Shown here one piece after another: positions 1-64,000 of a stretch of DNA of 64,000 nt. Origin of the DNA: Prauserella halophila (GTDB lineage: Bacteria; Actinomycetota; Actinomycetes; Mycobacteriales; Pseudonocardiaceae); the NCBI RefSeq assembly GCF_024171895.1, contig NZ_JAMTCQ010000012.1, positions 368,283-432,282 of the forward strand, given 5' to 3'. How positions within the stretch are numbered: position 1 is the first letter of the stretch; the number at the start of each line of letters is the position of its first letter. The notes beneath the pieces were generated by a model. That model saw only the letters and a list, made by a program, of their open reading frames with translations. It searched no databases and was not told the origin of the DNA. A program made the translations under genes and the position numbers.

Positions 1-447
1 GCCGCATCCGGCGGTGGCGTGACCGTCGGGGTGCAAGTGGACGGTGACCTGGTGACGCTGGCGACCACCGGCGAGGACGAGCTGATCGACGGATTTCTCT
101 CCGAACTTCCCGAATTCCCGCCCGCGTCGGTCCCGCCGCTGCACACGACGAAACAGAATTTCGCGCAGCGCGACGAGAACCACGACATGTTCGCCGCGAA
201 ACAGAGCCCGGAAAAGCAACTCGAAAACGTGATGAAAGCGCCGCGGCTGGGCGTGCACCAGGTGTACGCCGGGGGCCGCACGTCCGACGGCGGCTACCGC
301 AACAGCAAACCGTTCACCGTCGTCGACATCCGCGACCGGGGACGCGTCGTCACGTTCACCGACCCCGACGGCGGCCTCCACTGCCTGCCCGGCGATCACG
401 GCACCCTGACGAACACGTTCCTCGCCACCTGGCAGTCGTTGCCCTGA
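1..447 (+). CDS. C-terminal part of an EspG-like ESX secretion-associated protein (partial)
   Basis: The frame is open to the left edge of the window, so only the last 148 codons are seen and the true start lies outside. The tail, with a basic stretch (GGRTSDGGYRNSKPF) followed by TVVDIRDRGRVVTF and a short terminal helix, resembles the C-terminus of EspG-family chaperones, which hold PE/PPE-type substrates of type VII secretion in the cytosol. No ESX partner gene is visible on this side, so the assignment rests on the tail pattern alone. The next gene converges on it from the minus strand. Confidence 0.5.
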   Translation, partial: AASGGGVTVGVQVDGDLVTLATTGEDELIDGFLSELPEFPPASVPPLHTTKQNFAQRDENHDMFAAKQSPEKQLENVMKAPRLGVHQVYAGGRTSDGGYRNSKPFTVVDIRDRGRVVTFTDPDGGLHCLPGDHGTLTNTFLATWQSLP

Positions 448-507
448 CCGGGGAGGCCGGACCGCCCTGCACCTGCCGGAACACGGAGCCGTTCGGCGGT
501 CCGCTCC

Positions 508-2046
508 TCACCGCAGGGGATCGCCCCATTCGACGTCGCTGCGCAACCGGCTCTTGAGCAGCTTGCCGCCGGGATTCCGGGGCAGCGGCCGGTCGGAGAC
601 CACCACGTATTGCGGGAGCTTGAACTCGGCAAGCTGCTCGCGGCAGTGCTCGATCACCGCGTCGACGTCGACCCGTTCACCGCTGCCGTGGATCACTGCG
701 CCGACCTTCTCACCCATCACTTCGTCGGACACGGCGACCACGGCCGCCTCGGCGACACCGGGCGCGTCCGCCAGTGCGGCTTCGACCTCGATGCTGGAGA
801 TGTTCTCGCCGCCCCGGTTGATGATGTCCTTGACCCGGTCGACGATGTGCACGCGCCCCGCGTCGTCGACGCGGACGACGTCGCCGGTGTGCAACCAACC
901 GTCCACAATGGTCGCAGCATCGGCGTCGGGGCGGTTCCAGTAGCCACGGGTCACGTTGGCGCCGCGCGCCACCAGTTCGCCCACCGCGGGGTCGTCGCCG
1001 ACGGGCACGATGCCGAGCCGCACCGACGGGACCGCGTACCCCACCGAGTCGGCGTGATCGACCGCGTCGTGATCGGGCAGGATCGTCATGAGCGAGGCTG
1101 TTTCGGTCATGCCGTACCCGTTGAACAGCTGCGCGCCGGGAAACGCCCGCTTGAGCGAGACCACCAGCGAGGGCTCGATCGGCGCTCCGCCGTAACCGAC
1201 CCAGCGCACGCCCGAGACGTCCGCATCGGCGAAGGCATCGCGGCGCAGTGCCAACGCGTACACCGCGGGCACGGTGACCAGAAACGAGATGCGTTCCGCG
1301 GACACGGCGGAGATCAGCTCTCCGACATCCAGCGACGGCATGACGACCGCGGTGCCGCCGAGGTGGACGGCGGTCAGCAACTGCGAGTTGCAGCCCGTCA
1401 CGTGGAACAGCGGCACCGAGATCAGCGTCCGCAGTTCCTCACCCACGTCGCGTGGGACCCCGAGGCAGTGAGCCATGTTCTCGGCGTTGGTCACGAACGC
1501 CTCGTGGGTGGTGGGCACTCCCTTGGGGTTGCCGGTCGTGCCGGAGGTGTAGAATAACGCGGCCACGTCGTCGGCCGTCGCATGCTCGGTGACGTACGGT
1601 TCGCCGTCGGGCAGCGGCGTGTCGGCAGCGAGGTCCACCGCCGTTCCCGCGTCGGACAGGACGAACTCGACCTCGGGCTGCGCCGAACGCGTGTTGACGG
1701 CGACCGCCACGGCGCCCGCCATCACCGTTCCCCAGAACGCCAGTACCCAGTTCGTGCCCGCGGCGTAGCGAACCGCCACGCGGTCACCCGGGCCGACACC
1801 GCGGGCCCACAGTCCTCCGGCGACGCGGGACGCACGCTCCCACAACTGCCGGTAGGTCAGCCGCTCCGCGCCCAGCTCCACCACGGCCTCGCTGTCCGGA
1901 CGCGTGTCGACCTGCGTCCGGAGCAGGTCGAGCAGCGTTTCCGGCAGGTCGTCGTAGTGCGGCGCACCGTCGCGGCTCGACACGCCGTCGGCCGGGAAGG
2001 GGTTGTGGCGGCGGGGAATCTCGATCACTGCCGGGCTGGTAGCCAT
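508..2046 (-). CDS. AMP-dependent acyl-CoA synthetase of the qsd-type locus
   Basis: A 512-residue class I adenylate-forming enzyme that should activate a carboxylic acid, probably a fatty or hydroxy-acid, to its CoA thioester in the cytosol. Visible motifs are the P-loop-like YTSGTTGNPKG (residues 166-176), GYGMTETASL (A5), WLHTGDVV (A7), DRVKDIINRGGENI (A8 hinge) and the catalytic lysine in NPGGKLLKSR near the C-terminus. The ATG at 2046 follows a GGGAGGA ribosome-binding site; the frame extends upstream only through repeats. It lies downstream of the lactonase-like gene on the same strand, the order seen in Rhodococcus qsd loci, so it may activate the hydroxy-acid released by lactone opening. 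The substrate is inferred. Confidence 0.85.
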   Translation of the reverse strand: MATSPAVIEIPRRHNPFPADGVSSRDGAPHYDDLPETLLDLLRTQVDTRPDSEAVVELGAERLTYRQLWERASRVAGGLWARGVGPGDRVAVRYAAGTNWVLAFWGTVMAGAVAVAVNTRSAQPEVEFVLSDAGTAVDLAADTPLPDGEPYVTEHATADDVAALFYTSGTTGNPKGVPTTHEAFVTNAENMAHCLGVPRDVGEELRTLISVPLFHVTGCNSQLLTAVHLGGTAVVMPSLDVGELISAVSAERISFLVTVPAVYALALRRDAFADADVSGVRWVGYGGAPIEPSLVVSLKRAFPGAQLFNGYGMTETASLMTILPDHDAVDHADSVGYAVPSVRLGIVPVGDDPAVGELVARGANVTRGYWNRPDADAATIVDGWLHTGDVVRVDDAGRVHIVDRVKDIINRGGENISSIEVEAALADAPGVAEAAVVAVSDEVMGEKVGAVIHGSGERVDVDAVIEHCREQLAEFKLPQYVVVSDRPLPRNPGGKLLKSRLRSDVEWGDPLR

Positions 2047-2166
2047 CGTCGCTGTCCTCCCTCGTCGGAGCCCGGCATCGTCGGCGACCGCGTTGCCGCA
2101 CGGCTGCGTGTGACGGCACCCCGGCCGACGTGGCCGGTTCGAAGTTGCCGGTTCGAAGTGACACTT

Positions 2167-2261
2167 TCCGGAGCAAGCGCTGTCCGGAGCAAGTGCTGTC
2201 CGGAGCAAGTGCTGTCCGGAGCAAGCGCTGTCCGGAGCAAGCGCTGTCCGGGGTAGCACTG
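2167..2261. repeat. 16-bp tandem repeat array downstream of the lactonase gene
   Basis: Five near-identical 16-bp units (TCCGGAGCAAGYGCTG) run head to tail from 2167 to 2246, followed by one degenerate unit. They lie between the lactonase stop codon (2274) and the acyl-CoA synthetase start (2046). Just beyond, at about 2138-2160, GGTTCGAAGT occurs twice. The array is non-coding in the gene direction apart from an unsupported upstream extension of the synthetase frame. Confidence 0.9.
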
Positions 2262-2273
2262 TCCGAAGTGGTC

Positions 2274-3242
2274 CTAGGCGAAGTATCGCCGCGGATTTCC
2301 CACCAGCATCGTGTCGATCTGTTCGTCGGTGACTCCGCGCTCACGCAGCGCCGGCAGCACGTCGTCGCTGATGTGCGTGTAGATCCAGTTGGGGACCGCC
2401 GCGGCCTTGTCCTCCTCGGAGAACCAGTCGATGAAGCACGAGGCGTCGTGCGAGAGCACCATCTTCTCGGCATAGCCGCGCTTGGCGAGTTCGGCCACGG
2501 TGTCGACGCGCTGCTGGAACGGCAGCAGCACGTCCAGTCCGAATCGGTCCATGCCGAGGTACGACCCCGCGTCGGCCAGCGCGCACAGGTGATCCAGGTC
2601 GGTGCTGTCGCCCGAGTGCCCGATGACGACCTTGCTCAGGTCCACGCCCTCCTCGGCGAGCACCTTCTGCGCGACCAGCCCCGACTGGGTGTGGACGTTG
2701 GTGTGCACGGTGATCGGCACGCCCGTCTCGACGTGTGCCTGTCCGACCGCGCGCATCACGCGTTCCACGCCCGGGGTCAGGCCCTGCTCCTCGATGGCGC
2801 ACTTCAACAGCCCGGCCTTGACCCGGGTGTCGGCGATTCCCTCGCGAATATCGGTCACGAACAGCTCGACCATCGGCTCCGGCCGGTCGAACAGCAGCCC
2901 CGGACCCGTGTGGTGGAACTGGAACGGGACGTCGTTGTAGGTGTACAAGCCGGTCGCGGCGATGATGTTGATGTCGACCTGCTCGTTGATCCGCTGAATG
3001 CGCGGGATGTAACGGCCGAGGCCGATCACGGTGGGGTCGACGATCGTGTCGATGCCCCGGGACTTGCACTGCTGCAGTTTGTCGACCGCGTCCGCGACCC
3101 GGCGGTCCTCGTCCCAGCGGTTCGGATAGTCCGGGTAGTTCTGCCGCATCTCCTCGCCCAGCACGAACACGTGCTCGTGCATGAGCGTGTTCCCCAGCCG
3201 ATCGACGGGTATCGGACCGCGGACGCTCGGGACCTCCGTCAA
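2274..3242 (-). CDS. qsdA: Phosphotriesterase-family lactonase (QsdA-like)
   Basis: A 322-residue amidohydrolase-superfamily TIM barrel with the binuclear metal ligands of the phosphotriesterase family: the HEH pair (H22, H24), a candidate carbamylated lysine in VKAGLLKCA, His in VHTNVH, His in IGHSGD and Asp in LSHDAS. Members of the phosphotriesterase-like lactonase branch hydrolyse lactones, including N-acyl-homoserine lactones. The TTG at 3242 is preferred because GAGGAGG lies 7 nt upstream; an ATG at 3275 would place that ribosome-binding site inside the coding region. Its neighbours, a divergent TetR regulator and a downstream acyl-CoA ligase, match the qsdR-qsdA-ligase arrangement known from Rhodococcus. 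Lactone substrate is inferred. Confidence 0.8.
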   Translation of the reverse strand: MTEVPSVRGPIPVDRLGNTLMHEHVFVLGEEMRQNYPDYPNRWDEDRRVADAVDKLQQCKSRGIDTIVDPTVIGLGRYIPRIQRINEQVDINIIAATGLYTYNDVPFQFHHTGPGLLFDRPEPMVELFVTDIREGIADTRVKAGLLKCAIEEQGLTPGVERVMRAVGQAHVETGVPITVHTNVHTQSGLVAQKVLAEEGVDLSKVVIGHSGDSTDLDHLCALADAGSYLGMDRFGLDVLLPFQQRVDTVAELAKRGYAEKMVLSHDASCFIDWFSEEDKAAAVPNWIYTHISDDVLPALRERGVTDEQIDTMLVGNPRRYFA

Positions 3243-3302
3243 CTGAATGCCTCCTCGTTGAAGCGCACGATGCACCGCGGATCATGTATCGCGGATCGCA
3301 GC

Positions 3303-3354
3303 GGGACAGTCGGCAAGTTTGTCCCGCTACTGACACAGAGTCAAGATTTGTCTC
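3303..3354. promoter_or_regulatory. Divergent qsdA/qsdR promoters with two matching operator dyads
   Basis: Two dyads have the same design, GGGACA-N11-TGTCCC (3303-3325) and GACACA-N11-TGTCTC (3332-3354), with centres 29 bp apart. The first overlaps the -10 of a candidate minus-strand promoter (TTGACT 3344-3339, 17-bp spacer, CAAACT 3321-3316). The second overlaps a plus-strand promoter (CTGACA 3330-3335, 18-bp spacer, CATACT 3354-3359) whose start would fall on the regulator ATG, suggesting a leaderless mRNA. This is the layout expected for a TetR-type repressor controlling itself and the divergent catabolic genes. Confidence 0.6.
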
Positions 3355-3366
3355 ATACTTGATCGC

Positions 3367-3972
3367 ATGGGCGACCTGCAGAACCGGTCGGGCGCACGCC
3401 TCGGCACCCGGCTGAGCCGACGGGCCGTCATCGACGCCGCGACCCGGCACTATCTGGCCTGCTCACCGTTGGACATGTCCGCGCTCGCCACCGAACTCGG
3501 CATCGGCCGCTCCACGCTCTACCGGCTGGCCGGCAACCGCGAAGAACTCGTCGCCACCGTGCTGGCCGAGCAGACCGACCTCACGTTCCGCCGCACGGCC
3601 GACCGCGTCGCCACGGCCGAGACCGGAGCCGACCGCGTGCTCGCCGTGCTGGAGCGGTTCATGCGCGCCGTGTCCGACGCGGCGCCCCTGCAAGCGCTGT
3701 CGAAGCGGGAGCCGTTGCTGTTCGTCCGCGTCGCGCTGATGCCGGGGCCCGTCGAGCACACGTCGACCCGGCTCGTCGCCGAGCTGCTGACGCAGGAGCA
3801 CGCCGCAGGCAGGCTGGAACTGACGCTGCCGCCGGACGTCCTCGGACAAGCCGTCATCCGCATGTGCGATGCGCACCTCTACGCCCCGCTGCTCGGCAAG
3901 CCCGAGCCCGAGATCGACACCGCGCTCGACCTGGCCGCCGCGCTGCTCGGCATCACCCCGCGTACCCCGTAG
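3367..3972 (+). CDS. qsdR: TetR-family regulator, QsdR-like
   Basis: A 201-residue TetR regulator with an N-terminal helix-turn-helix at about residues 36-60 (MSALATELGIGRSTLYRLAG) and a C-terminal ligand-binding domain. It is divergent from the lactonase gene with about 124 bp between the starts, and that gap carries two matching dyads. It resembles QsdR-type repressors, which respond to lactones or their products; the ligand here is inferred from context. A second regulator of similar type (44406-44978) lies in the tRNA-linked accessory region. Confidence 0.75.
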   Translation: MGDLQNRSGARLGTRLSRRAVIDAATRHYLACSPLDMSALATELGIGRSTLYRLAGNREELVATVLAEQTDLTFRRTADRVATAETGADRVLAVLERFMRAVSDAAPLQALSKREPLLFVRVALMPGPVEHTSTRLVAELLTQEHAAGRLELTLPPDVLGQAVIRMCDAHLYAPLLGKPEPEIDTALDLAAALLGITPRTP

Positions 3973-4047
3973 ACCTCGGGTACTCGGCGGCCGCGCCGCA
4001 CGTGCCGCGTGGCCGGGCTGCCGGCCCTTCGCCCACCACCACCCAAG

Positions 4048-4076
4048 GAGACACGCTCCGCGTGGCCACCTAAGCT
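4048..4076 (+). promoter_or_regulatory. Candidate leaderless promoter of menG
   Basis: GAGACA (4048-4053) and TAAGCT (4071-4076) are separated by 17 bp and resemble a vegetative actinobacterial promoter. The -10 ends six bases before the ATG at 4083, so transcription probably starts at or beside the start codon. Confidence 0.45.
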
Positions 4077-4082
4077 CCAACC

Positions 4083-4826
4083 ATGTCTCGTGCGTCGCTG
4101 GACAAGGACCCTCGCGAGGTCGCCGCCATGTTCGACGGTGTTGCGGCCGGCTACGACCGTGCCAACTCGGTCATGACCTTCGGTTTCGACCGGCGCTGGC
4201 GGGCCACGACGGCCGGAGCCCTGGACGCACGCGAAGGCGAGCGGGTGCTCGACCTCGCCGCAGGCACCGGCGTGTCCACCGAGGAGTACGCCCGTGACGG
4301 CGCCTGGTGCGTCGCCGCCGACTTCTCACTCCAGATGCTCCGCAACGGCCGCGACCGGGGCCTTCCGATGGTCGCCGCCGATGCCCTCACCCTGCCGTTC
4401 GCCGACGAGTCGTTCGATGCCGCGACGGTCACCTTCGGGCTGCGCAACTTCGTCGACACGAAGGCCGCGCTCGTCGAGATCATGCGGGTCGTCAAACCCG
4501 GCGGCAGGCTCGTGATCTGTGAGGTGTCGACGCCGACGTTCGCGCCGATCCGGTTCGTCTACCGCAAGATCGTGCTGCGGCTGCTGACGTGGCTCGGCCG
4601 CCGCGCCGCATCCAACCCGGAGGCGTACGGCTACCTCGCCGAATCCATGCTGACCTGGCACGACCAGCGGTCGTTGGGCGAGGTCATCGCCTCGGCGGGC
4701 TGGACGAAGGTCGAATGGCTCAACCTCACCTTCGGCGCCGTCGCCCTGCACCGGGCCCGCAAACCCGAGCCCGAACAGCCACCGGCGCCCGAGCCGGCAG
4801 GCAGCCCTGCCAAAATCGACCCATGA
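4083..4826 (+). CDS. menG: Demethylmenaquinone methyltransferase
   Basis: A 247-residue class I SAM-dependent methyltransferase of the UbiE/MenG family, which methylates demethylmenaquinone at the last step of menaquinone synthesis. Seen directly are the family N-terminus MFDGVAAGYDRANSV, the SAM-binding glycine loop VLDLAAGTGVST (residues 55-66), VTFGLRNFVD and the C-terminal LTFGAVALHRA. The tail is a short proline-rich extension. Its stop overlaps the ATG of the following reductase (ATGA), so the two are probably translationally coupled. Menaquinone is the quinone expected for the Nuo complex encoded downstream. Confidence 0.93.
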   Translation: MSRASLDKDPREVAAMFDGVAAGYDRANSVMTFGFDRRWRATTAGALDAREGERVLDLAAGTGVSTEEYARDGAWCVAADFSLQMLRNGRDRGLPMVAADALTLPFADESFDAATVTFGLRNFVDTKAALVEIMRVVKPGGRLVICEVSTPTFAPIRFVYRKIVLRLLTWLGRRAASNPEAYGYLAESMLTWHDQRSLGEVIASAGWTKVEWLNLTFGAVALHRARKPEPEQPPAPEPAGSPAKIDP

Positions 4827-6094
4827 CTCAGGATGCCGAGGTCATCGTCGTCGGAGCGGGACCGGCGGGCTCGACCGTCGCCACGTACCTCGCCCGTGCG
4901 GGCGTGGACGTGCTGCTGTTGGAGAAGACCACGTTCCCGCGCGAGAAGGTGTGCGGTGACGGGCTGACCCCGCGCGGGGTCAAGCAGCTGATCGACCTCG
5001 GCCTGGACCTGAGCCCGGAGGCGGGCTGGACGTTCAGCAAGGGTCTGCGGATCATCACCGGCGACCTGCACCTGCAGCTCGACTGGCCCGACCTGACGAG
5101 CTACCCGCCGTACGGGGTGTCCCGCACCCGCCACGACTTCGACGAGCTCCTCGCGCGCACCGCCGTCGACGCGGGCGCGCGGCTGCAGGAACGCACCACG
5201 GTCACCGGCGCGCTCACCGACGAACGCACCGGTCGCGTCGTCGGCGTCGAAGGCAAGGCAGGCCCCGACAAACAGCCGGTGAGCTACCGCGCCCCGCTCG
5301 TGCTCGCGTGCGACGGCGTGTCCGCGCGCCTGGCGCTGTCGGTCGGCATCGAGAAGAGCGACAACCGCCCGATGGGCGTCGCCGTCCGCCGCTACTACAC
5401 GAGCCCGCGGCACAACGAGGAGTACATCGAGGGCCACCTCGAACTGTGGGACCGCGCCGACCCGGCGAACCCGAAACTGCTGCCCGGCTACGGGTGGGCC
5501 TTCCCGCTCGGTGACGGCACGGTCAACGTCGGGCTGGGCATGCTGTCGACGTCGGGGTCGTTCCGCAACATCAACTACCGGAAGCTGCTGCGTTCCTGGC
5601 TCGACAGTACGCCCGAGGAATGGGGCTACCGCGAGGAGAACGCCGTCGGCAAGGTCGGCGGTGCCGGACTGCCGATGGGCTTCAATCGCACGCCGCACTA
5701 CCGCGACGGGCTGCTGTTGCTCGGCGACGCGGGCGGCATGGTCAGCCCGTTCAACGGCGAGGGCATCTCGGCCGCGATGGAGTCCGCACAACTGGCGGCC
5801 GAGCACGTCGTGCAGGCCCTCGCCCGCCCGGAGGGGCCGTCGCGGGAGCGTGCGCTCGCCGGCTACCCGCGTGCCGTGGCCGACCTGATGGGTGGCTACT
5901 ACCGGCTGGGCAACACGTTCGCCAAGCTCATCGGCAAGCCGAAGGTCATGCGTGCCGCCACGAAGTACGGGCTGCGCGTCAACCCGATCATTCCGCTCGT
6001 CTACAAGGGCCTGTCGGGCTGCTTCGACGAGAAGGGCGGCGACGCCGTCGATCGCATCATCGCCGCGGCCTCGCGCGTGACGCCGAGCGCCTGA
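4823..6094 (+). CDS. menJ: Geranylgeranyl reductase-family flavoprotein, probable menaquinone side-chain reductase (MenJ-like)
   Basis: A 423-residue FAD enzyme. The N-terminus carries the Rossmann motif VVGAGPAGSTVATYLA, then EKTTFPREKVCGDGLTPRG, and a second FAD motif LLLGDAGGMVSPFNGEGI at about residues 300-317. The family reduces isoprenoid double bonds. In mycobacteria the homologue beside menG/grcC saturates one isoprene unit of menaquinone-9, and partly saturated menaquinones are usual in Pseudonocardiaceae. The start overlaps the menG stop. The exact isoprenoid substrate is inferred from that neighbour. Confidence 0.82.
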   Translation: MTQDAEVIVVGAGPAGSTVATYLARAGVDVLLLEKTTFPREKVCGDGLTPRGVKQLIDLGLDLSPEAGWTFSKGLRIITGDLHLQLDWPDLTSYPPYGVSRTRHDFDELLARTAVDAGARLQERTTVTGALTDERTGRVVGVEGKAGPDKQPVSYRAPLVLACDGVSARLALSVGIEKSDNRPMGVAVRRYYTSPRHNEEYIEGHLELWDRADPANPKLLPGYGWAFPLGDGTVNVGLGMLSTSGSFRNINYRKLLRSWLDSTPEEWGYREENAVGKVGGAGLPMGFNRTPHYRDGLLLLGDAGGMVSPFNGEGISAAMESAQLAAEHVVQALARPEGPSRERALAGYPRAVADLMGGYYRLGNTFAKLIGKPKVMRAATKYGLRVNPIIPLVYKGLSGCFDEKGGDAVDRIIAAASRVTPSA

Positions 6095-6101
6095 ACCGCC
6101 C

Positions 6102-6121
6102 GGCCGCGACCCCTCGCGGCC
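6102..6121 (+). terminator. Hairpin after the menG-menJ operon
   Basis: GGCCGCGA, a 4-base loop and TCGCGGCC form a perfect 8-bp stem seven bases after the reductase stop. There is no T-tract, as is common for actinobacterial terminators. Confidence 0.5.
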
Positions 6122-6242
6122 CGGCGTGCGGCGTGGCATTCATCACGTCCGATTTCATGATCGACATGGCCACTGCCGTCGGTGATCCTTTTGTGCTGGT
6201 GATGGCCGGTGCGGCCGTCGATGACGGCGGGGATCAGCCCCA

Positions 6243-6264
6243 CGACTTAGGTCTGCCTCAGTCG
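6243..6264. promoter_or_regulatory. 22-bp near-perfect palindrome upstream of the nuo promoter
   Basis: CGACTTAGG, four bases and CCTCAGTCG pair with one mismatch. It lies about 20 bp upstream of the candidate nuo -35 and could bind a regulator. The core slightly recalls DtxR/IdeR-type half sites, but the match is too weak to name one. Confidence 0.35.
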
Positions 6265-6285
6265 TCAGGGATCTGCCGGGGGCTA

Positions 6286-6314
6286 GCGACACCGTGTGAC
6301 TCGCGTCCTACACT
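6286..6314 (+). promoter_or_regulatory. Candidate nuo operon promoter
   Basis: GCGACA (6286-6291) and TACACT (6309-6314) are spaced by 17 bp, each matching the vegetative consensus at four of six positions. Transcription would start near 6321, just ahead of the first Rex-type operator, giving a leader of about 290 nt before nuoA. Confidence 0.45.
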
Positions 6315-6325
6315 GACCCCATGCT

Positions 6326-6375
6326 TTGTGAAGCGGTTCACAACCACTTAGAGATGCTTGTGAACGATTTCACGA
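6326..6375. promoter_or_regulatory. Two Rex-type operators upstream of nuoA
   Basis: TTGTGAA-GCGG-TTCACAA (6326-6343) is a perfect dyad matching the known Rex operator pattern. TTGTGAA-CGAT-TTCACGA (6358-6375) is a second copy with one mismatch. Their centres are 32 bp apart, about three helical turns, on one face of the DNA. They lie just downstream of the candidate promoter, so a bound repressor would block initiation or elongation. Rex senses NADH/NAD+, which fits control of an NADH dehydrogenase; the regulator gene itself is not in this window. Confidence 0.8.
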
Positions 6376-6495
6376 CGTCAGTGCGTCGCGTGCCACCACG
6401 GGCGCATGCACGGGCGTGCAGATCGCTGTGATCTGCACCGCCGGGAGCGTGGCAGGGGCGTAGTCCGCGTCACGGCCACCGGCGGACCGGCAGTA

Positions 6496-6584
6496 CCCAC
6501 AACGCCGACACACCCAACAACGCCGAAACACCCAACAGCGCCGACACACCCAACAGCGTCGACAAACCCAACTACGTCCGAACG
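6496..6584. repeat. 18-bp tandem repeats in the nuoA leader
   Basis: About five units of the form CCCAACARCGCCGACACA occur in a row between the Rex sites and the nuoA start. The unit is six codons long and the frame leading into nuoA is open through it (a TPTHPT-type repeat), but no ribosome-binding site supports a start upstream of it. Confidence 0.8.
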
Positions 6585-6612
6585 CAACGTCGCGGAAAGG
6601 ATGGTGCCCGCA

Positions 6613-7122
6613 GTGAACGTCACGTTCGCGCCGGCCGGATTCGCTTCGGCGAGCCGGGCTCCGGCCGAGCACGCGCCGGCAGGCCCGGGTCTCACCGAGA
6701 CCCCGGCCGATCAGGTGCTGGCCGGCGGGCAGCTGCTGGCCCAGGATGCGGCGGCCGGCATCGGGATCTACCTGCCCCTGGTGTTGCTGATCGTTCTCGC
6801 GACCGGGTTCGGAGTGGTCTCGGTGCTGCTGGGCCCGCTCGTCGGCCCGAGCCGCTACAACAAGGCGAAGACGACCGCCTACGAATGCGGGATCGAACCG
6901 TCGCCGCAGCCGATCGCGGGCGCGGGCCGGATGCCCGTCGCCTACTACGTCACGGCGATGCTGTTCATCCTCTTCGACATCGAGATGGTCTTCCTCTTCC
7001 CGTACGCCATCGCCGCGGACGCGCTCGGGTTGTGGGGGCTCGGCGCCGTGGCGCTGTTCATCGCGACGTTCTTCATCGCCGACTTCTACGTGTGGCGCCG
7101 CGGCGGCCTGGATTGGAACTGA
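6613..7122 (+). CDS. nuoA: NADH-quinone oxidoreductase subunit A
   Basis: A small membrane subunit of complex I. It has an unusual N-terminal extension of about 50 residues rich in Ala and Pro, then three predicted transmembrane helices (IYLPLVLLIVLATGFGVVSV, then AMLFILFDIEMVFLFPYAIA, then GAVALFIATFFIADFYVW) and the conserved YECGIEP loop with the invariant Cys near the quinone channel. GTG at 6613 is chosen with a purine-rich GGAAAGGATGG upstream; ATG at 6601 is the alternative but has no spacing from its AAAGG. First gene of the fourteen-gene nuo operon. Confidence 0.85.
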   Translation: MNVTFAPAGFASASRAPAEHAPAGPGLTETPADQVLAGGQLLAQDAAAGIGIYLPLVLLIVLATGFGVVSVLLGPLVGPSRYNKAKTTAYECGIEPSPQPIAGAGRMPVAYYVTAMLFILFDIEMVFLFPYAIAADALGLWGLGAVALFIATFFIADFYVWRRGGLDWN

Positions 7123-7128
7123 TGCGCC

Positions 7129-7677
7129 ATGGGTCTTGAGGAGAAACTCCCCAACGGAATCCTGCTCGCCTCGCTCGAGGGCGTCGTCAACTGGGCGCGC
7201 AAGAACTCGATGTGGCCGGCGACGTTCGGCCTCGCGTGCTGTGCCATCGAGATGATGACCAGCGGCGGGTCGCGCTACGACCTCGCGCGCTTCGGCATGG
7301 AGCGCTTCAGCGCCACGCCCCGGCAGGCGGACCTGATGATCGTCGCGGGCCGTGTGACGCAGAAGATGGCGCCGGTCCTGCGGCAGATCTACGACCAGAT
7401 GGCCGAGCCGCGCTGGGTGCTCGCGATGGGCGTGTGCGCCTCATCGGGCGGCATGTTCAACAACTACGCGGTCGTGCAGGGCGTCGACCACATCGTGCCG
7501 GTCGACATGTACCTGCCCGGTTGCCCGCCGCGGCCGGAGATGCTGCTCGACGCGATTCTCAAGCTGCACGCGAAGGTCCAGGACGAACCGATCAACGCCC
7601 GCCGTGCGCAGTTGCGCGCCGAGAGCGGTGCCGAGACGGAGATCATCCCGTCGTCCGTCAAGTACGCGAAGAAGTAG
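7129..7677 (+). CDS. nuoB: NADH-quinone oxidoreductase subunit B
   Basis: A 182-residue peripheral-arm subunit that carries the terminal cluster N2, which passes electrons to menaquinone. The cluster ligands are visible: the tandem Cys in GLACCAIEM (residues 37-38), Cys in [11 protein letters not shown] and Cys in [14 protein letters not shown]. The ATG lies six bases after the nuoA stop. Length is normal for the family. Confidence 0.95.
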
Positions 7678-7686
7678 GGCGAGGCC

Positions 7687-8445
7687 ATGGCTGACGAGGA
7701 CACGCAGAACCCACGGACCGGCGGGGAGAACTCGAGCGCCGAACGCCCCGAGTCCGGTCTCGAGCCGCACGGCTCCGAGCCCGCCCGGGTGGTTGCCGGT
7801 CACGAGCGCAGGGGCATGTTCGGCGTCTCCGGCAGCGGTGACACGTCGGGCTACGGCGGACTGCGCCTGCCCGCGTACTCGCCGCCGCCCGCGGAACGTC
7901 CCTACGGCGGCTGGTTCGACGACTTCGCCGACGAGTTCTACGCCGCGCTCGCCGAGAACGGTATTCCGGTGGAGGCGATCCTGCAGGTGACCGTCGACCG
8001 TGGCGAGATCACCTTCTACGTCGACCGGGAGCACCTCGTCGCGATCTGCCGGGTGCTGCGCGACGACGAGGGGCTGCGCTTCGAGATGTGCAGTTCGCTG
8101 TCCGGTGTGGACTACGGCGAGGACGTGCCGCAACGGCTGCACTCGGTGTATCACCTGCTGTCGATGACCTACCGGCGCCGCATTCGCCTCGAGGTCACGA
8201 TGGACATCGAGGACCCCCACGTGCCGTCCGTCGTGGACGTCTACCCGACGGCGGACTGGCACGAGCGCGAGGCCTACGACATGTTCGGCATCGTCTACGA
8301 CGGCCACCCCGCGCTGACCCGCATCCTCATGCCCGACGACTGGGAAGGGCATCCGCAGCGCAAGGACTACCCGCTCGGTGGGATTCCCGTGGAGTACAAG
8401 GGCGCGGAGATCCCGCCGCCGGACACGCGGAGGTCGTACTCGTGA
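7687..8445 (+). CDS. nuoC: NADH-quinone oxidoreductase subunit C
   Basis: The 30-kDa-type subunit of the peripheral arm, 252 residues, separate from NuoD. The signature is seen as [20 protein letters not shown] followed by [20 protein letters not shown]. An N-terminal extension of about 70 residues, acidic then Gly-rich, is longer than in most bacteria. The start ATG lies nine bases after the nuoB stop. Its TGA overlaps a GTG (GTGA) that opens the repeat-made small frame at 8442-8600. Confidence 0.94.
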
Positions 8446-8600
8446 GCTTTCCGCCGAAGTACGTGTTCCCGCTGGAGGCGCGGAGGACACCGCCGAAGTA
8501 TGTGTTCCCGCTGGAGGCGCGGAGGACACCGCCGAAGTACGTGTTCCCGCTGGAGGCGCGGAAAACACCGCCCGTTTCTTGCCCGCTGGAGGCGCCATGA
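8442..8600 (+). CDS. 52-codon repeat mini-cistron coupled between nuoC and nuoD
   Basis: The GTG at 8442 overlaps the nuoC stop (GTGA) and the TGA at 8598-8600 overlaps the nuoD ATG (ATGA), so ribosomes could pass from nuoC through this frame into nuoD. It is made of three 13-residue units, [13 protein letters not shown], plus a partial fourth. The DNA unit is 39 bp and each contains CTGGAGGCG, a Shine-Dalgarno-like core; the last copy lies 7 nt before the nuoD ATG and is its likely ribosome-binding site. Another frame is also open through the repeats and in phase with nuoD, so an N-terminal extension of NuoD is the alternative. Related repeats with the same overlaps occur at korA/korB and in the metal ABC operon. 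Function unknown. Confidence 0.55.
8451..8596. repeat. 39-bp tandem repeats between nuoC and nuoD
   Basis: Units begin at 8451, 8490 and 8529, with a partial one from 8568. The consensus starts CCGCCGAAGTACGTG and ends TGGAGGCGCGGAGGACA. The sequence is alignable, with small indels, to the 39-bp repeats at 27810-27926 and 35757-35945 read on their sense strand. Confidence 0.9.
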
Positions 8601-9970
8601 CCACTAGCGACCACATCGCCGACGTGTCCACGGGCACGGACACGACTCCGGAGGGTTCGGACAGCACGCCGTACGCCGAGCCGCGGGAGACCACCGAGGG
8701 CCCGGTCTACACCGTCAGCGGTGGTGACTGGGACGACGTGCTCTCCGATGCGTCCCACGACGAGCGCATGGTCATCAACATGGGCCCGCAGCACCCGTCG
8801 ACGCACGGTGTGCTGCGCCTGGTGCTGGAGATGGAGGGCGAGACCGTCACGCAGCTCCGGTCGGTGATCGGTTATCTGCACACGGGTATCGAGAAGAACT
8901 GCGAGTACCGCAACTGGACGCAGGGCGTCACGTTCGTGACGCGCATGGACTACCTGTCTCCGCTGTTCAACGAGATGGGCTACTGCCTCGCGGTGGAGAA
9001 GCTGCTCGAGCTCGAGGTGCCGCGCCGTGCGCAGTTGTTGCGGGTGCTGCTCATGGAGATCAACCGCATCGGGTCGCACTTCGTCTACATCGCCACCGGC
9101 GGCATGGAGCTCGGTGCCACGACGGCGATGACGCTGGGTTTCCGCGAGCGCGAGGAGGTACTGCACCTGCTCGAGCACCTGACGGGTCTGCGGATGAACC
9201 ACGCGTTCATCCGTCCCGGTGGGCTGGCGCAGGACATGCCGGAGGACTTCGTCGAGAAGGTCACCGAGTTCTGCGAGCTCATGGACGAGCGGCTGCCGCT
9301 CTACGACAAGCTCTTCACCGGTCAGCCGATCTGGCGCAACCGGCTCAAGGGTGTGGGGTACCTGCCGCTCGACGCGTGCCTGGCGCTCGGCGTGACCGGC
9401 CCGGTGCTGCGGTCGGCCGGGGTGGCGTGGGATCTGCGTAAGACCGATCCGTACTCCTGTTACGAGGAGTTCGACTTCGAGGTGCCGACGTCGACGGATG
9501 CCGACTGCTGGGCCCGGTATCTGCTGCGGGTCGAGGAGATGCGCCAGTCGTTGCGGATCATCCGGCAGGTCCTCGAGAAGCTCGAGCCCGGTCCGGTGAT
9601 GGTCGAGGACCGCAAGGTCGCCTGGCCGGCGCAGCTGTCGGTCTCCAGTGACGGCATGGGCAACTCGCTCGAGCACGTCCGCAAGATCATGGGCCAGTCG
9701 ATGGAGTCGCTGATTCACCACTTCAAGCTGGTCACCGAGGGGTTCCGGGTGCCGCCGGGTCAGGTGTACTCGACGGTCGAGTCGCCGCGCGGCGAGCTCG
9801 GGTTCCATCTCGTCTCCGACGGCGGGACGCGCCCGATGCGGGTGCACACGCGCGAACCGAGTTTCGTGAATCTCCAGGCGATGCCGGCGATGTCGGAGGG
9901 CGGCCTGGTCGCCGACGTCATCGCGGCCGTCGCATCGATCGATCCGGTGATGGGGGGAGTGGACCGATGA
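8597..9970 (+). CDS. nuoD: NADH-quinone oxidoreductase subunit D
   Basis: The 49-kDa-type subunit, 457 residues, that with NuoB forms the quinone-binding site. Visible motifs include [20 protein letters not shown] at about residues 58-77, with the conserved quinone-site His, then [13 protein letters not shown], and the C-terminal [15 protein letters not shown]. The ATG at 8597 is chosen because GCTGGAGGCG lies just upstream; the frame continues further back only through the 39-bp repeats. The stop overlaps the nuoE ATG. Confidence 0.94.
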
Positions 9971-10731
9971 GCAGCGGTACCCCGAACGACGACACCCCGA
10001 GCACGGCGACCCGGTTCGGCGAGGACACGGTCGCCGACGCGCGCGAGCTGATCGGCCGGTACCCGCAGTCGCGGTCCGCACTGTTGCCGCTGCTGCACCT
10101 GGTGCAGTCCGTCGAGGGACACGTCAGCCAGGAGGGCATGGCGTTCTGCGCCGAGCAGCTCGGACTGTCGGAAGCCGAGGTCGCGGCCGTCGCGACGTTC
10201 TACACGATGTACAAGCGCAAGCCGTGCGGTGAGCATCTGGTGAGCGTGTGCACGAACACGCTGTGCGCGGCGATGGGCGGCGACGCGATCTACAAGCGGC
10301 TGCAGCAGCACCTCGGTTCCGACGGTGCGCCGCTCGGCCACGAGGAGGTCGCGGGTACGCCCGGCGAGAGTGGTTCGCTCATGCTCGAGCACGCCGAATG
10401 TCTCGCCGCGTGCGACCTGGCCCCGGTGTTGCAGGTCAACTACGAGTACTTCGACAACCAGACCGAGGCGGGCGCGGTCGAACTCGTCGACGCGTTGCGG
10501 CGCGGCGACAAGCCGCATCCGACCCGCGGGGCTCCGCTGTCGGATTTCAAGACCGTGGAGCGGCAGCTGGCAGGCCTGCTGCCGGAGGACGACGACGAGT
10601 TCTGGACCGATGTGGACGGACCGTCGCAGGCCGTCGAGACGATGCGTGGCGCCCAGCTGGCCGCGGACCGCAGCTGGACGGCACCCGCGGCGCCCGAGGA
10701 CGTGCCGCTGCCGGAGGTGGAGGCGAAATGA
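9967..10731 (+). CDS. nuoE: NADH-quinone oxidoreductase subunit E
   Basis: A 254-residue thioredoxin-fold subunit that binds the N1a 2Fe-2S cluster in the NADH-dehydrogenase module. The four Cys ligands are in [18 protein letters not shown] (one of these three Cys is not a ligand) and [11 protein letters not shown]. The C-terminal half (about residues 165-254) is an extension rich in Asp and Pro, longer than the E. coli protein. The ATG overlaps the nuoD stop, and its own TGA overlaps the ATG of a 26-codon frame. Confidence 0.93.
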
Positions 10732-10804
10732 ACGACCATCGCGCATGTCCCGTTCATGGAGCCGACCGGGTGCGGGTGTCCCGCAGGACACGGGTGGAGG
10801 CGAA

Positions 10805-10808
<4 letters not shown>
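10728..10808 (+). CDS. 26-codon mini-cistron coupled between nuoE and nuoF
   Basis: ATG 10728 overlaps the nuoE stop (ATGA) and TGA 10806-10808 overlaps the nuoF ATG (ATGA). Both junctions carry the same 16 bases, GGTGGAGGCGAAATGA (10716-10731 and 10793-10808), so each start has its own ribosome-binding site. The peptide would begin [15 protein letters not shown] and end in a basic stretch; the korA/korB mini-cistron begins similarly (MTDH). It may have arisen by duplication of the junction. Whether a peptide accumulates or the frame only keeps ribosomes coupled cannot be told. Confidence 0.45.
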
Positions 10809-12159
<1,351 letters not shown>

Positions 12160-12163
<4 letters not shown>

Positions 12164-14700
12164 CCGTGGCACCGGAGTTCTCCGATGTGGACGTACCGGA
12201 GGGGTACGTCAAGCTCACCGTCGACGGCGAGGAGGTCGTCGCGCCGAAGGGCGAGCTGCTGATCCGCACCGCCGAGCGACTCGGCACGGTGATCCCGCGG
12301 TTCTGCGACCATCCACTGCTCGACCCGGCCGGCGCGTGCCGCCAGTGCCTGGTCGAGGTGGAGATGAACGGCCGTGCGATGCCGAAGCCGCAGGCCTCGT
12401 GCACGATGACGGTCGCCGACGGCATGGTCGTCAAGACGCAGGTGACGTCGGAGGTCGCCGACAAGGCGCAGCAGGGTGTGATGGAGCTGCTGCTCATCAA
12501 CCACCCGCTGGACTGCCCGATCTGCGACAAGGGCGGGGAATGCCCGCTGCAGAACCAGGCGATGGCCCACGGCCGGACCGATTCGCGCTTCGTCGACAAG
12601 AAGCGCACGTTCCCGAAGCCGTTGCCGATCTCGTCGCAGGTGCTGCTCGACCGGGAGCGTTGCGTGCTGTGCCAGCGGTGCACCCGGTTCTCCGACCAGA
12701 TCGCGGGTGATCCGTTCATCGAGCTACTCGAACGCGGTTCCCACCAGCAGATCGGCACCGCGGAGACGGCGGATGTGCTCGACGCCGCGTCGCACACCTC
12801 GAGCGGCCAGCCGTTCCAGTCGTACTTCTCGGGCAACACCATCCAGATCTGCCCGGTCGGCGCGCTGACCAGCTCCCAGTACCGGTTCCGCTCGCGTCCG
12901 TTCGACCTGGTCTCGACGCCGAGTGTGTGCGAGCACTGCTCGTCCGGCTGTGCCGAGCGGACGGACTTCCGCCGCGGCAAGGTGATGCGCAAGCTCGCGG
13001 GCGAGGACCCGGACGTCAACGAGGAGTGGATCTGCGACAAGGGCAGGTTCGCCTTCCGGTACGCGGCGGCCGAGCAGCGCATCCGCAGGCCGTTGGTGCG
13101 CAGCGCCGAGACGGGCGAACTGGAAGAGGTCTCGTGGACGGAGGCGCTCCGGGCGGCTGCCGACGGGCTGGTGAAGGCGCGTGACGGCAAGGGTGCCGGG
13201 GTGCTTCCCGGTGGCCGCGTGACGCTCGAGGACGCCTACTCCTACGGCAAGTTCGCGCGCATGGCGCTGCGCACGCACGACGTCGATCACCGCGCACGGG
13301 CGCATTCGGACGAGGAGCTGGACTTCCTCGCCTCCCGGGTCGTGAGTGACGGTGGTCCGGCCGGCGGCGGTGTGACGTTCGCCGACCTGGAGGCCGCGCC
13401 GGTCGCGCTGTGTGTCGCGTTCGAACCGGAGGAGGAGTCGCCCGCCGTCTTCCTGCGGTTGCGCAAGGGCGCCCGCGCGGGTGACGTCAAGGTGGTCCAC
13501 ATCGGACAGTGGGCGTCGCCCGCGGTGGACAAGACGTTCGGCGAACTGCTCGCGTGCCCGCCCGGCGGCGAGGCGGATGCGGTCGAGGGCATCGCCGAGC
13601 ACGCACCCGACCTCGACGAGGCGCTGCGCGCCGACGGGGCGGTCGTGCTGGTCGGCGAACGCGCCGCCGAGGTGCCGGGCCTGCCGACGGCGCTGCACCA
13701 CCTGGCCGAACGCACCGGTGCTCGCCTCGCGTGGATCCCGCGCAGGGCGGGTGAACGCGGCGCCGTCGAGGCCGGGACACTGCCGACGCTGTTGCCGGGC
13801 GGACGGCCCGTCGCCGACGCCGACGCCCGCGCCGAGGTGGAACGCCACTGGGGCCTCGAGGCCGGGACGCTGCCCGCGGAGCCGGGACGCGACGTGACGG
13901 GCATGCTGAACGCGATCGTCACCCGCGACCTGGGCGGACTGCTCGTCGGCGGCGTCGACCTCGACGACCTGCCCGACCCGGCCCTGGCCCGCAAGGCGTT
14001 CGACGCGGCCGAGTTCGTCGTGTCGCTGGAGCTGCTGCCGAGCACGGTCACGCCGTACGCCGACGTGGTGCTGCCGATCGCTCCGGTCGACGAGAAGGGC
14101 GGCACGTTCGTCAACTGGGAGGGCCGCCGCAGGCCGTTCACCGTGACGCTCGACGGCACCGGTGCGCTGACCGACTGCCGGGTGCTCGACACGCTCGGCG
14201 TCGAGATGGACACCGACCTGTTCACCCAGACACCCGACGCCGCACTCGGCGACCTCGACCGACTCGGCGCCCCGAAGGGAACAGGCGCCGCGAAGGGAAC
14301 ATCTGGGGCGTTGAGCGCCCCAAAGGGCACCTTGGGGGCGCTCAACGCCCCGAAGGTGCCCTTGGGGGCACCAACTGCTCCGCCGACGCCGGGGTCGGGG
14401 CAGGCGCTGCTGGCCACGTGGCGGCAGCTCGTCGACGACGGGTCGCTGCAGATCGACGAACCCGCGCTGGCCGGCACCGCGCGACGTGTCGTCGCCCGCA
14501 TGTCGCGGGCGACCGCCGACGGGCTCGGCGACCACGTGACGGTGTCGACCGGCCGCGGATCGGTGACGTTGCCCGTCGAGATCACCGACATGCCCGACGG
14601 TGTCGTCTGGCTGCCGGGGAACGCGCCGGATGCGAAACTCCGCGCCACACTCGGTGCCGGGCACGGCGCGGTCGTCGACATCGCCGGGGGTGACCGGTGA
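12160..14700 (+). CDS. nuoG: NADH-quinone oxidoreductase subunit G, with a palindrome-derived insert
   Basis: The 846-residue iron-sulfur subunit. The N-terminal 2Fe-2S ferredoxin domain has Cys in [20 protein letters not shown]; a His/Cys-ligated cluster follows in [20 protein letters not shown], then a 4Fe-4S set in [10 protein letters not shown] with Cys in CPVGALT. Residues from about 240 on form a degenerate molybdopterin-oxidoreductase domain, starting with the Cys-rich [16 protein letters not shown]. Residues about 700-745 are low complexity (repeated [19 protein letters not shown]) and are encoded by a large DNA palindrome, apparently an in-frame insertion near the end of the molybdopterin-like domain. 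Coupled to nuoF and nuoH. Confidence 0.93.
14304..14370. repeat. Palindromic element inside nuoG
   Basis: AAGGGCACCTT at 14323-14333 is an exact inverted match of AAGGTGCCCTT at 14353-14363, with GGGGGCG-CTCAA-CGCCCCG between them; pairing extends outward through GCCCC/GGGGGC to roughly 14315-14370. A smaller stem, GGGGCG-TTGAG-CGCCCC, lies directly upstream. A relative is found at 26569-26631. Confidence 0.85.
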
Positions 14701-16082
14701 TGACCCCGTTTCTCGCGCAGGCGGCCACCGAGCCGATCAACCGGGCGGAACTGCTCGCCGACGACCCGTTGTGGCTGATCCTGCTCAAAGCCGTCGTGGT
14801 CATGCTGATCGGCCCGATCTTCACGGTCGTGCTCATCGTCGGTGAGCGCAAGACCGTCGGCCGCATGCAGAACCGGACCGGCCCGAACCGGGTGGGGCCG
14901 TTCGGCATGCTGCAGTCCCTCGCCGACGCGGTGAAACTGCCGTTCAAGGAACAGGTCATCCCCGACACGGCCGACCGGAAGATCTACTTCCTCGCGCCCG
15001 TGCTCGCGGTGGTTCCCGCGCTGATCGGCCTCGCCGCGATCCCGTTCGGCGGCGAGGTGACGATCTTCGGTGAACGCACCGTGCTGCAGCTGATCGAACT
15101 GCCCGTGAGCGTGCTGCTCGTGCTGGCCGGCGCCTCGATCGGCGTGTACGGGATCGTGCTCGGCGGCTGGGCCTCCGGTTCGCCGTACCCGCTGCTCGGC
15201 GGGCTGCGGTCGGCGGCGCAGGTCATCTCGTACGAGATCGCGATGGGCCTGTCGATCATCGGCGTGGTGCTGTACTCGCAGTCGATGGCCACCAGCGGCA
15301 TCGTCGCGGCCCAGGCCGAGGGCGGCTGGTACTTCTACTTGCTGTTGCCGAGCTTCGTCATCTACATGATCTCGATGGTCGGCGAGACCAACCGGGCCCC
15401 GTTCGACCTGCCGGAGGCAGAATCCGAGCTCGTCGGCGGGTTCCACACCGAGTACAGCTCGATGAAGTTCGCGATGTTCTTCCTCGCCGAGTACTCCAAC
15501 ATGGTGATCGTCTCGGCGTTCGCGACGACGTTGTTCCTCGGCGGCGGCATGTTCCCGCTGGCCGGGGCCGACGCCGCGATCAACCAGGGCTGGTGGCCCG
15601 CCCTGTGGTTCCTGGCGAAGATGTGCGTGATCCTGTTCGGCTTCATCTGGCTGCGCGGCACGCTCCCGCGGTTCCGCTACGACCAGTTCATGAAGCTCGG
15701 CTGGAAGGTGCTCGTGCCGGCCGCGCTGGTGTGGCTGCTGCTGATCGCCACCGTCCGCGCGCTGCGCAACGCCAGCGACGTCTCCACCGGCCAGATCCTG
15801 ATCATCGGCGGCGTGGCGATCGTCGTGGTCGTGCTGCTGATGCTGCTCATCCCGGAAAAGGAGATCCCCGACGACGAGGGAGTCGTGACGACCACCGGTG
15901 GCGGGCATCCGGTGCCCCCGCTGGATCTGAAGGTCCCGGAGACCACGCCGCGCAGGAAGGCTCTCGACGCGAAGCGCAGGTCCGAGGAGAAGCAGCAGAC
16001 GGAGTTGACTTCGTCGACGGCGGGCTCGCCGGGTGCGCCCGGCGGAGGCTCGAAGGAAGGAGAGTCCCATGGGGATCTTTGA
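14700..16082 (+). CDS. nuoH: NADH-quinone oxidoreductase subunit H
   Basis: The membrane subunit that closes the quinone chamber at the peripheral/membrane arm junction, about 460 residues with eight predicted helices. Conserved loops are seen: [20 protein letters not shown], then [20 protein letters not shown], then [15 protein letters not shown]. The C-terminal 60 residues are a charged hydrophilic tail. The ATG at 14700 (TGATG with the nuoG stop) is used; the adjoining GTG at 14697 is equally possible. The end overlaps nuoI by 14 bp. Confidence 0.94.
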
Positions 16083-16635
16083 TCCGGTCAAGGGATTCGG
16101 CGTCACCTTCGGGATGATGTTCAAGAAGGTGGCCACGGAGGAGTACCCGGAGATCGGCGCTCCCGCCGCGCCGCGGTACCACGGCAGGCACCAGCTGAAC
16201 CGCCATCCCGACGGGCTCGAGAAGTGTGTCGGCTGTGAGCTGTGCGCGTGGGCGTGCCCTGCGGACGCGATCTTCGTCGAGGGCGGTGACAACACCGAGG
16301 AGGAGCGGTACTCGCCCGGTGAACGCTACGGCGCCGACTACCAGATCAACTACCTGCGCTGCATCGGCTGCGGACTGTGCGTCGAGGCGTGCCCCACGCG
16401 GTCTCTCACGATGATCAACTTCTACGAGCTCGCCGACGACAACCGGCAGGACCTCATCTGGACCAAGGAGGATCTGCTCGCACCGCTGCTGCCCGGCATG
16501 GAGCAGCCGCCGCACCCGATGCGCCTCGGTGACAACGAGCAGGACTACTACGTGGGCGGTCCCGCCCTCGCCCGCGGTCGCGGTGTGCCGGAACAGGAGA
16601 CCGTGGAGACCGACACCGAGGAGGCGGTCCGATGA
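16069..16635 (+). CDS. nuoI: NADH-quinone oxidoreductase subunit I
   Basis: A 188-residue ferredoxin-like subunit carrying two 4Fe-4S clusters (N6a, N6b). The ligand sets [12 protein letters not shown] and [12 protein letters not shown] are seen at about residues 46-57 and 103-114. The ATG at 16069 follows AAGGAAGGAGAG; an in-frame ATG at 16033 lies inside nuoH and lacks such a site. The acidic tail ends at an ATGA overlap with nuoJ. Confidence 0.95.
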
Positions 16636-17579
16636 CCGCGGGGACGCCGCTGGTGCTGGCTCAGGCCGGGACCGACGCGATGGTGTCCACCGGTGAGGCC
16701 GTCGCGTTCTGGATACTCGGCCCGGTCGCGGTGGCGGGCGCGCTCTGCATGATCTTCGCGCGCAACGCGGTGCACTCGGCCCTGTGGCTCGTGATGACGA
16801 TGCTGTCGCTGGGGATGCTCTACATGCTCCAGCAGGCGCCGTTCCTGGGATTCACGCAGATCATCGTCTACACCGGCGCGATCATGATGCTGTTCCTGTT
16901 CGTGCTGATGATGGTCGGCAGGGAGTCCTCGGACTCGGTGCTGGAAGTCCTGCGTGGACAGCGGCTCGTGGCGGCGGTGCTCGGTATCGGCATCGCGGGC
17001 GTGCTCGCGGGTGCGCTCACCCGTGCGCTGACCGAGGTGCCGGCCGCACCCGCGATGAACCCGTGGACCCCCGAGGGCGGCGGTGCCGGTGGTCTGGCCC
17101 GCGTGATCTTCCAGGACTACCTGTTCCCCTTCGAGCTCACGTCGGCACTGCTGATCACCGCTGCGGTGGGCGCGATGGTTCTCGCATTCACCGACCGGCA
17201 TTCGAAGCAGGGCAGGCGCAGCCAGCGCGACCTCGTCGAGGCGCGGTTCCGCGGCGAGTACGAACGCCCCTCGCCCAAGCCCGGGCCCGGCGTGTATGCG
17301 ACGTCCAACTCCGTGGCGACCCCCGCGCTGCTGCCCGACGGATCGATCGCGCCGGAATCGCTGTCCGACCTCATCGAGTCGACCCCGACGGCGCAGTTGC
17401 AGGCTCACCGCAAGCAGCTCGCGAGCCGCGAGACGGGACCGGACACACACGCGCTCGTCGGCGGCGAACCGCGCGACGGCTCCGGCGACGGTGACGATGC
17501 CGGCGACGGCGACGCCGCTGCCGACGATGCGGCGAAGGGCACGGAGGACGCGGTGACGGCCACGGAGGACAAGGCATGA
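16632..17579 (+). CDS. nuoJ: NADH-quinone oxidoreductase subunit J
   Basis: A membrane-arm subunit of 315 residues. The first 190 residues hold five predicted helices and the conserved [20 protein letters not shown] segment containing the pi-bulge of the E-channel. The last 110 residues are hydrophilic, acidic and low complexity, an extension common in actinobacterial NuoJ. It overlaps nuoI and nuoK by ATGA. Confidence 0.93.
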
Positions 17580-17875
17580 CCCCGACGTACTACCTGCTGC
17601 TGTCGGCGCTGCTGTTCAGCATCGGCGCGGTCGGTGTGCTGGTGCGGCGCAACGCGATCGTCGTGTTCATGTGCATCGAGCTGATGCTCAACGCCGTGAA
17701 CCTCTCGCTCGTCACGTTCGCGCGCATCAACGCCGACATCGACGGACAGGTCATGGCGTTCTTCGTGATGGTCGTGGCCGCAGCGGAGGTCGTGGTCGGA
17801 CTGGCCATCATCATGGCCATCTTCCGCACCCGCCGCTCCGCCTCCATCGACGACACCAACCTGCTGAAGTACTGA
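17576..17875 (+). CDS. nuoK: NADH-quinone oxidoreductase subunit K
   Basis: A 99-residue three-helix membrane subunit. It has the expected [13 protein letters not shown] with the conserved membrane Glu, a second Glu in [16 protein letters not shown], and typical length. The coupling chain breaks after it: 194 bp separate it from nuoL. Confidence 0.95.
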
Positions 17876-17914
17876 ACAGGCCTAGGGCGAGAGAAGAAGG
17901 TAGGAGACCTGCGT

Positions 17915-18067
17915 ATGTGCTCGGGTGGGACGCGCCCAGGCGGCGATCTACTGCGTTGGCGACCGCTCGAGTATCCGAATACGAGTCGCGGCCGCCTGCC
18001 TTGTAGCTCATCCACCGGGACGCGTCCGGGTGGTCACCCTGCCAACGTGGGCCCCGAAGGGAAATAG
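17915..18067 (+). CDS. Possible 50-codon frame in the nuoK-nuoL spacer
   Basis: An ATG preceded by TAGGAGACC opens a 50-codon frame whose TAG lies two bases before the nuoL GTG. The peptide would contain GTRPGG twice (near each end), reflecting a 17-bp imperfect DNA repeat. Codon use is not like that of the flanking genes, with A or T at many third positions, so it may be an untranslated spacer. It is noted because small frames also fill two other nuo junctions. Confidence 0.25.
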
Positions 18068-18069
18068 TT

Positions 18070-19968
18070 GTGATCGCATCATCGTGGCTGCTGGTCGCGT
18101 TCCCGGCGCTCGGTGCGCTCGTGCTGCTGGTCGGTGGCAAGCGCACGAACTCGTGGGGCCACCTGCTCGGCTGTGCGACCGTCGCGGCGTCCTTCGTGTA
18201 CGCGCTGGCGTTGTTCGCGTCGGAATCGCTGAGCCAGGCGGCGGACACGACGCTCTGGTCGTGGATCCCGGTCGAGGCGCTGCAAGTCGACTTCGGACTG
18301 CGGATCGACCCGCTGTCGATGACGTTCGTGCTGCTGATCACGGGCGTCGGCGCGCTGATCCACGTCTACTCGATCGGCTACATGTCCGACGACCGGGATC
18401 GCAGGCGCTTCTTCGCCTATCTGAACCTGTTCGTCGCGTCGATGCTGATCCTGGTGCTGGGCAACAGCTTCGTGATGCTGTACCTCGGCTGGGAGGGCGT
18501 CGGCCTCGCGTCGTACCTGCTGATCGGCTGGTACACGGATCGCCCCGCCGCGGCGACCGCGGCGAAGAAGGCGTTCCTGATGAACCGCGTCGGCGACGTC
18601 GGGCTCGCCATCGCGATCTTCCTGATGTTCAAGCACATCGGCAGCACCAGCTACGACGCGGTGTTCGCCGGCATCGGGGACGTCTCGCCGGGCGTGGTCA
18701 CGGCGATCGCGCTGCTGCTGTTGCTGGGTGCCTGCGGTAAGTCGGGCCAGTTCCCGCTGCAGGCGTGGCTGCCGGACGCGATGGAAGGCCCGACGCCGGT
18801 GTCGGCCCTGATCCACGCCGCGACGATGGTCACCGCGGGCGTCTACCTGATCGCACGCGGCGCGCCGATCTACAACCTGACCGAGGACGGCAGGCTGGTG
18901 GTCGCGCTCGTCGGCGCGTTCACGTTGCTGCTCGGGTCGATCATCGGCTGCGCCTACGACGACATCAAGAAGGTGCTGGCCTACTCCACCGTGAGTCAGA
19001 TCGGCTACATGATGCTCGCCGTCGGGCTCGGCCCGTTCGGTTACGCGCTCGCCATCGCGCACCTGCTCACGCACGGCTTCTTCAAGGCCGGGCTGTTCCT
19101 CGGCGCCGGGTCGGTCATGCACGCCATGAACGACGAGGTCGACATGCGCAAGTTCGGCGGGCTGGCGAAGAAGCTGCCGATCACCGCCGTCACGTTCGGT
19201 CTCGGCTACCTGGCGATCATCGGGTTCCCGTTCCTGTCGGGCTACTTCACCAAGGACGCCATCATCGAGGCGGCGTTCGGCCAGGAGGGCTGGCGCGGCT
19301 GGGTGCTCGGCGGATCGGCTCTGCTGGCCGCGGGCATCACGGGCTTCTACATGACCCGCCTGATGCTGCTGACGTTCTTCGGCAAGGAGCGCTGGCGTGG
19401 GGCGACATCCGCGGACGGCCGCGAGTTCCACCCCCACGAATCGCCCCGGTCGATGACCGCGCCGATGATCGTGCTGTCGATCGGGTCGGTCGCCGCGGGC
19501 GGCTTGCTGATCGGCGGGGACACGCTCGCCGAGTTCCTCAGCCCGTCGGTCGGGGCGCTGCAGGTGAGCGACCACGGTGTACTGCCGCACGCGCTGATCC
19601 CGTGGTTGACGGTTCTCGTGTCGGCGCTCGGCGTGTTCGGTGCGTGGGCGCTGTTCGGCCGCCGGGACACGTCGGTGGAGCGGCCCGAGCGGGTGTCGTG
19701 GCCGGTGCGCGCGGCGCGGAAGGACCTGTACGGCAACGCGCTCAACGAGGCACTCGTCGCGACGCCGGGCATGTGGCTCACGCGGTCCGCGGTGTTCCTC
19801 GACAACCGGGGCGTCGACGGCGCCGTCAACGGGCTCGCCGCCGCGTTCGGCGGCGGCTCCGGACGGCTGCGCCGGATGCAGACCGGTTTCGTCCGCTCGT
19901 ACGCACTGTCGATGCTCGGCGGATCGTTCCTGATCGTCGGCGCACTGTTGTTGGTGAGGTTCGGATGA
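18070..19968 (+). CDS. nuoL: NADH-quinone oxidoreductase subunit L
   Basis: A 632-residue antiporter-like proton-pumping subunit with about 16 predicted helices. Seen are the [18 protein letters not shown] segment with the conserved Glu, [20 protein letters not shown], and the lysines of the half channels in [13 protein letters not shown] and [19 protein letters not shown]. It starts with GTG behind GAAGGGAAATAGTT. The last 100 residues include the lateral helix region and a terminal anchor. Coupled to nuoM. Confidence 0.95.
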
Positions 19969-21512
19969 CCTGGCTGCTCGCACTGATCCTGCTGCCACTG
20001 CTCGGTGCGGTGGCCGTGGCCTTCCTGCGCCGCAACGACCGGCTGGCCACGATGACCGCCTTCGCGGTGTCCATTGTGGAACTCGTGCTGATCCTGCCGC
20101 TGTGGCTGAGCTACGACCCGGGCGGGGAACGGCTCCAGCAGGTGTCCTCACTGGAGTGGATTCCCGCGTTCGGTGTGCACATCTCCTTCGGTATCGACGG
20201 CATCGCGCTGCTGATGATCGCCGTGATCGCACTGCTCGTGCCGGTGGTGTTCGCCCTGCTGCGCTCGACGGACAAACTGCCGGAGGACAAGGACATCGGC
20301 GGTCTGCTGTCGCTGATCCTGCTGCAGCAGTCGCTGACGATCGCCGTGTTCGCGGCGACGGACGTGTTCCTGTTCTACGTGCTGTTCGAGATCATGCTCA
20401 TCCCGATGTACTTCCTCATCGGCGGCTACGGCGGGCCGAGGCGGCAGTACGCGGCCGTGAAGTTCTTCCTCTACTCGTTCCTCGGCGGGTTGATCATGCT
20501 GGCGTCGGCGATCGGCGCCTACTCGCTGGCCGCCGACGAACTCGGCGAGGGCACGTTCGACTGGGCCACGCTGGCGGGAGTCGTCAGCGAGGCGCCGCTG
20601 GAGACCCAGATCTGGCTGTTCCTCGGCTTCTTCCTCGCCTTCGCGATCAAGGCGCCGCTGGTGCCGTTCCACACCTGGCTGCCCGACGCGGCCAGCCAGG
20701 CGCCGGTGGGCGTGACGGTGCTGCTCGTCGGCGTGCTCGACAAGGTCGGCACGTTCGGCTTCCTGCGCTACAGCCTGCCGATGACACCGGACGCGAGCGC
20801 CGAACTCGCCCCGTTCGTGCTCGTGCTCGCCGTCGTCGGCGTGATCTACGGGTCGATGCTCGCCGCCGGGCAGACCGACATGCGGCGCTTCGTGGCGTAC
20901 GTGTCGATCGCCCACTTCGGATTCATCGCGCTCGGCATCTTCGCCTTCACCCAGCAGGCCGTGGCCGGCTCGGCGACGTACATGCTCAACCACAGCCTCG
21001 CCACGGGCATGCTGATCCTCGTGCTCGGCATCGTCGCGGGCCGCGGCGGCGACACCCGGATCGACGCCTACGGCGGGATGGCCAAGGTGACGCCGGTCCT
21101 GGCGGCGATGCTGCTGATCGCGGGCCTGTCGGCGTTGTCGCTGCCCGGCACGAACTCGTTCATCAGCGAATTCCTCGTGCTGCTGGGGGCGTTCGACACC
21201 CGGCCCGCGTACGCGGTGATCGCCACCGTCGGCATGGTGCTGGCCGCGGCCTACATCCTGTGGCTGTACCAGCGGATCATGACCGGGCCCGTGCGCGGCG
21301 ACGCGATGCTCGCCGCGGCGCCCGGACCGGGCACCGCGGCGGCCCCGGAGGCGGGCGCCCGCAAGACGATCCGCGACCTGGGCGGACGGGAGATCGCGGC
21401 ACTGGCGCCACTCGTGGTGCTGATCATCGGGCTCGGCTTCTACCCGAAACCCGTGCTGGACACCGTCAACCCGTCGGTCGAACAGACCATCACCGCGGTG
21501 CAGGAAAGGTAA
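19965..21512 (+). CDS. nuoM: NADH-quinone oxidoreductase subunit M
   Basis: A 515-residue antiporter-like proton-pumping subunit. Seen are [20 protein letters not shown] with the membrane Glu, [19 protein letters not shown], and [17 protein letters not shown] hydrophilic insert rich in Ala and Gly precedes the last helix. The ATG overlaps the nuoL stop. nuoN follows after nine bases. Confidence 0.95.
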
Positions 21513-21521
21513 CCGGCCATC

Positions 21522-23093
21522 GTGAATCCGTTTCTCGCGCAGCAACTGCAACCCGTCGACGCTCCCGGGATCGACTGGGGCGCGATCCTGCCCATGGTGA
21601 TCGTGTTCGGCGCCGCGTGCGTCGGAGTGCTGGTCGAGGCGTTCGTGCCGAAGCACCAGCGCTGGTCCGGACAGGTCGTGCTGACGCTCGGCTCGATCGC
21701 CGCCGCGGGTATCGCGCTCGGCGCGTACGTGAGCGGACGGCCCTCCCACGGCGTACTGACGATGGCGGGGACGCTGTCGATCGACACGCCCGCGCTGTTT
21801 CTGTGGGGAACGCTGCTGGCACTGAGCGTCGCTGCGGTGCTGATGATCGCCGATCGGTCCGTCGAGCCGGGCGGTTCGTTCGTCGCGCAGGCCGGTATCG
21901 CACCCGGCACGGTGCAGGACCGTGCGCAGGTGCAGTCCACCGGGATGCAGACCGAGGTGTTCCCGCTCGCGCTGTTCGCACTCGGCGGCATGATGGCGTT
22001 CACCGCCGCCAACGACCTGCTGACGATGTTCATCGCCCTCGAGGTGCTGAGCCTTCCGCTGTACCTGATGTGCGGGCTGGCCCGCAGGCGGCGGCTGCTG
22101 TCGCAGGAGGCGGCGGTCAAGTACTTCCTGCTCGGCGCGTTCGCCAGTGCGTTCTTCCTGTACGGCCTCGCGATGCTGTACGGCTACGCCGGTTCGGTGC
22201 GGCTCGCCGACATCGCGACCGCCTCCGCCGGCACCGACCGGTCCGACACGCTGCTGTTCGCCGGCTTCGGCCTGTTGATGGTCGGCCTGCTGTTCAAGGG
22301 CTCGGTCGGGCCGTTCCACACGTGGACGCCCGACGTCTACCAGGGCGCGCCGACGCCGGTGACGGCGTTCATGGCTGCGTGCACGAAGGTCGCGGCGTTC
22401 GGCGGGATCCTGCGCGTGCTGACCGTGGCATTCGAAGCCACCAGCTGGGAGTGGCGCGGCGTGATGTGGGCCGTCGCGATCATCTCGATGGCCATCGGCG
22501 CGGTACTGGGCCTGACGCAGACCGACCTCAAGCGGATGATCGCCTACTCCTCGATCGCGCACGCCGGATTCCTGCTCATCGGCACGATGGCGCTGACCGA
22601 CGAGGGCCTGTCGGGCACGTTGTTCTACCTGCTCGCCTACGGGTTCACCACGCTCGCCACGTTCGGTGTGATCTCGCTGGTGCGGGACTCCTCGGGCGAG
22701 GCGACGCACCTGTCGGCGTGGGCGGGCCTGGCGAAGCGGTCGCCCCTGCTGGCCGGCGTGTTCACGTTCCTGCTGCTCGCGCTGGCCGGCATCCCGTTGA
22801 CCAGTGGATTCATCGGCAAGTTCGTGGTGTTCTCCGCGGCGCTGTCCGACGGCATGGCTCCGCTGGTGGTGATCGCGCTCGTCTTCAGTGCCGTGGCGGC
22901 CTTCTTCTACCTGCGGGTCGTCGTGCTCATGTACTTCTCCGAACCCGCGCCCGACGGGCCGACGGTCAGCGTGCCCGGGGCGTTCACCACGGCGTCGATC
23001 GCGCTGGGCGTGATCGTCACGCTGCTGCTGGGCATCCTGCCTGCGTTCGCTCTGGACTGGGCGGGTGCGGGCGGTTTCGCGCTCGGCGGGTGA
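21522..23093 (+). CDS. nuoN: NADH-quinone oxidoreductase subunit N
   Basis: A 523-residue antiporter-like subunit, the last of the operon. Seen are FIALEVLSLPLYLMCGLAR, LLFKGSVGPFHTWTPDVYQG, LKRMIAYSSIAHAGFLLIG and the ending helices. Its N-terminus (MNPFLAQQL) resembles that of NuoH (MTPFLAQAA). It starts with GTG at 21522 after GGAAAGG. A strong hairpin follows its stop. Confidence 0.94.
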   Translation: MNPFLAQQLQPVDAPGIDWGAILPMVIVFGAACVGVLVEAFVPKHQRWSGQVVLTLGSIAAAGIALGAYVSGRPSHGVLTMAGTLSIDTPALFLWGTLLALSVAAVLMIADRSVEPGGSFVAQAGIAPGTVQDRAQVQSTGMQTEVFPLALFALGGMMAFTAANDLLTMFIALEVLSLPLYLMCGLARRRRLLSQEAAVKYFLLGAFASAFFLYGLAMLYGYAGSVRLADIATASAGTDRSDTLLFAGFGLLMVGLLFKGSVGPFHTWTPDVYQGAPTPVTAFMAACTKVAAFGGILRVLTVAFEATSWEWRGVMWAVAIISMAIGAVLGLTQTDLKRMIAYSSIAHAGFLLIGTMALTDEGLSGTLFYLLAYGFTTLATFGVISLVRDSSGEATHLSAWAGLAKRSPLLAGVFTFLLLALAGIPLTSGFIGKFVVFSAALSDGMAPLVVIALVFSAVAAFFYLRVVVLMYFSEPAPDGPTVSVPGAFTTASIALGVIVTLLLGILPAFALDWAGAGGFALGG

Positions 23094-23116
23094 CGGCGAA
23101 GCCTGCTCCGCGATGT

Positions 23117-23163
23117 CTGCCGGGTGCCGCCGGTACCAGACGGCAGGCCGCCGGCACCGGCAG
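23117..23163 (+). terminator. Hairpin at the end of the nuo operon
   Basis: CTGCCGGGTGCCGCCGG (23117-23133) pairs with CCGCCGGCACCGGCAG (23148-23163) with one bulge. It starts 23 bases after the nuoN stop and has no T-tract. From here to the next start at 23332 no gene is seen; that stretch must hold the polyprenyl synthase promoter. Confidence 0.6.
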
Positions 23164-23331
23164 CCGGGGCGGCCGTCGGCGCCGGTGGTGTCGACGGTCA
23201 CGTCTGAGCAGGGCGAATGCGTGATCGCGCTGTGAAGACTTGCCAGTAGGCTGGGGCCGGTTTTGACCGGGCGCCTGCCGCCCGGGTCGGGACCGGCCGT
23301 GCAACCCAGTGCCGAGAGGGCGGAGCGAGCA

Positions 23332-24360
23332 GTGTCAGTGCGTGACGGCGCCATCGAAGAACTGCGCGCCTCGGTCGGGCTGCAGATCGACGACGAAGCG
23401 CTGCTGACGGATCTCGCGGGCGGCCTGGGCGCGGTGGAGAACCTGCTGCGCGAGGTCGTCCGCAGTGACGTCGCCGCGGTCAACGAGGCCGCCCGGCACC
23501 TGGTCGAAGCCGGGGGCAAACGTTTTCGTCCCCTGTTCACCCTGCTGGCGGGGCAGTTCGGCGCCACGGGTGAGGACGCGCGTGAGGGAGTGGTGACCGC
23601 GGCCGCGGCCGTGGAACTGGTCCACCTGGCGACGCTGTATCACGACGACGTCATGGACGAGGCGACGATGCGCCGCGGTGCGGAGAGCGTCAACTCACGC
23701 TGGGACAACACGGTTGCGATCCTGACCGGCGACTTCCTGTTCGCGCACGCCTCGCGGCTGGTCGCCGACCTCGGCACCGATGCGGCGCGCATCATCGCCG
23801 AGACGTTCGGCGAGCTGGTCACGGGGCAGATGCGGGAAACGGTCGGCCCCGGCGAGGGCGAGGACCCGATCGAGCACCACCTCACGGTGATCGGGCAGAA
23901 GACGGGGTCGCTGATCGCCACGTCGGGGCGGTTCGGCGGCATGCTGTCGGGCTCGGCGGACGAGCACGTCGAGTCGCTGCGCCGGTTCGGCGACATCATC
24001 GGCACGGCGTTCCAGATCTCGGACGACATCATCGACATCGATTCGCCGTCGAAGGAATCGGGGAAAGCGCAGGGCACGGACCTGCGAGAGGGTGTGAAGA
24101 CCTTGCCGATGCTGTACGAACTCGCCGAGGACCGGCCCGACCCGAGGCTCGCCGAGCTGCTCAGCGGCCCGATCTCCGGTGATGCGGAGGTTGCCGAGGC
24201 GTTGACATTGTTGCGTTCGTCGCGTGGCCTGGAACACGCACGCGCCACTCTTTCAGGCTACGCTCAGCGCGCGAGGACGGAGCTGGCGTCGTTGCCGCCG
24301 ACTCCGGCGCGGGATGCCTGCGAATCGGTCGCCGATTACCTCGTCGCACGTACCCACTGA
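23332..24360 (+). CDS. Long-chain trans-polyprenyl diphosphate synthase
   Basis: A 342-residue all-alpha isoprenyl synthase that extends an allylic diphosphate with isopentenyl diphosphate, most likely for the menaquinone side chain. Both aspartate-rich motifs are visible: LYHDDVMDEATMRRG (FARM) and FQISDDIIDIDSPSKE (SARM), plus GGKRFRPLFTLLAG. The residue five before the FARM is a small Ala, which in this family permits products longer than C20. GTG at 23332 follows GGAGCG; upstream GTGs lack a site. The homologue in mycobacteria (grcC1) also neighbours menJ. The chain length is not readable. Confidence 0.88.
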   Translation: MSVRDGAIEELRASVGLQIDDEALLTDLAGGLGAVENLLREVVRSDVAAVNEAARHLVEAGGKRFRPLFTLLAGQFGATGEDAREGVVTAAAAVELVHLATLYHDDVMDEATMRRGAESVNSRWDNTVAILTGDFLFAHASRLVADLGTDAARIIAETFGELVTGQMRETVGPGEGEDPIEHHLTVIGQKTGSLIATSGRFGGMLSGSADEHVESLRRFGDIIGTAFQISDDIIDIDSPSKESGKAQGTDLREGVKTLPMLYELAEDRPDPRLAELLSGPISGDAEVAEALTLLRSSRGLEHARATLSGYAQRARTELASLPPTPARDACESVADYLVARTH

Positions 24361-24377
24361 GGGAGGACACCGCACCA

Positions 24378-26555
24378 ATGTCCATTTTCGGGCAGGTCTG
24401 GGTGTTCAGCGCGATCGCTTTCGCGCTGGGCGCCTTCCTGGCCTGGGTTTTCCTGGTTCGGCCCGCACGCAGGCAAATCCGGAGCCTCGAGGAGAGACTC
24501 GTGGCCCGCGAGGCCGACCTCCGCCGGATCTCCGAGCCCGCCCTCGGTGCGGCTGGTACAGCGCAGGGCCGGACGGAGCGTGCCGACCCGTTCAGCGATG
24601 CCGACGAAGCCCTGGCCGGGACAGGTGGGTACGGGTACGGCTCGGAGGTCGGCGCGTCCGACGGGCCGGAGCCCGAGACCTCCTGGCTCGAGCGCGACAG
24701 CCTCGCCGGTGAGTACGCGGGCGATGGCTATGAGGACCCGGCCGACGACTTCCACCTCGCGGACCGGCCGGACGACCTCGAGATCCCCGGTGACCGTGAC
24801 GCCTACGACACCGGTTCCGGTGACTACGATTCCGGCTCGGGTGACGAGCCCGGTTACGGTCACGAGCCCGGTTACGACTCCGGTTACGGCTCCGACGCCG
24901 GGTACGCGGCTGCGGCTCTCGACCACGCGGCCGAGCGGGGTTCCCCCGACGACGCCGGTTTCGACGCGACCCGCTACGACAGCCCCGAGTACGACGGCGG
25001 CGGTGACGACGGCGCCGACTACCGGGGCGGCTACGACGCCCGCTACGACCGGGAGGACGCCGGATACGACCGGGCCGGCGACGAGCCCCATGGCGCCGCG
25101 GCCGACTACGCCGCGGTCGACTACGCCGCGGCTGCCTACGAGCCGGCGGGGTACGAGCCTGCTGCCTACGCCGCGGCTGACTACGACGCCGGTGCTTACG
25201 ACGTCGGTGCTCACGACGCCGGTGCTCACGACGCCGGTGCCGACGACGAGCGGACGCAGTACGTGGCCGCCGCCCCGGGTGCCGGCGAGGACGCCCCCGT
25301 CTCGTCGGTGCTCGACCCGGACGAGATGCGCAGCGTGCCGGCCGCGGATTCGGCCGATGCCGAGTCGACGCAGCTGATCGGGCCGGATTCCCGGCCCGAG
25401 GCGGCCGAGGCGGCCGAAGCGGACACACCGGACGAGGCCGCTGGGGCCCACTCAGCCGAGCCGGACGACGCCGGTCGGCCGAATGCCACGGGTTCCGCAC
25501 TGAATCCCGGCGCTCCGTTCCGTCCTGTCACATCGTTCGAGGCGACGACCGAGCTCCCCGTCGGCGCCGTCGGTGAGGGCGGCGACCTCGACCCGTCGGG
25601 ACGGGCCGGCGGAGTGAACACCGCCGCCGCCGACCCGGTGGAGGCGGGCGAGCTCGACACCGCGTCGGGTGAGCCGGACGCCGCCGGTGACGAGGCGACG
25701 GACCGGTCAGAACGACCCGGAAGCCTGTTCGAGCCGACCCCGGTCGACGACGAGGGCGAGGACGAGGGCGAGGACGACGTCGCCGCTGGGCAGCCGGTTG
25801 CCGACGACGCCGGTGCGGGCAACGCCTTCGGAGGCGGCGATCCGGCGTCGAACGGTTCGGGTGAGGTGCCGGCGGATCCGCCTGCATACGCGTTCGGCGG
25901 GCCGGACACCGGTCCCGACGAAGACCCCGTGGAATCGACGAACATCCTGCCGAAGCGCACGCCGCGGCAGCGGCCACCGGGCGGGTTCGACGCGCCGAAA
26001 CCCGTCCAGCCTTCGATGCGGGCGATCACGCGCCGCGAGCCCGATGCGGCGGCGCAGAGCGGTTCGCTGTTCGAACCGGCGGCGCCGGGTGACGCGGCGT
26101 CGTCGCAGCCCGCTGCCGAGCCCGCCGCCGACTCGGGGAGCGCGGGGGACCAGGCCGGGCAGGTGCCGTCGGGCTCCCAGCAGTTGACGAAGTTCGTCAC
26201 CCCGGCCGGGCAGGTTCCCATCAGGGACGAGGCCGTGTCCGGGCAGGACACGGCCGATCAGGCGGCGGATCCCGGCCAGGCGGGTGCGGGCCAGGCGGGT
26301 GCGGACAGGAGCGCCGACCAGGCGGGTGCGGACCAGGCGGACGCCGAAGCGCCGAAGGCGGGACCGTTCGGTCCGGGGTCGGCGATGCCGCTGCCGGGCG
26401 GTGGCAGCCCGTCACCCGAGTTCACGGTGAAGGCGAGCGTCACGGCGCTGCGGTACGTCACCGACGCCGCACCGCAGTACCCGCGCATGGTCGCCGAAGT
26501 CTGGTTCCGCAGCCCGGCCGACGCCGAACGCGTCGGCTTCCGCCCCCTCGCCTGA
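24378..26555 (+). CDS. Large membrane-anchored acidic repeat protein with a sunset-like C-terminal domain
   Basis: 725 residues, function unknown. Residues 5-27 form one transmembrane helix (VWVFSAIAFALGAFLAWVFL), followed by a basic coiled segment (RPARRQIRSLEERLVAREAD). Residues about 70-670 are disordered and acidic, with YDxG/YE-type repeats and Ala-Gly-Asp repeats (GAHDAGAHDAGADD). The last 45 residues (TALRYVTDAAPQYPRMVAEV, then WFRSPADAERVGFRPL) resemble the small sunset domain found at the ends of bacterial surface or assembly proteins. It follows the polyprenyl synthase by 17 bp with GGGAGGAC before the ATG. The length of the linker is likely to vary between strains. Confidence 0.75.
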   Translation: MSIFGQVWVFSAIAFALGAFLAWVFLVRPARRQIRSLEERLVAREADLRRISEPALGAAGTAQGRTERADPFSDADEALAGTGGYGYGSEVGASDGPEPETSWLERDSLAGEYAGDGYEDPADDFHLADRPDDLEIPGDRDAYDTGSGDYDSGSGDEPGYGHEPGYDSGYGSDAGYAAAALDHAAERGSPDDAGFDATRYDSPEYDGGGDDGADYRGGYDARYDREDAGYDRAGDEPHGAAADYAAVDYAAAAYEPAGYEPAAYAAADYDAGAYDVGAHDAGAHDAGADDERTQYVAAAPGAGEDAPVSSVLDPDEMRSVPAADSADAESTQLIGPDSRPEAAEAAEADTPDEAAGAHSAEPDDAGRPNATGSALNPGAPFRPVTSFEATTELPVGAVGEGGDLDPSGRAGGVNTAAADPVEAGELDTASGEPDAAGDEATDRSERPGSLFEPTPVDDEGEDEGEDDVAAGQPVADDAGAGNAFGGGDPASNGSGEVPADPPAYAFGGPDTGPDEDPVESTNILPKRTPRQRPPGGFDAPKPVQPSMRAITRREPDAAAQSGSLFEPAAPGDAASSQPAAEPAADSGSAGDQAGQVPSGSQQLTKFVTPAGQVPIRDEAVSGQDTADQAADPGQAGAGQAGADRSADQAGADQADAEAPKAGPFGPGSAMPLPGGGSPSPEFTVKASVTALRYVTDAAPQYPRMVAEVWFRSPADAERVGFRPLA

Positions 26556-26568
26556 CGACCGCACGAAT

Positions 26569-26631
26569 GCCCCCAAGGGCACCTTCGGGGCGTTGGACGC
26601 CCCAAAAGTTCCCTTCGGGGCGTCCGCCGAC
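26569..26631. repeat. Second copy of the palindromic element
   Basis: AAGGGCACCTT, CGGGGCG-TTGGA-CGCCCCA, AAAGTTCCCTT forms an imperfect version of the palindrome found inside nuoG (14304-14370). It begins 13 bases after the stop of the acidic repeat protein gene. Confidence 0.8.
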
Positions 26632-26687
26632 ACCCGCTCGCCAGCCTGACCACCGCCCCGGGCGGCCCGGGGCCTTCGGCACCCGGA

Positions 26688-26733
26688 CGACGAAGGGGCC
26701 CGCCGGAAACGCATCCGGCGGGCCCCTTCGTCG
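26688..26733. terminator. Bidirectional terminator between convergent genes
   Basis: CGACGAAGGGGCCCGCCGG (26688-26706) pairs perfectly with 26715-26733 across an eight-base loop, giving a 19-bp stem. It lies between the plus-strand acidic repeat protein gene and the minus-strand korB, and can serve both. Confidence 0.85.
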
Positions 26734-26745
26734 ACGTGATCGGCT

Positions 26746-27806
<1,061 letters not shown>

Positions 27807-27810
<4 letters not shown>

Positions 27811-27941
27811 GCTGCCGCCTCCGCGGGAACGAGTGCGTCGTCGGTGCCGGTTGCCGCCGCCGCGGGAACGAGTGCGTCGGCGGTGTTGATGGCCGCCTCC
27901 GCGGTGAAGAGTGCGTCGGCGGTGCTTCCGTGGTCGGTCAT
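27807..27941 (-). CDS. 44-codon repeat mini-cistron coupled between korA and korB
   Basis: ATG 27941 overlaps the korA stop (ATGA) and TGA 27807-27809 overlaps the korB ATG (ATGA). After MTDHGS come three 13-residue units of the type TADALVPAEAATG. The DNA period is 39 bp; units contain GCGGAGGCG (GCGGCGGCG in the middle one), and the last supplies the korB ribosome-binding site. The unit matches the one in the metal ABC operon ([13 protein letters not shown]) closely and the nuoC/nuoD one more distantly. The peptide is Ala-rich with no recognisable domain. A function as peptide or as coupling device is undetermined. Confidence 0.55.
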
Positions 27942-29854
27942 GCCGTGCCGACCTCCCGGATGGTGTCGGTGAACACGCCTTCGAGCTCTTCGGCCTTGAA
28001 GGGCAGTCCGGCGACCTTGTTGTAGGACTGGATGTCGGTGAGGTACTTGGCGCGCAGCAACAGCGACAGCTGGCCGAGGTTCATCTCGGGCACGATCACG
28101 TGGTCGTAGGCGTCGAGTACCTCGCCGAGGTTGGCAGGCAGCGGGTTGAGGTGACGCAAATGCGCCTGGGCGATCGGCATGCCCTTGGCCCGCACCCGGC
28201 GTGCCGCGGCACCGATCGGGCCGTACGTCGAGCCCCAGCCGAGCACCAGCACCCGCGCGTTGCCGTTGGGGTCGTCGACCTCGACGTCGGGCACGTCGAC
28301 GCCGTCGACCTTGGCTTGGCGCAGCCGCACCATCTTGTCGTGGTTGTCGGGGTCGTAGGAGATGTTGCCCTTGCCCTCGGCCTTCTCCAGGCCACCGATG
28401 CGGTGCTGCAGCCCCGCCGTGCCGGGCAGCGCCCATTCGCGGGCGAGGGTTTCCGGGTCCCGCTGGTAGGGCCAGTGCTCACCGGACTCGTCCGGGGCGT
28501 TGGGCTCGGTGGCGAACTCGACCGACAGGTCGGGCAGTGTGCTCGCGTCGGGGATCAGCCACGGCTCGGAGCCGTTGGCGACCGCCCCGTCCGAGAGCAG
28601 CAGCACCGGCGTGCGGTACTTCAGTGCGATCCGCGTGGCCTCGATCGCGATGTCGAAACAGTCGGCGGGCGTGGCCGGCGCGACGATCGGCACGGGGGAT
28701 TCACCGTTGCGGCCGAAGTAGGCCTGCAGCAGGTCGGCCTGCTCGGTCTTGGTCGGCAGACCGGTCGACGGGCCGCCGCGCTGCACGTCGATCACCACCA
28801 GCGGCAGCTCGGTCATCACTCCCAGCCCGACCGTCTCGGCCTTCAGCGCGATACCCGGGCCGGACGTCGACGTGACGCCCAGTGCACCGCCGTAGGCGGC
28901 GCCGAGTGCCGCGCCGATGCCCGCGATCTCGTCCTCGGCCTGGAACGACGTGATCCCGAAGTTCTTGTGCTTCGACAGCTCGTGCAGCACGTCCGAGGCG
29001 GGTGTGATCGGGTAGGTGCCCAGCAGCACCGGCAGCTTCGCCTGCTGACCGGACGCGACGATGCCGTAGGCCAGGGCCGTGTTGCCCGTGATCTGGCGGT
29101 ACGTGCCGGGCGGGAGCTTCGCGGGGGCGATCTCGAACGTCGTGCCGAACGCCTCGGTCGTCTCGCCGTAGTACCAGCCCGCGCGGAAGGCCAGCACGTT
29201 CGCCTCGGCGACGTCGGGCTTCTTGGCGAACTTCTCGCGCAGGTACGCCTCGGTGCCCTCGGTCGGCCGGTGATACATCCACGACAGCAGCCCCAGGGCA
29301 AACATGTTCTTGCAGCGCTCGGCGTCCTTCTTGCCGAGGCCGGTGTCGGCCAGCGCCCCCTGCGTCAGGGTCGACATGGCGACCTCGTGGACCTCGAACG
29401 CCGACAGCGAGTCGTCCTCGAGCGGGTTCGACTCGTAGTCGACCTTGGCCAGGTTGCGCTTGCCGAACTCGTCGGTGTTGACGATCACCGTGCCGCCCTG
29501 GGGCACGTCGTCGATGTTCGCCTTCAGCGCCGCCGGGTTCATCGCGACGAGCACGTCCGGGCGGTCACCGGGGGTGAGGATGTCGTAGTCGGCGAAATGC
29601 ACCTGGAAGCTCGAGACCCCGGGAATCGTGCCCTGCGGTGCGCGGATCTCCGCCGGGAAGTTCGGCAACGTCGCGAGGTCGTTGCCGAAGGCGGCGGCTT
29701 CCGACGTGAACCGGTCACCGGTCAGCTGCATACCGTCGCCGGAGTCGCCGGCGAACCGGATCACGACGCGCTCGAGCCGGTTGACCTCTGTCGGTCGGGA
29801 CGCCGACAGCGCCTCGATGCCGGCCGTTGCGCTGCCGTTCGCACTCGTGCTCAT
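27938..29854 (-). CDS. korA: 2-oxoglutarate:ferredoxin oxidoreductase subunit alpha
   Basis: A 638-residue fused gamma/alpha subunit. The N-terminal gamma domain starts at VVIRFAGDSGDGMQLTGDRF (about residues 29-48). The alpha domain follows with LLGTYPITPASDVLHELSK, SFQAEDEIAGIGAALGAAYG and TSTSGPGIALKAETVGLG, typical of actinobacterial KorA. ATG 29854 is the first in-frame start before the homologous part; GAGAGGGA lies about 12 bases upstream. Downstream it is joined to korB through the coupled mini-cistron. No ferredoxin gene is nearby. Confidence 0.94.
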   Translation of the reverse strand: MSTSANGSATAGIEALSASRPTEVNRLERVVIRFAGDSGDGMQLTGDRFTSEAAAFGNDLATLPNFPAEIRAPQGTIPGVSSFQVHFADYDILTPGDRPDVLVAMNPAALKANIDDVPQGGTVIVNTDEFGKRNLAKVDYESNPLEDDSLSAFEVHEVAMSTLTQGALADTGLGKKDAERCKNMFALGLLSWMYHRPTEGTEAYLREKFAKKPDVAEANVLAFRAGWYYGETTEAFGTTFEIAPAKLPPGTYRQITGNTALAYGIVASGQQAKLPVLLGTYPITPASDVLHELSKHKNFGITSFQAEDEIAGIGAALGAAYGGALGVTSTSGPGIALKAETVGLGVMTELPLVVIDVQRGGPSTGLPTKTEQADLLQAYFGRNGESPVPIVAPATPADCFDIAIEATRIALKYRTPVLLLSDGAVANGSEPWLIPDASTLPDLSVEFATEPNAPDESGEHWPYQRDPETLAREWALPGTAGLQHRIGGLEKAEGKGNISYDPDNHDKMVRLRQAKVDGVDVPDVEVDDPNGNARVLVLGWGSTYGPIGAAARRVRAKGMPIAQAHLRHLNPLPANLGEVLDAYDHVIVPEMNLGQLSLLLRAKYLTDIQSYNKVAGLPFKAEELEGVFTDTIREVGTA

Positions 29855-30032
29855 GGGCCAGGAAATCCCTCTCTGACGATTGGCGCGCCCAGCGCGCAAT
29901 ACTTCGAGATTACTTGTTGTTTTCAGGGCGAGCGGACCTGTGTGATCTGCCTTACCTATGACGCGGGAGTAACAGTCCCCTGATTCCATCAACTGAGACG
30001 ACGGCGAGCTCATCGAGCCCGTGCCCGGACGG

Positions 30033-30479
30033 TCATTCGCCCGGGTCCGGGGAACGCTCCAGCAGGGTCGACAGCACGACGGTCGACACGGTGCGGTCGA
30101 TGATCTCCAGGCCGCGGAGACGTTCGAGCGCCGATTCGAGGTGATGGATGTCGGATGCGCGCAGATGCACGATCGCGTCGGCCGCGCCCGACACCGTGTA
30201 GGCGGCGACCACCTCGGGCAGCGGTTCCAGGTGGGAGCGGATGCGGCCGGGGGAGACGTTGCCCTGGCAGTGCACCTCGACGAACGCCTCCGTGCCCCAG
30301 CCGAGAGCTTCCGGATCGACCACCGCGGTGAAGCCTCGCAGCACGCCGTCCTCGAGCAGCCGGTCGACGCGGCGTTTCACGGCGGGCGCCGACAGTCCGA
30401 CCTCCTTGCCGATCTCGGCGTAACTCGACCGCGCGTTCGCGACGAGTCGGGAAACGATCCGCTGGTCCAACGTGTTCAT
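30033..30479 (-). CDS. Lrp/AsnC-family regulator
   Basis: A 148-residue regulator. The N-terminal winged helix-turn-helix covers LDQRIVSRLVANARSSYAEI and GLSAPAVKRRVDRLLEDGVL; the C-terminal RAM domain covers EAFVEVHCQGNVSPGRI to VSTVVLSTLLE. It is divergent from the dimethylargininase gene with only 73 bp between starts, so it probably controls that gene in response to arginine-type amino acids or related metabolites. ATG 30479 is used; TTG 30485 is an alternative, and neither has a clear ribosome-binding site. Confidence 0.85.
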   Translation of the reverse strand: MNTLDQRIVSRLVANARSSYAEIGKEVGLSAPAVKRRVDRLLEDGVLRGFTAVVDPEALGWGTEAFVEVHCQGNVSPGRIRSHLEPLPEVVAAYTVSGAADAIVHLRASDIHHLESALERLRGLEIIDRTVSTVVLSTLLERSPDPGE

Positions 30480-30496
30480 ACGCAATGATTAGCACA

Positions 30497-30546
30497 CTGG
30501 TTCGCAATCCTCGTCGATTGTTTGCGTGACCAGGCGGTTCTACATT
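30497..30546. promoter_or_regulatory. Intergenic control region between the Lrp gene and ddaH
   Basis: TTCGCAAT and ATTGTTTGCG are imperfect inverted halves eight bases apart and form a candidate Lrp-type site. TTGTTT and TACATT with 17 bp between them could be the ddaH promoter; TACATT ends six bases before ATG 30553, so the ddaH transcript would be leaderless. Confidence 0.4.
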
Positions 30547-30552
30547 CGAAGC

Positions 30553-31614
30553 ATGACAGGCGATCTCGCGCTGCCCGTACGTGTCCCGACTCCCCGCCAC
30601 TACCTGATGTGCCCGCCGCGGCACTTCGCCGTGGAGTACTCGATCAACCCGTGGATGGACCCGGATCGGCCCGTCGACGTCGAGCTGGCCATGCGGCAGT
30701 GGACGACGCTGCGCGACACCTACCGCGAGCTGGGCCACACGGTCGACGAGGTGCCGCCGCAGCCGGGGCTTCCCGACATGGTGTTCGCCGCCAACTCGGG
30801 GACCGTCGTCGACGGGCGCGTGCTCGGGTCGCGGTTCCGCGCACCGGAGCGCGCCGCCGAGGCCGAACACTTCCGGCGCTGGTTCGTCGAGAACGGCTTC
30901 CGCGACGTCACCATGCCGCGGCAGATCAACGAGGCCGAGGGCGATTTCGTCTGGACCGGCGGGCTGCTGCTCGCGGGTACCGGCTTTCGCACCGACCCCG
31001 GCGCCCATGCCGAGGCGCAGGAGGCGCTCGGCGTGCCGATCGTGTCGCTGCAGCTGATCGACGAGCGCTACTACCACCTGGACACGGCGCTGTTCGTGCT
31101 GTCGGGCGAGTCCGACGGTGCAGGATCGGCCGCCGGCCACGACGCGGGTGCCGACGCGGGTGCCGACGCCGGTGTTGCAGGTTCCGGACGCCGTGTTGCA
31201 GGTTCCGGGGCCCGTGTTGCGGGTTCCGGACGCCGTGTTGCGGGTTCCGGGGCCCGTGTTGCGGATTCCAGGGAGCGTGTTGCGGGTTCCGGGGGAGACC
31301 GCGGTGCTGTCGCCGGGGTCGGCGACGGCGGGACTCGGGCGCAGATCGCCTACTACCCGGAGGCGTTCTCGGAGGGGTCACGGCGCGTGCTGCGGCGGCT
31401 GTTCCCACACGCGGTCGTCGCCACGAAGGCCGACGCGGAATGCTTCGGGCTCAACGGAATCTCGGACGGCCGCCACGTCGTCCTGCCCACGGAGGCGACC
31501 GGCCTGGCCGAGCAGCTCACGGCGCGGGGCTACGAGGTGCGGTTCGTCGACATCTCGGAGCTGCGCAAGGCAGGCGGCGGCCCGAAGTGCTGCACCCTGG
31601 AGATCCGCAAGTAG
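30553..31614 (+). CDS. ddaH: Dimethylargininase (DDAH-type guanidino hydrolase) with a repeat insert
   Basis: 353 residues against about 260-290 for the family. The penta-fold amidinotransferase core is intact: PDMVFAANSGTV with the substrate Asp, INEAEGDFVWTGG, catalytic His in YYHLDTALFVL (H175) and the nucleophilic Cys at the end in GGGPKCCTLEIRK (C346 or C347). It should hydrolyse methylarginine or arginine-like guanidines to citrulline and an amine. Residues about 206-249 are six or so units of VAGSGRR/VAGSGAR, coded by the 21-bp repeat family found between genes elsewhere in this window. The insert sits in the loop after the catalytic His strand and before IAYYPEAFSEG, where length variation should be tolerated. 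Confidence 0.82.
   Translation: MTGDLALPVRVPTPRHYLMCPPRHFAVEYSINPWMDPDRPVDVELAMRQWTTLRDTYRELGHTVDEVPPQPGLPDMVFAANSGTVVDGRVLGSRFRAPERAAEAEHFRRWFVENGFRDVTMPRQINEAEGDFVWTGGLLLAGTGFRTDPGAHAEAQEALGVPIVSLQLIDERYYHLDTALFVLSGESDGAGSAAGHDAGADAGADAGVAGSGRRVAGSGARVAGSGRRVAGSGARVADSRERVAGSGGDRGAVAGVGDGGTRAQIAYYPEAFSEGSRRVLRRLFPHAVVATKADAECFGLNGISDGRHVVLPTEATGLAEQLTARGYEVRFVDISELRKAGGGPKCCTLEIRK
31172..31300. repeat. 21-bp repeats expanded in frame inside ddaH
   Basis: About six units of the type GTGTTGCGGGTTCCGGRCGCC lie head to tail in the coding strand. The unit is seven codons, so copy-number change keeps the frame. The same unit forms intergenic arrays at 33010, 38056, 38275, 40255, 60403 and 61338. 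Confidence 0.9.
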
Positions 31615-31764
31615 CCACGCGTGTTCTGCGCCCGCCCGTTGCCCGGCCACCGCCCCCAACGCCGCGCTGCCGCGCGACTGCCTGCCCGCGTGTGTTCTGC
31701 ACTCGTGCACACCTCGAGGTCGGACAACGGCGGCCGTGTTGTTTGCCACCGTTGTCGCACGTCG
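31615..31764. other. Convergent intergenic region with GTGTTCTGC motifs
   Basis: 150 bp between the ends of ddaH and the metallo-hydrolase gene. CGCGTGTTCTGCGC follows the ddaH stop and GTGTGTTCTGCACTCGTGCA occurs at about 31690. No gene or clear hairpin is seen. Confidence 0.5.
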
Positions 31765-32529
31765 TCAGAGCGTGAAGGTTTCGCCCGGCGCCGCGTACTC
31801 GACGTCCCTGCCCAGCAGCGCACCGGCGCGGGACGTCGCGTCCGCCGGAGTCAGGAAGCGGCCGACGTGCGTGACGATCAGCCGGCGGGCGCCCGCGGCC
31901 CGGGCCGTGTCGGCGGCGTTCTCCGGCGTGTGGTGCACCTGCCCGTCGGCCGGTGCCCGGTCGCTTTCGGCCTCGCACAGCAGGACGTCCGTATCGACCG
32001 CCAGGTCCGTGAGCGCGGTGCACGGGGCCGTGTCGCCGGAGTAGGTCAACGACGTTCCGGAGCCCTCGACGCGCGCGGCGAACGCAGGCATGTCGTGGCG
32101 GACCGCCCGGCTGGTGATCGTCAACGCGCCGACCTCGGCCCGGTGACCGTCGTACAGCTCGTGGACCGCGAACGCGGCTTCGACGGGGCTGCGGCCGGGG
32201 CCGTTGGTGAGGAAGTGGGCCAGCCGGTCGGCGGTGCCGGGCGGGCCGTACAGCGGGATCGGCGCGGCGAGGTCGATGTCGGCGAACAGCAGCGCGTAGT
32301 AGGCCGTGAGCAGGTCGGCGCTGTGGTCGGCGTGCAGGTGCGAGATCCAGATCGCGTCGAGCTCGTCCACTCGCGTGTGCCGCTGCAGCTCGGCGAGGGT
32401 TCCGCTGCCCGCGTCGATCCAGACACGGGTGTCGCCGCTCGTGACGAGGTAGCCCGAGCACGGGTTGTCGACCGTGGCGTACGGCGTGGCGGAGCCCAGC
32501 ACCGTGAGCAGCAGTTGATCACTCGGCAT
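31765..32529 (-). CDS. Metallo-beta-lactamase-fold hydrolase, RNase Z-like
   Basis: A 254-residue member of the MBL superfamily. The zinc motif WISHLHADHSADL (HxHxDH) is at about residues 62-74, with further ligands in VRHDMPAF, TYSGDTAPC and IVTHVGRF. The overall pattern, N-terminal LTVLGSATPY and GSGTLAELQR, is that of the RNase Z/ElaC-like branch, but the exosite arm of true RNase Z is short, so a substrate cannot be named. The gene stands alone, convergent with ddaH. Confidence 0.75.
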   Translation of the reverse strand: MPSDQLLLTVLGSATPYATVDNPCSGYLVTSGDTRVWIDAGSGTLAELQRHTRVDELDAIWISHLHADHSADLLTAYYALLFADIDLAAPIPLYGPPGTADRLAHFLTNGPGRSPVEAAFAVHELYDGHRAEVGALTITSRAVRHDMPAFAARVEGSGTSLTYSGDTAPCTALTDLAVDTDVLLCEAESDRAPADGQVHHTPENAADTARAAGARRLIVTHVGRFLTPADATSRAGALLGRDVEYAAPGETFTL

Positions 32530-32601
32530 TCGCGCAGCCTACGGTCGTCGTCGGCGCCGGTGCGAGGGCGTTTTCGAAGGTGCGCGGTCACCCGGCGTGG
32601 G

Positions 32602-33003
32602 TCACGACTCGGCGTGCGAGGTGTCGATCACGCAGAAGCGGTTGCCCTCGGTGTCGGCGAGCACCACGAAGTCCGGGTCGGCGGGGTAGAGGTCCCAGTC
32701 GACCCGCGAGGCACCCAGCGACACCAGTCGTTCGACCTCGGCCGTCTGTTCCTCGGCGTCGGCGGCGTAGAGGTCGAGGTGTACGCGCGGGTGTTGTTGG
32801 ACCGGCGAATCACTCGAATCCAGCGCGATGCCAGGGCCGTGACCTTCGCGCGGCGTGAGCACCACGAAATCGTCGTTGACCTTGCCGTCGCGCGGGACAT
32901 AGTCGAGCGCCGCGCTCCAGAAGGCGACGGCCCGGCGGACGTCGGAGGCTCCCATGACGATCGTTCCGAGGTGCAGCACACGGGCACTCTCCACCGCGGT
33001 CAT
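32602..33003 (-). CDS. VOC-superfamily (glyoxalase/bleomycin-resistance-like) protein
   Basis: A 133-residue protein with two beta-alpha-beta-beta-beta modules. GTIVMGASDVRRAVAFWSAA starts the first, and HLDLYAADAEEQTAEVERLV to VLADTEGNRFCVID forms the second; EGNRFCV is the usual final metal-ligand strand. Such proteins bind metals or small molecules and include resistance and isomerase enzymes; no substrate is evident. ATG 33003 lies directly against the 21-bp repeat array, and no ribosome-binding site is visible. Confidence 0.7.
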   Translation of the reverse strand: MTAVESARVLHLGTIVMGASDVRRAVAFWSAALDYVPRDGKVNDDFVVLTPREGHGPGIALDSSDSPVQQHPRVHLDLYAADAEEQTAEVERLVSLGASRVDWDLYPADPDFVVLADTEGNRFCVIDTSHAES

Positions 33004-33009
33004 GGCGAC

Positions 33010-33175
33010 GTCAACACGGCCTCCGGAACCCGCAACACGGCCTCCGGAATCCGCAACACGGGCCCCGGAATCCGCAACACGGGCCCCGGAATCCGCAACA
33101 CGGCCTCCGGAACCCGCAACACGGGCCCCGGAATCCGCAACACGCGTGCACGGGTGCAGGACACGCGCGAAGGGG
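33010..33175. repeat. 21-bp repeat array downstream of the metal ABC permease gene
   Basis: About seven units, on the minus strand GTGTTGCGGATTCCGGGGCC and close variants, followed nearest the permease stop by two GTGTCCTGCAC-type units. In the sense of the minus-strand permease gene the array is immediately 3' of it. It also lies directly upstream of the VOC gene start. Confidence 0.9.
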
Positions 33176-33176
33176 G

Positions 33177-34043
33177 TCAGGTGCGGGCCCTCCAGCGGGC
33201 CAGCAGGCCGCGGCGCGGGGCCAGCACCAGGGTCAGCGCGAACAGGACCCCGCTGGTGAGGCCGATCGTGCCGGGGATGGACGTGTCCAGCGACACCGCG
33301 ACGCCGTGTCCGGCGACCGACGCGATCCACCCGCATCCCGCCGCCACGACGAGCATCGACCCGAGTCGCACCGTGAGCAGCCGCGCCGTCGAGGCGGGCA
33401 CCACGAAGAACGTGATCACCAGGATCGCGCCGACACTGTCGAACGCCACGACGGCCAGTCCTGCGACGGCGACGAGCAGCACCTGGCCGGTCAGCCGCCC
33501 GCGCAGCCCCGCCAGCTCGGCGAACGCCGGGTCGAACGTCGCCGCCTGCAGCGGCCGCCACAGCACCACCACGAGCAGCACCACGGCCACCGTGGCCACG
33601 CCGGTGATCACCAGCGACCGCGGCAGGTCGGCCCCGAACAGCGACATCGTGCGCAGCGGCGCGAACGTCAGGTCGCCGTAGATCGCCGAGTCCAGGTCGA
33701 TGTGCGCTCCCGACGCGAACCGGCTGATGCCGAGGATGCCCAGCGAGAACAGCGCAGGGAACACCAGCGCCAGTGCCGCGTCCGATTCGATGACGCCGCT
33801 GCGCCGCAGCCAGTCCGAACCGAGCACGCACAGCACGCCGAACGCCGTCGCACCGGCGACCGTCCACAGTGAGGCGCGCTCGCCGGTGAGCAGGAAGATC
33901 AGCACGATGCCGGGCAGGACGGCGTGGCTGACGGCGTCGGGCAGCAGCGCCTGGCCGCGCAGTACGAGGAGCCCGCCGAGCAGCGCGCACGACGTCGACA
34001 GCAGCCCGGCGATCACGATGATCATCACGTCGTCGGGCGTCAT
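33177..34043 (-). CDS. Metal ABC transporter permease 2
   Basis: A 288-residue ABC-3 family integral membrane protein with about eight helices. It starts MTPDDVMIIVIAGLLSTSCA, and holds LLVLRGQALLPDAVSHAVLP, the coupling-helix region typical of Zn/Mn permeases. The ATG overlaps the stop of permease 1 (ATGA). Two different permeases in one operon, as in SitABCD-type systems, suggest a heterodimeric channel for manganese or iron. Confidence 0.88.
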   Translation of the reverse strand: MTPDDVMIIVIAGLLSTSCALLGGLLVLRGQALLPDAVSHAVLPGIVLIFLLTGERASLWTVAGATAFGVLCVLGSDWLRRSGVIESDAALALVFPALFSLGILGISRFASGAHIDLDSAIYGDLTFAPLRTMSLFGADLPRSLVITGVATVAVVLLVVVLWRPLQAATFDPAFAELAGLRGRLTGQVLLVAVAGLAVVAFDSVGAILVITFFVVPASTARLLTVRLGSMLVVAAGCGWIASVAGHGVAVSLDTSIPGTIGLTSGVLFALTLVLAPRRGLLARWRART

Positions 34044-35029
34044 CGGGCGGCCCCCTCCCGCAGCCTGCCCGCACGGGCGCGCGCGATGACGCCGCGCCGG
34101 GGCGCCAGCACCACGGCCAGCACCGCGAGAGCCGTCGCGAGCAACACGATCACCGGACCGGCCGGCAGTTCCGCGCGCCCGGACACGAGCCCGCCGACCG
34201 CGCCGCACGCTGCCCCGACGACGGCCGACAGCGGTAGCAGTGCCGCAAGCCGGGTCGTGAGCTGGCGCGCGGTGACGACCGGTGCGACCAGCAACGCGAC
34301 CATCAGGATCGCGCCGACGGTGCGAACGCCGAGCACCACCGCGAGCGCCAGCAGTCCCGTGCTCGCGGCGTCGACGACCCACGTGCGCACGCCCGCGACG
34401 GCCGTGAATCCCGGATCGAACGTCGCCGACCGCAACAGCCGGAACCCCAGCAGGATCACCACGACGGCAACGCCCGCGCCGGCGAGCGCCACGACGATGT
34501 CGCGTTCGACCATCCCCGCGGTCTGGCCGAGCAGGTACTCGTCCAGACCGGACTGCTGCGCGTTGCCGCTGTCGGAAATGCCGGTCAGCAGCACGATGCC
34601 GAGCGTCAGCGACACCGACAGCACGACGCCGATCGCCGCGTCCGAGCGCAGCCGCCCGGTGCGTTCCAGCGCGATCATGGCGAACGCCGCGAGCGTCGCC
34701 GAGACCGCCGCTCCCAGCAACAACAGCTCCGGCACCTTGGCACCGGTGAGCAGGAACGCCACCGCGACGCCTGCCAGGGTGCCGTGGCTCATCGCGTCGC
34801 CGAACATGCTGCGCTGACGGAGCACGGCCAGCGGCCCGAGGAGTCCCGCGACGAAGCCCACCACCGCCGTGCCGACGACGACCACGGCGTCCGGATACGA
34901 CAGCGGCAGGGCGTCCAGCAGTCCGCCGAGCGGCCCGGCCTGCAGGGATCCCGGCTGGAGAGCGCCCGGTTGCAGGGAAGCCGGTTGCAGGGCGCCCGGT
35001 TGCAGGGAGCCGGCCACGACCGCACTCAC
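34040..35029 (-). CDS. Metal ABC transporter permease 1 with N-terminal LQPGA repeats
   Basis: A 329-residue ABC-3 family permease. GTG 35029 overlaps the ATPase stop (GTGA). Before the first helix (VVVVGTAVVGFVAGLLGPLA) the protein carries about five units of LQPGA/LQPAS, encoded by 15-bp repeats at about 34940-35020, not usual for the family. The conserved permease segment LAVLRQRSMFGDAMSHGTLAG is present. The repeats sit right after the coupling junction, again at a gene boundary of this operon. Confidence 0.87.
   Translation of the reverse strand: MSAVVAGSLQPGALQPASLQPGALQPGSLQAGPLGGLLDALPLSYPDAVVVVGTAVVGFVAGLLGPLAVLRQRSMFGDAMSHGTLAGVAVAFLLTGAKVPELLLLGAAVSATLAAFAMIALERTGRLRSDAAIGVVLSVSLTLGIVLLTGISDSGNAQQSGLDEYLLGQTAGMVERDIVVALAGAGVAVVVILLGFRLLRSATFDPGFTAVAGVRTWVVDAASTGLLALAVVLGVRTVGAILMVALLVAPVVTARQLTTRLAALLPLSAVVGAACGAVGGLVSGRAELPAGPVIVLLATALAVLAVVLAPRRGVIARARAGRLREGAAR
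34940..35020. repeat. 15-bp repeats at the N-terminus of permease 1
   Basis: On the minus strand CTGCAACCGGGCGCC and variants repeat about five times, coding LQPGA-type units in frame. The array is in the first 30 codons of the gene. Confidence 0.8.
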
Positions 35030-35754
35030 CGGGCGGCCAGCGGCGCCATGCCGTAAGCGCGTTCGAGACTGTCGGGGGTGAGCACATCCGCCGGAGTGCC
35101 CGCCGCGACCACGGTGCCCGCCATGAGCACCGCGTGGTCGAAGTGATCCAGCACGTCGCGCAGGTCGTGATGCACGGCGATGACGGACGCGCCGTCGCGG
35201 CACAACCCGGTGAGGATCTCCAGCAACGTCGCCTCGGTGCGCGCGTCGACGGCCGTGAACGGCTCGTCGAGCACGATGAGTTCCGCGCGCTGGGCGAGCG
35301 CTCGCGCGAGGAACACCCGCTGCCGCTGCCCACCGGAGAGCTCGTCGATCGGCCGGTCGGCCAGATCCGTGACGCCGACCTGCGCCATCACGTCCGCCAC
35401 CAGCTCGTCGTCGCCGGGAGTCAGCCTGCGCAACCAGCCCCGGTGCGGGTAGCGGCCCATCTCGACGACCTGCACGGCCGTGATCGGGAAGTCCTTCGCC
35501 ACGGCATCGGACTGCGGGACGTACGCCACGCGCTTACGGACGCGGCGCAGCGGCTGCCCCAGCCAGCGCACCGTGCCGCGCACCGACGGCACCAGCCCGA
35601 GCGCCGCCTTGACCATCGTCGACTTGCCCGCGCCGTTCGGCCCGACCACCGCGCTGAGCACACCCGCGGGGATCTCGACGTCGACGCCGGTCAGCACCGG
35701 ACGCCCGCCGTAGGAGGCGCTCATACCCTGCAGTCGAAGTGCTGGCTCGGTCAT
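35026..35754 (-). CDS. Metal ABC transporter ATPase
   Basis: A 242-residue ABC ATPase. Walker A is GPNGAGKST (about residues 38-46), the Q-loop is in VAYVPQSD, the signature is [15 protein letters not shown] and Walker B is [12 protein letters not shown]. The H-loop His is in VIAVHHDL. It drives import through the two permeases. The ATG overlaps the stop of the repeat mini-cistron (ATGA), with ACGGAGGCCGAGGT as ribosome-binding region. Confidence 0.93.
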
Positions 35755-35948
35755 ACCTCGGCCTCCGTGGAAACGAGTGCGTCGGCGGTGGCCTTTTCCG
35801 CCTCCGCGGGAGGAAGTACGTCGGCGGTGGCTGTTGCCGCCTCCGTGGGAGGAAGTGCGTCGGCGGTGGCTGTTGCCGCCTCCGCGGGAGGAAGTGCGTC
35901 GGCGGTGGCCTTTTCCGCCTCCGCGGGAGGAAGTGCGTCGGCGGTCAT
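35751..35948 (-). CDS. 65-codon repeat mini-cistron coupled between the metal-binding protein and ATPase genes
   Basis: ATG 35948 overlaps the binding-protein stop (ATGA) and TGA 35751-35753 overlaps the ATPase ATG (ATGA). The frame is five 13-residue units of the type [13 protein letters not shown]; the last ends in TEAEV. The DNA unit is 39 bp and each contains GCGGAGGCG or a close match, so the frame holds a row of potential ribosome-binding sites with the last one serving the ATPase gene. It is the clearest member of the family also seen at korA/korB and nuoC/nuoD. The peptide would be Ala- and Glu-rich. Function unknown. Confidence 0.6.
35757..35945. repeat. 39-bp tandem repeats in the metal ABC operon
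   Basis: Five units with a period of exactly 39 bp. On the minus strand each starts ACCGCCGACGCACTTCCTCC and continues GCGGAGGCGG; variation is mostly in the last six bases. They fill the entire space between the two flanking genes. Confidence 0.93.
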
Positions 35949-36961
35949 GTCAGTCCCTCCGCGAGCGTCGCCGCGTTGGCGCGCAGCATGCCCAGGTAGC
36001 TGCCGTCGGATCCGGTCGAATCGGAGTACAGCTCGCCGCCGACGCGCACGTCGCCGCCGCGGTTCCGGGCCGCGGCGACCATCGAGTCGACGGTCTGCCG
36101 GGACACGCTCGTCTCGAGGAACACGGCCGGCAGGTTTTCGCGGGCGAGCAGCTCGGCCACCCGTGCGACGTCGGCCGTCGTCGCCTCCTGCTGGGTGGAG
36201 ATGCCCTGGATGGCGACGACATCCATGCCGAACGCGTCGCCGAAGTAGCGGAAGGCGTCGTGCGAGGTGACGAGCGTGCGGCGGTCGGCGGGGATGCGAT
36301 CGATGGTGCGCTGGACCCGGTCGGCGGCGGCGCGCACCTCGTCGCGGTAGGTGTCCCCTCGGCGGCGGTAGTCGGCGGCGTTGTCCGGGTCGAGCTCGGC
36401 GAGCCGTCCGGTCACGGCGTCGACCGCGTGTGCCCACAGCGCGGGGTCGTGCCAGATGTGGGGGTCGTGCTCCTCCTCGGGGGCCGCGTCGGCGGGCGGG
36501 CTCAGCAGCTGATCCTCCGGCACGGCTTCGCCCGCCAGCAGCACCGGCTTCGTACGCGCGACCTCGTCGAGGGTGCGCTGCAGCGAACCCTCCAGGTAGA
36601 GCCCGACGGCGATCACCGCGTCGGCGCGGCGCATCTCGCGCAGATCACCCGCTTTGGCCTGGTAGAGGTGCGGGTCCACGCCGGGGTTCATGAGCCGCAC
36701 CGTCTCGACGTCGTCGCCGCCGATGCGGCGCACCGTGTCGTCGAGGAACGTCGTGGTGGTGACGATGCGGAGGGTGCCGCCGTCCGCGCGGACCGGCTGG
36801 AGGCCGTAGCCGACGGCGCCGGAGATCGCCAGGACGAACACCACACCGAGGGCCACGAGCGCACGGCGATCCCGCCGCCGAGCGCGCCTTCGCCGCTGTG
36901 CTCGCCGGTGATGCGCCTCGGCGCCGGACGCCGCGGTACGGCCGTCACCAGTGTCGTTCAT
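35945..36961 (-). CDS. Metal ABC transporter substrate-binding protein, Mn/Fe-type
   Basis: A 338-residue TroA/PsaA-family (cluster A-I) binding protein. Residues about 33-52 form an uncleaved-looking signal anchor after a long Arg-rich N-terminus; there is no lipobox Cys. The four metal ligands line up as His98 (GVDPHLYQ), His168 (HDPHIWHD), Glu283 (FLETSVS) and Asp314 (LYSDSTG). A Glu at the third position is the manganese/iron pattern, where zinc binders have His. A short His-containing acidic loop (PEEEHDPHIWH) is much smaller than in ZnuA. First gene of the operon. Confidence 0.87.
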   Translation of the reverse strand: MNDTGDGRTAASGAEAHHRRAQRRRRARRRDRRALVALGVVFVLAISGAVGYGLQPVRADGGTLRIVTTTTFLDDTVRRIGGDDVETVRLMNPGVDPHLYQAKAGDLREMRRADAVIAVGLYLEGSLQRTLDEVARTKPVLLAGEAVPEDQLLSPPADAAPEEEHDPHIWHDPALWAHAVDAVTGRLAELDPDNAADYRRRGDTYRDEVRAAADRVQRTIDRIPADRRTLVTSHDAFRYFGDAFGMDVVAIQGISTQQEATTADVARVAELLARENLPAVFLETSVSRQTVDSMVAAARNRGGDVRVGGELYSDSTGSDGSYLGMLRANAATLAEGLT

Positions 36962-36976
36962 GCTCCACCTTCGAAT

Positions 36977-36990
36977 TTCGGTGTGCCGAA
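36977..36990. promoter_or_regulatory. Candidate metalloregulator palindrome upstream of the metal ABC operon
   Basis: TTCGG-TGTG-CCGAA is a perfect dyad 16 bases before the binding-protein start codon. A -10-like TACAGT lies just upstream in the direction of transcription, so the dyad would overlap the transcription start. A DtxR/MntR-type repressor would be the natural candidate; the regulator gene is not in the window. Confidence 0.4.
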
Positions 36991-37185
36991 CTCTACTGTA
37001 CGACTAGGCGAACACACTCGCGGCTGTGGCGTGATACACGGTTCGTTACCTCGTCCGAAATAGACTCACACGCCGCTGACGTGGAACTTCGCCGGGCGGT
37101 CGGACGTTGAACCGTACGCCGGGCCACACGCGGTGGCACTCACGGGGACGGTTCCCGCGCCCGCGGACCGGGAGGAGGTGAGCCG

Positions 37186-38046
37186 GTGCACAGGCACCAC
37201 AACGGTCTCAAGACGGCACTGCTGCTGGGGCTGATGAGCGCGCTGATCGTCGGCATCAGCGGCCTGTTCGGCAAGGGCGCGCTCATCATCGGACTGCTGA
37301 TCGCGCTGGCCGTGAACGGTTACGCCTACTTCAACTCCGACAAGCTCGCGCTGAAGGCCATGCGTGCGCAGCCGGTGTCGCAGGCGCAGCAGCCCGCGAT
37401 GTACCGGATCGTGCGCGAGCTCGCGACCTCCGCACGGCAGCCGATGCCGCGGCTGTACGTCAGCCCGACCCGCGCGCCCAACGCGTTCGCGACCGGTCGT
37501 AATCCCCGCAACGCCGCTGTGTGCTGCACCTCGGGCATTCTCGAGATCCTCGACGAACGCGAACTGCGCGCCGTGCTCGGCCACGAACTCTCGCACGTCT
37601 ACAACCGGGACATCCTCATCTCGTCGGTCGCGGGTGCGCTCGCGAGCGTGGTCAGCGTGCTGGCCAACATGGCGATGTTCGCGAGCATGTTCGGCGGCAA
37701 CCGCGAGGGCGGGAATCCGATCGGCATGCTGCTGCTGGCGCTGCTCGGGCCGGTCGCCGCGGGGGTCGTCAAGATGAGCGTGAGCCGCTCGCGCGAGTAC
37801 GAGGCCGACACCTCGGGCGCCGAGCTGACCGGCGACCCGCTGGCGCTGGCATCGGCTCTGCGGAAACTGGAGCAGGGGACGAGTGCGGCACCACTGGCGC
37901 CGGAGCCGAAGCTCGCATCGCAGTCTCACCTGATGATCGCGAACCCGTTCCGCCCCGGCGAACGGATGTCGAAGCTGTTCTCCAGCCACCCGCCCATCGA
38001 CGAGCGCATCCGCCGCCTCGAGGACATGGCCCGCCGCCAGTTCTGA
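37186..38046 (+). CDS. htpX: HtpX-type membrane zinc metalloprotease
   Basis: A 286-residue M48B protease. Two helices at about residues 10-48 are followed by the zinc site [12 protein letters not shown] (HExxH at 133-137), two more helices, and the third ligand Glu in [15 protein letters not shown]. It degrades damaged membrane proteins, with the active site facing the cytosol. GTG 37186 follows GGGAGGAGG. It ends with the usual [12 protein letters not shown] motif. Divergent from the metal ABC operon, convergent with the TetR gene. Confidence 0.93.
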
Positions 38047-38055
38047 CACCCAGGT

Positions 38056-38345
38056 ATGCGCGTGTTGCGCTTTCCGGGGCTCGTGTTGCGTTTTGCGGGG
38101 GCTGTGTTGTGCCTTCCGGGGACCGTGTTGCGCCATCGCGTGCGTGGCCCGCGTCCGGCGGCGCGTGTCCCGCGTTCAGTGCCACGTGTTCTGCAGTCCA
38201 GCAGCCCCGACCTTCAACGATGCTCCGACGTGCGACCGCCTGCCCGGACGTCACACGGTCGCGCGAACTGCAAGGCGGGCCCGCGAATCCGCAACACGGC
38301 CCCTGGAAAACGCAACACGGCCCCTGGAAAACGCAACACGGCTAC
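38056..38345. repeat. Two converging 21-bp repeat arrays between htpX and the TetR gene
   Basis: After the htpX stop, about four GTGTTGCGYTTTCCGGGGCY units read on the plus strand (38056-38145). Before the TetR stop, about three units read on the minus strand (38275-38345). Each array is thus 3' of its own gene and in its sense; the two could pair with each other. The 130 bp between them hold no gene. Confidence 0.88.
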
Positions 38346-38935
38346 GGCCGGTGTTGCAGTGCTCGGCGGGCGAACTCGACCGTGTGCTCGCGCAGCAGCG
38401 CGTGCCGTTGTGACTCGTCGACGTCGCGGACGAGGAACCCGGCCAGTTGCGGCATCGCGTGCGGCCAGCAGGCGAGCCCGAGCAGGGTGAGCAGGGTGGC
38501 GGCGGTGTCGTGCCGGTCGGCGCCGTGCGGGGTTGCGGCGCCGCCGGGGGTGTCGCCCAGCGCCTCGGCCAGGGCGGCGACCTTCCCGTCGTAGGCCTGC
38601 GCGCGCCCGTCGTGATCGAGCACCGGACGGTCGCCGTAGTGCAGCGACTCCCACAGCAGCAGGCGCAGCAGCAGCGGGTGGTCGCGGTGGTAGTCGTAGA
38701 GCTTGCCGACGTACTCGGCCAGGTCGCCTGACGGCACGCCGATTCCCGCCGCGTGCTCGGCCTTCGCGTCGGTGATCACGGCGTCGAACAGCTTCTCCTT
38801 GCTGCCGAAGTGGCCGTAGATGCGCTCCTTGTTGACGCCAGCACGGGCTGCGATGGCGTCGACGCGCGCGCCGGCGATGCCGTGCGCCGCGAACTCGTCG
38901 CGCGCCGCGGTGAGAAGTCGTTGCCGGGTGCTCAT
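38342..38935 (-). CDS. TetR-family regulator beside an MFS exporter
   Basis: A 197-residue TetR regulator. The N-terminal DNA-binding domain is MSTRQRLLTAARDEFAAHGI then ARVDAIAARAGVNKERIYGH, and the C-terminal region matches TetR_C domains of drug-efflux repressors. ATG 38935 is used, with ATG 38944 also possible. It faces a divergent MFS transporter gene across a palindromic control region, the usual arrangement of a repressor controlling its own efflux pump. Confidence 0.85.
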   Translation of the reverse strand: MSTRQRLLTAARDEFAAHGIAGARVDAIAARAGVNKERIYGHFGSKEKLFDAVITDAKAEHAAGIGVPSGDLAEYVGKLYDYHRDHPLLLRLLLWESLHYGDRPVLDHDGRAQAYDGKVAALAEALGDTPGGAATPHGADRHDTAATLLTLLGLACWPHAMPQLAGFLVRDVDESQRHALLREHTVEFARRALQHRP

Positions 38936-38961
38936 GGCGTTCATGTCTACCAGGTGACCAA

Positions 38962-38999
38962 CTGTCCAGTTGACATCCAACTAGTTGGTTGGACAGGAT
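38962..38999. promoter_or_regulatory. TetR operator and leaderless promoter of the MFS gene
   Basis: A nested dyad: CTGTCCA (38962-38968) with TGGACAG (38990-38996), and inside it the perfect palindrome CCAACTAGTTGG (38977-38988). The inner palindrome lies between TTGACA (38970-38975) and CAGGAT (38994-38999), spaced by 18 bp. The -10 ends six bases before the MFS ATG at 39006, so the mRNA is probably leaderless and repressor binding would block the promoter. Confidence 0.65.
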
Positions 39000-39005
39000 C
39001 GCGGC

Positions 39006-40196
39006 ATGCCCACCACGGACGTACCCGCACGCGGCGCCGCGCACTCCTGGGCCTCGCCCGGTCGAACTCTCGCGACCTTGGTGACCAGCGGCGTCGTCGG
39101 CGTCGGCCAGACCTACGCCGTCATCCCGCTGCTGCCGGCCATCGCCGACGACTTCGGAACCTCGACGTCCGCAGCGACCTGGACGGCGACGGCCTTCAGC
39201 CTCACGTTCGCACTGAGCTTCCTGCTGGCCGGGCCGCTCGCCGATCGGTTCGGCCCACGCCGCGTCATCCTCGCCGGACTCGTGGCCGCGGCCGTCACGA
39301 CGGCGGCGGTGCCGCTCGCCTCGTCGTTGGCGGCTGCCGTGGCGCTGCGCTGTGTGCAGGGCGCGGCGGTCGCCATGCTCGTGCCGACGGGATTCGCCTA
39401 CGTCACCGCTCAGCTCGAACCGGGCAGACGTCCGGTGGCGTTCAGCGCGCTGGCCAGCGCGGGTATCGCTTCGGCCGTGGTGCTGCAGGTGGCCGCACAG
39501 CTGCTGGCACCGATGGGCTGGCGCGCGGTGTTTGTCGCGTCAGGTGGGGCGTTCCTGCTGCTCGTCGTGCTCGCGGCGACGCTGCTGCGTCCGGATTCGC
39601 GGGGCGTGACACCGCGGGCGGAGTCGGTTCTCGCCGCGCTCGTGGCCGTGCCGAAACTGTTGGTCCGCCCGCGGCTGCTCGGGTTGTACCTCGCGACGGC
39701 GGCCCTGCTGGGTGCGTTCGTCATCGTCTACACGGTCGTCGAGCTCGCGGGACCCGCCGCGGTCGACAGTCCCGGCGCGATGCTGGCCCTGCGCGCGAGT
39801 GCGCTGCCGGCGGTCCTCGTGGCGCCGCTGCTGACCCGCGTGCTGTCGACGGTTCCGCCGCACGTCCGGGCAACCGTGTCGCTGGCGGTGTCGGCGCTGG
39901 CCGCGCTCCTGCTCCCGACGGCGGGCGGGGACGTGGTCGCGCTCGCCGCGGTGTTGTTCGTGTTCGTCGGCGGGATCGCGGTCGGATCGCCGGGACTGGT
40001 CGCCTCGATCCACGGTCACGCGGGCGGGTCGGTCGGTGCGGCGACCGCGCTGTACACGGCGTCGCTGTTCCTGGGTGCCAGCGCGGGGCCGCAGCTCGTC
40101 GCCGCTGTCGGCGGATTCACCCCGACGCTGCTGGTCACCGCTGGAATTCTCGCCGTGGCGGCAGGGGTGGTGTGGATCTCGACGCGCGGCGACTGA
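39006..40196 (+). CDS. MFS exporter
   Basis: A 396-residue major facilitator with 12 predicted helices. Seen are motif A, LAGPLADRFGPRRVILAG, between helices 2 and 3, and GAAVAMLVPTGFAYV. It resembles 12-helix drug:H+ antiporters. The cargo is unknown. The ATG at 39006 is used because the promoter's transcription start coincides with it; an earlier GTG at 38985 lies inside the operator. Confidence 0.88.
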   Translation: MPTTDVPARGAAHSWASPGRTLATLVTSGVVGVGQTYAVIPLLPAIADDFGTSTSAATWTATAFSLTFALSFLLAGPLADRFGPRRVILAGLVAAAVTTAAVPLASSLAAAVALRCVQGAAVAMLVPTGFAYVTAQLEPGRRPVAFSALASAGIASAVVLQVAAQLLAPMGWRAVFVASGGAFLLLVVLAATLLRPDSRGVTPRAESVLAALVAVPKLLVRPRLLGLYLATAALLGAFVIVYTVVELAGPAAVDSPGAMLALRASALPAVLVAPLLTRVLSTVPPHVRATVSLAVSALAALLLPTAGGDVVALAAVLFVFVGGIAVGSPGLVASIHGHAGGSVGAATALYTASLFLGASAGPQLVAAVGGFTPTLLVTAGILAVAAGVVWISTRGD

Positions 40197-40244
40197 GCTG
40201 CAGGGCCGTTCCGCTTCCCTGCGTTGTGCCCCCGCGAGTTCGTA

Positions 40245-40360
40245 TTGTGCTGCGAGGACGCAACACAGCTCCTGGAAAACGCAACACGGGCTCCGGAATC
40301 CGCAACACAGCCCCCGGAATCCGCAACACGGGCTCCGGGCTTCGCAACACGCGCCACGGG
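40245..40360. repeat. 21-bp repeat array downstream of rfbA
   Basis: About five units, on the minus strand GTGTTGCGGATTCCGGAGCC and variants, end two bases before the rfbA stop. They are 3' of rfbA and in its sense. Confidence 0.9.
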
Positions 40361-40361
40361 G

Positions 40362-41243
40362 TCAGCCGGTGGCGCCGGCCGCCTTCGCGATGTCCATGAC
40401 GTAGTCGCCGTAGCCGCTCTTGGCGAGCTTCGCGCCGAGGCGGTGGCATTCGTCGGCGTCGATGTAGCCCATCCGCAGCGCGACCTCCTCGAGGCACGCG
40501 ATGCGCACCCCGGTGCGGTGTTCCAGCACCTGCACGAACTGCCCCGCCTCGAGCAGCGAATCGTGCGTGCCCGTGTCCAGCCACGCGAACCCGCGCGAGA
40601 ACTCGACCAGCCGGGCGCGGCCTTCGCGCAGGTACGTCAGGTTGACGTCGGTGATTTCCAGCTCGCCGCGCGGCGACGGTGTCAGGCTGTGTGCGATGTC
40701 GACGACCTGGTTGTCGTAGAGGTAGAGCCCCGTGATCGCCTTGTTCGACCGCGGCGCCGCGGGCTTCTCCTCGATCGAGAGCAGGGCGCCGTCCGGGGCG
40801 ATCTCGCCGACGCCGTAGCGCTGCGGGTCCTTCACCGGATAGCCGAACAGCACACAGCCGTCGAGTCCGGCGGCCTCGGCCTGCAACGTCCGCGAGAAGC
40901 CCTGGCCGTAGAAGATGTTGTCGCCGAGGATCAGCGCCACGTCGTCGCCCGCGATGAAGTCGGCACCGATGACGAACGCCTCGGCCAGCCCGTTCGGCGC
41001 AGGCTGCTCGGCGTAGGAGAGTTCGAGACCGAACTGACTGCCGTCGCCGAGCAGGCGCTGGAAGTTCGGCAGATCCGACGGCGTCGAGATGATCAGGATC
41101 TCGCGGATGCCGGCCAGCATGAGTACCGAGATCGGGTAGTAGATCATCGGCTTGTCGTAGACGGGAAGCAGCTGCTTCGACACGGCCTGTGTGATCGGGT
41201 GCAGCCGTGTTCCGCTGCCGCCCGCCAGCACGATGCCCTTCAT
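40362..41243 (-). CDS. rfbA: Glucose-1-phosphate thymidylyltransferase
   Basis: A 293-residue sugar nucleotidyltransferase that makes dTDP-glucose, first step of dTDP-rhamnose synthesis. The N-terminal nucleotide motif [20 protein letters not shown] is followed by [17 protein letters not shown], the metal-binding [10 protein letters not shown], and [13 protein letters not shown] and [18 protein letters not shown]. Length and motifs are standard for RmlA. It stands apart from other rml genes, with the sialidase-like gene upstream on the same strand. Confidence 0.94.
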
Positions 41244-41293
41244 CGCCCGCCCTTCATGCCGCATCCGTGGCCGAGGCTCAGCCTTCCGGGGGA

Positions 41294-42574
41294 TCAGGGT
41301 ACCGGCTGGCGCGACGGGCCGGTGCCGAAAAAGACCCGGCAGCCGCCGCCGGTGCGGTCCGCGGTGGCCTGCAGCACGGTGTCGCCGCCGTCGACCGGCA
41401 GCAGCGACGGGCTGTAGTTCGGGCAGGGGTCGTCCACCGGGTCGGCGACCGCCACCGGTGCGGGCACCTCGTACCACGCGCCGGAGCCGGGGTCGTCGTT
41501 GGCGAGGATCGTCCTGCCGTTGCCGTCGGTGGCTGTGCCGTCGGCGTTCGCGTAGATCTGGCCGATGAGCAGGATCCGCGTGCCGTTCGGGCCGCCGGGG
41601 AAGAGCGAGATCGTCGGCGAGTGCCGGAAGTGGTGGCCCTCCGGGGTGGCGACCTGCGTGCCGGGGTCGGCCGGATCGCCGAAGTCCTCGCCGTCGTCGG
41701 AGATCGTGAAATACGGATCGCAGAACCGCTCGCCGAAGTTGCAGATCTCGTAGCTGAAGTAGTGCCGCCCGCCGGGGAGGCGGCGCACTATCGGCATGCC
41801 GGGGCGCACTTCCCACGGCGAGATCGTCAACGTGCGCGCAGGGGAGCTCCAGTCGTGGAGGTCGTCGGTGGCTCGGCGTGCGAGAAACTGGTCGAACTCG
41901 CGCCCGCCGCGCTCGTCGGCGTAGTGCAGCTGCAGCGTGCCCGAGTCGTCGACGTCGAACTCCGGTTCCCACACGCCCGGCGCGCCCTTCGACGTCACCG
42001 GTTCGGACACGAAGTCCCACGAGCGGCCGGTGTCGGTGCTCGCCCAGATGCGAATGCCGATCTCCCGGGTGTCGCGCGGGGCCTTCTGCCGGTAGCTGGC
42101 CGCCCACAGCAGCGTGCCCTTCGAATACCGGCCGATGCTCCGCGGCAGTTCGTACAGCGTGCCGCAGCACATGCCGCGGCCGTAGCGGCCCTCGGGATCG
42201 CGGATCTCGCCGACCTGGTGGAAACTGCGGCCCTCGTCGGTGCTCTCGTGGACCGGCGCGTAGAAGCCGCGCTCGTCGGTGCTGGTGACCGTGGCGAGGA
42301 TGCGGCCGTTGTGGTCGGTGTGGCCGTGCTGGGTGCGGATCAGCCGTGGGTACGCGCCGTAGCCGTCGTGCAGCAGTTGCCGGTCGGCGCCCTGCGCCAC
42401 CGCGGGCGTCAGCGCCAGGAACAGGACGACGCCGGCGACCACGGCGAACGTCCGGTGCAGTGGCGAGCGGCGACGCGGAACGCGATCCCGGGACGACTGT
42501 GGGCGGCTGGTCGACGGCCCAGTGGTAGACGTCCCAGCGGTCGGCGGGCTGCTGGTCGGCGGATTGGCGTGCAC
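41294..42574 (-). CDS. Secreted sialidase-superfamily (Asp-box beta-propeller) protein
   Basis: A 426-residue exported protein. A basic, Ser/Pro-rich N-terminus precedes a hydrophobic signal or anchor at about residues 43-60 ([20 protein letters not shown]). The rest forms a beta-propeller with Asp-box motifs [24 protein letters not shown] and the weaker ISDDGEDF. It contains four Cys likely to pair outside the cell. The sialidase catalytic Arg triad and nucleophilic Tyr cannot be assigned with certainty, so the substrate is open. GTG 42574 is chosen with CCGGGGG upstream. Confidence 0.65.
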
Positions 42575-42918
42575 GGAAAACCCCCGGTGTCCGACGGCGA
42601 CCGGGAAAGTCAAACACGACCAGGTGATGCATGGTCGGCGATTCACGAGGGTTCACCGAGGCGACACAACGATGTCCGTCGTCCGGGGACCCTCAGCCGG
42701 GGGATTCGCTCATCGAGGCGCCGGGCACGCGGTGCGATGCGGCTGGGCGGCAGCAACGGCGGCGGCCGTGCCGTGCTCACGCGTGGGCGACGTTCGCGTT
42801 GGGGTCTGCACACGCCTGAGGTCGTCGGACGAGGAACGCGCCGGAGCCGCGATCGATGCGGCCCCGGCGCGGCCCCGGCCGGAGAAGGAGGTGGTGATCA
42901 GCAGCCGGCCCGGATGCC
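42575..42918. other. Intergenic region without a recognised gene
   Basis: About 340 bp between the sialidase-like gene start and the YajQ gene end, both on the minus strand. It must hold the promoter of the sialidase-like gene. No repeat array, hairpin or RNA gene is evident. Confidence 0.5.
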
Positions 42919-43410
42919 CTACCGGAAGTTCATGAACTGCAGCGCGATGCCGAAGTCCTTCTCCTTCAGCAGTGCGATCACGTCCTGCAGATGGTCCTTC
43001 TTCTTGCCCGACACCCGCAGCTGATCCCCCTGGATCTGCGCCTGCACACCCTTCGGGCCCTCGTCCCGGATGTACTTGGAGATCTGCTTTCCCTTGTCCT
43101 GCTCGATGCCCTCGACGATGGAACCGGACACCTTGTACGTCTTGCCCGACACCGCAGGCTCGCCCGCGTCGAACGCCTTCATCGACACGCCACGCTTGAC
43201 CAGCTTCTCCTTGAAGACGTCGACCGCGGCCTTCACCCGCTCCTCGGTCTCGGCCTCCACGACGATGGCGTTGTCACCCGACCACGCCACCGACGCGCCC
43301 GTGCCCCGGAAGTCGAACCGCGTCGACAGCTCCTTGGCCGCCTGGTTCACCGCGTTGTCCACCTCTTGCCGGTCGACCTTGCTCACCACGTCGAACGACG
43401 GATCCGCCAC
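42919..43410 (-). CDS. YajQ-family nucleotide-binding protein
   Basis: A 163-residue protein, the usual length. It begins [20 protein letters not shown] and ends [15 protein letters not shown], both strongly conserved ends of the family, with two ferredoxin-like folds. Homologues bind nucleotides such as c-di-GMP in some bacteria or tRNA/GTP in others; the role here is unknown. GTG 43410 is used on the basis of the conserved N-terminus. Confidence 0.92.
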
Positions 43411-43563
43411 GACTGAAGCACCTCGCTGTCTGGTTCGGGTGTGATCGAGGACGTGGCCGCCGACGCGGCCACACCGGGTAAGCGTAGTCATCGGGTACCC
43501 GGGTGTGGGCGCGCCTGCCGAGGGCGGTAGGCTTGCATCTTGCCGGACGCGGAGCCGGCACCC

Positions 43564-43645
43564 GGCGGGTTGCCCGAGCGGCCAAAGGGAGCTGACTGTA
43601 AATCAGCCGGCACTGCCTTCGTGGGTTCGAATCCCTCACCCGCCA
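43564..43645 (+). tRNA. tRNA-Tyr (GTA anticodon)
   Basis: An 82-base cloverleaf with GGCGGGT/ACCCGCC acceptor stem, GACTGTAAATC anticodon loop (GTA), a long variable arm typical of class II tRNAs and GGTTCGAATCC in the T arm. The 3' CCA is not encoded. A terminator follows. The 3' 44 bases are repeated exactly at 46363-46406 and imperfectly at about 51401-51445, marking it as an integration site. Confidence 0.96.
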
Positions 43646-43646
43646 C
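43602..43646 (+). repeat. Attachment-type direct repeat, tRNA copy
   Basis: The 3' end of tRNA-Tyr from the anticodon stem onward, 45 bases, is identical to 46363-46407. Direct repeats of a tRNA 3' end are typical att sites of integrases. Confidence 0.8.
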
Positions 43647-43651
43647 TCGAT

Positions 43652-43688
43652 CGAAGGCGCCCCCTGCTTGTCGCTGGGGGCGCCTTCG
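43652..43688 (+). terminator. Terminator of tRNA-Tyr
   Basis: CGAAGGCGCCCCC pairs perfectly with GGGGGCGCCTTCG across an 11-base loop, followed by GCTGTTTTCG. A second hairpin, CTGGGGGCGCAGCCCCCAG, lies at 43716-43734. Confidence 0.85.
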
Positions 43689-43849
43689 CTGTTTTCGATC
43701 ATCGTCGTGTTTTCTGGGGGCGCAGCCCCCAGACCCCGCCCGGGGTGGTCCCCGGACCCCCGTTGTCGGTGGTTGCGCGGGAGCCCCCTTTGCCACGAAC
43801 GCCGCCTCCGGAATCCGGTCGGCGGCGCGGAGGTCCACCGTCCGGGCCG

Positions 43850-43930
43850 AGCGACGAGCCGGTGTGGGTTCCGGCGTACGACATCGACGTCTACCCGGTG
43901 ACGAACGCCCAGTACGCGCGCTTCCTTGAT
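43850..43930 (+). pseudogene. Fragment of a formylglycine-generating-enzyme-family gene
   Basis: Some 25 codons read VWVPAYDIDVYPVTNAQYAR, a hallmark segment of the FGE-sulfatase (SUMF1/EgtB) fold. The frame then runs into unrelated hydrophobic sequence of lower GC content. There is no start or rest of the domain, so this is a remnant, with the break at about 43930 marking a junction between different DNAs. Confidence 0.55.
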
Positions 43931-44084
43931 GACCGGAAGTCCGTTCGGCTCATAAGGATAGTGGCCACGGTCGGCCCCTTCGTCGCCTTCCTTATTGGTC
44001 TCACTGCTTTGGTTCCAGGGTTTCAGTTGGCAAGTCTCTTATGGGATCCGACATCCGGCGCGGAGATCTTGTCTGGAAGTCCAG

Positions 44085-44318
44085 GTGGGGAAATTTACTG
44101 ACCAGACGTATGTGGGTGGTCTGGAACGCGGCGAGCGAAATCCGACTTTGAGAGCGGTGGAACGCATCGCTGAGCATCTCGACATGGAACCGCTCGACTT
44201 GCTGATCGAGGACGATGCCGCGCCCCCGCGCACATCATCTGAAGAGCGTGTGAGAACTGCCCTCGCCGTCGAAGACCGCGATGTCACCGACGATCGCGAT
44301 CGCTGGCAGTCTCGCTAA
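44085..44318 (+). pseudogene. Truncated XRE-type helix-turn-helix gene
   Basis: The reading TDQTYVGGLERGERNPTLRA followed by VERIAEHLDMEPLDLLIED is the recognition helix and C-terminal half of an HTH_3 domain. The first two helices are missing and the preceding sequence does not encode them in this frame. The frame ends at 44318 after a short charged tail. A plausible small protein start is not seen. Confidence 0.5.
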
Positions 44319-44405
44319 GACAGTTTCGATCATCCGGTCAGGCGGGCATGTATTTGGCGAGTGCAGCCAGGGGGCGGTGACGAGCCGGTCGGTGGGCGCC
44401 GTGGT

Positions 44406-44978
44406 TCAGGCGTCTCGCAGGAGTGTTGCGACGGCCTGGCGTGCTCTTACGGGGTCGGGTTCGGCGCCAGTGATGATGTCCGCGTAGATGAACGATTCGA
44501 TGATCCGGACGACGAGGTAGGCCATGTCGGGCAGGTCGAGGGGAAGGGCATCGACGTCAAGGTGAGCGCTGAGCAGGTCTTGAATGGTCCCGACCATGCG
44601 GGCCTGCAGTGATCCCGCTCGGGTGGTCAGCAAGCGGAGGGCACGCTCGGGTTCTCGCCGCAGGTAGGCGCGGAAGTACTCGGTCGTGGTGAGGATTTCG
44701 GCGAACTGGCCGAGCGCGTCAGCGACGCGAGCGCCGCCGTTCCCCGTCGCTGAGGCCACCGCGTCGCGGAGGGCCGGTTCTGCCAATGACCAGAGGACCT
44801 CGGTCAGAAGTTCGTCGCGGCTCCCCACCCAGCGAAATAGCGTCGCCCGGCTGACGCCGATTCTAGCTGCGAGGTCCTGCATCTCGATGCGTTCGCCGGC
44901 CATGAAACATCGCCGAGCGGTCTTGAATGCCGCCAGGGCATCGCCCCCGCGCTCGACGCTTACCAGCCGGTGCGTCAA
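44406..44978 (-). CDS. TetR-family regulator in the accessory region
   Basis: A 190-residue TetR regulator with the helix-turn-helix IEMQDLAARIGVSRATLFRW at about residues 31-50 and a C-terminal domain similar in pattern to QsdR-type regulators, including the one at 3367-3972. It is divergent from the secreted lipase gene, with about 250 bp between, so it may control that gene. Ligand unknown. Confidence 0.78.
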   Translation of the reverse strand: MTHRLVSVERGGDALAAFKTARRCFMAGERIEMQDLAARIGVSRATLFRWVGSRDELLTEVLWSLAEPALRDAVASATGNGGARVADALGQFAEILTTTEYFRAYLRREPERALRLLTTRAGSLQARMVGTIQDLLSAHLDVDALPLDLPDMAYLVVRIIESFIYADIITGAEPDPVRARQAVATLLRDA

Positions 44979-45229
44979 TGGCGTCTCGCTGATCCTCTTA
45001 CCCCCTCGCAGGCGGTCGGATGAGTCGTCTACGGCGGCTGTTCGCCGACGAGCCAGGCTAGCATCGCGCGTCTCGCTTGAAGTCGCACAAGCGGATGAGA
45101 CATATTCTGATGTGTTGCATTCGTCCTGCGGGTGGGGTAAACAAGCCAGTCATGCGGACGCATCCGCATCCGAACCGTCAATGGCGACGAGGTGTCCCAC
45201 CCCGCGCCCTTCACCGCTGGAGGAGTCCG
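44979..45229. other. Divergent control region between TetR and lipase genes
   Basis: No gene is supported. The stretch ATGAGACATATTCTGATGTG (45096-45115) is markedly AT-rich for this genome and is a plausible promoter/operator region. A GATGCG-type direct repeat is seen near 45160-45175. Confidence 0.4.
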
Positions 45230-46285
45230 GTGAGCAGACCCGTAAGCAGGCTTGCACCTGCCGCAGTGATCACAGCGGCGCTGGCGTTGATCATCAGTAT
45301 TCTGACCGTCCCTTCTGGATGGGCGAGCACAGGCGCCCATGACGGTGATCCGGATTTTGCGCCGATCGACCGTCCGGGACCAGCACTGTCGGTGCCTGAC
45401 TCGAAATTGTCGAAGAGCTTGCATTGCACGGCCAATACCGGTCGGTCCAAGGCCAACGTGGTACTGCTCGTGCATGGGACAACCTCGACTCCGGGGGAGA
45501 ACTTCGAGTGGAACTGGTATCGCGCGCTGGACCAGCTGGACCGCCCCTACTGCTCGGTCACACTGCCGAACCGCGCCATGAGCGATGCCCAGGTGTCTGC
45601 GGAGTACGTGGTGAACGCTGTGCGTCACATCCACGAGTCGACTAACCGAGAGGTGGACATCCTTGGGCACAGTCAAGGCGGACTGGTGCCGCGGTTTGCC
45701 ATCCGCTTCTGGCCAGACATCCGTCCCATGATCGACGATTACGTCGGTTTCGGGGCAACCAATCACGGCTCGATTATGGTGAACGCGCTCTGCCCGCCAA
45801 TCGTCGGCTGCGCACCGGCACTGTGGCAGCAAACAGCGGACTCGAACTTCACCAAGGCAACGAACTCGGGAGCCGAAACTTTCGCGGGAATCTCCTACAC
45901 GAATATCTACACGCACACGGACGAATTCGTGCAACCCGCGTTGAACGACAGTGGCACCAGCTCACTGCACGGCGGAAACGGCCGGATCACCAACGTCGCT
46001 ATACAGGACGTCTGCCCGACCAGCCTGGCCTCGGAGCATATCGCAATTGGCACATACGACCCGGTCGCCTATGCGCTGGCGATGGACGCGCTCGATCACG
46101 ACGGACCCGCAAAACCGAAACGAGTCCCCTCGTCGACGTGCGCAAAACCCTTCATGCCCGGCGTTGACGCCGCCAGATTCCCGACCGAGTACGTCAACAC
46201 CATGACTGGTATCGCCGGCACCCTTGTCCTGAAGGCGCGGACGGCCCAGGAACCCGAGCTCCGCTCTTATGTCTTCGCCGACTGA
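45230..46285 (+). CDS. Secreted triacylglycerol lipase
   Basis: A 351-residue alpha/beta hydrolase of the actinobacterial lipase (class 2) type. GTG 45230 follows GGAGGAG and gives a clean signal peptide, MSRPVSRLAPAAVITAALAL through about residue 36. The oxyanion region is VVLLVHGTTSTPGENFEWNW, the nucleophile elbow GHSQGGLVPRF, and Asp/His candidates are in THTDEFVQP and SEHIAIGTYDP. Several Cys pairs suit an extracellular enzyme. Codon use is less GC-biased than in the neighbouring core genes, consistent with transfer. It ends about 80 bp before the repeated tRNA 3' end. Confidence 0.82.
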   Translation: MSRPVSRLAPAAVITAALALIISILTVPSGWASTGAHDGDPDFAPIDRPGPALSVPDSKLSKSLHCTANTGRSKANVVLLVHGTTSTPGENFEWNWYRALDQLDRPYCSVTLPNRAMSDAQVSAEYVVNAVRHIHESTNREVDILGHSQGGLVPRFAIRFWPDIRPMIDDYVGFGATNHGSIMVNALCPPIVGCAPALWQQTADSNFTKATNSGAETFAGISYTNIYTHTDEFVQPALNDSGTSSLHGGNGRITNVAIQDVCPTSLASEHIAIGTYDPVAYALAMDALDHDGPAKPKRVPSSTCAKPFMPGVDAARFPTEYVNTMTGIAGTLVLKARTAQEPELRSYVFAD

Positions 46286-46362
46286 CCTCCGGCTCGTGAT
46301 CGCCGAATCGTAATCGGGAGCCGCCATCCGCGTCGCCCAGGTCGTGCAGGGCAAGGTTCCCT

Positions 46363-46407
46363 ATCAGCCGGCACTGCCTTCGTGGGTTCGAATCCCTCAC
46401 CCGCCAC
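46363..46407 (+). repeat. Attachment-type direct repeat, second copy of the tRNA-Tyr 3' end
   Basis: Identical over 45 bases to 43602-43646, with no 5' half of a tRNA in front of it. The minus-strand integrase relic ends inside it. Confidence 0.85.
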
Positions 46408-47120
46408 GCACGAGAAACGCCCCGGTGACCTGGAAAGACAGGCCAGCGGGGCGTTTCTCGTGTGTGCGGTGGTGCGCAGCCCGATGCGGTCCGTGCCGGG
46501 TGTTCACGGCAAATACGCGGCAAAGGCTCCAGCCGCCGCCGAGCTGGCGCTCCACGCGCTCGCGGTCGGCTTGCTCACCGCCGTCGATGCACTTGGCATA
46601 GACGCGCAGCAGTACCGCGACGCTGTGGCCGGCCCACTCGGCCACTTTCGTCGGAGGCACTCCGGCCGCCAGTCAGTGGACACCGCAGCGTGGCGAAGGT
46701 CGTAGGGGCGTTTGGCGAGCGTGCTGTTTGAAGCTGCGGTGGGCGCCTGTTGACGAGCCGCCGCCCGCACGCGGCCGTACACCGAGCTGCTGATCCACCC
46801 GCCGTGACGAGCACCGCGGAAGAGGCGCCCGTCTCGCGCCGTGCCGAATCGTGCGAGGTGTTCGTGCAGGAGTGGGGGAGGGCACGGCGCGGCCCACGTC
46901 GTCCTCACGGTGTTTCAGCGGACCTTCCTCGCTCGACTTTCCGGAGTCCGTCCACTCTTGGCCGACCTCGGGTCGTGCCCTTTCGAGCCGGAGTTCGCCC
47001 CATCCAGAGCCGGGCAAGGAGAGGTTCTCCTTCCTCAGGTTGGCTGCCTCTTCGGGGCGCAGGGCGATCTTGCCGACGGCGCGCGGGCCCTGTGGCGGGC
47101 GGCTTACTGATGGCCTCATG
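46397..47120 (-). pseudogene. Tyrosine recombinase (integrase) relic
   Basis: The catalytic domain can be read in three pieces: GKIALRPEEAANLRKENLSL with the box I Arg, then LAKRPYDLRHAAVS with the box II Arg, then VAEWAGHSVAVLLRVYAKC with the His and the nucleophilic Tyr. The middle piece is in another frame: shifts occur at about 46875 (in a C-rich run) and about 46675, and they compensate so the last piece returns to the frame of the first. The N-terminal DNA-binding arm is missing beyond about 47120. Its 3' end abuts the tRNA-derived repeat, where integrase genes usually lie. Confidence 0.75.
46408..46456. terminator. Hairpin beside the second tRNA 3' copy
   Basis: CACGAGAAACGCCCCG pairs exactly with CGGGGCGTTTCTCGTG across a loop of about 22 bases. 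The 16-bp stem makes it a strong terminator in either direction. Confidence 0.7.
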
Positions 47121-47280
47121 ATCCGGGAGCGTGCGTCGCCGGTGCGTGTCCGGGACGCGACGGGAGATGCCGGCCGTATCGGTGATGTCCTGGAGCGTTG
47201 CCATGGCGAGAAGTCTTGTGGGCGTAATCGGTTGCCGGAGTGTGTGCGACCGACAGCGTCCCTGTCCGGTGAGGCGGCTC

Positions 47281-48720
47281 TCAGTAGCCGAGGGTCTGCG
47301 CCACGGGGCGCTGCGGATCGTACGCGGCCCAGCCCGGGTTCCCGGTCCTGGCGAACGCGACCCAGGCGGCGTGCACATGGGCCGCGAGGTCGGCTGGGGC
47401 GGGGTCGGGGCCGAGCAGGCCCGTGTTCCGGTGCAGCCACGGCTTGTCGGCGATGTCGAACACGAAGGGCAGTTCGACGGTATGGGCAGCGCCGAGTCGC
47501 CCGTCCAGTGCCGTCGATCGATACCCGAACGAGTAGACGTGCGTGCGGCCGCCCGAGATCCGCGCGTGGGCCTGCGCCATGTGCGCCGTGCCGGCTCCGA
47601 ACAGGGCCTCCCCGAGCACTGCGGAGCGCAACTCGCCGGGTGTCGCGTCCGACAGTGCCGCGCGGCGCGCGGCCACACCGGTCGCCGGGTCCTCGTACAC
47701 CCTGGCGGCGATGGCGTGTACGTCTGCCTCCGTGGAGGAATCCAGGTTGCCCTGCGGCACGACATAGAGGTTTCCCTCTTCGGTGTTGGTGCCGATGAGC
47801 AGGTCGATGTCACCGGCCGGGCCGTCGGCGAGCGCGTCGGCGGGCTGGCTGGCGAGGACCAGGCTGAACGGGCTGAGGCCGGCCAGTGGGTCCGTGGCGG
47901 TGCTGGTGCGCAGGTCGAGTCCGGCCAGTGCGGGCAGGATCTCCAGGAAACGCTCGTCCGGGATCGCGGCGAACGCTTCGGCGGTCGGTTCGACGCCCAG
48001 CGCGACGGCCGCCGCAGCGGTGACCCGCCGCGCCTGCTCCGGAGTGAAGGCGCCGGTGCCGCTGCCGCTCTGGACGATCGTTCGCCGGAACAGGCCTTTG
48101 GCCTCCGGTGTCGCGAGCAGTGCGCCGGTGAGCGTGGCGCCAGCGGACTGGCCGAAGATCGTGACGTTGTCCGGGTTACCGCCGAACGCCGCGACTGTGG
48201 CCTGGACCCAACTGAGTGCGGCGAGCACGTCGAGCAGCCCGCGGTTGGCCGGAGCACCCGCCAGGTCGAGGAAACCGGGGACGCCGACGCGGTAGTTCAC
48301 CGTCACGAGGACGACGCCGTCGCGGGCGAACGCGCGCCCGTCGTAGAGCGCGGCGCGGGTCGAACCGGTGACGAACCCGCCGCCGTGCACGAAGACCATG
48401 ACGGGGCGCCTGCCGCCGTCCGCGGCGGGCGTGCGGACGTCGACGGTCAGGTACTCCGCGCCGGGCACCCAGCCCGGCCCGAAGTACGGGATCATGTCGA
48501 GTCGGCCGAAGTCGCGGGCCGGTTGAGGAGCCGTGGGCGAGGGCCGCGTGCCGTCACGGACACCCGACCAGCCCGGGTGCGGCACAGGCGGCGCGAAACG
48601 GCTGGCACCGGCCGGGGCTGCCGCGTAGGGGATGGCACGGTAGAACTCACCAGCCTCGTCGTGGATGCCGCGCACGGTGCCCGCTGGGGTTTCGACGACC
48701 GGGTTTGCATGCTGGAGCAC
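47281..48720 (-). CDS. Type B carboxylesterase
   Basis: A 479-residue alpha/beta hydrolase of the cholinesterase-like family. It has the oxyanion motif FVHGGGFVTGS, the nucleophile elbow FGQSAGATLTG with its Ser, a catalytic Glu probably in GTNTEEGNLY, and His in LGAAHTVELPFVF. No signal peptide is seen, so it is cytosolic. It hydrolyses esters, possibly xenobiotic. The downstream neighbour on the same strand is the integrase relic; upstream, 24 bp away, is an MBL hydrolase with which it may be co-transcribed. Confidence 0.88.
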   Translation of the reverse strand: MLQHANPVVETPAGTVRGIHDEAGEFYRAIPYAAAPAGASRFAPPVPHPGWSGVRDGTRPSPTAPQPARDFGRLDMIPYFGPGWVPGAEYLTVDVRTPAADGGRRPVMVFVHGGGFVTGSTRAALYDGRAFARDGVVLVTVNYRVGVPGFLDLAGAPANRGLLDVLAALSWVQATVAAFGGNPDNVTIFGQSAGATLTGALLATPEAKGLFRRTIVQSGSGTGAFTPEQARRVTAAAAVALGVEPTAEAFAAIPDERFLEILPALAGLDLRTSTATDPLAGLSPFSLVLASQPADALADGPAGDIDLLIGTNTEEGNLYVVPQGNLDSSTEADVHAIAARVYEDPATGVAARRAALSDATPGELRSAVLGEALFGAGTAHMAQAHARISGGRTHVYSFGYRSTALDGRLGAAHTVELPFVFDIADKPWLHRNTGLLGPDPAPADLAAHVHAAWVAFARTGNPGWAAYDPQRPVAQTLGY

Positions 48721-48744
48721 GGAAACGCTTCCTCTCTTGGGGCT

Positions 48745-49662
48745 TCAGGAGATGCGGGAGAAGCCCGCCCACTCCTTGATCGCGAACTTCGACCCGTTAC
48801 GCGCGACCTCAGCGGCGCCCTGGCCGCCGAAGTGCGCCGGGAAAACGAGCGCGTTGTTCTCGGCGGCGTGGCCGAGCAGCTTGTGCCGGGTGGCCCGGGA
48901 CTCGGCCGGGTCCTCGCAGAAGCAGGAATTGGTCTTCGGCTCCACGATCTGCAGCGCGGTGTGCACCAGATCCCCAACGAACAAGGCCTGGTCACCTCCG
49001 GACTCCAGAGAGAGCACGGACGAACCAGGGGTGTGCCCTGGAGCAAGACTGAGCCATAGGTTCTTGTCGATCCGGTACGACCCGTCCCACAGGTGGGTCA
49101 TCCCCGCCTGGTGGACCGGCGTGACGCTGTCCTCGAAGACGTTCTGGTTCCCGCGGCCGAACACCGTCTTGTGCTCGTTGGCTGGGTCCCAGAACTCGAA
49201 GTCCCGCCGCGTCATCAGGTATGTGGCGTTCGGGAAGGTCGGCACCCAGGTCCGGCCGTCGAGCTGGGTGTTCCAGCCCACGTGGTCGACGTGCAGGTGG
49301 GTATTGACCACGATGTCGACGTCCTCGGGCCGCACCCCGGCGGCGGCGAGGTTGTCGAGGTAGTCGGTGTCCCGGCGGCTCCACACCGGCGCGTAGGGCC
49401 GGTCCTTGTGGTTGCCTACGCCGGTGTCGACGAGGATCGTGCGCCCTTCGCTGCGCAGCAGCCAGGATTGGATCGCCGAGTGGCACTCGTCTGTCTCCTG
49501 GTTCCAGAAATCGGGCGCCAGCCAGTCTCGGTGCTCGTCCCAAGAGCCGTCGGGACTGCCTGGGAAGAACTGGCCCGGAGTTATCTCGACCGAGCCGTAG
49601 TACTCCTTGATGCGGGTGACGGTGACATCGCCCAGGGTGATCTGCTCCGGGGTCTTATCCAT
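48745..49662 (-). CDS. Metallo-beta-lactamase-fold hydrolase, lactonase-like
   Basis: A 305-residue MBL-fold protein. The metal motif is VNTHLHVDHVGWN (HxHxDH), with further ligands in LAPGHTPGSSV, FVGDLVHTA and FPAHFGG. The arrangement, with a long insert between HxHxDH and the third His, resembles AHL lactonase/methyl-parathion hydrolase-type enzymes. ATG 49662 is used; a longer upstream frame overlaps the divergent regulator. It probably forms an operon with the carboxylesterase, under the XRE regulator divergent from it. Confidence 0.8.
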   Translation of the reverse strand: MDKTPEQITLGDVTVTRIKEYYGSVEITPGQFFPGSPDGSWDEHRDWLAPDFWNQETDECHSAIQSWLLRSEGRTILVDTGVGNHKDRPYAPVWSRRDTDYLDNLAAAGVRPEDVDIVVNTHLHVDHVGWNTQLDGRTWVPTFPNATYLMTRRDFEFWDPANEHKTVFGRGNQNVFEDSVTPVHQAGMTHLWDGSYRIDKNLWLSLAPGHTPGSSVLSLESGGDQALFVGDLVHTALQIVEPKTNSCFCEDPAESRATRHKLLGHAAENNALVFPAHFGGQGAAEVARNGSKFAIKEWAGFSRIS

Positions 49663-49798
49663 GAGGTTCGTCCTTGAGTTCGGGAACATGGCCGATGAGG
49701 CAGAGCCTGGACACACGGGCGCGCACGAACCACTCCCGGGTTGTCCTACCCCTCGCAGGGGGTGGCTGGGATCGGGCCGTGCCCCGGATACTGAGGGC

Positions 49799-50701
49799 AT
49801 GGACGGACCTGGCCCACTCGGTGATTTCCTGCAGGCCAGACGGGCGCTGCTGCGACCCGAAGATGTCGGTCTTCGCGACCTCGGGCCCCGCAGGCGGGTG
49901 GCCGGGCTCCGGCGCGAGGAACTGGCGCAGCTGGCGGGCGTAAGTGTCTCGTACTACACGCGGCTGGAGCAGGGCCTGTCCCGCGGGGCATCGGCCGAGG
50001 TGCTTGACGCGATCGCCCGCGCTCTGCTGCTCGCCGACCACGAGCGCGAGCACCTCGACCGGCTCGCCGACGCTGCCCGCCGCATGCCCCGGGTGCGCCG
50101 CCCTCGACCCGAGAAGCTCGCCGATGAGACGCGCGACCTCCTCCGCGCCGTCAACGGTGTCCCGGCAATGGTGCTTGGCCGCCGTACGGACGTGCTGGCA
50201 TGGAACACTCTCGGGCACGCTTTGCTGGCCGGGCATCTGGACTTTCTCAGCCCGGATGATCCGGCACGGCGCCCGAACATGAGCCGGATGCTGTTCCTGG
50301 ACCCGCACTGCCGGGAGCTGTACGCGGACTGGAAGCGCAAGGTGTGCGCGGTGGTCGGCAACCTGCGGATCGCTGTCGGCAGGCACCCGGAGGACCCGCT
50401 GCTCGCGGAGTTGATCGGCGAGCTGACGATGAAGAGCCCGGAGTTCGTCGCACTATGGCGGGACCACCGCGTGGCGCCGTGCGATGCTGCGTCCTACGAA
50501 CTGCACCACCCCCTCGTCGGCACGGTGACCGTGACACAGCAGACACTGTCGATCGCCCGCTCGCCGGAACAGGTGCTGATCGCGTGCACGACCCCCACCA
50601 ACTCCCCCTCCGAGGAGGCCCTCGCGCTACTCCGGCAGATGCGTGGCAGCCGGGCACCTCATATGGACAGCGTCGGGGTTGCCGAGAGGATGTCCCGGTA
50701 G
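49799..50701 (+). CDS. XRE-family regulator with MmyB-like ligand-binding domain
   Basis: A 300-residue regulator. The helix-turn-helix is at about residues 32-62 (GLRREELAQLAGVSVSYYTR), followed by a C-terminal domain with VLGRRTDVLAWNTLGHALL and NMSRMLFLDPHCRELYADW, typical of MmyB-like regulators in actinomycetes. These often sit divergent from an oxidoreductase or hydrolase gene they control; here the divergent gene is the MBL hydrolase, 136 bp away. A GATACT -10-like element precedes the ATG closely. Confidence 0.85.
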   Translation: MDGPGPLGDFLQARRALLRPEDVGLRDLGPRRRVAGLRREELAQLAGVSVSYYTRLEQGLSRGASAEVLDAIARALLLADHEREHLDRLADAARRMPRVRRPRPEKLADETRDLLRAVNGVPAMVLGRRTDVLAWNTLGHALLAGHLDFLSPDDPARRPNMSRMLFLDPHCRELYADWKRKVCAVVGNLRIAVGRHPEDPLLAELIGELTMKSPEFVALWRDHRVAPCDAASYELHHPLVGTVTVTQQTLSIARSPEQVLIACTTPTNSPSEEALALLRQMRGSRAPHMDSVGVAERMSR

Positions 50702-51400
50702 GTGCAGGCGGTCCGGACCCCGGCTGAGTCAGGACCTCCAGGCCCGGCTAGGGCAAGAGGCGGTTTGGTTCTGCGGCGCTCTCGGGGGAGTGGACCGAGA
50801 GTGTCCTCAGCCGCATGCCCGCACGGTTTTGGCGGTCTCGCGGATGATCGTCGTGAAAGCGCCAAGCATCGCGTCGCAGTCGTCGCGGACCTCCTCCATC
50901 GTCCGGTGCCATCGCGCCTCGCGCCTTGGGGCTGACGGGTCTTGAGAGCGGCTGAAACACTCCGGGGTGTTCCAGCCGTCCTTGTGACAGGTGTGACCCA
51001 AAGAGAGAGTGGGAAGCGACGGCCGGGGACGGGTGTCACTCTGTCACTCTCGTTTGGCAGCGGGCTGAAGTCGTCACCCGTGATCGTCGTGACCGTCGCT
51101 GACGGTGAATTCCGGCGGAAGCCGGGTGAAGTCCGAGTTCTGGCCGGTGGCGAGCACGGCCGTGCGGAACGAGAGCCGCGGTAGCAGGCGGTAGCAGATC
51201 GATCAGCGGTTCGGTCACGACGTTGGGCAGGTTGCCGCCGAGACCTGACAAGCGGTCGGTTGTCCTTCGCCGTTGCAGGCAGGGTTGTGACGCAAAGGTC
51301 CGGCGAACTGCCGCCAGCGCAGCCGACTGGCCCCAATACGCCCCCAAACAGGGCGAACTTGTCAAGAAACCACGGGTCAGGACGGGATGCAGCTTGCGCC
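50702..51400. other. 700-bp stretch without a recognised gene
   Basis: Only short frames occur. A minus-strand frame ending near 50807 has a plausible amphipathic tail (MEEVRDDCDAMLGAFTTIIR) but no convincing start or ribosome-binding site. The region lies just inside the right-hand tRNA-derived remnant and looks like decayed mobile-element DNA. Confidence 0.4.
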
Positions 51401-51486
51401 CTGTAAATCGGTCGGCACTGCCCTCGGGGTCGAATCCCTCATCTGCCACTCGATCGGAGGCGCCCCTGCGACGAGGAAGGGGCGCC
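51401..51486 (+). repeat. Degenerate third copy of the tRNA-Tyr 3' end with its terminator
   Basis: CTGTAAATCGGTCGGCACTG, then CCCTCGGGGTCGAATCCCTC and ATCTGCCACTCGATCGGAGG, follow the 3' half of tRNA-Tyr and its downstream flank with substitutions and two missing bases. A stem GGCGCCCC/GGGGCGCC follows at the place of the tRNA terminator. It cannot fold as a tRNA. It is best read as an old attachment site or a decayed tandem tRNA copy. Confidence 0.7.
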
Positions 51487-51575
51487 GTCGATGTCATCGT
51501 TCCGCTCGGTGTCCGGCCCCGGGTTCTGGACCTCTCGCGGTGGACACCTCGGATTCCGCCCGTCACCGCCGATCG

Positions 51576-52205
51576 TCACTCGCAGCCGGCCAGGACGTCC
51601 CGGATCGCCTCGGCTTCGGCCTTGTCGACCGTGAGTTCGTAGCGCTGCTTGATCTGCACCCAGGTGGTCACATAGCCGCAGCGGTCCTCGTCCGGCAGCC
51701 AGGTCGCCGGGTCCCGGTCGCCCTTCGACCGGTTCGACGAGGCGGTCACGGGCACCAGAACGTCGGGGTCGTTCGCGTATTCTTCACGCTGCTGCTCGGA
51801 CCAGTCACGGGAGCCGGAACGCGCCACCTCGGCGAGCGGAACCCAGTGGTCGACGTCCAATTCGGACGGATCGGTGACGGTTTCGCCGTCATAGATGCTG
51901 GTCCATTCCCCGGACAGGTCGCAGTCGTCGCCGACAGTGATGCTGCGGCCCCGCTCCCGCAGCGCGGCGTCCCGTGCGTCACAACCGTTGCCGACCGAGC
52001 TCCAGTGCGGCCAGTCGTCGCGGTCGTAGGGGGCGCCCGTGTCTTCCGGCGCGACCGTCAGTTCGGACAGATCCGCAGGCCCGGTCGCGGTGGAATCGCC
52101 GCCGTCACCGTCGAGGTCGAGGCCGCCGGACAGGTAGTAGCCGCCCACGGCCAACACCGCGACGACGGCGACGAGGAGGGCTTTGGTGCGGGTGCGCGTA
52201 CTCAT
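51576..52205 (-). CDS. Exported HNH-family nuclease-like protein
   Basis: A 209-residue protein with an N-terminal signal or anchor (TKALLVAVVAVLAVGGYYLS, about residues 8-27) and a Gly/Asp linker. The body contains the DUF1524-like/HNH core: ELDVDHWVPLAEVARSGSRD, then VPVTASSNRSKGDRDPATWL and CGYVTTWVQIKQRY. The DH pair and the downstream Asn fit the beta-beta-alpha metal site. Secreted versions are widespread in actinomycetes. ATG 52205 follows GAAAGG. It lies just outside the tRNA-linked region. Confidence 0.82.
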   Translation of the reverse strand: MSTRTRTKALLVAVVAVLAVGGYYLSGGLDLDGDGGDSTATGPADLSELTVAPEDTGAPYDRDDWPHWSSVGNGCDARDAALRERGRSITVGDDCDLSGEWTSIYDGETVTDPSELDVDHWVPLAEVARSGSRDWSEQQREEYANDPDVLVPVTASSNRSKGDRDPATWLPDEDRCGYVTTWVQIKQRYELTVDKAEAEAIRDVLAGCE

Positions 52206-52579
52206 CGGGAACCTTTCGGCGGGACGTGGAACGTTCGGTGAAACCCGGCGATGATCATCCGGTATGCGTGTCCCCTCGCGGCGTGGGGGAGCGAGCAAGA
52301 TCAGCAAGATCACGATGTCAGGTCCGGTGATCCCCGTGGCGACTCCCGGGACGGTCGACGCCGGGTGGTCCGCGCCGAGCGCCGCGGTCGCCGAGCGATC
52401 CGTGTCACGAGCGCTCCCGACGCGGGCCGGTTCGCCGCCCCGCGTTGTAACCGTTCCCCATGACCAGCGCATCTTCTGCCTGCCGACGCCGCAGCTCCGC
52501 GACTTCCTGCGCACCTGCCGGGCGCGGCTCACACCCGGTGACGTCGCCCTCGCGTCGGCAGGCAGGCGCCGCACCCCGG
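52206..52579. other. Intergenic region without a recognised gene
   Basis: Contains the promoter of the nuclease-like gene on its left. Nothing else is supported on either strand. Confidence 0.4.
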
Positions 52580-52937
52580 CCTGCGGCGCGAGGAGGTCGC
52601 GTCACTCCCGCTGCTGTCCGAGCACGCCTCGGTCGTGAGCGACGCGTCGTGGACGCTGCACCGCGGCATGGCAGGCGGATCGCTCTACGCGGCGACGAAG
52701 GCAGCCGTGCACAACCTGGCGCACACGCTCGCGGCCGAACTGGGGCCGCAGGGCATCCGGGTCAACTCGGTGAGCCCCGGCCACATCGAAACGCCGATGT
52801 TCCACGAGAACGTCGACGCCGACGCGCACACCGCCGTGATCGACCGGCGGGGCCGTCGTGTCCTGGCCTCTCCCGCGGCGTCCTACATCAACGGGCAGGA
52901 CCTGGTCATCGACGGCGGCCTCGTCGCCGCCGCGTGA
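52580..52937 (+). pseudogene. Short-chain dehydrogenase relic
   Basis: Reads LPLLSEHASVVSDASWTLHR, then the active-site region LYAATKAAVHNLAHTLAAEL (YxxxK), GIRVNSVSPGHIETPMF and the C-terminal SPAASYINGQDLVIDGG. The N-terminal NAD-binding half is absent, and about 15 residues usually found between the helix after ETPMF and SPAASYI are missing after DRRGR. It is a decayed gene. Confidence 0.75.
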
Positions 52938-53021
52938 GCGAGCGGCTCCGCTGCGGCGACCTTCACGAGGGCCGTGCCGAGGCGGGCCGTGCCGACCGGG
53001 CCGCCCGGCACGCGCGGCCGG

Positions 53022-53675
53022 TCAGCTTACCGGGGCCTGCCAGAGCCCCACGATCGCGTCGATGAGCCCCGTCGCGGCGTCGCGCCAGGTGTCGCGAGGC
53101 GTCGGCATGTCCGCCGCGAGCGCGCGTTCGCGGTCGGCGGCCATGTGCATCATCAGGTGCTTCGTGATGTCCGCCCGCTCGGCGCGCACCTGCGCGGGCA
53201 GGTCCGCCACACACTGCTGAAGGCCCTGCAGCGCCGTCGCCATCGCCGGATCCGCGCGGAACCGGTCGTCGAGGATCGGCTGCAGCGTCGGCTCGGTCAC
53301 CAGCTGTGCGTTGAACCGCGCGAACCACGTCGGCCTGCCCAGTGCCGCGAGGTGGTCGGTTATCGGCAGCACGATGCACGCGACCCAGTCCCGCAGTTCC
53401 GGTTCGTCGCCGACCTGCGCCACGTACTCGGCGCGCCTGCGCCCCAGTGCGCTCTGGTGCCGGTCGACCAACGTTGTGATCAGGTCGTGTTTCGTGCCGA
53501 AGTGGTAGTGGACGGCTGCGTTGTTCCCCTGCCCCGCGGCTTCGCTGATCTGCCGGTTCGACACGTTGTAGACGCCGTGCTCCGCGTACAGCCGCTCCGC
53601 CGCGCCGAGGATGACCTCGCGCGTCGAGCCCGTGGCGGGCACCTGTTCCGGTCGCCGGGGTGTCCTGTCGGACAT
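53022..53675 (-). CDS. TetR-family regulator
   Basis: A 217-residue TetR regulator with the DNA-binding domain STREVILGAAERLYAEHGVY and NVSNRQISEAAGQGNNAAVH at about residues 17-57. The C-terminal domain matches no named ligand class. It lies downstream of and opposed to the SDR relic, so its former target may have been lost. ATG 53675 lies 11 bases after GGGGG. Confidence 0.82.
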   Translation of the reverse strand: MSDRTPRRPEQVPATGSTREVILGAAERLYAEHGVYNVSNRQISEAAGQGNNAAVHYHFGTKHDLITTLVDRHQSALGRRRAEYVAQVGDEPELRDWVACIVLPITDHLAALGRPTWFARFNAQLVTEPTLQPILDDRFRADPAMATALQGLQQCVADLPAQVRAERADITKHLMMHMAADRERALAADMPTPRDTWRDAATGLIDAIVGLWQAPVS

Positions 53676-54200
53676 GGTCACCGTGACCCCCTTGCCGTGC
53701 TGGGCGTGCCGACGCCTCCTCACCGGTTGCCTGCCGACACGAGCACCACATCATCACACATCACGACCGGTCAGGCTCAGTGTTACGAACCGTGATTCGG
53801 CCGTCATGAAAAGGAGCCTCCTGTGGGTGACTCAGTCGTGTTCTAATCGGGTTGTTTAACTGTGGGTAGCGCCAATCCACTGGGTGTGGCGGTTGGAGGT
53901 GTGGTCGTGTCCGGAGGTGAACACACGCGTGGTCGGCTCGCACGGCGACGGGACCCGCCCAGGTGAGGATGTGATCGCCGCGCCGCCGGTGCGCGCCTCC
54001 GGAGCGTGTGCACCCTGTGTCGAACAGTTGCTTCTGATGTTGCGAGGGTGGTAAACACCGGTACTTGCGTCACTCATCCGGAGGAATTTCTGCATGTTGC
54101 AGGTTTGGGTACGGGTGTTCCTGTCGGCCGCTGCCCGGCGTCACCGCGGGCCGGGTCCGGCATGCAGCTCCAGGAGCCGGGACAGCCTGTGGAGGGACCT
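53676..54200. other. Roughly 500-bp region without a supported gene
   Basis: Short frames only. It holds the promoter for the TetR gene on the left and for the carboxypeptidase-regulatory-like pair on the right. The stretch GTTTAACTGTGGG near 53868 and CATCCGGAGGAATTTCTGCATG near 54073 are AT-rich or ribosome-binding-site-like, but the frame behind the latter does not continue far. Confidence 0.35.
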
Positions 54201-54686
54201 GTGAGGTTGTGGAAGCGGCGCTCCGCCGCGGCCGAGTCGCAGCGGCAGACGGAGACCCCGCCCGGCGAGACGGAGCGCGAGGCACCGGCGACGTTCCGGT
54301 CGGCCACGGCTCCCGACGGCCAGGACGGTCTCGGCGGCCACGAGGCTCGCCCCGTCCCGCCGTCGCCCGCTCCCACGTACGGCCACGACCGGGTGTCGTC
54401 CCGAACGGTGCGCGGCCGCGTGCTGCGTGCCGACGCCGCGGGAGCGTCCGCGGGCGAGCAGACGTTGCCCGCCGTCACCACCGTCACCGCCCACCGCCGC
54501 GACGGCACCGTCACGGGCAGCACCGTGAGTGAGGACGGGGCCTACGTGCTCGACGGGCTGCCGGCCGAACCGCTCACGCTCGTCGCGGTGGAACACCCCG
54601 CGGTGCACGAGGACGTCGTCGTCCGCGCCGGAGACCAGCGGCACGACATCTCGCTGCCCGCCTTCCCGCGGAAGGATCTCCGGTGA
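54201..54686 (+). CDS. Carboxypeptidase-regulatory-like domain protein, small
   Basis: About 161 residues: a basic then Pro-rich N-terminus and one CNA-B/carboxypeptidase-regulatory-like beta-sandwich (TVRGRVLRADAAGA to GSTVSEDGAYVLDGLPAEPL). No signal peptide or membrane helix is seen. GTG 54201 follows GGAGGGACCT; an ATG at 54162 is possible. The stop overlaps the GTG of the next gene (GTGA), which codes for three domains of the same kind, so the products probably act together. Function unknown. Confidence 0.65.
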   Translation: MRLWKRRSAAAESQRQTETPPGETEREAPATFRSATAPDGQDGLGGHEARPVPPSPAPTYGHDRVSSRTVRGRVLRADAAGASAGEQTLPAVTTVTAHRRDGTVTGSTVSEDGAYVLDGLPAEPLTLVAVEHPAVHEDVVVRAGDQRHDISLPAFPRKDLR

Positions 54687-55894
54687 GTATGCGCGACGAA
54701 TTCCCGCAGTGGCCGCAGGAGGAGCCGTCGCCGAACGGCTTCGGCGTGGGCGGGCCCGGCGTGGGCGCTGCGAGCGTGGACGGCACCCGCCCGCCCAACG
54801 GATCGAGTCGTGTGAACGGCAGCGCCCTCGGCCGTGACTCCGGTCGGCCCGCCGACTCCGGCGAGGCCGGGGAACCCGGTGGCGAGTCCGGCGATCTCGG
54901 CGACTTCAGCGACCTGGACGGACTCAGCGACCTCGGCGGGCTCGGCGATCTCGGTGACCCGGGGCAGGCGGCCGCAGGAGCGGACGGCACGGTCCGTGAC
55001 TTCGGCAGTATCAGCGGTCTGCACGGCATGCGGGCGAGGGCACTGGGCGGGCAGCAGCCGACCACGGTGCTGTCCGGCGTCGTGCAGGGCGGGCAGCGTC
55101 CGCTGTCGGAGGTCACGGTGACCGTCACCGACCGCACCGGTTCGCAGTGCGCGCGGGCGACCACGGACGCGAGCGGTGTGTTCCACGTGCCCGGCCTCGA
55201 ACCCGGCAGCTACGTGCTGGTGTTCGCCCGCGCCGGTTACCGGCCGCAGGCGATGGTCGTGCCGCCGGGGCCGATGCCGTCGCGCCTCGACGTCACACTC
55301 GAACCGACGTCCGGCGTCGGCGGTACGGTGCGGGAACGCGTCGCGGGCAAGCCGATTCCCGGTGCCACCGTGACCGCGATCGGTGCGGCGGGCGAGGTCA
55401 TCGCCAGCACCGTGTCCGGAGAGGACGGTACCTACCACCTCGCGGGCGTCGATGCTCCGCAGATCACGCTCGTCGCCGCGGCACCGCTGGCCGACCCGGT
55501 CGCGACGGTCGTCGCGCTCGACGGCGGTTCGGTCACCGACGCCCATCTGGAACTGGAACTGCGGGGAGCGCTCACGGGCGTCGTCACCTCCGGTGGCTGG
55601 CCGTTGTCCGGTGTGCGGCTGTTGCTGCGCGGCGCCGACGGCACGGTGGTCAGCTCGACCGTCACCGACGACGGCGGCCACTACCGGTTCGGTGCCGTGC
55701 CTCCCGGCAGCTACACGGTGACGACCGCACCCGCGGCCCCGTGCGTGCAGACGATCGGCCCGAACGCGACGCTCGCCGACCTGCGCACGGGTGCGCCGCC
55801 CGCAGGCGACGGTGCCGGTGGGGACGCTCCCGGCGCGGGACCGGCCACCGAGGTGTTCGCCGCGGTCCCGCCGCCCCCGCCCCGCGGAGGCTGA
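54683..55894 (+). CDS. Protein with three carboxypeptidase-regulatory-like domains
   Basis: 403 residues. The first 130 are disordered, with an acidic run LGDFSDLDGLSDLGGLGDLG. Three beta-sandwich domains follow: LSGVVQGGQRPLSEVTVTVT, then VRERVAGKPIPGATVTAIGA, then LTGVVTSGGWPLSGVRLLLR, each with the pattern GxY/FxxxGLxPGxY. It has no signal peptide. The start overlaps the stop of the single-domain gene. Such modules usually mediate binding or act as spacers; the role inside the cell is open. Related GC-rich repeats (ending CCGGAGGC) follow the stop. Confidence 0.7.
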   Translation: MSMRDEFPQWPQEEPSPNGFGVGGPGVGAASVDGTRPPNGSSRVNGSALGRDSGRPADSGEAGEPGGESGDLGDFSDLDGLSDLGGLGDLGDPGQAAAGADGTVRDFGSISGLHGMRARALGGQQPTTVLSGVVQGGQRPLSEVTVTVTDRTGSQCARATTDASGVFHVPGLEPGSYVLVFARAGYRPQAMVVPPGPMPSRLDVTLEPTSGVGGTVRERVAGKPIPGATVTAIGAAGEVIASTVSGEDGTYHLAGVDAPQITLVAAAPLADPVATVVALDGGSVTDAHLELELRGALTGVVTSGGWPLSGVRLLLRGADGTVVSSTVTDDGGHYRFGAVPPGSYTVTTAPAAPCVQTIGPNATLADLRTGAPPAGDGAGGDAPGAGPATEVFAAVPPPPPRGG

Positions 55895-55942
55895 CGCCTG
55901 CACCCCGGAGGCCGACACCCACCCCGGAGGCTGGCACCCACC
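55882..55942. repeat. Short tandem repeats after the triple-domain gene
   Basis: About three units of CCCCGGAGGCYGRCACCCAC start at the stop codon of the gene. They again lie 3' of a gene and contain GGAGGC. Confidence 0.6.
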
Positions 55943-56061
55943 TCGGCCGGTGGGCATCCACCGTGGTTGTGACCCCACGCGAATCGTGTGTTTCCCCTGG
56001 TGGCCGCGGTGCCCCTAGCGTCGGTGCCGACATCGGCGAATCGACGTGAGGGAGTCACACC

Positions 56062-56817
56062 ATGGCCGAAACGGACCTGCGCGACAAGGTGGTCGTCATC
56101 GGAGGCGGCGCCAAGAACCTGGGCGGACTGCTCGCCACGCGGCTCGGTGAGCTGGGCGCGAAAGTGGTCGTTCACTACCACAGCGACGCCTCCGCGCCGG
56201 ACGCCGACAAGACCGTCGACGCCGTCACGGCGGCGGGCGGCGAGGCCGTGACCGCACAGGCCGACCTCACCCGCGTGGCCGACGTGCGAGCGCTGTTCGA
56301 CGCTGCGGTGGACCGCTTCGGGCGGGCCGACGTGGCCGTCAACACCACGGGCATGGTGCTGCGCAAGCCGATCCTCGAGACCACCGAGGAGGAGTACGAC
56401 CGCATGTTCGCCGTCAACTCCAAGGCGGCGTACTTCTTCATCCAGGAGGCAGGCCGCAGGCTCAGCGACAACGGCAAGATCATCAGCCTCGGGACGTCGC
56501 TGCTCGCCGCGTTCACCGACGGCTATTCGACCTACGCGGGCGGCAAGGCCCCGCTGGAACACTTCACCCGCGCCGCGGCGAAGGAGTTCGCCGACCGCGG
56601 CATCTCGGTCAACGTCGTGGCGCCGGGCCCGATGGACACGCCGTTCTTCTACCCGCAGGAGACGCCGGAGCGGGTCGAGTTCCACAAGTCGCAGGCGATG
56701 GGCAACCAGCTCACCCACATCGAGGACATCGCCCCGATCATCCTGTTCCTGGCCACCGACGGCTGGTGGTTCACTGGTCAGACGATGTTCCCGAACGGTG
56801 GCTACACCACCCGCTGA
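56062..56817 (+). CDS. Short-chain dehydrogenase/reductase
   Basis: A 251-residue classical SDR. The cofactor motif is VIGGGAKNLGGLL (residues 11-23), with NTTGMV in place of the usual NNAG, and the active site SLGTSLL (Ser) plus YSTYAGGKAPLEHF (Tyr, Lys). HYHSDA after strand two suggests NADP(H) binding is possible. Substrate unknown. It lies 20 bp before a LysR gene on the same strand. Confidence 0.88.
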   Translation: MAETDLRDKVVVIGGGAKNLGGLLATRLGELGAKVVVHYHSDASAPDADKTVDAVTAAGGEAVTAQADLTRVADVRALFDAAVDRFGRADVAVNTTGMVLRKPILETTEEEYDRMFAVNSKAAYFFIQEAGRRLSDNGKIISLGTSLLAAFTDGYSTYAGGKAPLEHFTRAAAKEFADRGISVNVVAPGPMDTPFFYPQETPERVEFHKSQAMGNQLTHIEDIAPIILFLATDGWWFTGQTMFPNGGYTTR

Positions 56818-56837
56818 CCGCTGCGAAAGGCTGACGC

Positions 56838-57695
56838 GTGGGTCTGGACCTCTACAAGCTCGACCACCTCGTCGCCGTGGCCGAGGAGGGCAGCTTCACC
56901 CGCGCGGCCACCCGGCTGCACCTGTCGCAGCAGGCACTGTCCACATCGGTCCGTTCGCTGGAGCGGCAGGTGGGAGTCGACCTGCTGGCACGCGGTTCGT
57001 CCGGCGTGAGTCTGCTGCCCGCGGGGGAGGCGCTGCTGGCCGACGCGCGCGTACTGCACGGCGTCGCGCGCTCGGCCGTGCAGCGGGCGCGGCGGATCGG
57101 CCGCGGTGAGCGGGAGACACTGCGCATCGGCCACACCCCCGCCGTCACGGGCGACGAGGTGACCGCGCTGTTGCCTGCCGCCGACCACGACACCCGGGTC
57201 AATCAGCGGTACCCGGACGAGCTGACCCGTGACCTGCTCTCCGGGGAGCTGGACCTCGGGCTGTGCCGCGCGATGCCGCCGGCCCGCGGTCTGGCCCGCA
57301 CGGTCGTCGCGGCGCAGCGCCTCCACGTCGCCGTGGCCGCGGACCACCCGCTGGCCGCTCGCACGCAGGTGCAGCTCTCCGACCTCGCCGACCAGGAGAT
57401 CATCGTCTGGGGCGAGCCGGGCCGGTCCGGCTACACCGACCTGCTCGTCGGCCTGTGCCGCGGTGCGGGGTTCGAACCGCGCACCCGCCGGAACCCGGTG
57501 CAGGGTACGCCGCCGGTCACTGCCGTCGCCGGTACACACGGTGTCGCTTTCGTGACCGCTGCGCCGGGGGTCGCCGCGGGTGGCGGGGTTCGCGTGGTGG
57601 AGCTGGTGCCCGCGGCCCGGGTTCCGCTGCACGCGCTGTGGCCGCAGCACACGGCCTCGGATGCCAGGGACGTGTTCCTCGAGTCCGTCAGCTGA
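56838..57695 (+). CDS. LysR-family regulator
   Basis: A 285-residue LysR regulator. The winged helix-turn-helix is KLDHLVAVAEEGSFTRAATR then LHLSQQALSTSVRSLERQVG (residues 6-45), followed by a two-lobed effector domain beginning ETLRIGHTPAVTG. It is transcribed in the same direction as the SDR gene rather than divergently, so its target is not certain. GTG 56838 follows GAAAGG. Confidence 0.88.
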   Translation: MGLDLYKLDHLVAVAEEGSFTRAATRLHLSQQALSTSVRSLERQVGVDLLARGSSGVSLLPAGEALLADARVLHGVARSAVQRARRIGRGERETLRIGHTPAVTGDEVTALLPAADHDTRVNQRYPDELTRDLLSGELDLGLCRAMPPARGLARTVVAAQRLHVAVAADHPLAARTQVQLSDLADQEIIVWGEPGRSGYTDLLVGLCRGAGFEPRTRRNPVQGTPPVTAVAGTHGVAFVTAAPGVAAGGGVRVVELVPAARVPLHALWPQHTASDARDVFLESVS

Positions 57696-57789
57696 CCGCC
57701 GGCGGCGCCCTCCCTGCCACGGCCGGGGCGGGCGCCGCCGCATACTGAGGCCGCCGGGTGGTCGACACGATCAGGAGCAGGGGGCCTCG

Positions 57790-58980
57790 ATGCCGGGGGA
57801 GCCGGGCCGCACCACGCGCTGGTATCCGCACCTGTGGGCGGGCACCCTGCTGACCCAGGCCGCCTACAACGCCGCCCGCATGCTGGTCTCGTACCGCGTG
57901 CTCGAGCTCGGCGGCGACGGTACGGTGCTGGGCGTCATCACGGCGCTGTTCGCGTTGCTGCCGCTCGTGGTCGCGGTGCCGGTCGGACGGGCTGTCGACA
58001 ACGGCCACCCCGCCGGTGTGCTGCGCGCCGGGGTCGCGGCGACCGTCGCGGCGCTGGTCGTACTGGCCCTCAGCGAGGACCTCGTCGTGCTCGCGGCGGG
58101 CAACATCCTGCTCGGGTTCGCGCAGATCCTCGTCACGGTCGCCGGGCAGGGGTTCGTCCCGCTGCTGTCCGACTCCCGCGACATCGACCGGCGCTTCGCA
58201 GGCTGGGCGCTCGCCGCGTCGATCGGCCAGACGGCCGGACTCCCCGTGGCGGGCGTCGTGACATCGGCGAGCAGCGGCTCCGGTGGCGTGTCGACCACGG
58301 CGGGGCTGCTGGCGCTCGCGGTCCTGTCGGCGCTGGCGCTGCCGTCCGCGTTGCTGATGCCCGTCGTCGGGTCGCAGCGGGCGCGCGCCGACCAGCGCGG
58401 CACCGCCCAGTCCGTCCCGGCGATGCTCACCACGCCCGGCATGCGGCCCGCGATGTTCAGCAGTCTCGTCGTGCTGACCTCGATGGACGTGCTCGCCGCA
58501 TTCCTGCCCGTGCTCGGCCAGCAGCACGGCTTCGGCGTCCTGACCGTGACCGTGCTGCTGATGCTGCGCACCGGCGCGGCGATCGTCGCGCGCACCTTCC
58601 TGCCCGCGCTGCTGCGTGTGGTGCAGCGGCGGTGGATGTTGCTGGCCGCGACGCTGTGTTCGGCCGCCCCCATGGCACTGATCCCGGTGATCCCGAACCC
58701 GGTGGTGATCGGCGTGTTCCTCGTGGTCGTCGGACTCCTCTGGGGTGTGGGGCAACCGCTGACGATGAGCTGGGTGGTGAGCCTGGTGACCGAGCGCAGC
58801 AGGGCGTCCGCGCTGTCGCTACGGCTCACCGGGAACCGTCTCGGACAGGTACTCGTGCCGCTCGGCGCGGGCGGTATCGCCGGCGTGGCGGGCGCCGGGT
58901 CGGTGTTCCTCGTGACCGGGGCACTACTCGGCCTCTCCGGCGGATTCACCTGGCGGGCCGTGCGCAGCCGGCACGTATGA
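57790..58980 (+). CDS. MFS transporter
   Basis: A 396-residue major facilitator with about 11-12 helices, including motif A-like VAVPVGRAVDNGHPAGVLRA. It has no recognised substrate signature. ATG 57790 follows AGGGGGC. GTGTCCTGC-type repeats directly follow the stop (58996-59036). Confidence 0.82.
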   Translation: MPGEPGRTTRWYPHLWAGTLLTQAAYNAARMLVSYRVLELGGDGTVLGVITALFALLPLVVAVPVGRAVDNGHPAGVLRAGVAATVAALVVLALSEDLVVLAAGNILLGFAQILVTVAGQGFVPLLSDSRDIDRRFAGWALAASIGQTAGLPVAGVVTSASSGSGGVSTTAGLLALAVLSALALPSALLMPVVGSQRARADQRGTAQSVPAMLTTPGMRPAMFSSLVVLTSMDVLAAFLPVLGQQHGFGVLTVTVLLMLRTGAAIVARTFLPALLRVVQRRWMLLAATLCSAAPMALIPVIPNPVVIGVFLVVVGLLWGVGQPLTMSWVVSLVTERSRASALSLRLTGNRLGQVLVPLGAGGIAGVAGAGSVFLVTGALLGLSGGFTWRAVRSRHV

Positions 58981-58995
58981 GCCCGCCGACCGACC

Positions 58996-59036
58996 CGCGT
59001 GTCCTGCACCCAGACGCGCGTGTCCTGCGTTCGTGC
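58996..59036. repeat. GTGTCCTGC repeats downstream of the MFS gene
   Basis: Two units, CGCGTGTCCTGCACCCAGAC and CGCGTGTCCTGCGTTCGTGC, 21 bases apart on the plus strand. The same units appear at about 31690, 33140-33170 and 63903-63945, in each case 3' of a gene. Confidence 0.7.
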
Positions 59037-59114
59037 GCCTGAGGGGCGGGCGGACGATCGCCGAGTGGTCGTTCGCCGGATGGTGTTCACCGCGCCGCGC
59101 GGCTACGTTGACGA

Positions 59115-59130
59115 ATGCGTGGGTACGCAT
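59115..59130. promoter_or_regulatory. Perfect palindrome upstream of the formaldehyde dehydrogenase gene
   Basis: ATGCGT-GGGT-ACGCAT is an exact dyad 31 bases before the ATG at 59162. It is a candidate operator for an aldehyde-responsive or other regulator; no regulator gene is adjacent. Confidence 0.4.
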
Positions 59131-59161
59131 CCGACCGGCCAGCAGACAAAGGGGTTCGCAA

Positions 59162-60379
59162 ATGCCGGACAATCGCGTTGTCGTGTACAAGTCGCCCGGT
59201 GAAGTCGCGGTGGAATCGATCGATTACCCGAAACTGGAACTGCCCGGCGACGTCGTCAGCGGGCTCGGGATCAAGAAAAAGGCGCCGCACGCGGCGATTC
59301 TGAAGATCGTCACGACGAACATCTGCGGCAGTGATCAACACATGGTGCGCGGGCGTACGACGGCGCCCGTGGACCAGAGCCTCGGCCACGAGATCACCGG
59401 TGAGGTCGTGGAAACCGGCGAGGACGTCCTGTTCGTCGGCGAGGGGGACGTCTGCTCGGTGCCGTTCAACATCGCGTGCGGACGGTGCCGGATGTGCAAC
59501 GAGGGCAAGACCGGAATCTGTCTCAACGTGAATCCCGCCCGGCCCGGTGCGGCCTACGGCTACGTCGACATGGGCGGCTGGATCGGCGGGCAGGCCGAAT
59601 ACGTCATGGTGCCGTTCGCCGATTTCAACCTGCTCAAGTTCCCGGACCGGGATCAGGCGCTCGAGAAAATTCTCGACCTGACGATGCTGTCCGATATTTT
59701 CCCGACCGGATACCACGGTGCGTACACGGCGGGCGTCACCACCGGATCGACCGCCTACGTCGCCGGGGCCGGCCCCGTCGGGCTGGCGGCCGCGCACGCT
59801 GCACAGCTGCTCGGAGCGTCGGCGGTGATCGTCGGCGACATGATCCCGGAGCGGCTCGGGCAGGCCCGGAGTTTCGGCTGCGAGACGGTCGACCTGCGCA
59901 CCGACGCGTCGTTGGCGGACATGATCGAGCAGATCACCGGCGAACCCGAAGTGGACGCGGCCGTCGACGCCGTCGGTTTCGAGGCGCGCGGACACGGCAA
60001 GGATGCGGGCGAACAGCCCGCGACCGTGCTCAATGACGTCATGGGTATCGCGAGGGCGGGCGCGTCACTCGGCATCCCCGGCTTGTACGTCACCGGCGAC
60101 CCCGGCGCCCCCGACGAGAACGCCAAGGTCGGCCAGCTCGGCGTGCGGATCGGGCTGGGCTGGGCGAAGTCCCATTCGATGACCACCGGCCAGTGCCCGG
60201 TGAAGCAGTACAACCGGCAGCTGATGAATATGATCCTCAGCGGCAAGGCCGACATCGCGAAGGCCGTCAACGCCACGACGATCACGCTCGACGAGGCACC
60301 GCAGGGGTATCAGGAGTTCGACAGCGGCGTGGCCCGCAAGTTCGTCATCGACCCGCACGGCATGGCCCCGGCGGCCTGA
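59162..60379 (+). CDS. fdhA: Glutathione-independent formaldehyde dehydrogenase
   Basis: A 405-residue zinc-dependent medium-chain dehydrogenase. The catalytic zinc ligands are in NICGSDQHMVRG and LGHEITGEVVETG; the structural zinc site is CGRCRMCNEGKTGIC; the NAD-binding glycine motif is VAGAGPVGLAAAHAAQLLGA. The long C-terminal part (GHGKDAGEQPATVLND and LGWAKSHSMTTGQCPVKQYN) matches Pseudomonas-type formaldehyde dismutase/dehydrogenase, which oxidises formaldehyde with a tightly bound NAD. AAAGGGG precedes the ATG. Confidence 0.88.
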   Translation: MPDNRVVVYKSPGEVAVESIDYPKLELPGDVVSGLGIKKKAPHAAILKIVTTNICGSDQHMVRGRTTAPVDQSLGHEITGEVVETGEDVLFVGEGDVCSVPFNIACGRCRMCNEGKTGICLNVNPARPGAAYGYVDMGGWIGGQAEYVMVPFADFNLLKFPDRDQALEKILDLTMLSDIFPTGYHGAYTAGVTTGSTAYVAGAGPVGLAAAHAAQLLGASAVIVGDMIPERLGQARSFGCETVDLRTDASLADMIEQITGEPEVDAAVDAVGFEARGHGKDAGEQPATVLNDVMGIARAGASLGIPGLYVTGDPGAPDENAKVGQLGVRIGLGWAKSHSMTTGQCPVKQYNRQLMNMILSGKADIAKAVNATTITLDEAPQGYQEFDSGVARKFVIDPHGMAPAA

Positions 60380-60402
60380 CACCGCCCTGCACGCGGAGCC
60401 GT

Positions 60403-60492
60403 GTTGCGTTCTCCGGGGCCCGTGTTGCGTTTTCCGGGGCCTGTGTTGCGGGTTCCGGAGATCGTGTTGCGGGTTCCGGAGCCGTGTTGCTC
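60403..60492. repeat. 21-bp repeat array downstream of fdhA
   Basis: About four to five GTGTTGCGTTYTCCGGGGCC and GTGTTGCGGGTTCCGGAG units on the plus strand, beginning 24 bases after the fdhA stop and in its sense. The remaining 120 bp to the next start hold no gene. Confidence 0.9.
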
Positions 60493-60610
60493 CCGCCCAT
60501 CGCTCGGCCCTCATCGGCGCTCCGGTGCTCGGCCGCTCCGTGGGCCGGGTGCGTGGGGCCGGGGCGCTCCCGTCGCGCAACGAGGGCCGGACGCGACGCG
60601 TCCACTCTGT

Positions 60611-61315
60611 ATGGAACGACATGTGGGGTGGGAAGGCAGTTACAACGCACGTGACCTCGGCGGCCTGCCGACGGCTGACGGCGGCATGATCACGTGGGGC
60701 GCGGTCGTGCGGTCGGAGGAACCGCGGTGGTTGACCGGGGCCGGGTGGAGGTCCGTGTGGGAACACGGGGTGCGGACCATCGTCGATCTGCGCAACGACG
60801 ACGAGCGGGCCGACGCCGTCGTTGCCGAGGGGATCGACGTCGTGCACGCACCGCTCGACCCGGTCGGCGACGACTTCTGGACCTACTACGCCGAAACGGG
60901 CCTGCACGCCACACCGCTGTGCTACCGCGACCTGCTGGACAAGCGGCCGGACCTGGTCGCCACCGCTGTGCGCGCCGTCGCGACCGCACGGTCGGGAGGG
61001 GTGCTGGTGCACTGCGCGGGCGGGCGTGATCGCACCGGCCTGCTGGTGTTGATCCTGCTCGGTCTCGTCGGCGTGCCCGGTGACGTGATCGCCGACGACT
61101 ACGAGCTCAGCCGCCAACGGCTCCCCGGGATGTGGGCACGGCTGGGCATGCCGGACGACGAGCCGAAGATCCTCGACCTGCTCGCCTCCCACGGCACGAC
61201 GCCGCGAGAAGCGTTCCTCGACGTGCACGCCGGCCTCGATGCCGAAGGTCTACTGCGTGCGGAAGGGCTCGAAGACGCGGACCTCGCCGCATTGCGTCAC
61301 CGACTCGTGGCGTGA
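60611..61315 (+). CDS. Tyrosine/dual-specificity protein phosphatase
   Basis: A 234-residue Cys-based phosphatase. The P-loop is VLVHCAGGRDRTGLLVLILL (HCxxGxxR, catalytic Cys and Arg), with YNARDLGGLPTADGG near the N-terminus and FGIDVVHAP-type strands between. It belongs to the branch of mycobacterial PtpB, which acts on phosphotyrosine or phosphoinositides. No signal peptide. It is flanked on both sides by 21-bp repeat arrays. Confidence 0.88.
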   Translation: MERHVGWEGSYNARDLGGLPTADGGMITWGAVVRSEEPRWLTGAGWRSVWEHGVRTIVDLRNDDERADAVVAEGIDVVHAPLDPVGDDFWTYYAETGLHATPLCYRDLLDKRPDLVATAVRAVATARSGGVLVHCAGGRDRTGLLVLILLGLVGVPGDVIADDYELSRQRLPGMWARLGMPDDEPKILDLLASHGTTPREAFLDVHAGLDAEGLLRAEGLEDADLAALRHRLVA

Positions 61316-61337
61316 CGGGCTGCTGTGGACAGATCGG

Positions 61338-61400
61338 CGCAACACGGCCCCCGGAATCCGCAACACGGCCCCCGGAATCCGCAACACGGGCTTCGAGGTG
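61338..61400. repeat. 21-bp repeats downstream of the DUF309 gene
   Basis: Three units read GTGTTGCGGATTCCGGGGGC on the minus strand. They end a few bases before the DUF309 stop and lie in its sense. Confidence 0.88.
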
Positions 61401-61406
61401 CAGGGG

Positions 61407-61892
61407 TCAGGGGCGCAGGCGTGGGGCGAGCGTCGAGGCGTCGGGCGGTTCGGTGTGGGCGGGCATGCCGGAGGCGAGGGTCGTCGCCCACTCGCGCAGG
61501 CCCGCGACGTCGATGCCGTGCGGCGCCTCGCTCGCGAACGGTTCGATGGATTCCGCACCGCGGGTGAGCAGCGAGGCGGCGCCGGCGAAGTTGCCGCGTG
61601 CCGCGTGCGTCAACCCGACGGCCAGCTGCGCCAGCCCGCGCCACAGTCCCTGTTCGGCATCCGGCCCCGACTTCCACGCGTCTTCGAAGACCTCGTGCGC
61701 GTGGAACGGCTTGCCGTCGTCGAGCAACTGTTGCGCCTCGGTGACCGTCGCGTCCGGCGTGCGCTCCACACCCTCCGGTGCTCGTTCCACTCCTGGTGCG
61801 CCGTACGGCAACGGCCTGCCGAGGCCGTCGCGCGGGCGCGCGTTGCGCGCCCTGCCTTCCGAATCCCTGTCGCGCTGCAGCCGTTCACTCAC
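61407..61892 (-). CDS. DUF309-family protein
   Basis: A 161-residue protein of unknown function. The family motif is [14 protein letters not shown] at about residues 62-75, followed by [20 protein letters not shown], a helical hairpin. The first 45 residues are basic and unstructured. Its start overlaps the end of ctaD by eight bases, so the two are probably co-transcribed. The family has no established reaction. Confidence 0.8.
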
Positions 61893-63666
61893 GCCCCGAG
61901 TCTGACACGTCTCCTTCGTCGCCGGCCGCCTCCGAGGTGGGTCGCGCGTCGTGCGGTATGGCCTTGCCGGTGAAGGTGATGTGGCCTTCGTCGTGGAGCC
62001 GTTCGAGCATGTGCGGGTAGTGCAGCTCGAATGCGGGCCGTTCGGAGCGGATGCGCGGCAGCTCGAGGAAGTTGTGCCGCGGCGGCGGGCACGTGGTCGC
62101 CCATTCGAGGGAGTTTCCGTAGCCCCACGGGTCGTCGGCCTCGACGGGATCGCCGAACCGCCAGCTGCGCATCAGGTTCCACACGAACGGCAGCATCGAC
62201 GCGCCGAGGACGAACGCGCCGATGGTCGAGACGGTGTTGAGTGCGGTGAACCCGTCGCTCGGCAGATAGTCGACGTAGCGGCGCGGCATGCCTTCCGATC
62301 CGAGCCAGTGCTGCACGAGGAACGTCGTGTGGAAGCCGACGAACGTCAGCCAGAAGTGCAGTTTGGCCAGCGGTTCGTTCATCATCCGGCCGGTGAACTT
62401 CGGGAACCAGAAGTAGATGCCCGCGAACGTGGCGAACACGATCGTCCCGAACAGCACGTAGTGGAAGTGGGCGACGACGAAGTAGCTGTCGTGTACGTGG
62501 AAGTCGATCGGCGGCGCGGCGAGCAGGACGCCGGTGAGCCCGCCGAGCAGGAACGTCACCATGAACCCCAACGACCACAGCATCGGCGATTCGAAGGTGA
62601 TCCGACCCTTCCACAGGGTGCCGATCCAGTTGAAGAACTTGACGCCCGTCGGCACCGCGATCGCGAACGTGAGCAGCGAGAAGAACGGCAGCAGCACCGC
62701 GCCGGTTGCGAACATGTGGTGCGCCCACACGGCGAACGACAGGGCCGTGATGCCGATCGTCGCCAGCACCATCAGCCGGTAGCCGAACAGCGGTTTCCTG
62801 CTGAACACCGGGATGATCTCGGTGACGATGCCGAAGAACGGCAGCGCCACGATGTACACCTCGGGATGGCCGAAGAACCAGAACAGGTGCTGGTAGAGGA
62901 TCGCGCCGCCGTTGGCGGGGTCGAACACGTGCGCGCCGAGCAGGCGGTCGGCGTACAGGCCGAGCAGCGCGGCGGTGAGGATCGGGAACGCAGCCAGCAC
63001 CAGCACGCTGGTGAACAGAATGTTCCAGGTGAAGATCGGCATTCGCCACATCGTCATGCCCGGCCCGCGGAGGCAGACGATCGTCGTGATCATGTTGACC
63101 GCGCCGAGGATCGTGCCGAGACCGGACACGACCAGTCCCATGATCCACAGGTCACCGCCGATGCCGACGGAGAACTCGGCGCGCGAGAGCGGGGCGTAGG
63201 CCGTCCAGCCGTAGTCCGCCGCCCCCGCAGGCGTGACGAGGGAACTCAGCACGATCAGCCCGCCGAACAGGAACAGCCAGTACGAGAACGCGTTCAACCG
63301 CGGGAACGCCACGTCCGGGGAGCCGATCTGCAGCGGCAGCACCAGGTTCGCGAACGCGAACACCACCGGCGTCGCGTAGAGCAGCAGCATGATCGTGCCG
63401 TGCATGGTGAACAGCTGGTTGTACTGCTCCGGCGACAGGAACTGTTGCCCCGGTTGAGCCAGTTCACCGCGCATGAGCAGGGCCATCAGGCCACCGATCA
63501 TGAAGAACGCCAGCGACGTGGCCATGTACATCATGCCGATGACCTTGTGGTCCGTCGTGCGCGTGAGGCTCAGCATGCGCAGCGCGCGCTTACGCGGTGG
63601 CGGCTCGTCGCGGGAAATCCGCGTCGGCGTCACATCCGTCGGGGGTGTTACCGAGTGCGTGGTCAC
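61885..63666 (-). CDS. ctaD: aa3-type cytochrome c oxidase subunit I
   Basis: A 593-residue haem-copper oxidase core subunit with twelve predicted helices. The low-spin haem and CuB ligands are visible: His in [11 protein letters not shown], the HPEVYI loop with its cross-linked Tyr in [13 protein letters not shown], the His pair in FAVWAHHMF, and the two His in [13 protein letters not shown]. It reduces oxygen at the end of the respiratory chain. GTG 63666 follows GGAGG by seven bases; the N-terminal 30 residues are hydrophilic. Other oxidase subunits are not in the window. Confidence 0.95.
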
Positions 63667-63957
63667 GACGGCACCTCCACCAGCGCCTTCACCTGCGGCG
63701 AGGACAGTCCTTCCCGACCGTAGGGTGACGCGGCCGTGATCGCAGCACTGCGCCGCCGCCGCGGTCACGGGGCCGGTTGTGACGACAGGGCAGCGGTGAG
63801 TTGCGGCCGCCCCCGGAACCCGCAACACGACCCATCAAGCGCAGCTGCGCGTCAGCGCGTCGATGAGGGGTGTCGGTCGGGCGACGGGTGGGAGCAGCAC
63901 GGCGGCACGAGTGCAGGACACGCGGGCCCGAGTGCAGGACACGCGGGGGAGGGAAGG
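63667..63957. repeat. Intergenic region with GTGTTGCG and GTGTCCTGC repeats
   Basis: Between the ctaD start and the right-edge gene. One GTGTTGCGGGTTCCGGGGGC unit (about 63810-63830) and two CGCGTGTCCTGCACTCG units (63903-63950) read on the minus strand. The part next to ctaD must hold its promoter. Confidence 0.65.
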
Positions 63958-64000
63958 TCAGCTCACCGCGGGTCTGCGGTACCAGGACGTCCACAGCGGG
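63958..64000 (-). CDS. Probable 3' end of a minus-strand gene (partial)
   Basis: A frame enters from the right edge and stops at TGA 63958-63960, reading PLWTSWYRRPAVS. Too short to identify. The repeats directly beyond the stop, in the sense found 3' of other genes here, support a gene end at this point. Confidence 0.3.
   Translation of the reverse strand, partial: PLWTSWYRRPAVS

Follow-up and report, generated by a model that had tools for sequence, protein, structure and literature searches.

What kind of sequence fills the junction between znuA and znuC of Prauserella halophila? In the window, i.e., the whole analysed stretch of 64,000 nucleotides on contig C5 of a 5.05-Mb genome, a repeat-built frame of 65 codons lies exactly between the two genes. 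The initial annotation read it as a translational relay of variable length that might tune the stoichiometry of adjacent subunits. Comparison with related genomes points to another answer. The frame is very probably an array of a dispersed, MIRU-like element seated in the stop-start overlaps of operons, near-neutral or selfish and preserving coupling, and not a dedicated stoichiometry device. Such overlaps are called DTGA here, a term that reportedly comes from Supply et al. 1997, the primary paper on MIRU.

Repeat-filled junctions of the window

The structure first described for the znu junction was confirmed. Translation of the window gave 65 codons plus a stop, composed of five 39-bp units, and Tandem Repeats Finder recognized the array with a period of 39, 4.4 copies, 92% matches, and a score of 284. 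The ATGA overlaps claimed for both ends were present in the window sequence. A GGAGG-like core had been assigned to nearly every unit, and GGAGG was found in all five. The neighbours, given as a metal-binding protein and an ATPase, were supported by Pfam as ZnuA and an ABC transporter ATPase (Table 1). The peptide of the frame had no Pfam match at E<=0.001. In window positions 35600-36100, no Rfam family reached the cut-off; a single sub-threshold ar14 match (27.7 vs 58.8 bits) was taken as chance.

At the next junction, znuC/znuB (34928-35040, minus strand), a frame seems by eye to begin on GTGA over the znuC stop. It holds a different tandem repeat of 15/30 bp (SLQPGALQPA...), an apparent N-terminal extension of ZnuB.

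The same arrangement had been claimed for korA/korB, nuoC/nuoD, and nuoE/nuoF. All three frames are real and carry ATGA or GTGA at both ends, but the nuoE/nuoF insert belongs to a different repeat family. At nuoC/nuoD, three near-identical units were recognized and, by eye, a degenerate fourth. These units have a GGAGGCG core with one extra base, and their reading frame differs from that of the znu and kor units.

Units were searched with a model of the 38/39-bp family (R1), built from 22 rows, one of which holds a typing error. With the best 150 of 10915 candidates scored at E<=0.1, eight R1 units were found in the genome of the window, i.e., those of znu and kor, two nearby junctions. At the same depth, neither the nuoC/nuoD units nor the nuoE/nuoF insert was matched, and a genome-wide spread of the 39-bp family in this genome was not seen. 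An early loose pattern search gave 23 matches against 3 for the reversed control; the eight with at most one mismatch were the znu and kor units, and the others were taken as chance.

Other tandem repeats were noticed in the window. Repeats of 21 bp (CGCAACACGGCCCCCGGAATC and variants) occur at 31156-31294, 33012-33144, 38061-38342, 40259-40351, 60394-60490, and 61338-61389, and short ones of 16 and 18 bp at 2167-2265 and 6495-6581.

Table 1. Repeat-filled junctions, flanking genes, and loci of the second repeat family (window positions unless a genome or locus is named).
Feature	Position	Strand	Remark
znuA/znuC minicistron, 65 codons plus stop, five 39-bp units	35751..35948	(-)	start ATGA overlaps znuA stop; final ATGA overlaps znuC start
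R1 units of znu array	35757-35790, 35796-35829, 35835-35868, 35874-35907, 35913-35946	(-)	R1 model scan, converted from contig coordinates
znuA, zinc-uptake substrate-binding protein, upstream gene	35945..36961	(-)	Pfam PF01297, E=3.3e-72
znuC, ABC transporter ATPase, downstream gene	35026..35754	(-)	Pfam PF00005, E=1e-28
korA/korB minicistron, 44 codons, three units of znu-type repeat	27807..27941	(-)	ATGA at both ends
R1 units of kor array	27813-27846, 27852-27885, 27891-27924	(-)	R1 model scan
korA, 2-oxoacid:ferredoxin oxidoreductase alpha, upstream gene	27938..30013	(-)	Pfam POR_N/POR
korB, beta subunit, downstream gene	26746..27810	(-)	Pfam TPP_enzyme_C
nuoC/nuoD minicistron, 52 codons	8442..8600	(+)	GTGA/ATGA overlaps; units related by alignment to znu/kor units
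nuoE/nuoF minicistron, 26 codons, second dispersed repeat family	10728..10808	(+)	ATGA at both ends
Second-family loci	10728-10808; L286-L315; G003:C2:36320-36547		

Arrays in related genomes

Related genomes, which the initial annotation proposed to search, carry the repeat in the genus and the family, with copy numbers that vary between species. R1 matches were present in all seven genomes of the genus (E<=0.1). In the family, at least 87 of 297 genomes and at least 20 of 46 genera had matches (E<=5e-4, with limited candidates scored per genome), and a single genome, G023, had up to 25. In the order, matches were found in at least 19 of 298 genomes at E<=0.001, all of these in families f1, f12, and f14. 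Two of these genomes belong to other families, and in them seven of 11 loci have an upstream frame of at least 190 codons ending exactly on DTGA.

The context of the repeat was surveyed at 85 loci from 44 genomes, which gave 143 units in 89 arrays. The sample was taken from the best-scoring among the genus and family R1 matches listed and is neither complete nor random. Several loci are orthologous (e.g., L229/L235/L239/L241/L246), so counts refer to loci and not to independent events. Coding frames around the arrays were found by codon log-odds, and an ORF of at least 60 codons was regarded as long. The full layout, i.e., an upstream stop within DTGA, a chain of minicistrons, a second DTGA, and a long ORF, was found in 60 of the 89 arrays as a raw count. 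Altogether 66 arrays begin on DTGA; five of the 89 do so and are then fused to the long ORF, and one begins there and breaks. The remaining arrays have the upstream stop outside DTGA (2/89), lie inside a gene frame (4/89), have an upstream flank coding on the opposite strand (11/89, both flanks in 10 of these), or are of unclear context (6/89).

Within the full layout, GGAGG stands 4-7 nt (4, 5, or 7) before the start of the long ORF in 59 of 60 arrays. The first minicistron uses a common frame in 52 and other frames in eight (52/6/2). Of these eight, four are orthologues or nearly so, L198 is an offset artefact of the unit before it, and L197 runs across a stretch of N. Among arrays that begin on DTGA and reach the long ORF, a length of 13 residues is found in 62 of 77 minicistrons.

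Of the 54 gaps between neighbouring units, 34 had a spacing of 38 bp and 16 a spacing of 39 bp. With the 38-bp spacing, each unit is a short cistron of its own that ends on the next ATGA or GTGA; locus L211 has five of these in a chain and L187 has four. With the 39-bp spacing, the units form one longer frame, as in the window, or sit inside genes, where this spacing is explained by the frame constraint. Inside or opposite a coding frame, 38-bp and 39-bp gaps numbered 0 and 10, against 34 and 6 elsewhere (Fisher test, 7.8e-7, on the 38-bp and 39-bp gaps; four more gaps had other sizes). With whole arrays as the unit of counting, the numbers were 0 and 5 against 20 and 5 (p=0.0018).

These chains bring back the question of tuning. 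A dedicated, selected relay, in which copy number sets the ratio of the neighbouring subunits, would agree with chains in which up to five minicistrons are linked by ATGA/GTGA and GGAGG is well spaced. It would also agree with the 38-bp spacing, which in this sample occurred only in arrays neither inside nor opposite a coding frame, and with the different copy numbers of kor and znu between sister species. The state of the same junctions in close species with the same genes, i.e., empty, fused, or without overlap, speaks against it, as does the same element lying within coding sequences and opposite genes.

At korA/korB, six of seven genus genomes carry separate minicistrons, built of 1 to 4 units and overlapping their neighbours at both ends, and the site is empty in G005. 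At argC/argJ, an R1-type unit was found in G005 only; the ATGA/GTGA junctions of the other six genomes are empty. The nuoC/nuoD inserts of G000, G001, G003, and G005 retain both overlaps, those of G002 and G004 do not, and G006 has no insert there. The nuoE/nuoF minicistron has both overlaps in G000, G002, G005, and G006, and the site is empty in G003 and G004; G001 has one minicistron and, after it, a further unit that is joined in frame to nuoF. In NuoG, the 38/39-bp repeat is reversed and in frame, where it adds 0 (G000, G005, G006), 13 (G001, G004), 20 (G002), or 26 (G003) residues. With regard to target-site duplication, the flanks resemble each other by eye at several sites (e.g., L308, L290; korA/korB).

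A nuoC/nuoD junction of another genome (L094, G020) has a 6-codon minicistron (ATGAAGGAGTCTTGCTCATGA) and no repeat unit. It looks as if the local GGAG-start region had simply been duplicated and is possibly a seed state.

The znu junction itself varies in the same manner. Repeats are present in G001-G005, where the frame runs without a stop into ZnuC; in G006 the site is empty, and znuC begins directly on the znuA ATGA. A separate znu minicistron was found only in the genome of the window. It had been said at the outset that relatives which lose frame or overlaps without consequence would count against the relay. Such losses are seen in some relatives (the znu fusions, and nuoC/nuoD in G002 and G004), and the losses are the part of that statement that the genomes address. 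As regards the relay, recurrence, variable length, and a relay-like architecture (the full layout and its GGAGG) all stand, and the tuning purpose is not indicated. Empty sites in sister species (one of seven genomes each at korA/korB and znuA/znuC, six of seven at argC/argJ), fusion at znu, lost overlaps at nuoC/nuoD, and copies inside genes, reversed in NuoG, all weigh against it. The data can be explained without dedicated tuning, which is possible but, as the account of these arrays, unlikely.

The fused forms raise another explanation, in which ZnuC has a repeat-built N-terminal extension that a one-base indel, or a sequencing error, has separated from it in this strain; the ATGA at the far end would then be coincidental. 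The frame does run straight into ZnuC in five of the six genus genomes that bear the array. The overlap is lost at znu in five genomes, so the separate cistron of the window genome could be a derived one-base change. A small protein tree of the seven genomes, which groups G004 with G006, G001 with G003, and G002 with G005, gave no answer as to which of the two states, fused or separate, came first. Yet at korA/korB nearly all of these genomes have the unit in separate cistrons bounded by DTGA, the full layout prevails in the sampled arrays, and the fused forms join ZnuC by different tails, as if the fusion had happened more than once. An extension of ZnuC is very unlikely to be the origin of the frame.

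The repeat unit and a second family

The unit is an imperfect hairpin repeat of about 34 nt, CCGCC-GA-CGC-[10 nt]-GCG-GA-GGCGG, with GGAGG within the 3' arm. The consensus of the aligned units, GACCGCCGACGCACTCnTTCCCGCGGAGGCGGCA, can be folded in this form, with the ten nucleotides as the loop. Among 118 distinct units, 98.1% of pair cells were standard and four pairs were changed on both sides; none of 500 shuffles was as high on any of five covariation measures. This alignment was fitted to the model and leans towards the structure. When the 22 starting units were shuffled 500 times, as high a score arose in 3 cases, but as many pairs with changes on both sides arose in 234; the count of 234 applied to two of the five measures. 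When seven sequences were folded, the stem was formed in five, one of them a composite (z between -1.32 and -2.58), and two did not beat their shuffles (z 0.60 and -0.05).

A hairpin with GGAGG in its 3' arm, backed by paired changes, could suggest a structured RNA regulator that hides GGAGG and gates downstream translation on a signal. The targets, i.e., zinc uptake, ferredoxin oxidoreductase, and arginine synthesis, have no obvious common signal. The element also lies inside genes, and the Rfam search around the znu array gave no family at cut-off. Such a regulator is considered highly improbable.

A functional small protein (TADALxPAEA peptide), for which the continuous 65-codon frame and the common frame of 52 of the 60 junction arrays would speak, is scarcely credible and was rejected, because other copies are read in other frames (L235, L213; nuoC/nuoD) or reversed in NuoG, most third codon positions of the stem hardly vary, and the peptide lacked a Pfam match. 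The entropy was 0.07 bit or less at four of six such positions, a value favoured by matches that a model finds through conserved columns. Since the frame relative to the repeat is not fixed and the third positions have low entropy, DNA or RNA and not peptide seems to be what is conserved in the unit.

The nuoE/nuoF insert has its own core (CGACCGGGTGCGGGTGTCCCGCA). Members of its family span about 74-89 bp between their two DTGA sites and share the minicistron layout of the 38/39-bp family. A search for this type in the genus gave 45 matches in all seven genomes. With its own model (R2), 25 of 298 genomes of the order were matched, and eight matches lie in the genome of the window. Of 28 core copies read, 24 show DTGA at 24-60 nt ahead of the core, and in 14 the minicistron is flanked on both sides by open frames of at least 90 codons, both as raw counts. 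In several copies, the SD-plus-DTGA is repeated at both ends, and in G003 tandem copies lie 77 bp apart. One copy (L300) precedes a ureC-like gene, named by eye.

It may tentatively be suggested, at less than even confidence, that at least two unrelated repeat families of Prauserella and relatives, the 38/39-bp hairpin and the one of about 74-89 bp, converged on stop-start overlaps and rebuild the overlap on both sides. Throughout the order, coupling-preserving minicistron elements might then be a general kind of minimal mobile DNA, with tandem chains acting as ribosome relays of variable copy number that modulate the downstream gene.

Proposed mechanism, known systems, and meaning

For the 38/39-bp family, the reading as a near-neutral, coupling-preserving element may be set out as a series of steps. 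Its geometry, its distribution, the filled and empty sites, and the variation of copy number are seen at sequence level; translation of the minicistrons, hand-over of ribosomes, and mobility of the element are what the model would add. The repeat would settle in a stop-start overlap, rebuild the DTGA overlap on both sides, and bring GGAGG with it. A ribosome ending znuA would re-start on the overlapping ATG of the minicistron, open the hairpin as it reads, and stop where the last GGAGG positions it for the start of znuC. Because the insert would keep coupling, it would be tolerated, and in-frame fusions and losses of the array would be tolerated as well. Near-neutral or selfish spread and persistence, not adaptive tuning, appears to explain the distribution best.

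The closest known precedent is the mycobacterial MIRU, a likeness judged by the described layout. The initial annotation knew of no description of such a device. In the relevant passages of a 2025 review (PMC12548453), MIRUs are described as seemingly mobile repeats that settle at start codons; an ORF inside them is coupled at -4 nt, and their effect on expression is likely minimal. The 77-bp repeats between senX3 and regX3 vary in number, according to the passages concerned in PMC9392950.

The likeness lies in two points. This repeat is also dispersed, with many matches in some genomes of the family and two loci in the genome of the window. It also forms a small ORF of the same direction that overlaps the flanking genes at DTGA sites. 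As for tandem copy number, which in MIRU varies between strains, the comparison here covered species and showed variation at the same junction.

The differences are as clear. The main-family unit here is 38/39 bp, whereas a MIRU has 77. It is a hairpin with tandem GA/GA, forms chains of separate minicistrons, and also occurs reversed. MIRUs are known only from between genes, whereas this repeat also lies in gene frames, next to upstream flanks coding on the opposite strand, and in NuoG. The hosts, Prauserella and relatives, are other organisms than mycobacteria. In-frame insertion within coding sequences is shared with the Rickettsia palindromic elements, palindromic repeats that are longer and not known to be tied to stop-start overlaps.

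The overlap geometry and the logic of ribosome hand-over resemble translational coupling by -4 nt overlaps and short upstream ORFs, as outlined in the same passages of PMC12548453. The coupling ORF here is a dispersed repeat and not a gene-specific leader. In a literature search limited to titles and abstract openings, partly among the matches listed and with most subscription journals outside its scope, no description of these repeats in this group was found. Compared with MIRU, the repeats would bring a shorter unit, a clear hairpin, and literal chains of coupled cistrons, mostly of 13 codons.

For gene callers, these frames call for caution, as they resemble small proteins or N-terminal extensions. 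The repeats would carry the mycobacterial MIRU into further genera and families of its order. With 0 to 5 units at junctions of one kind, they would form a natural series in which the distance of ribosome hand-over could be tested directly, and they could show how tiny repeats spread without a known enzyme.
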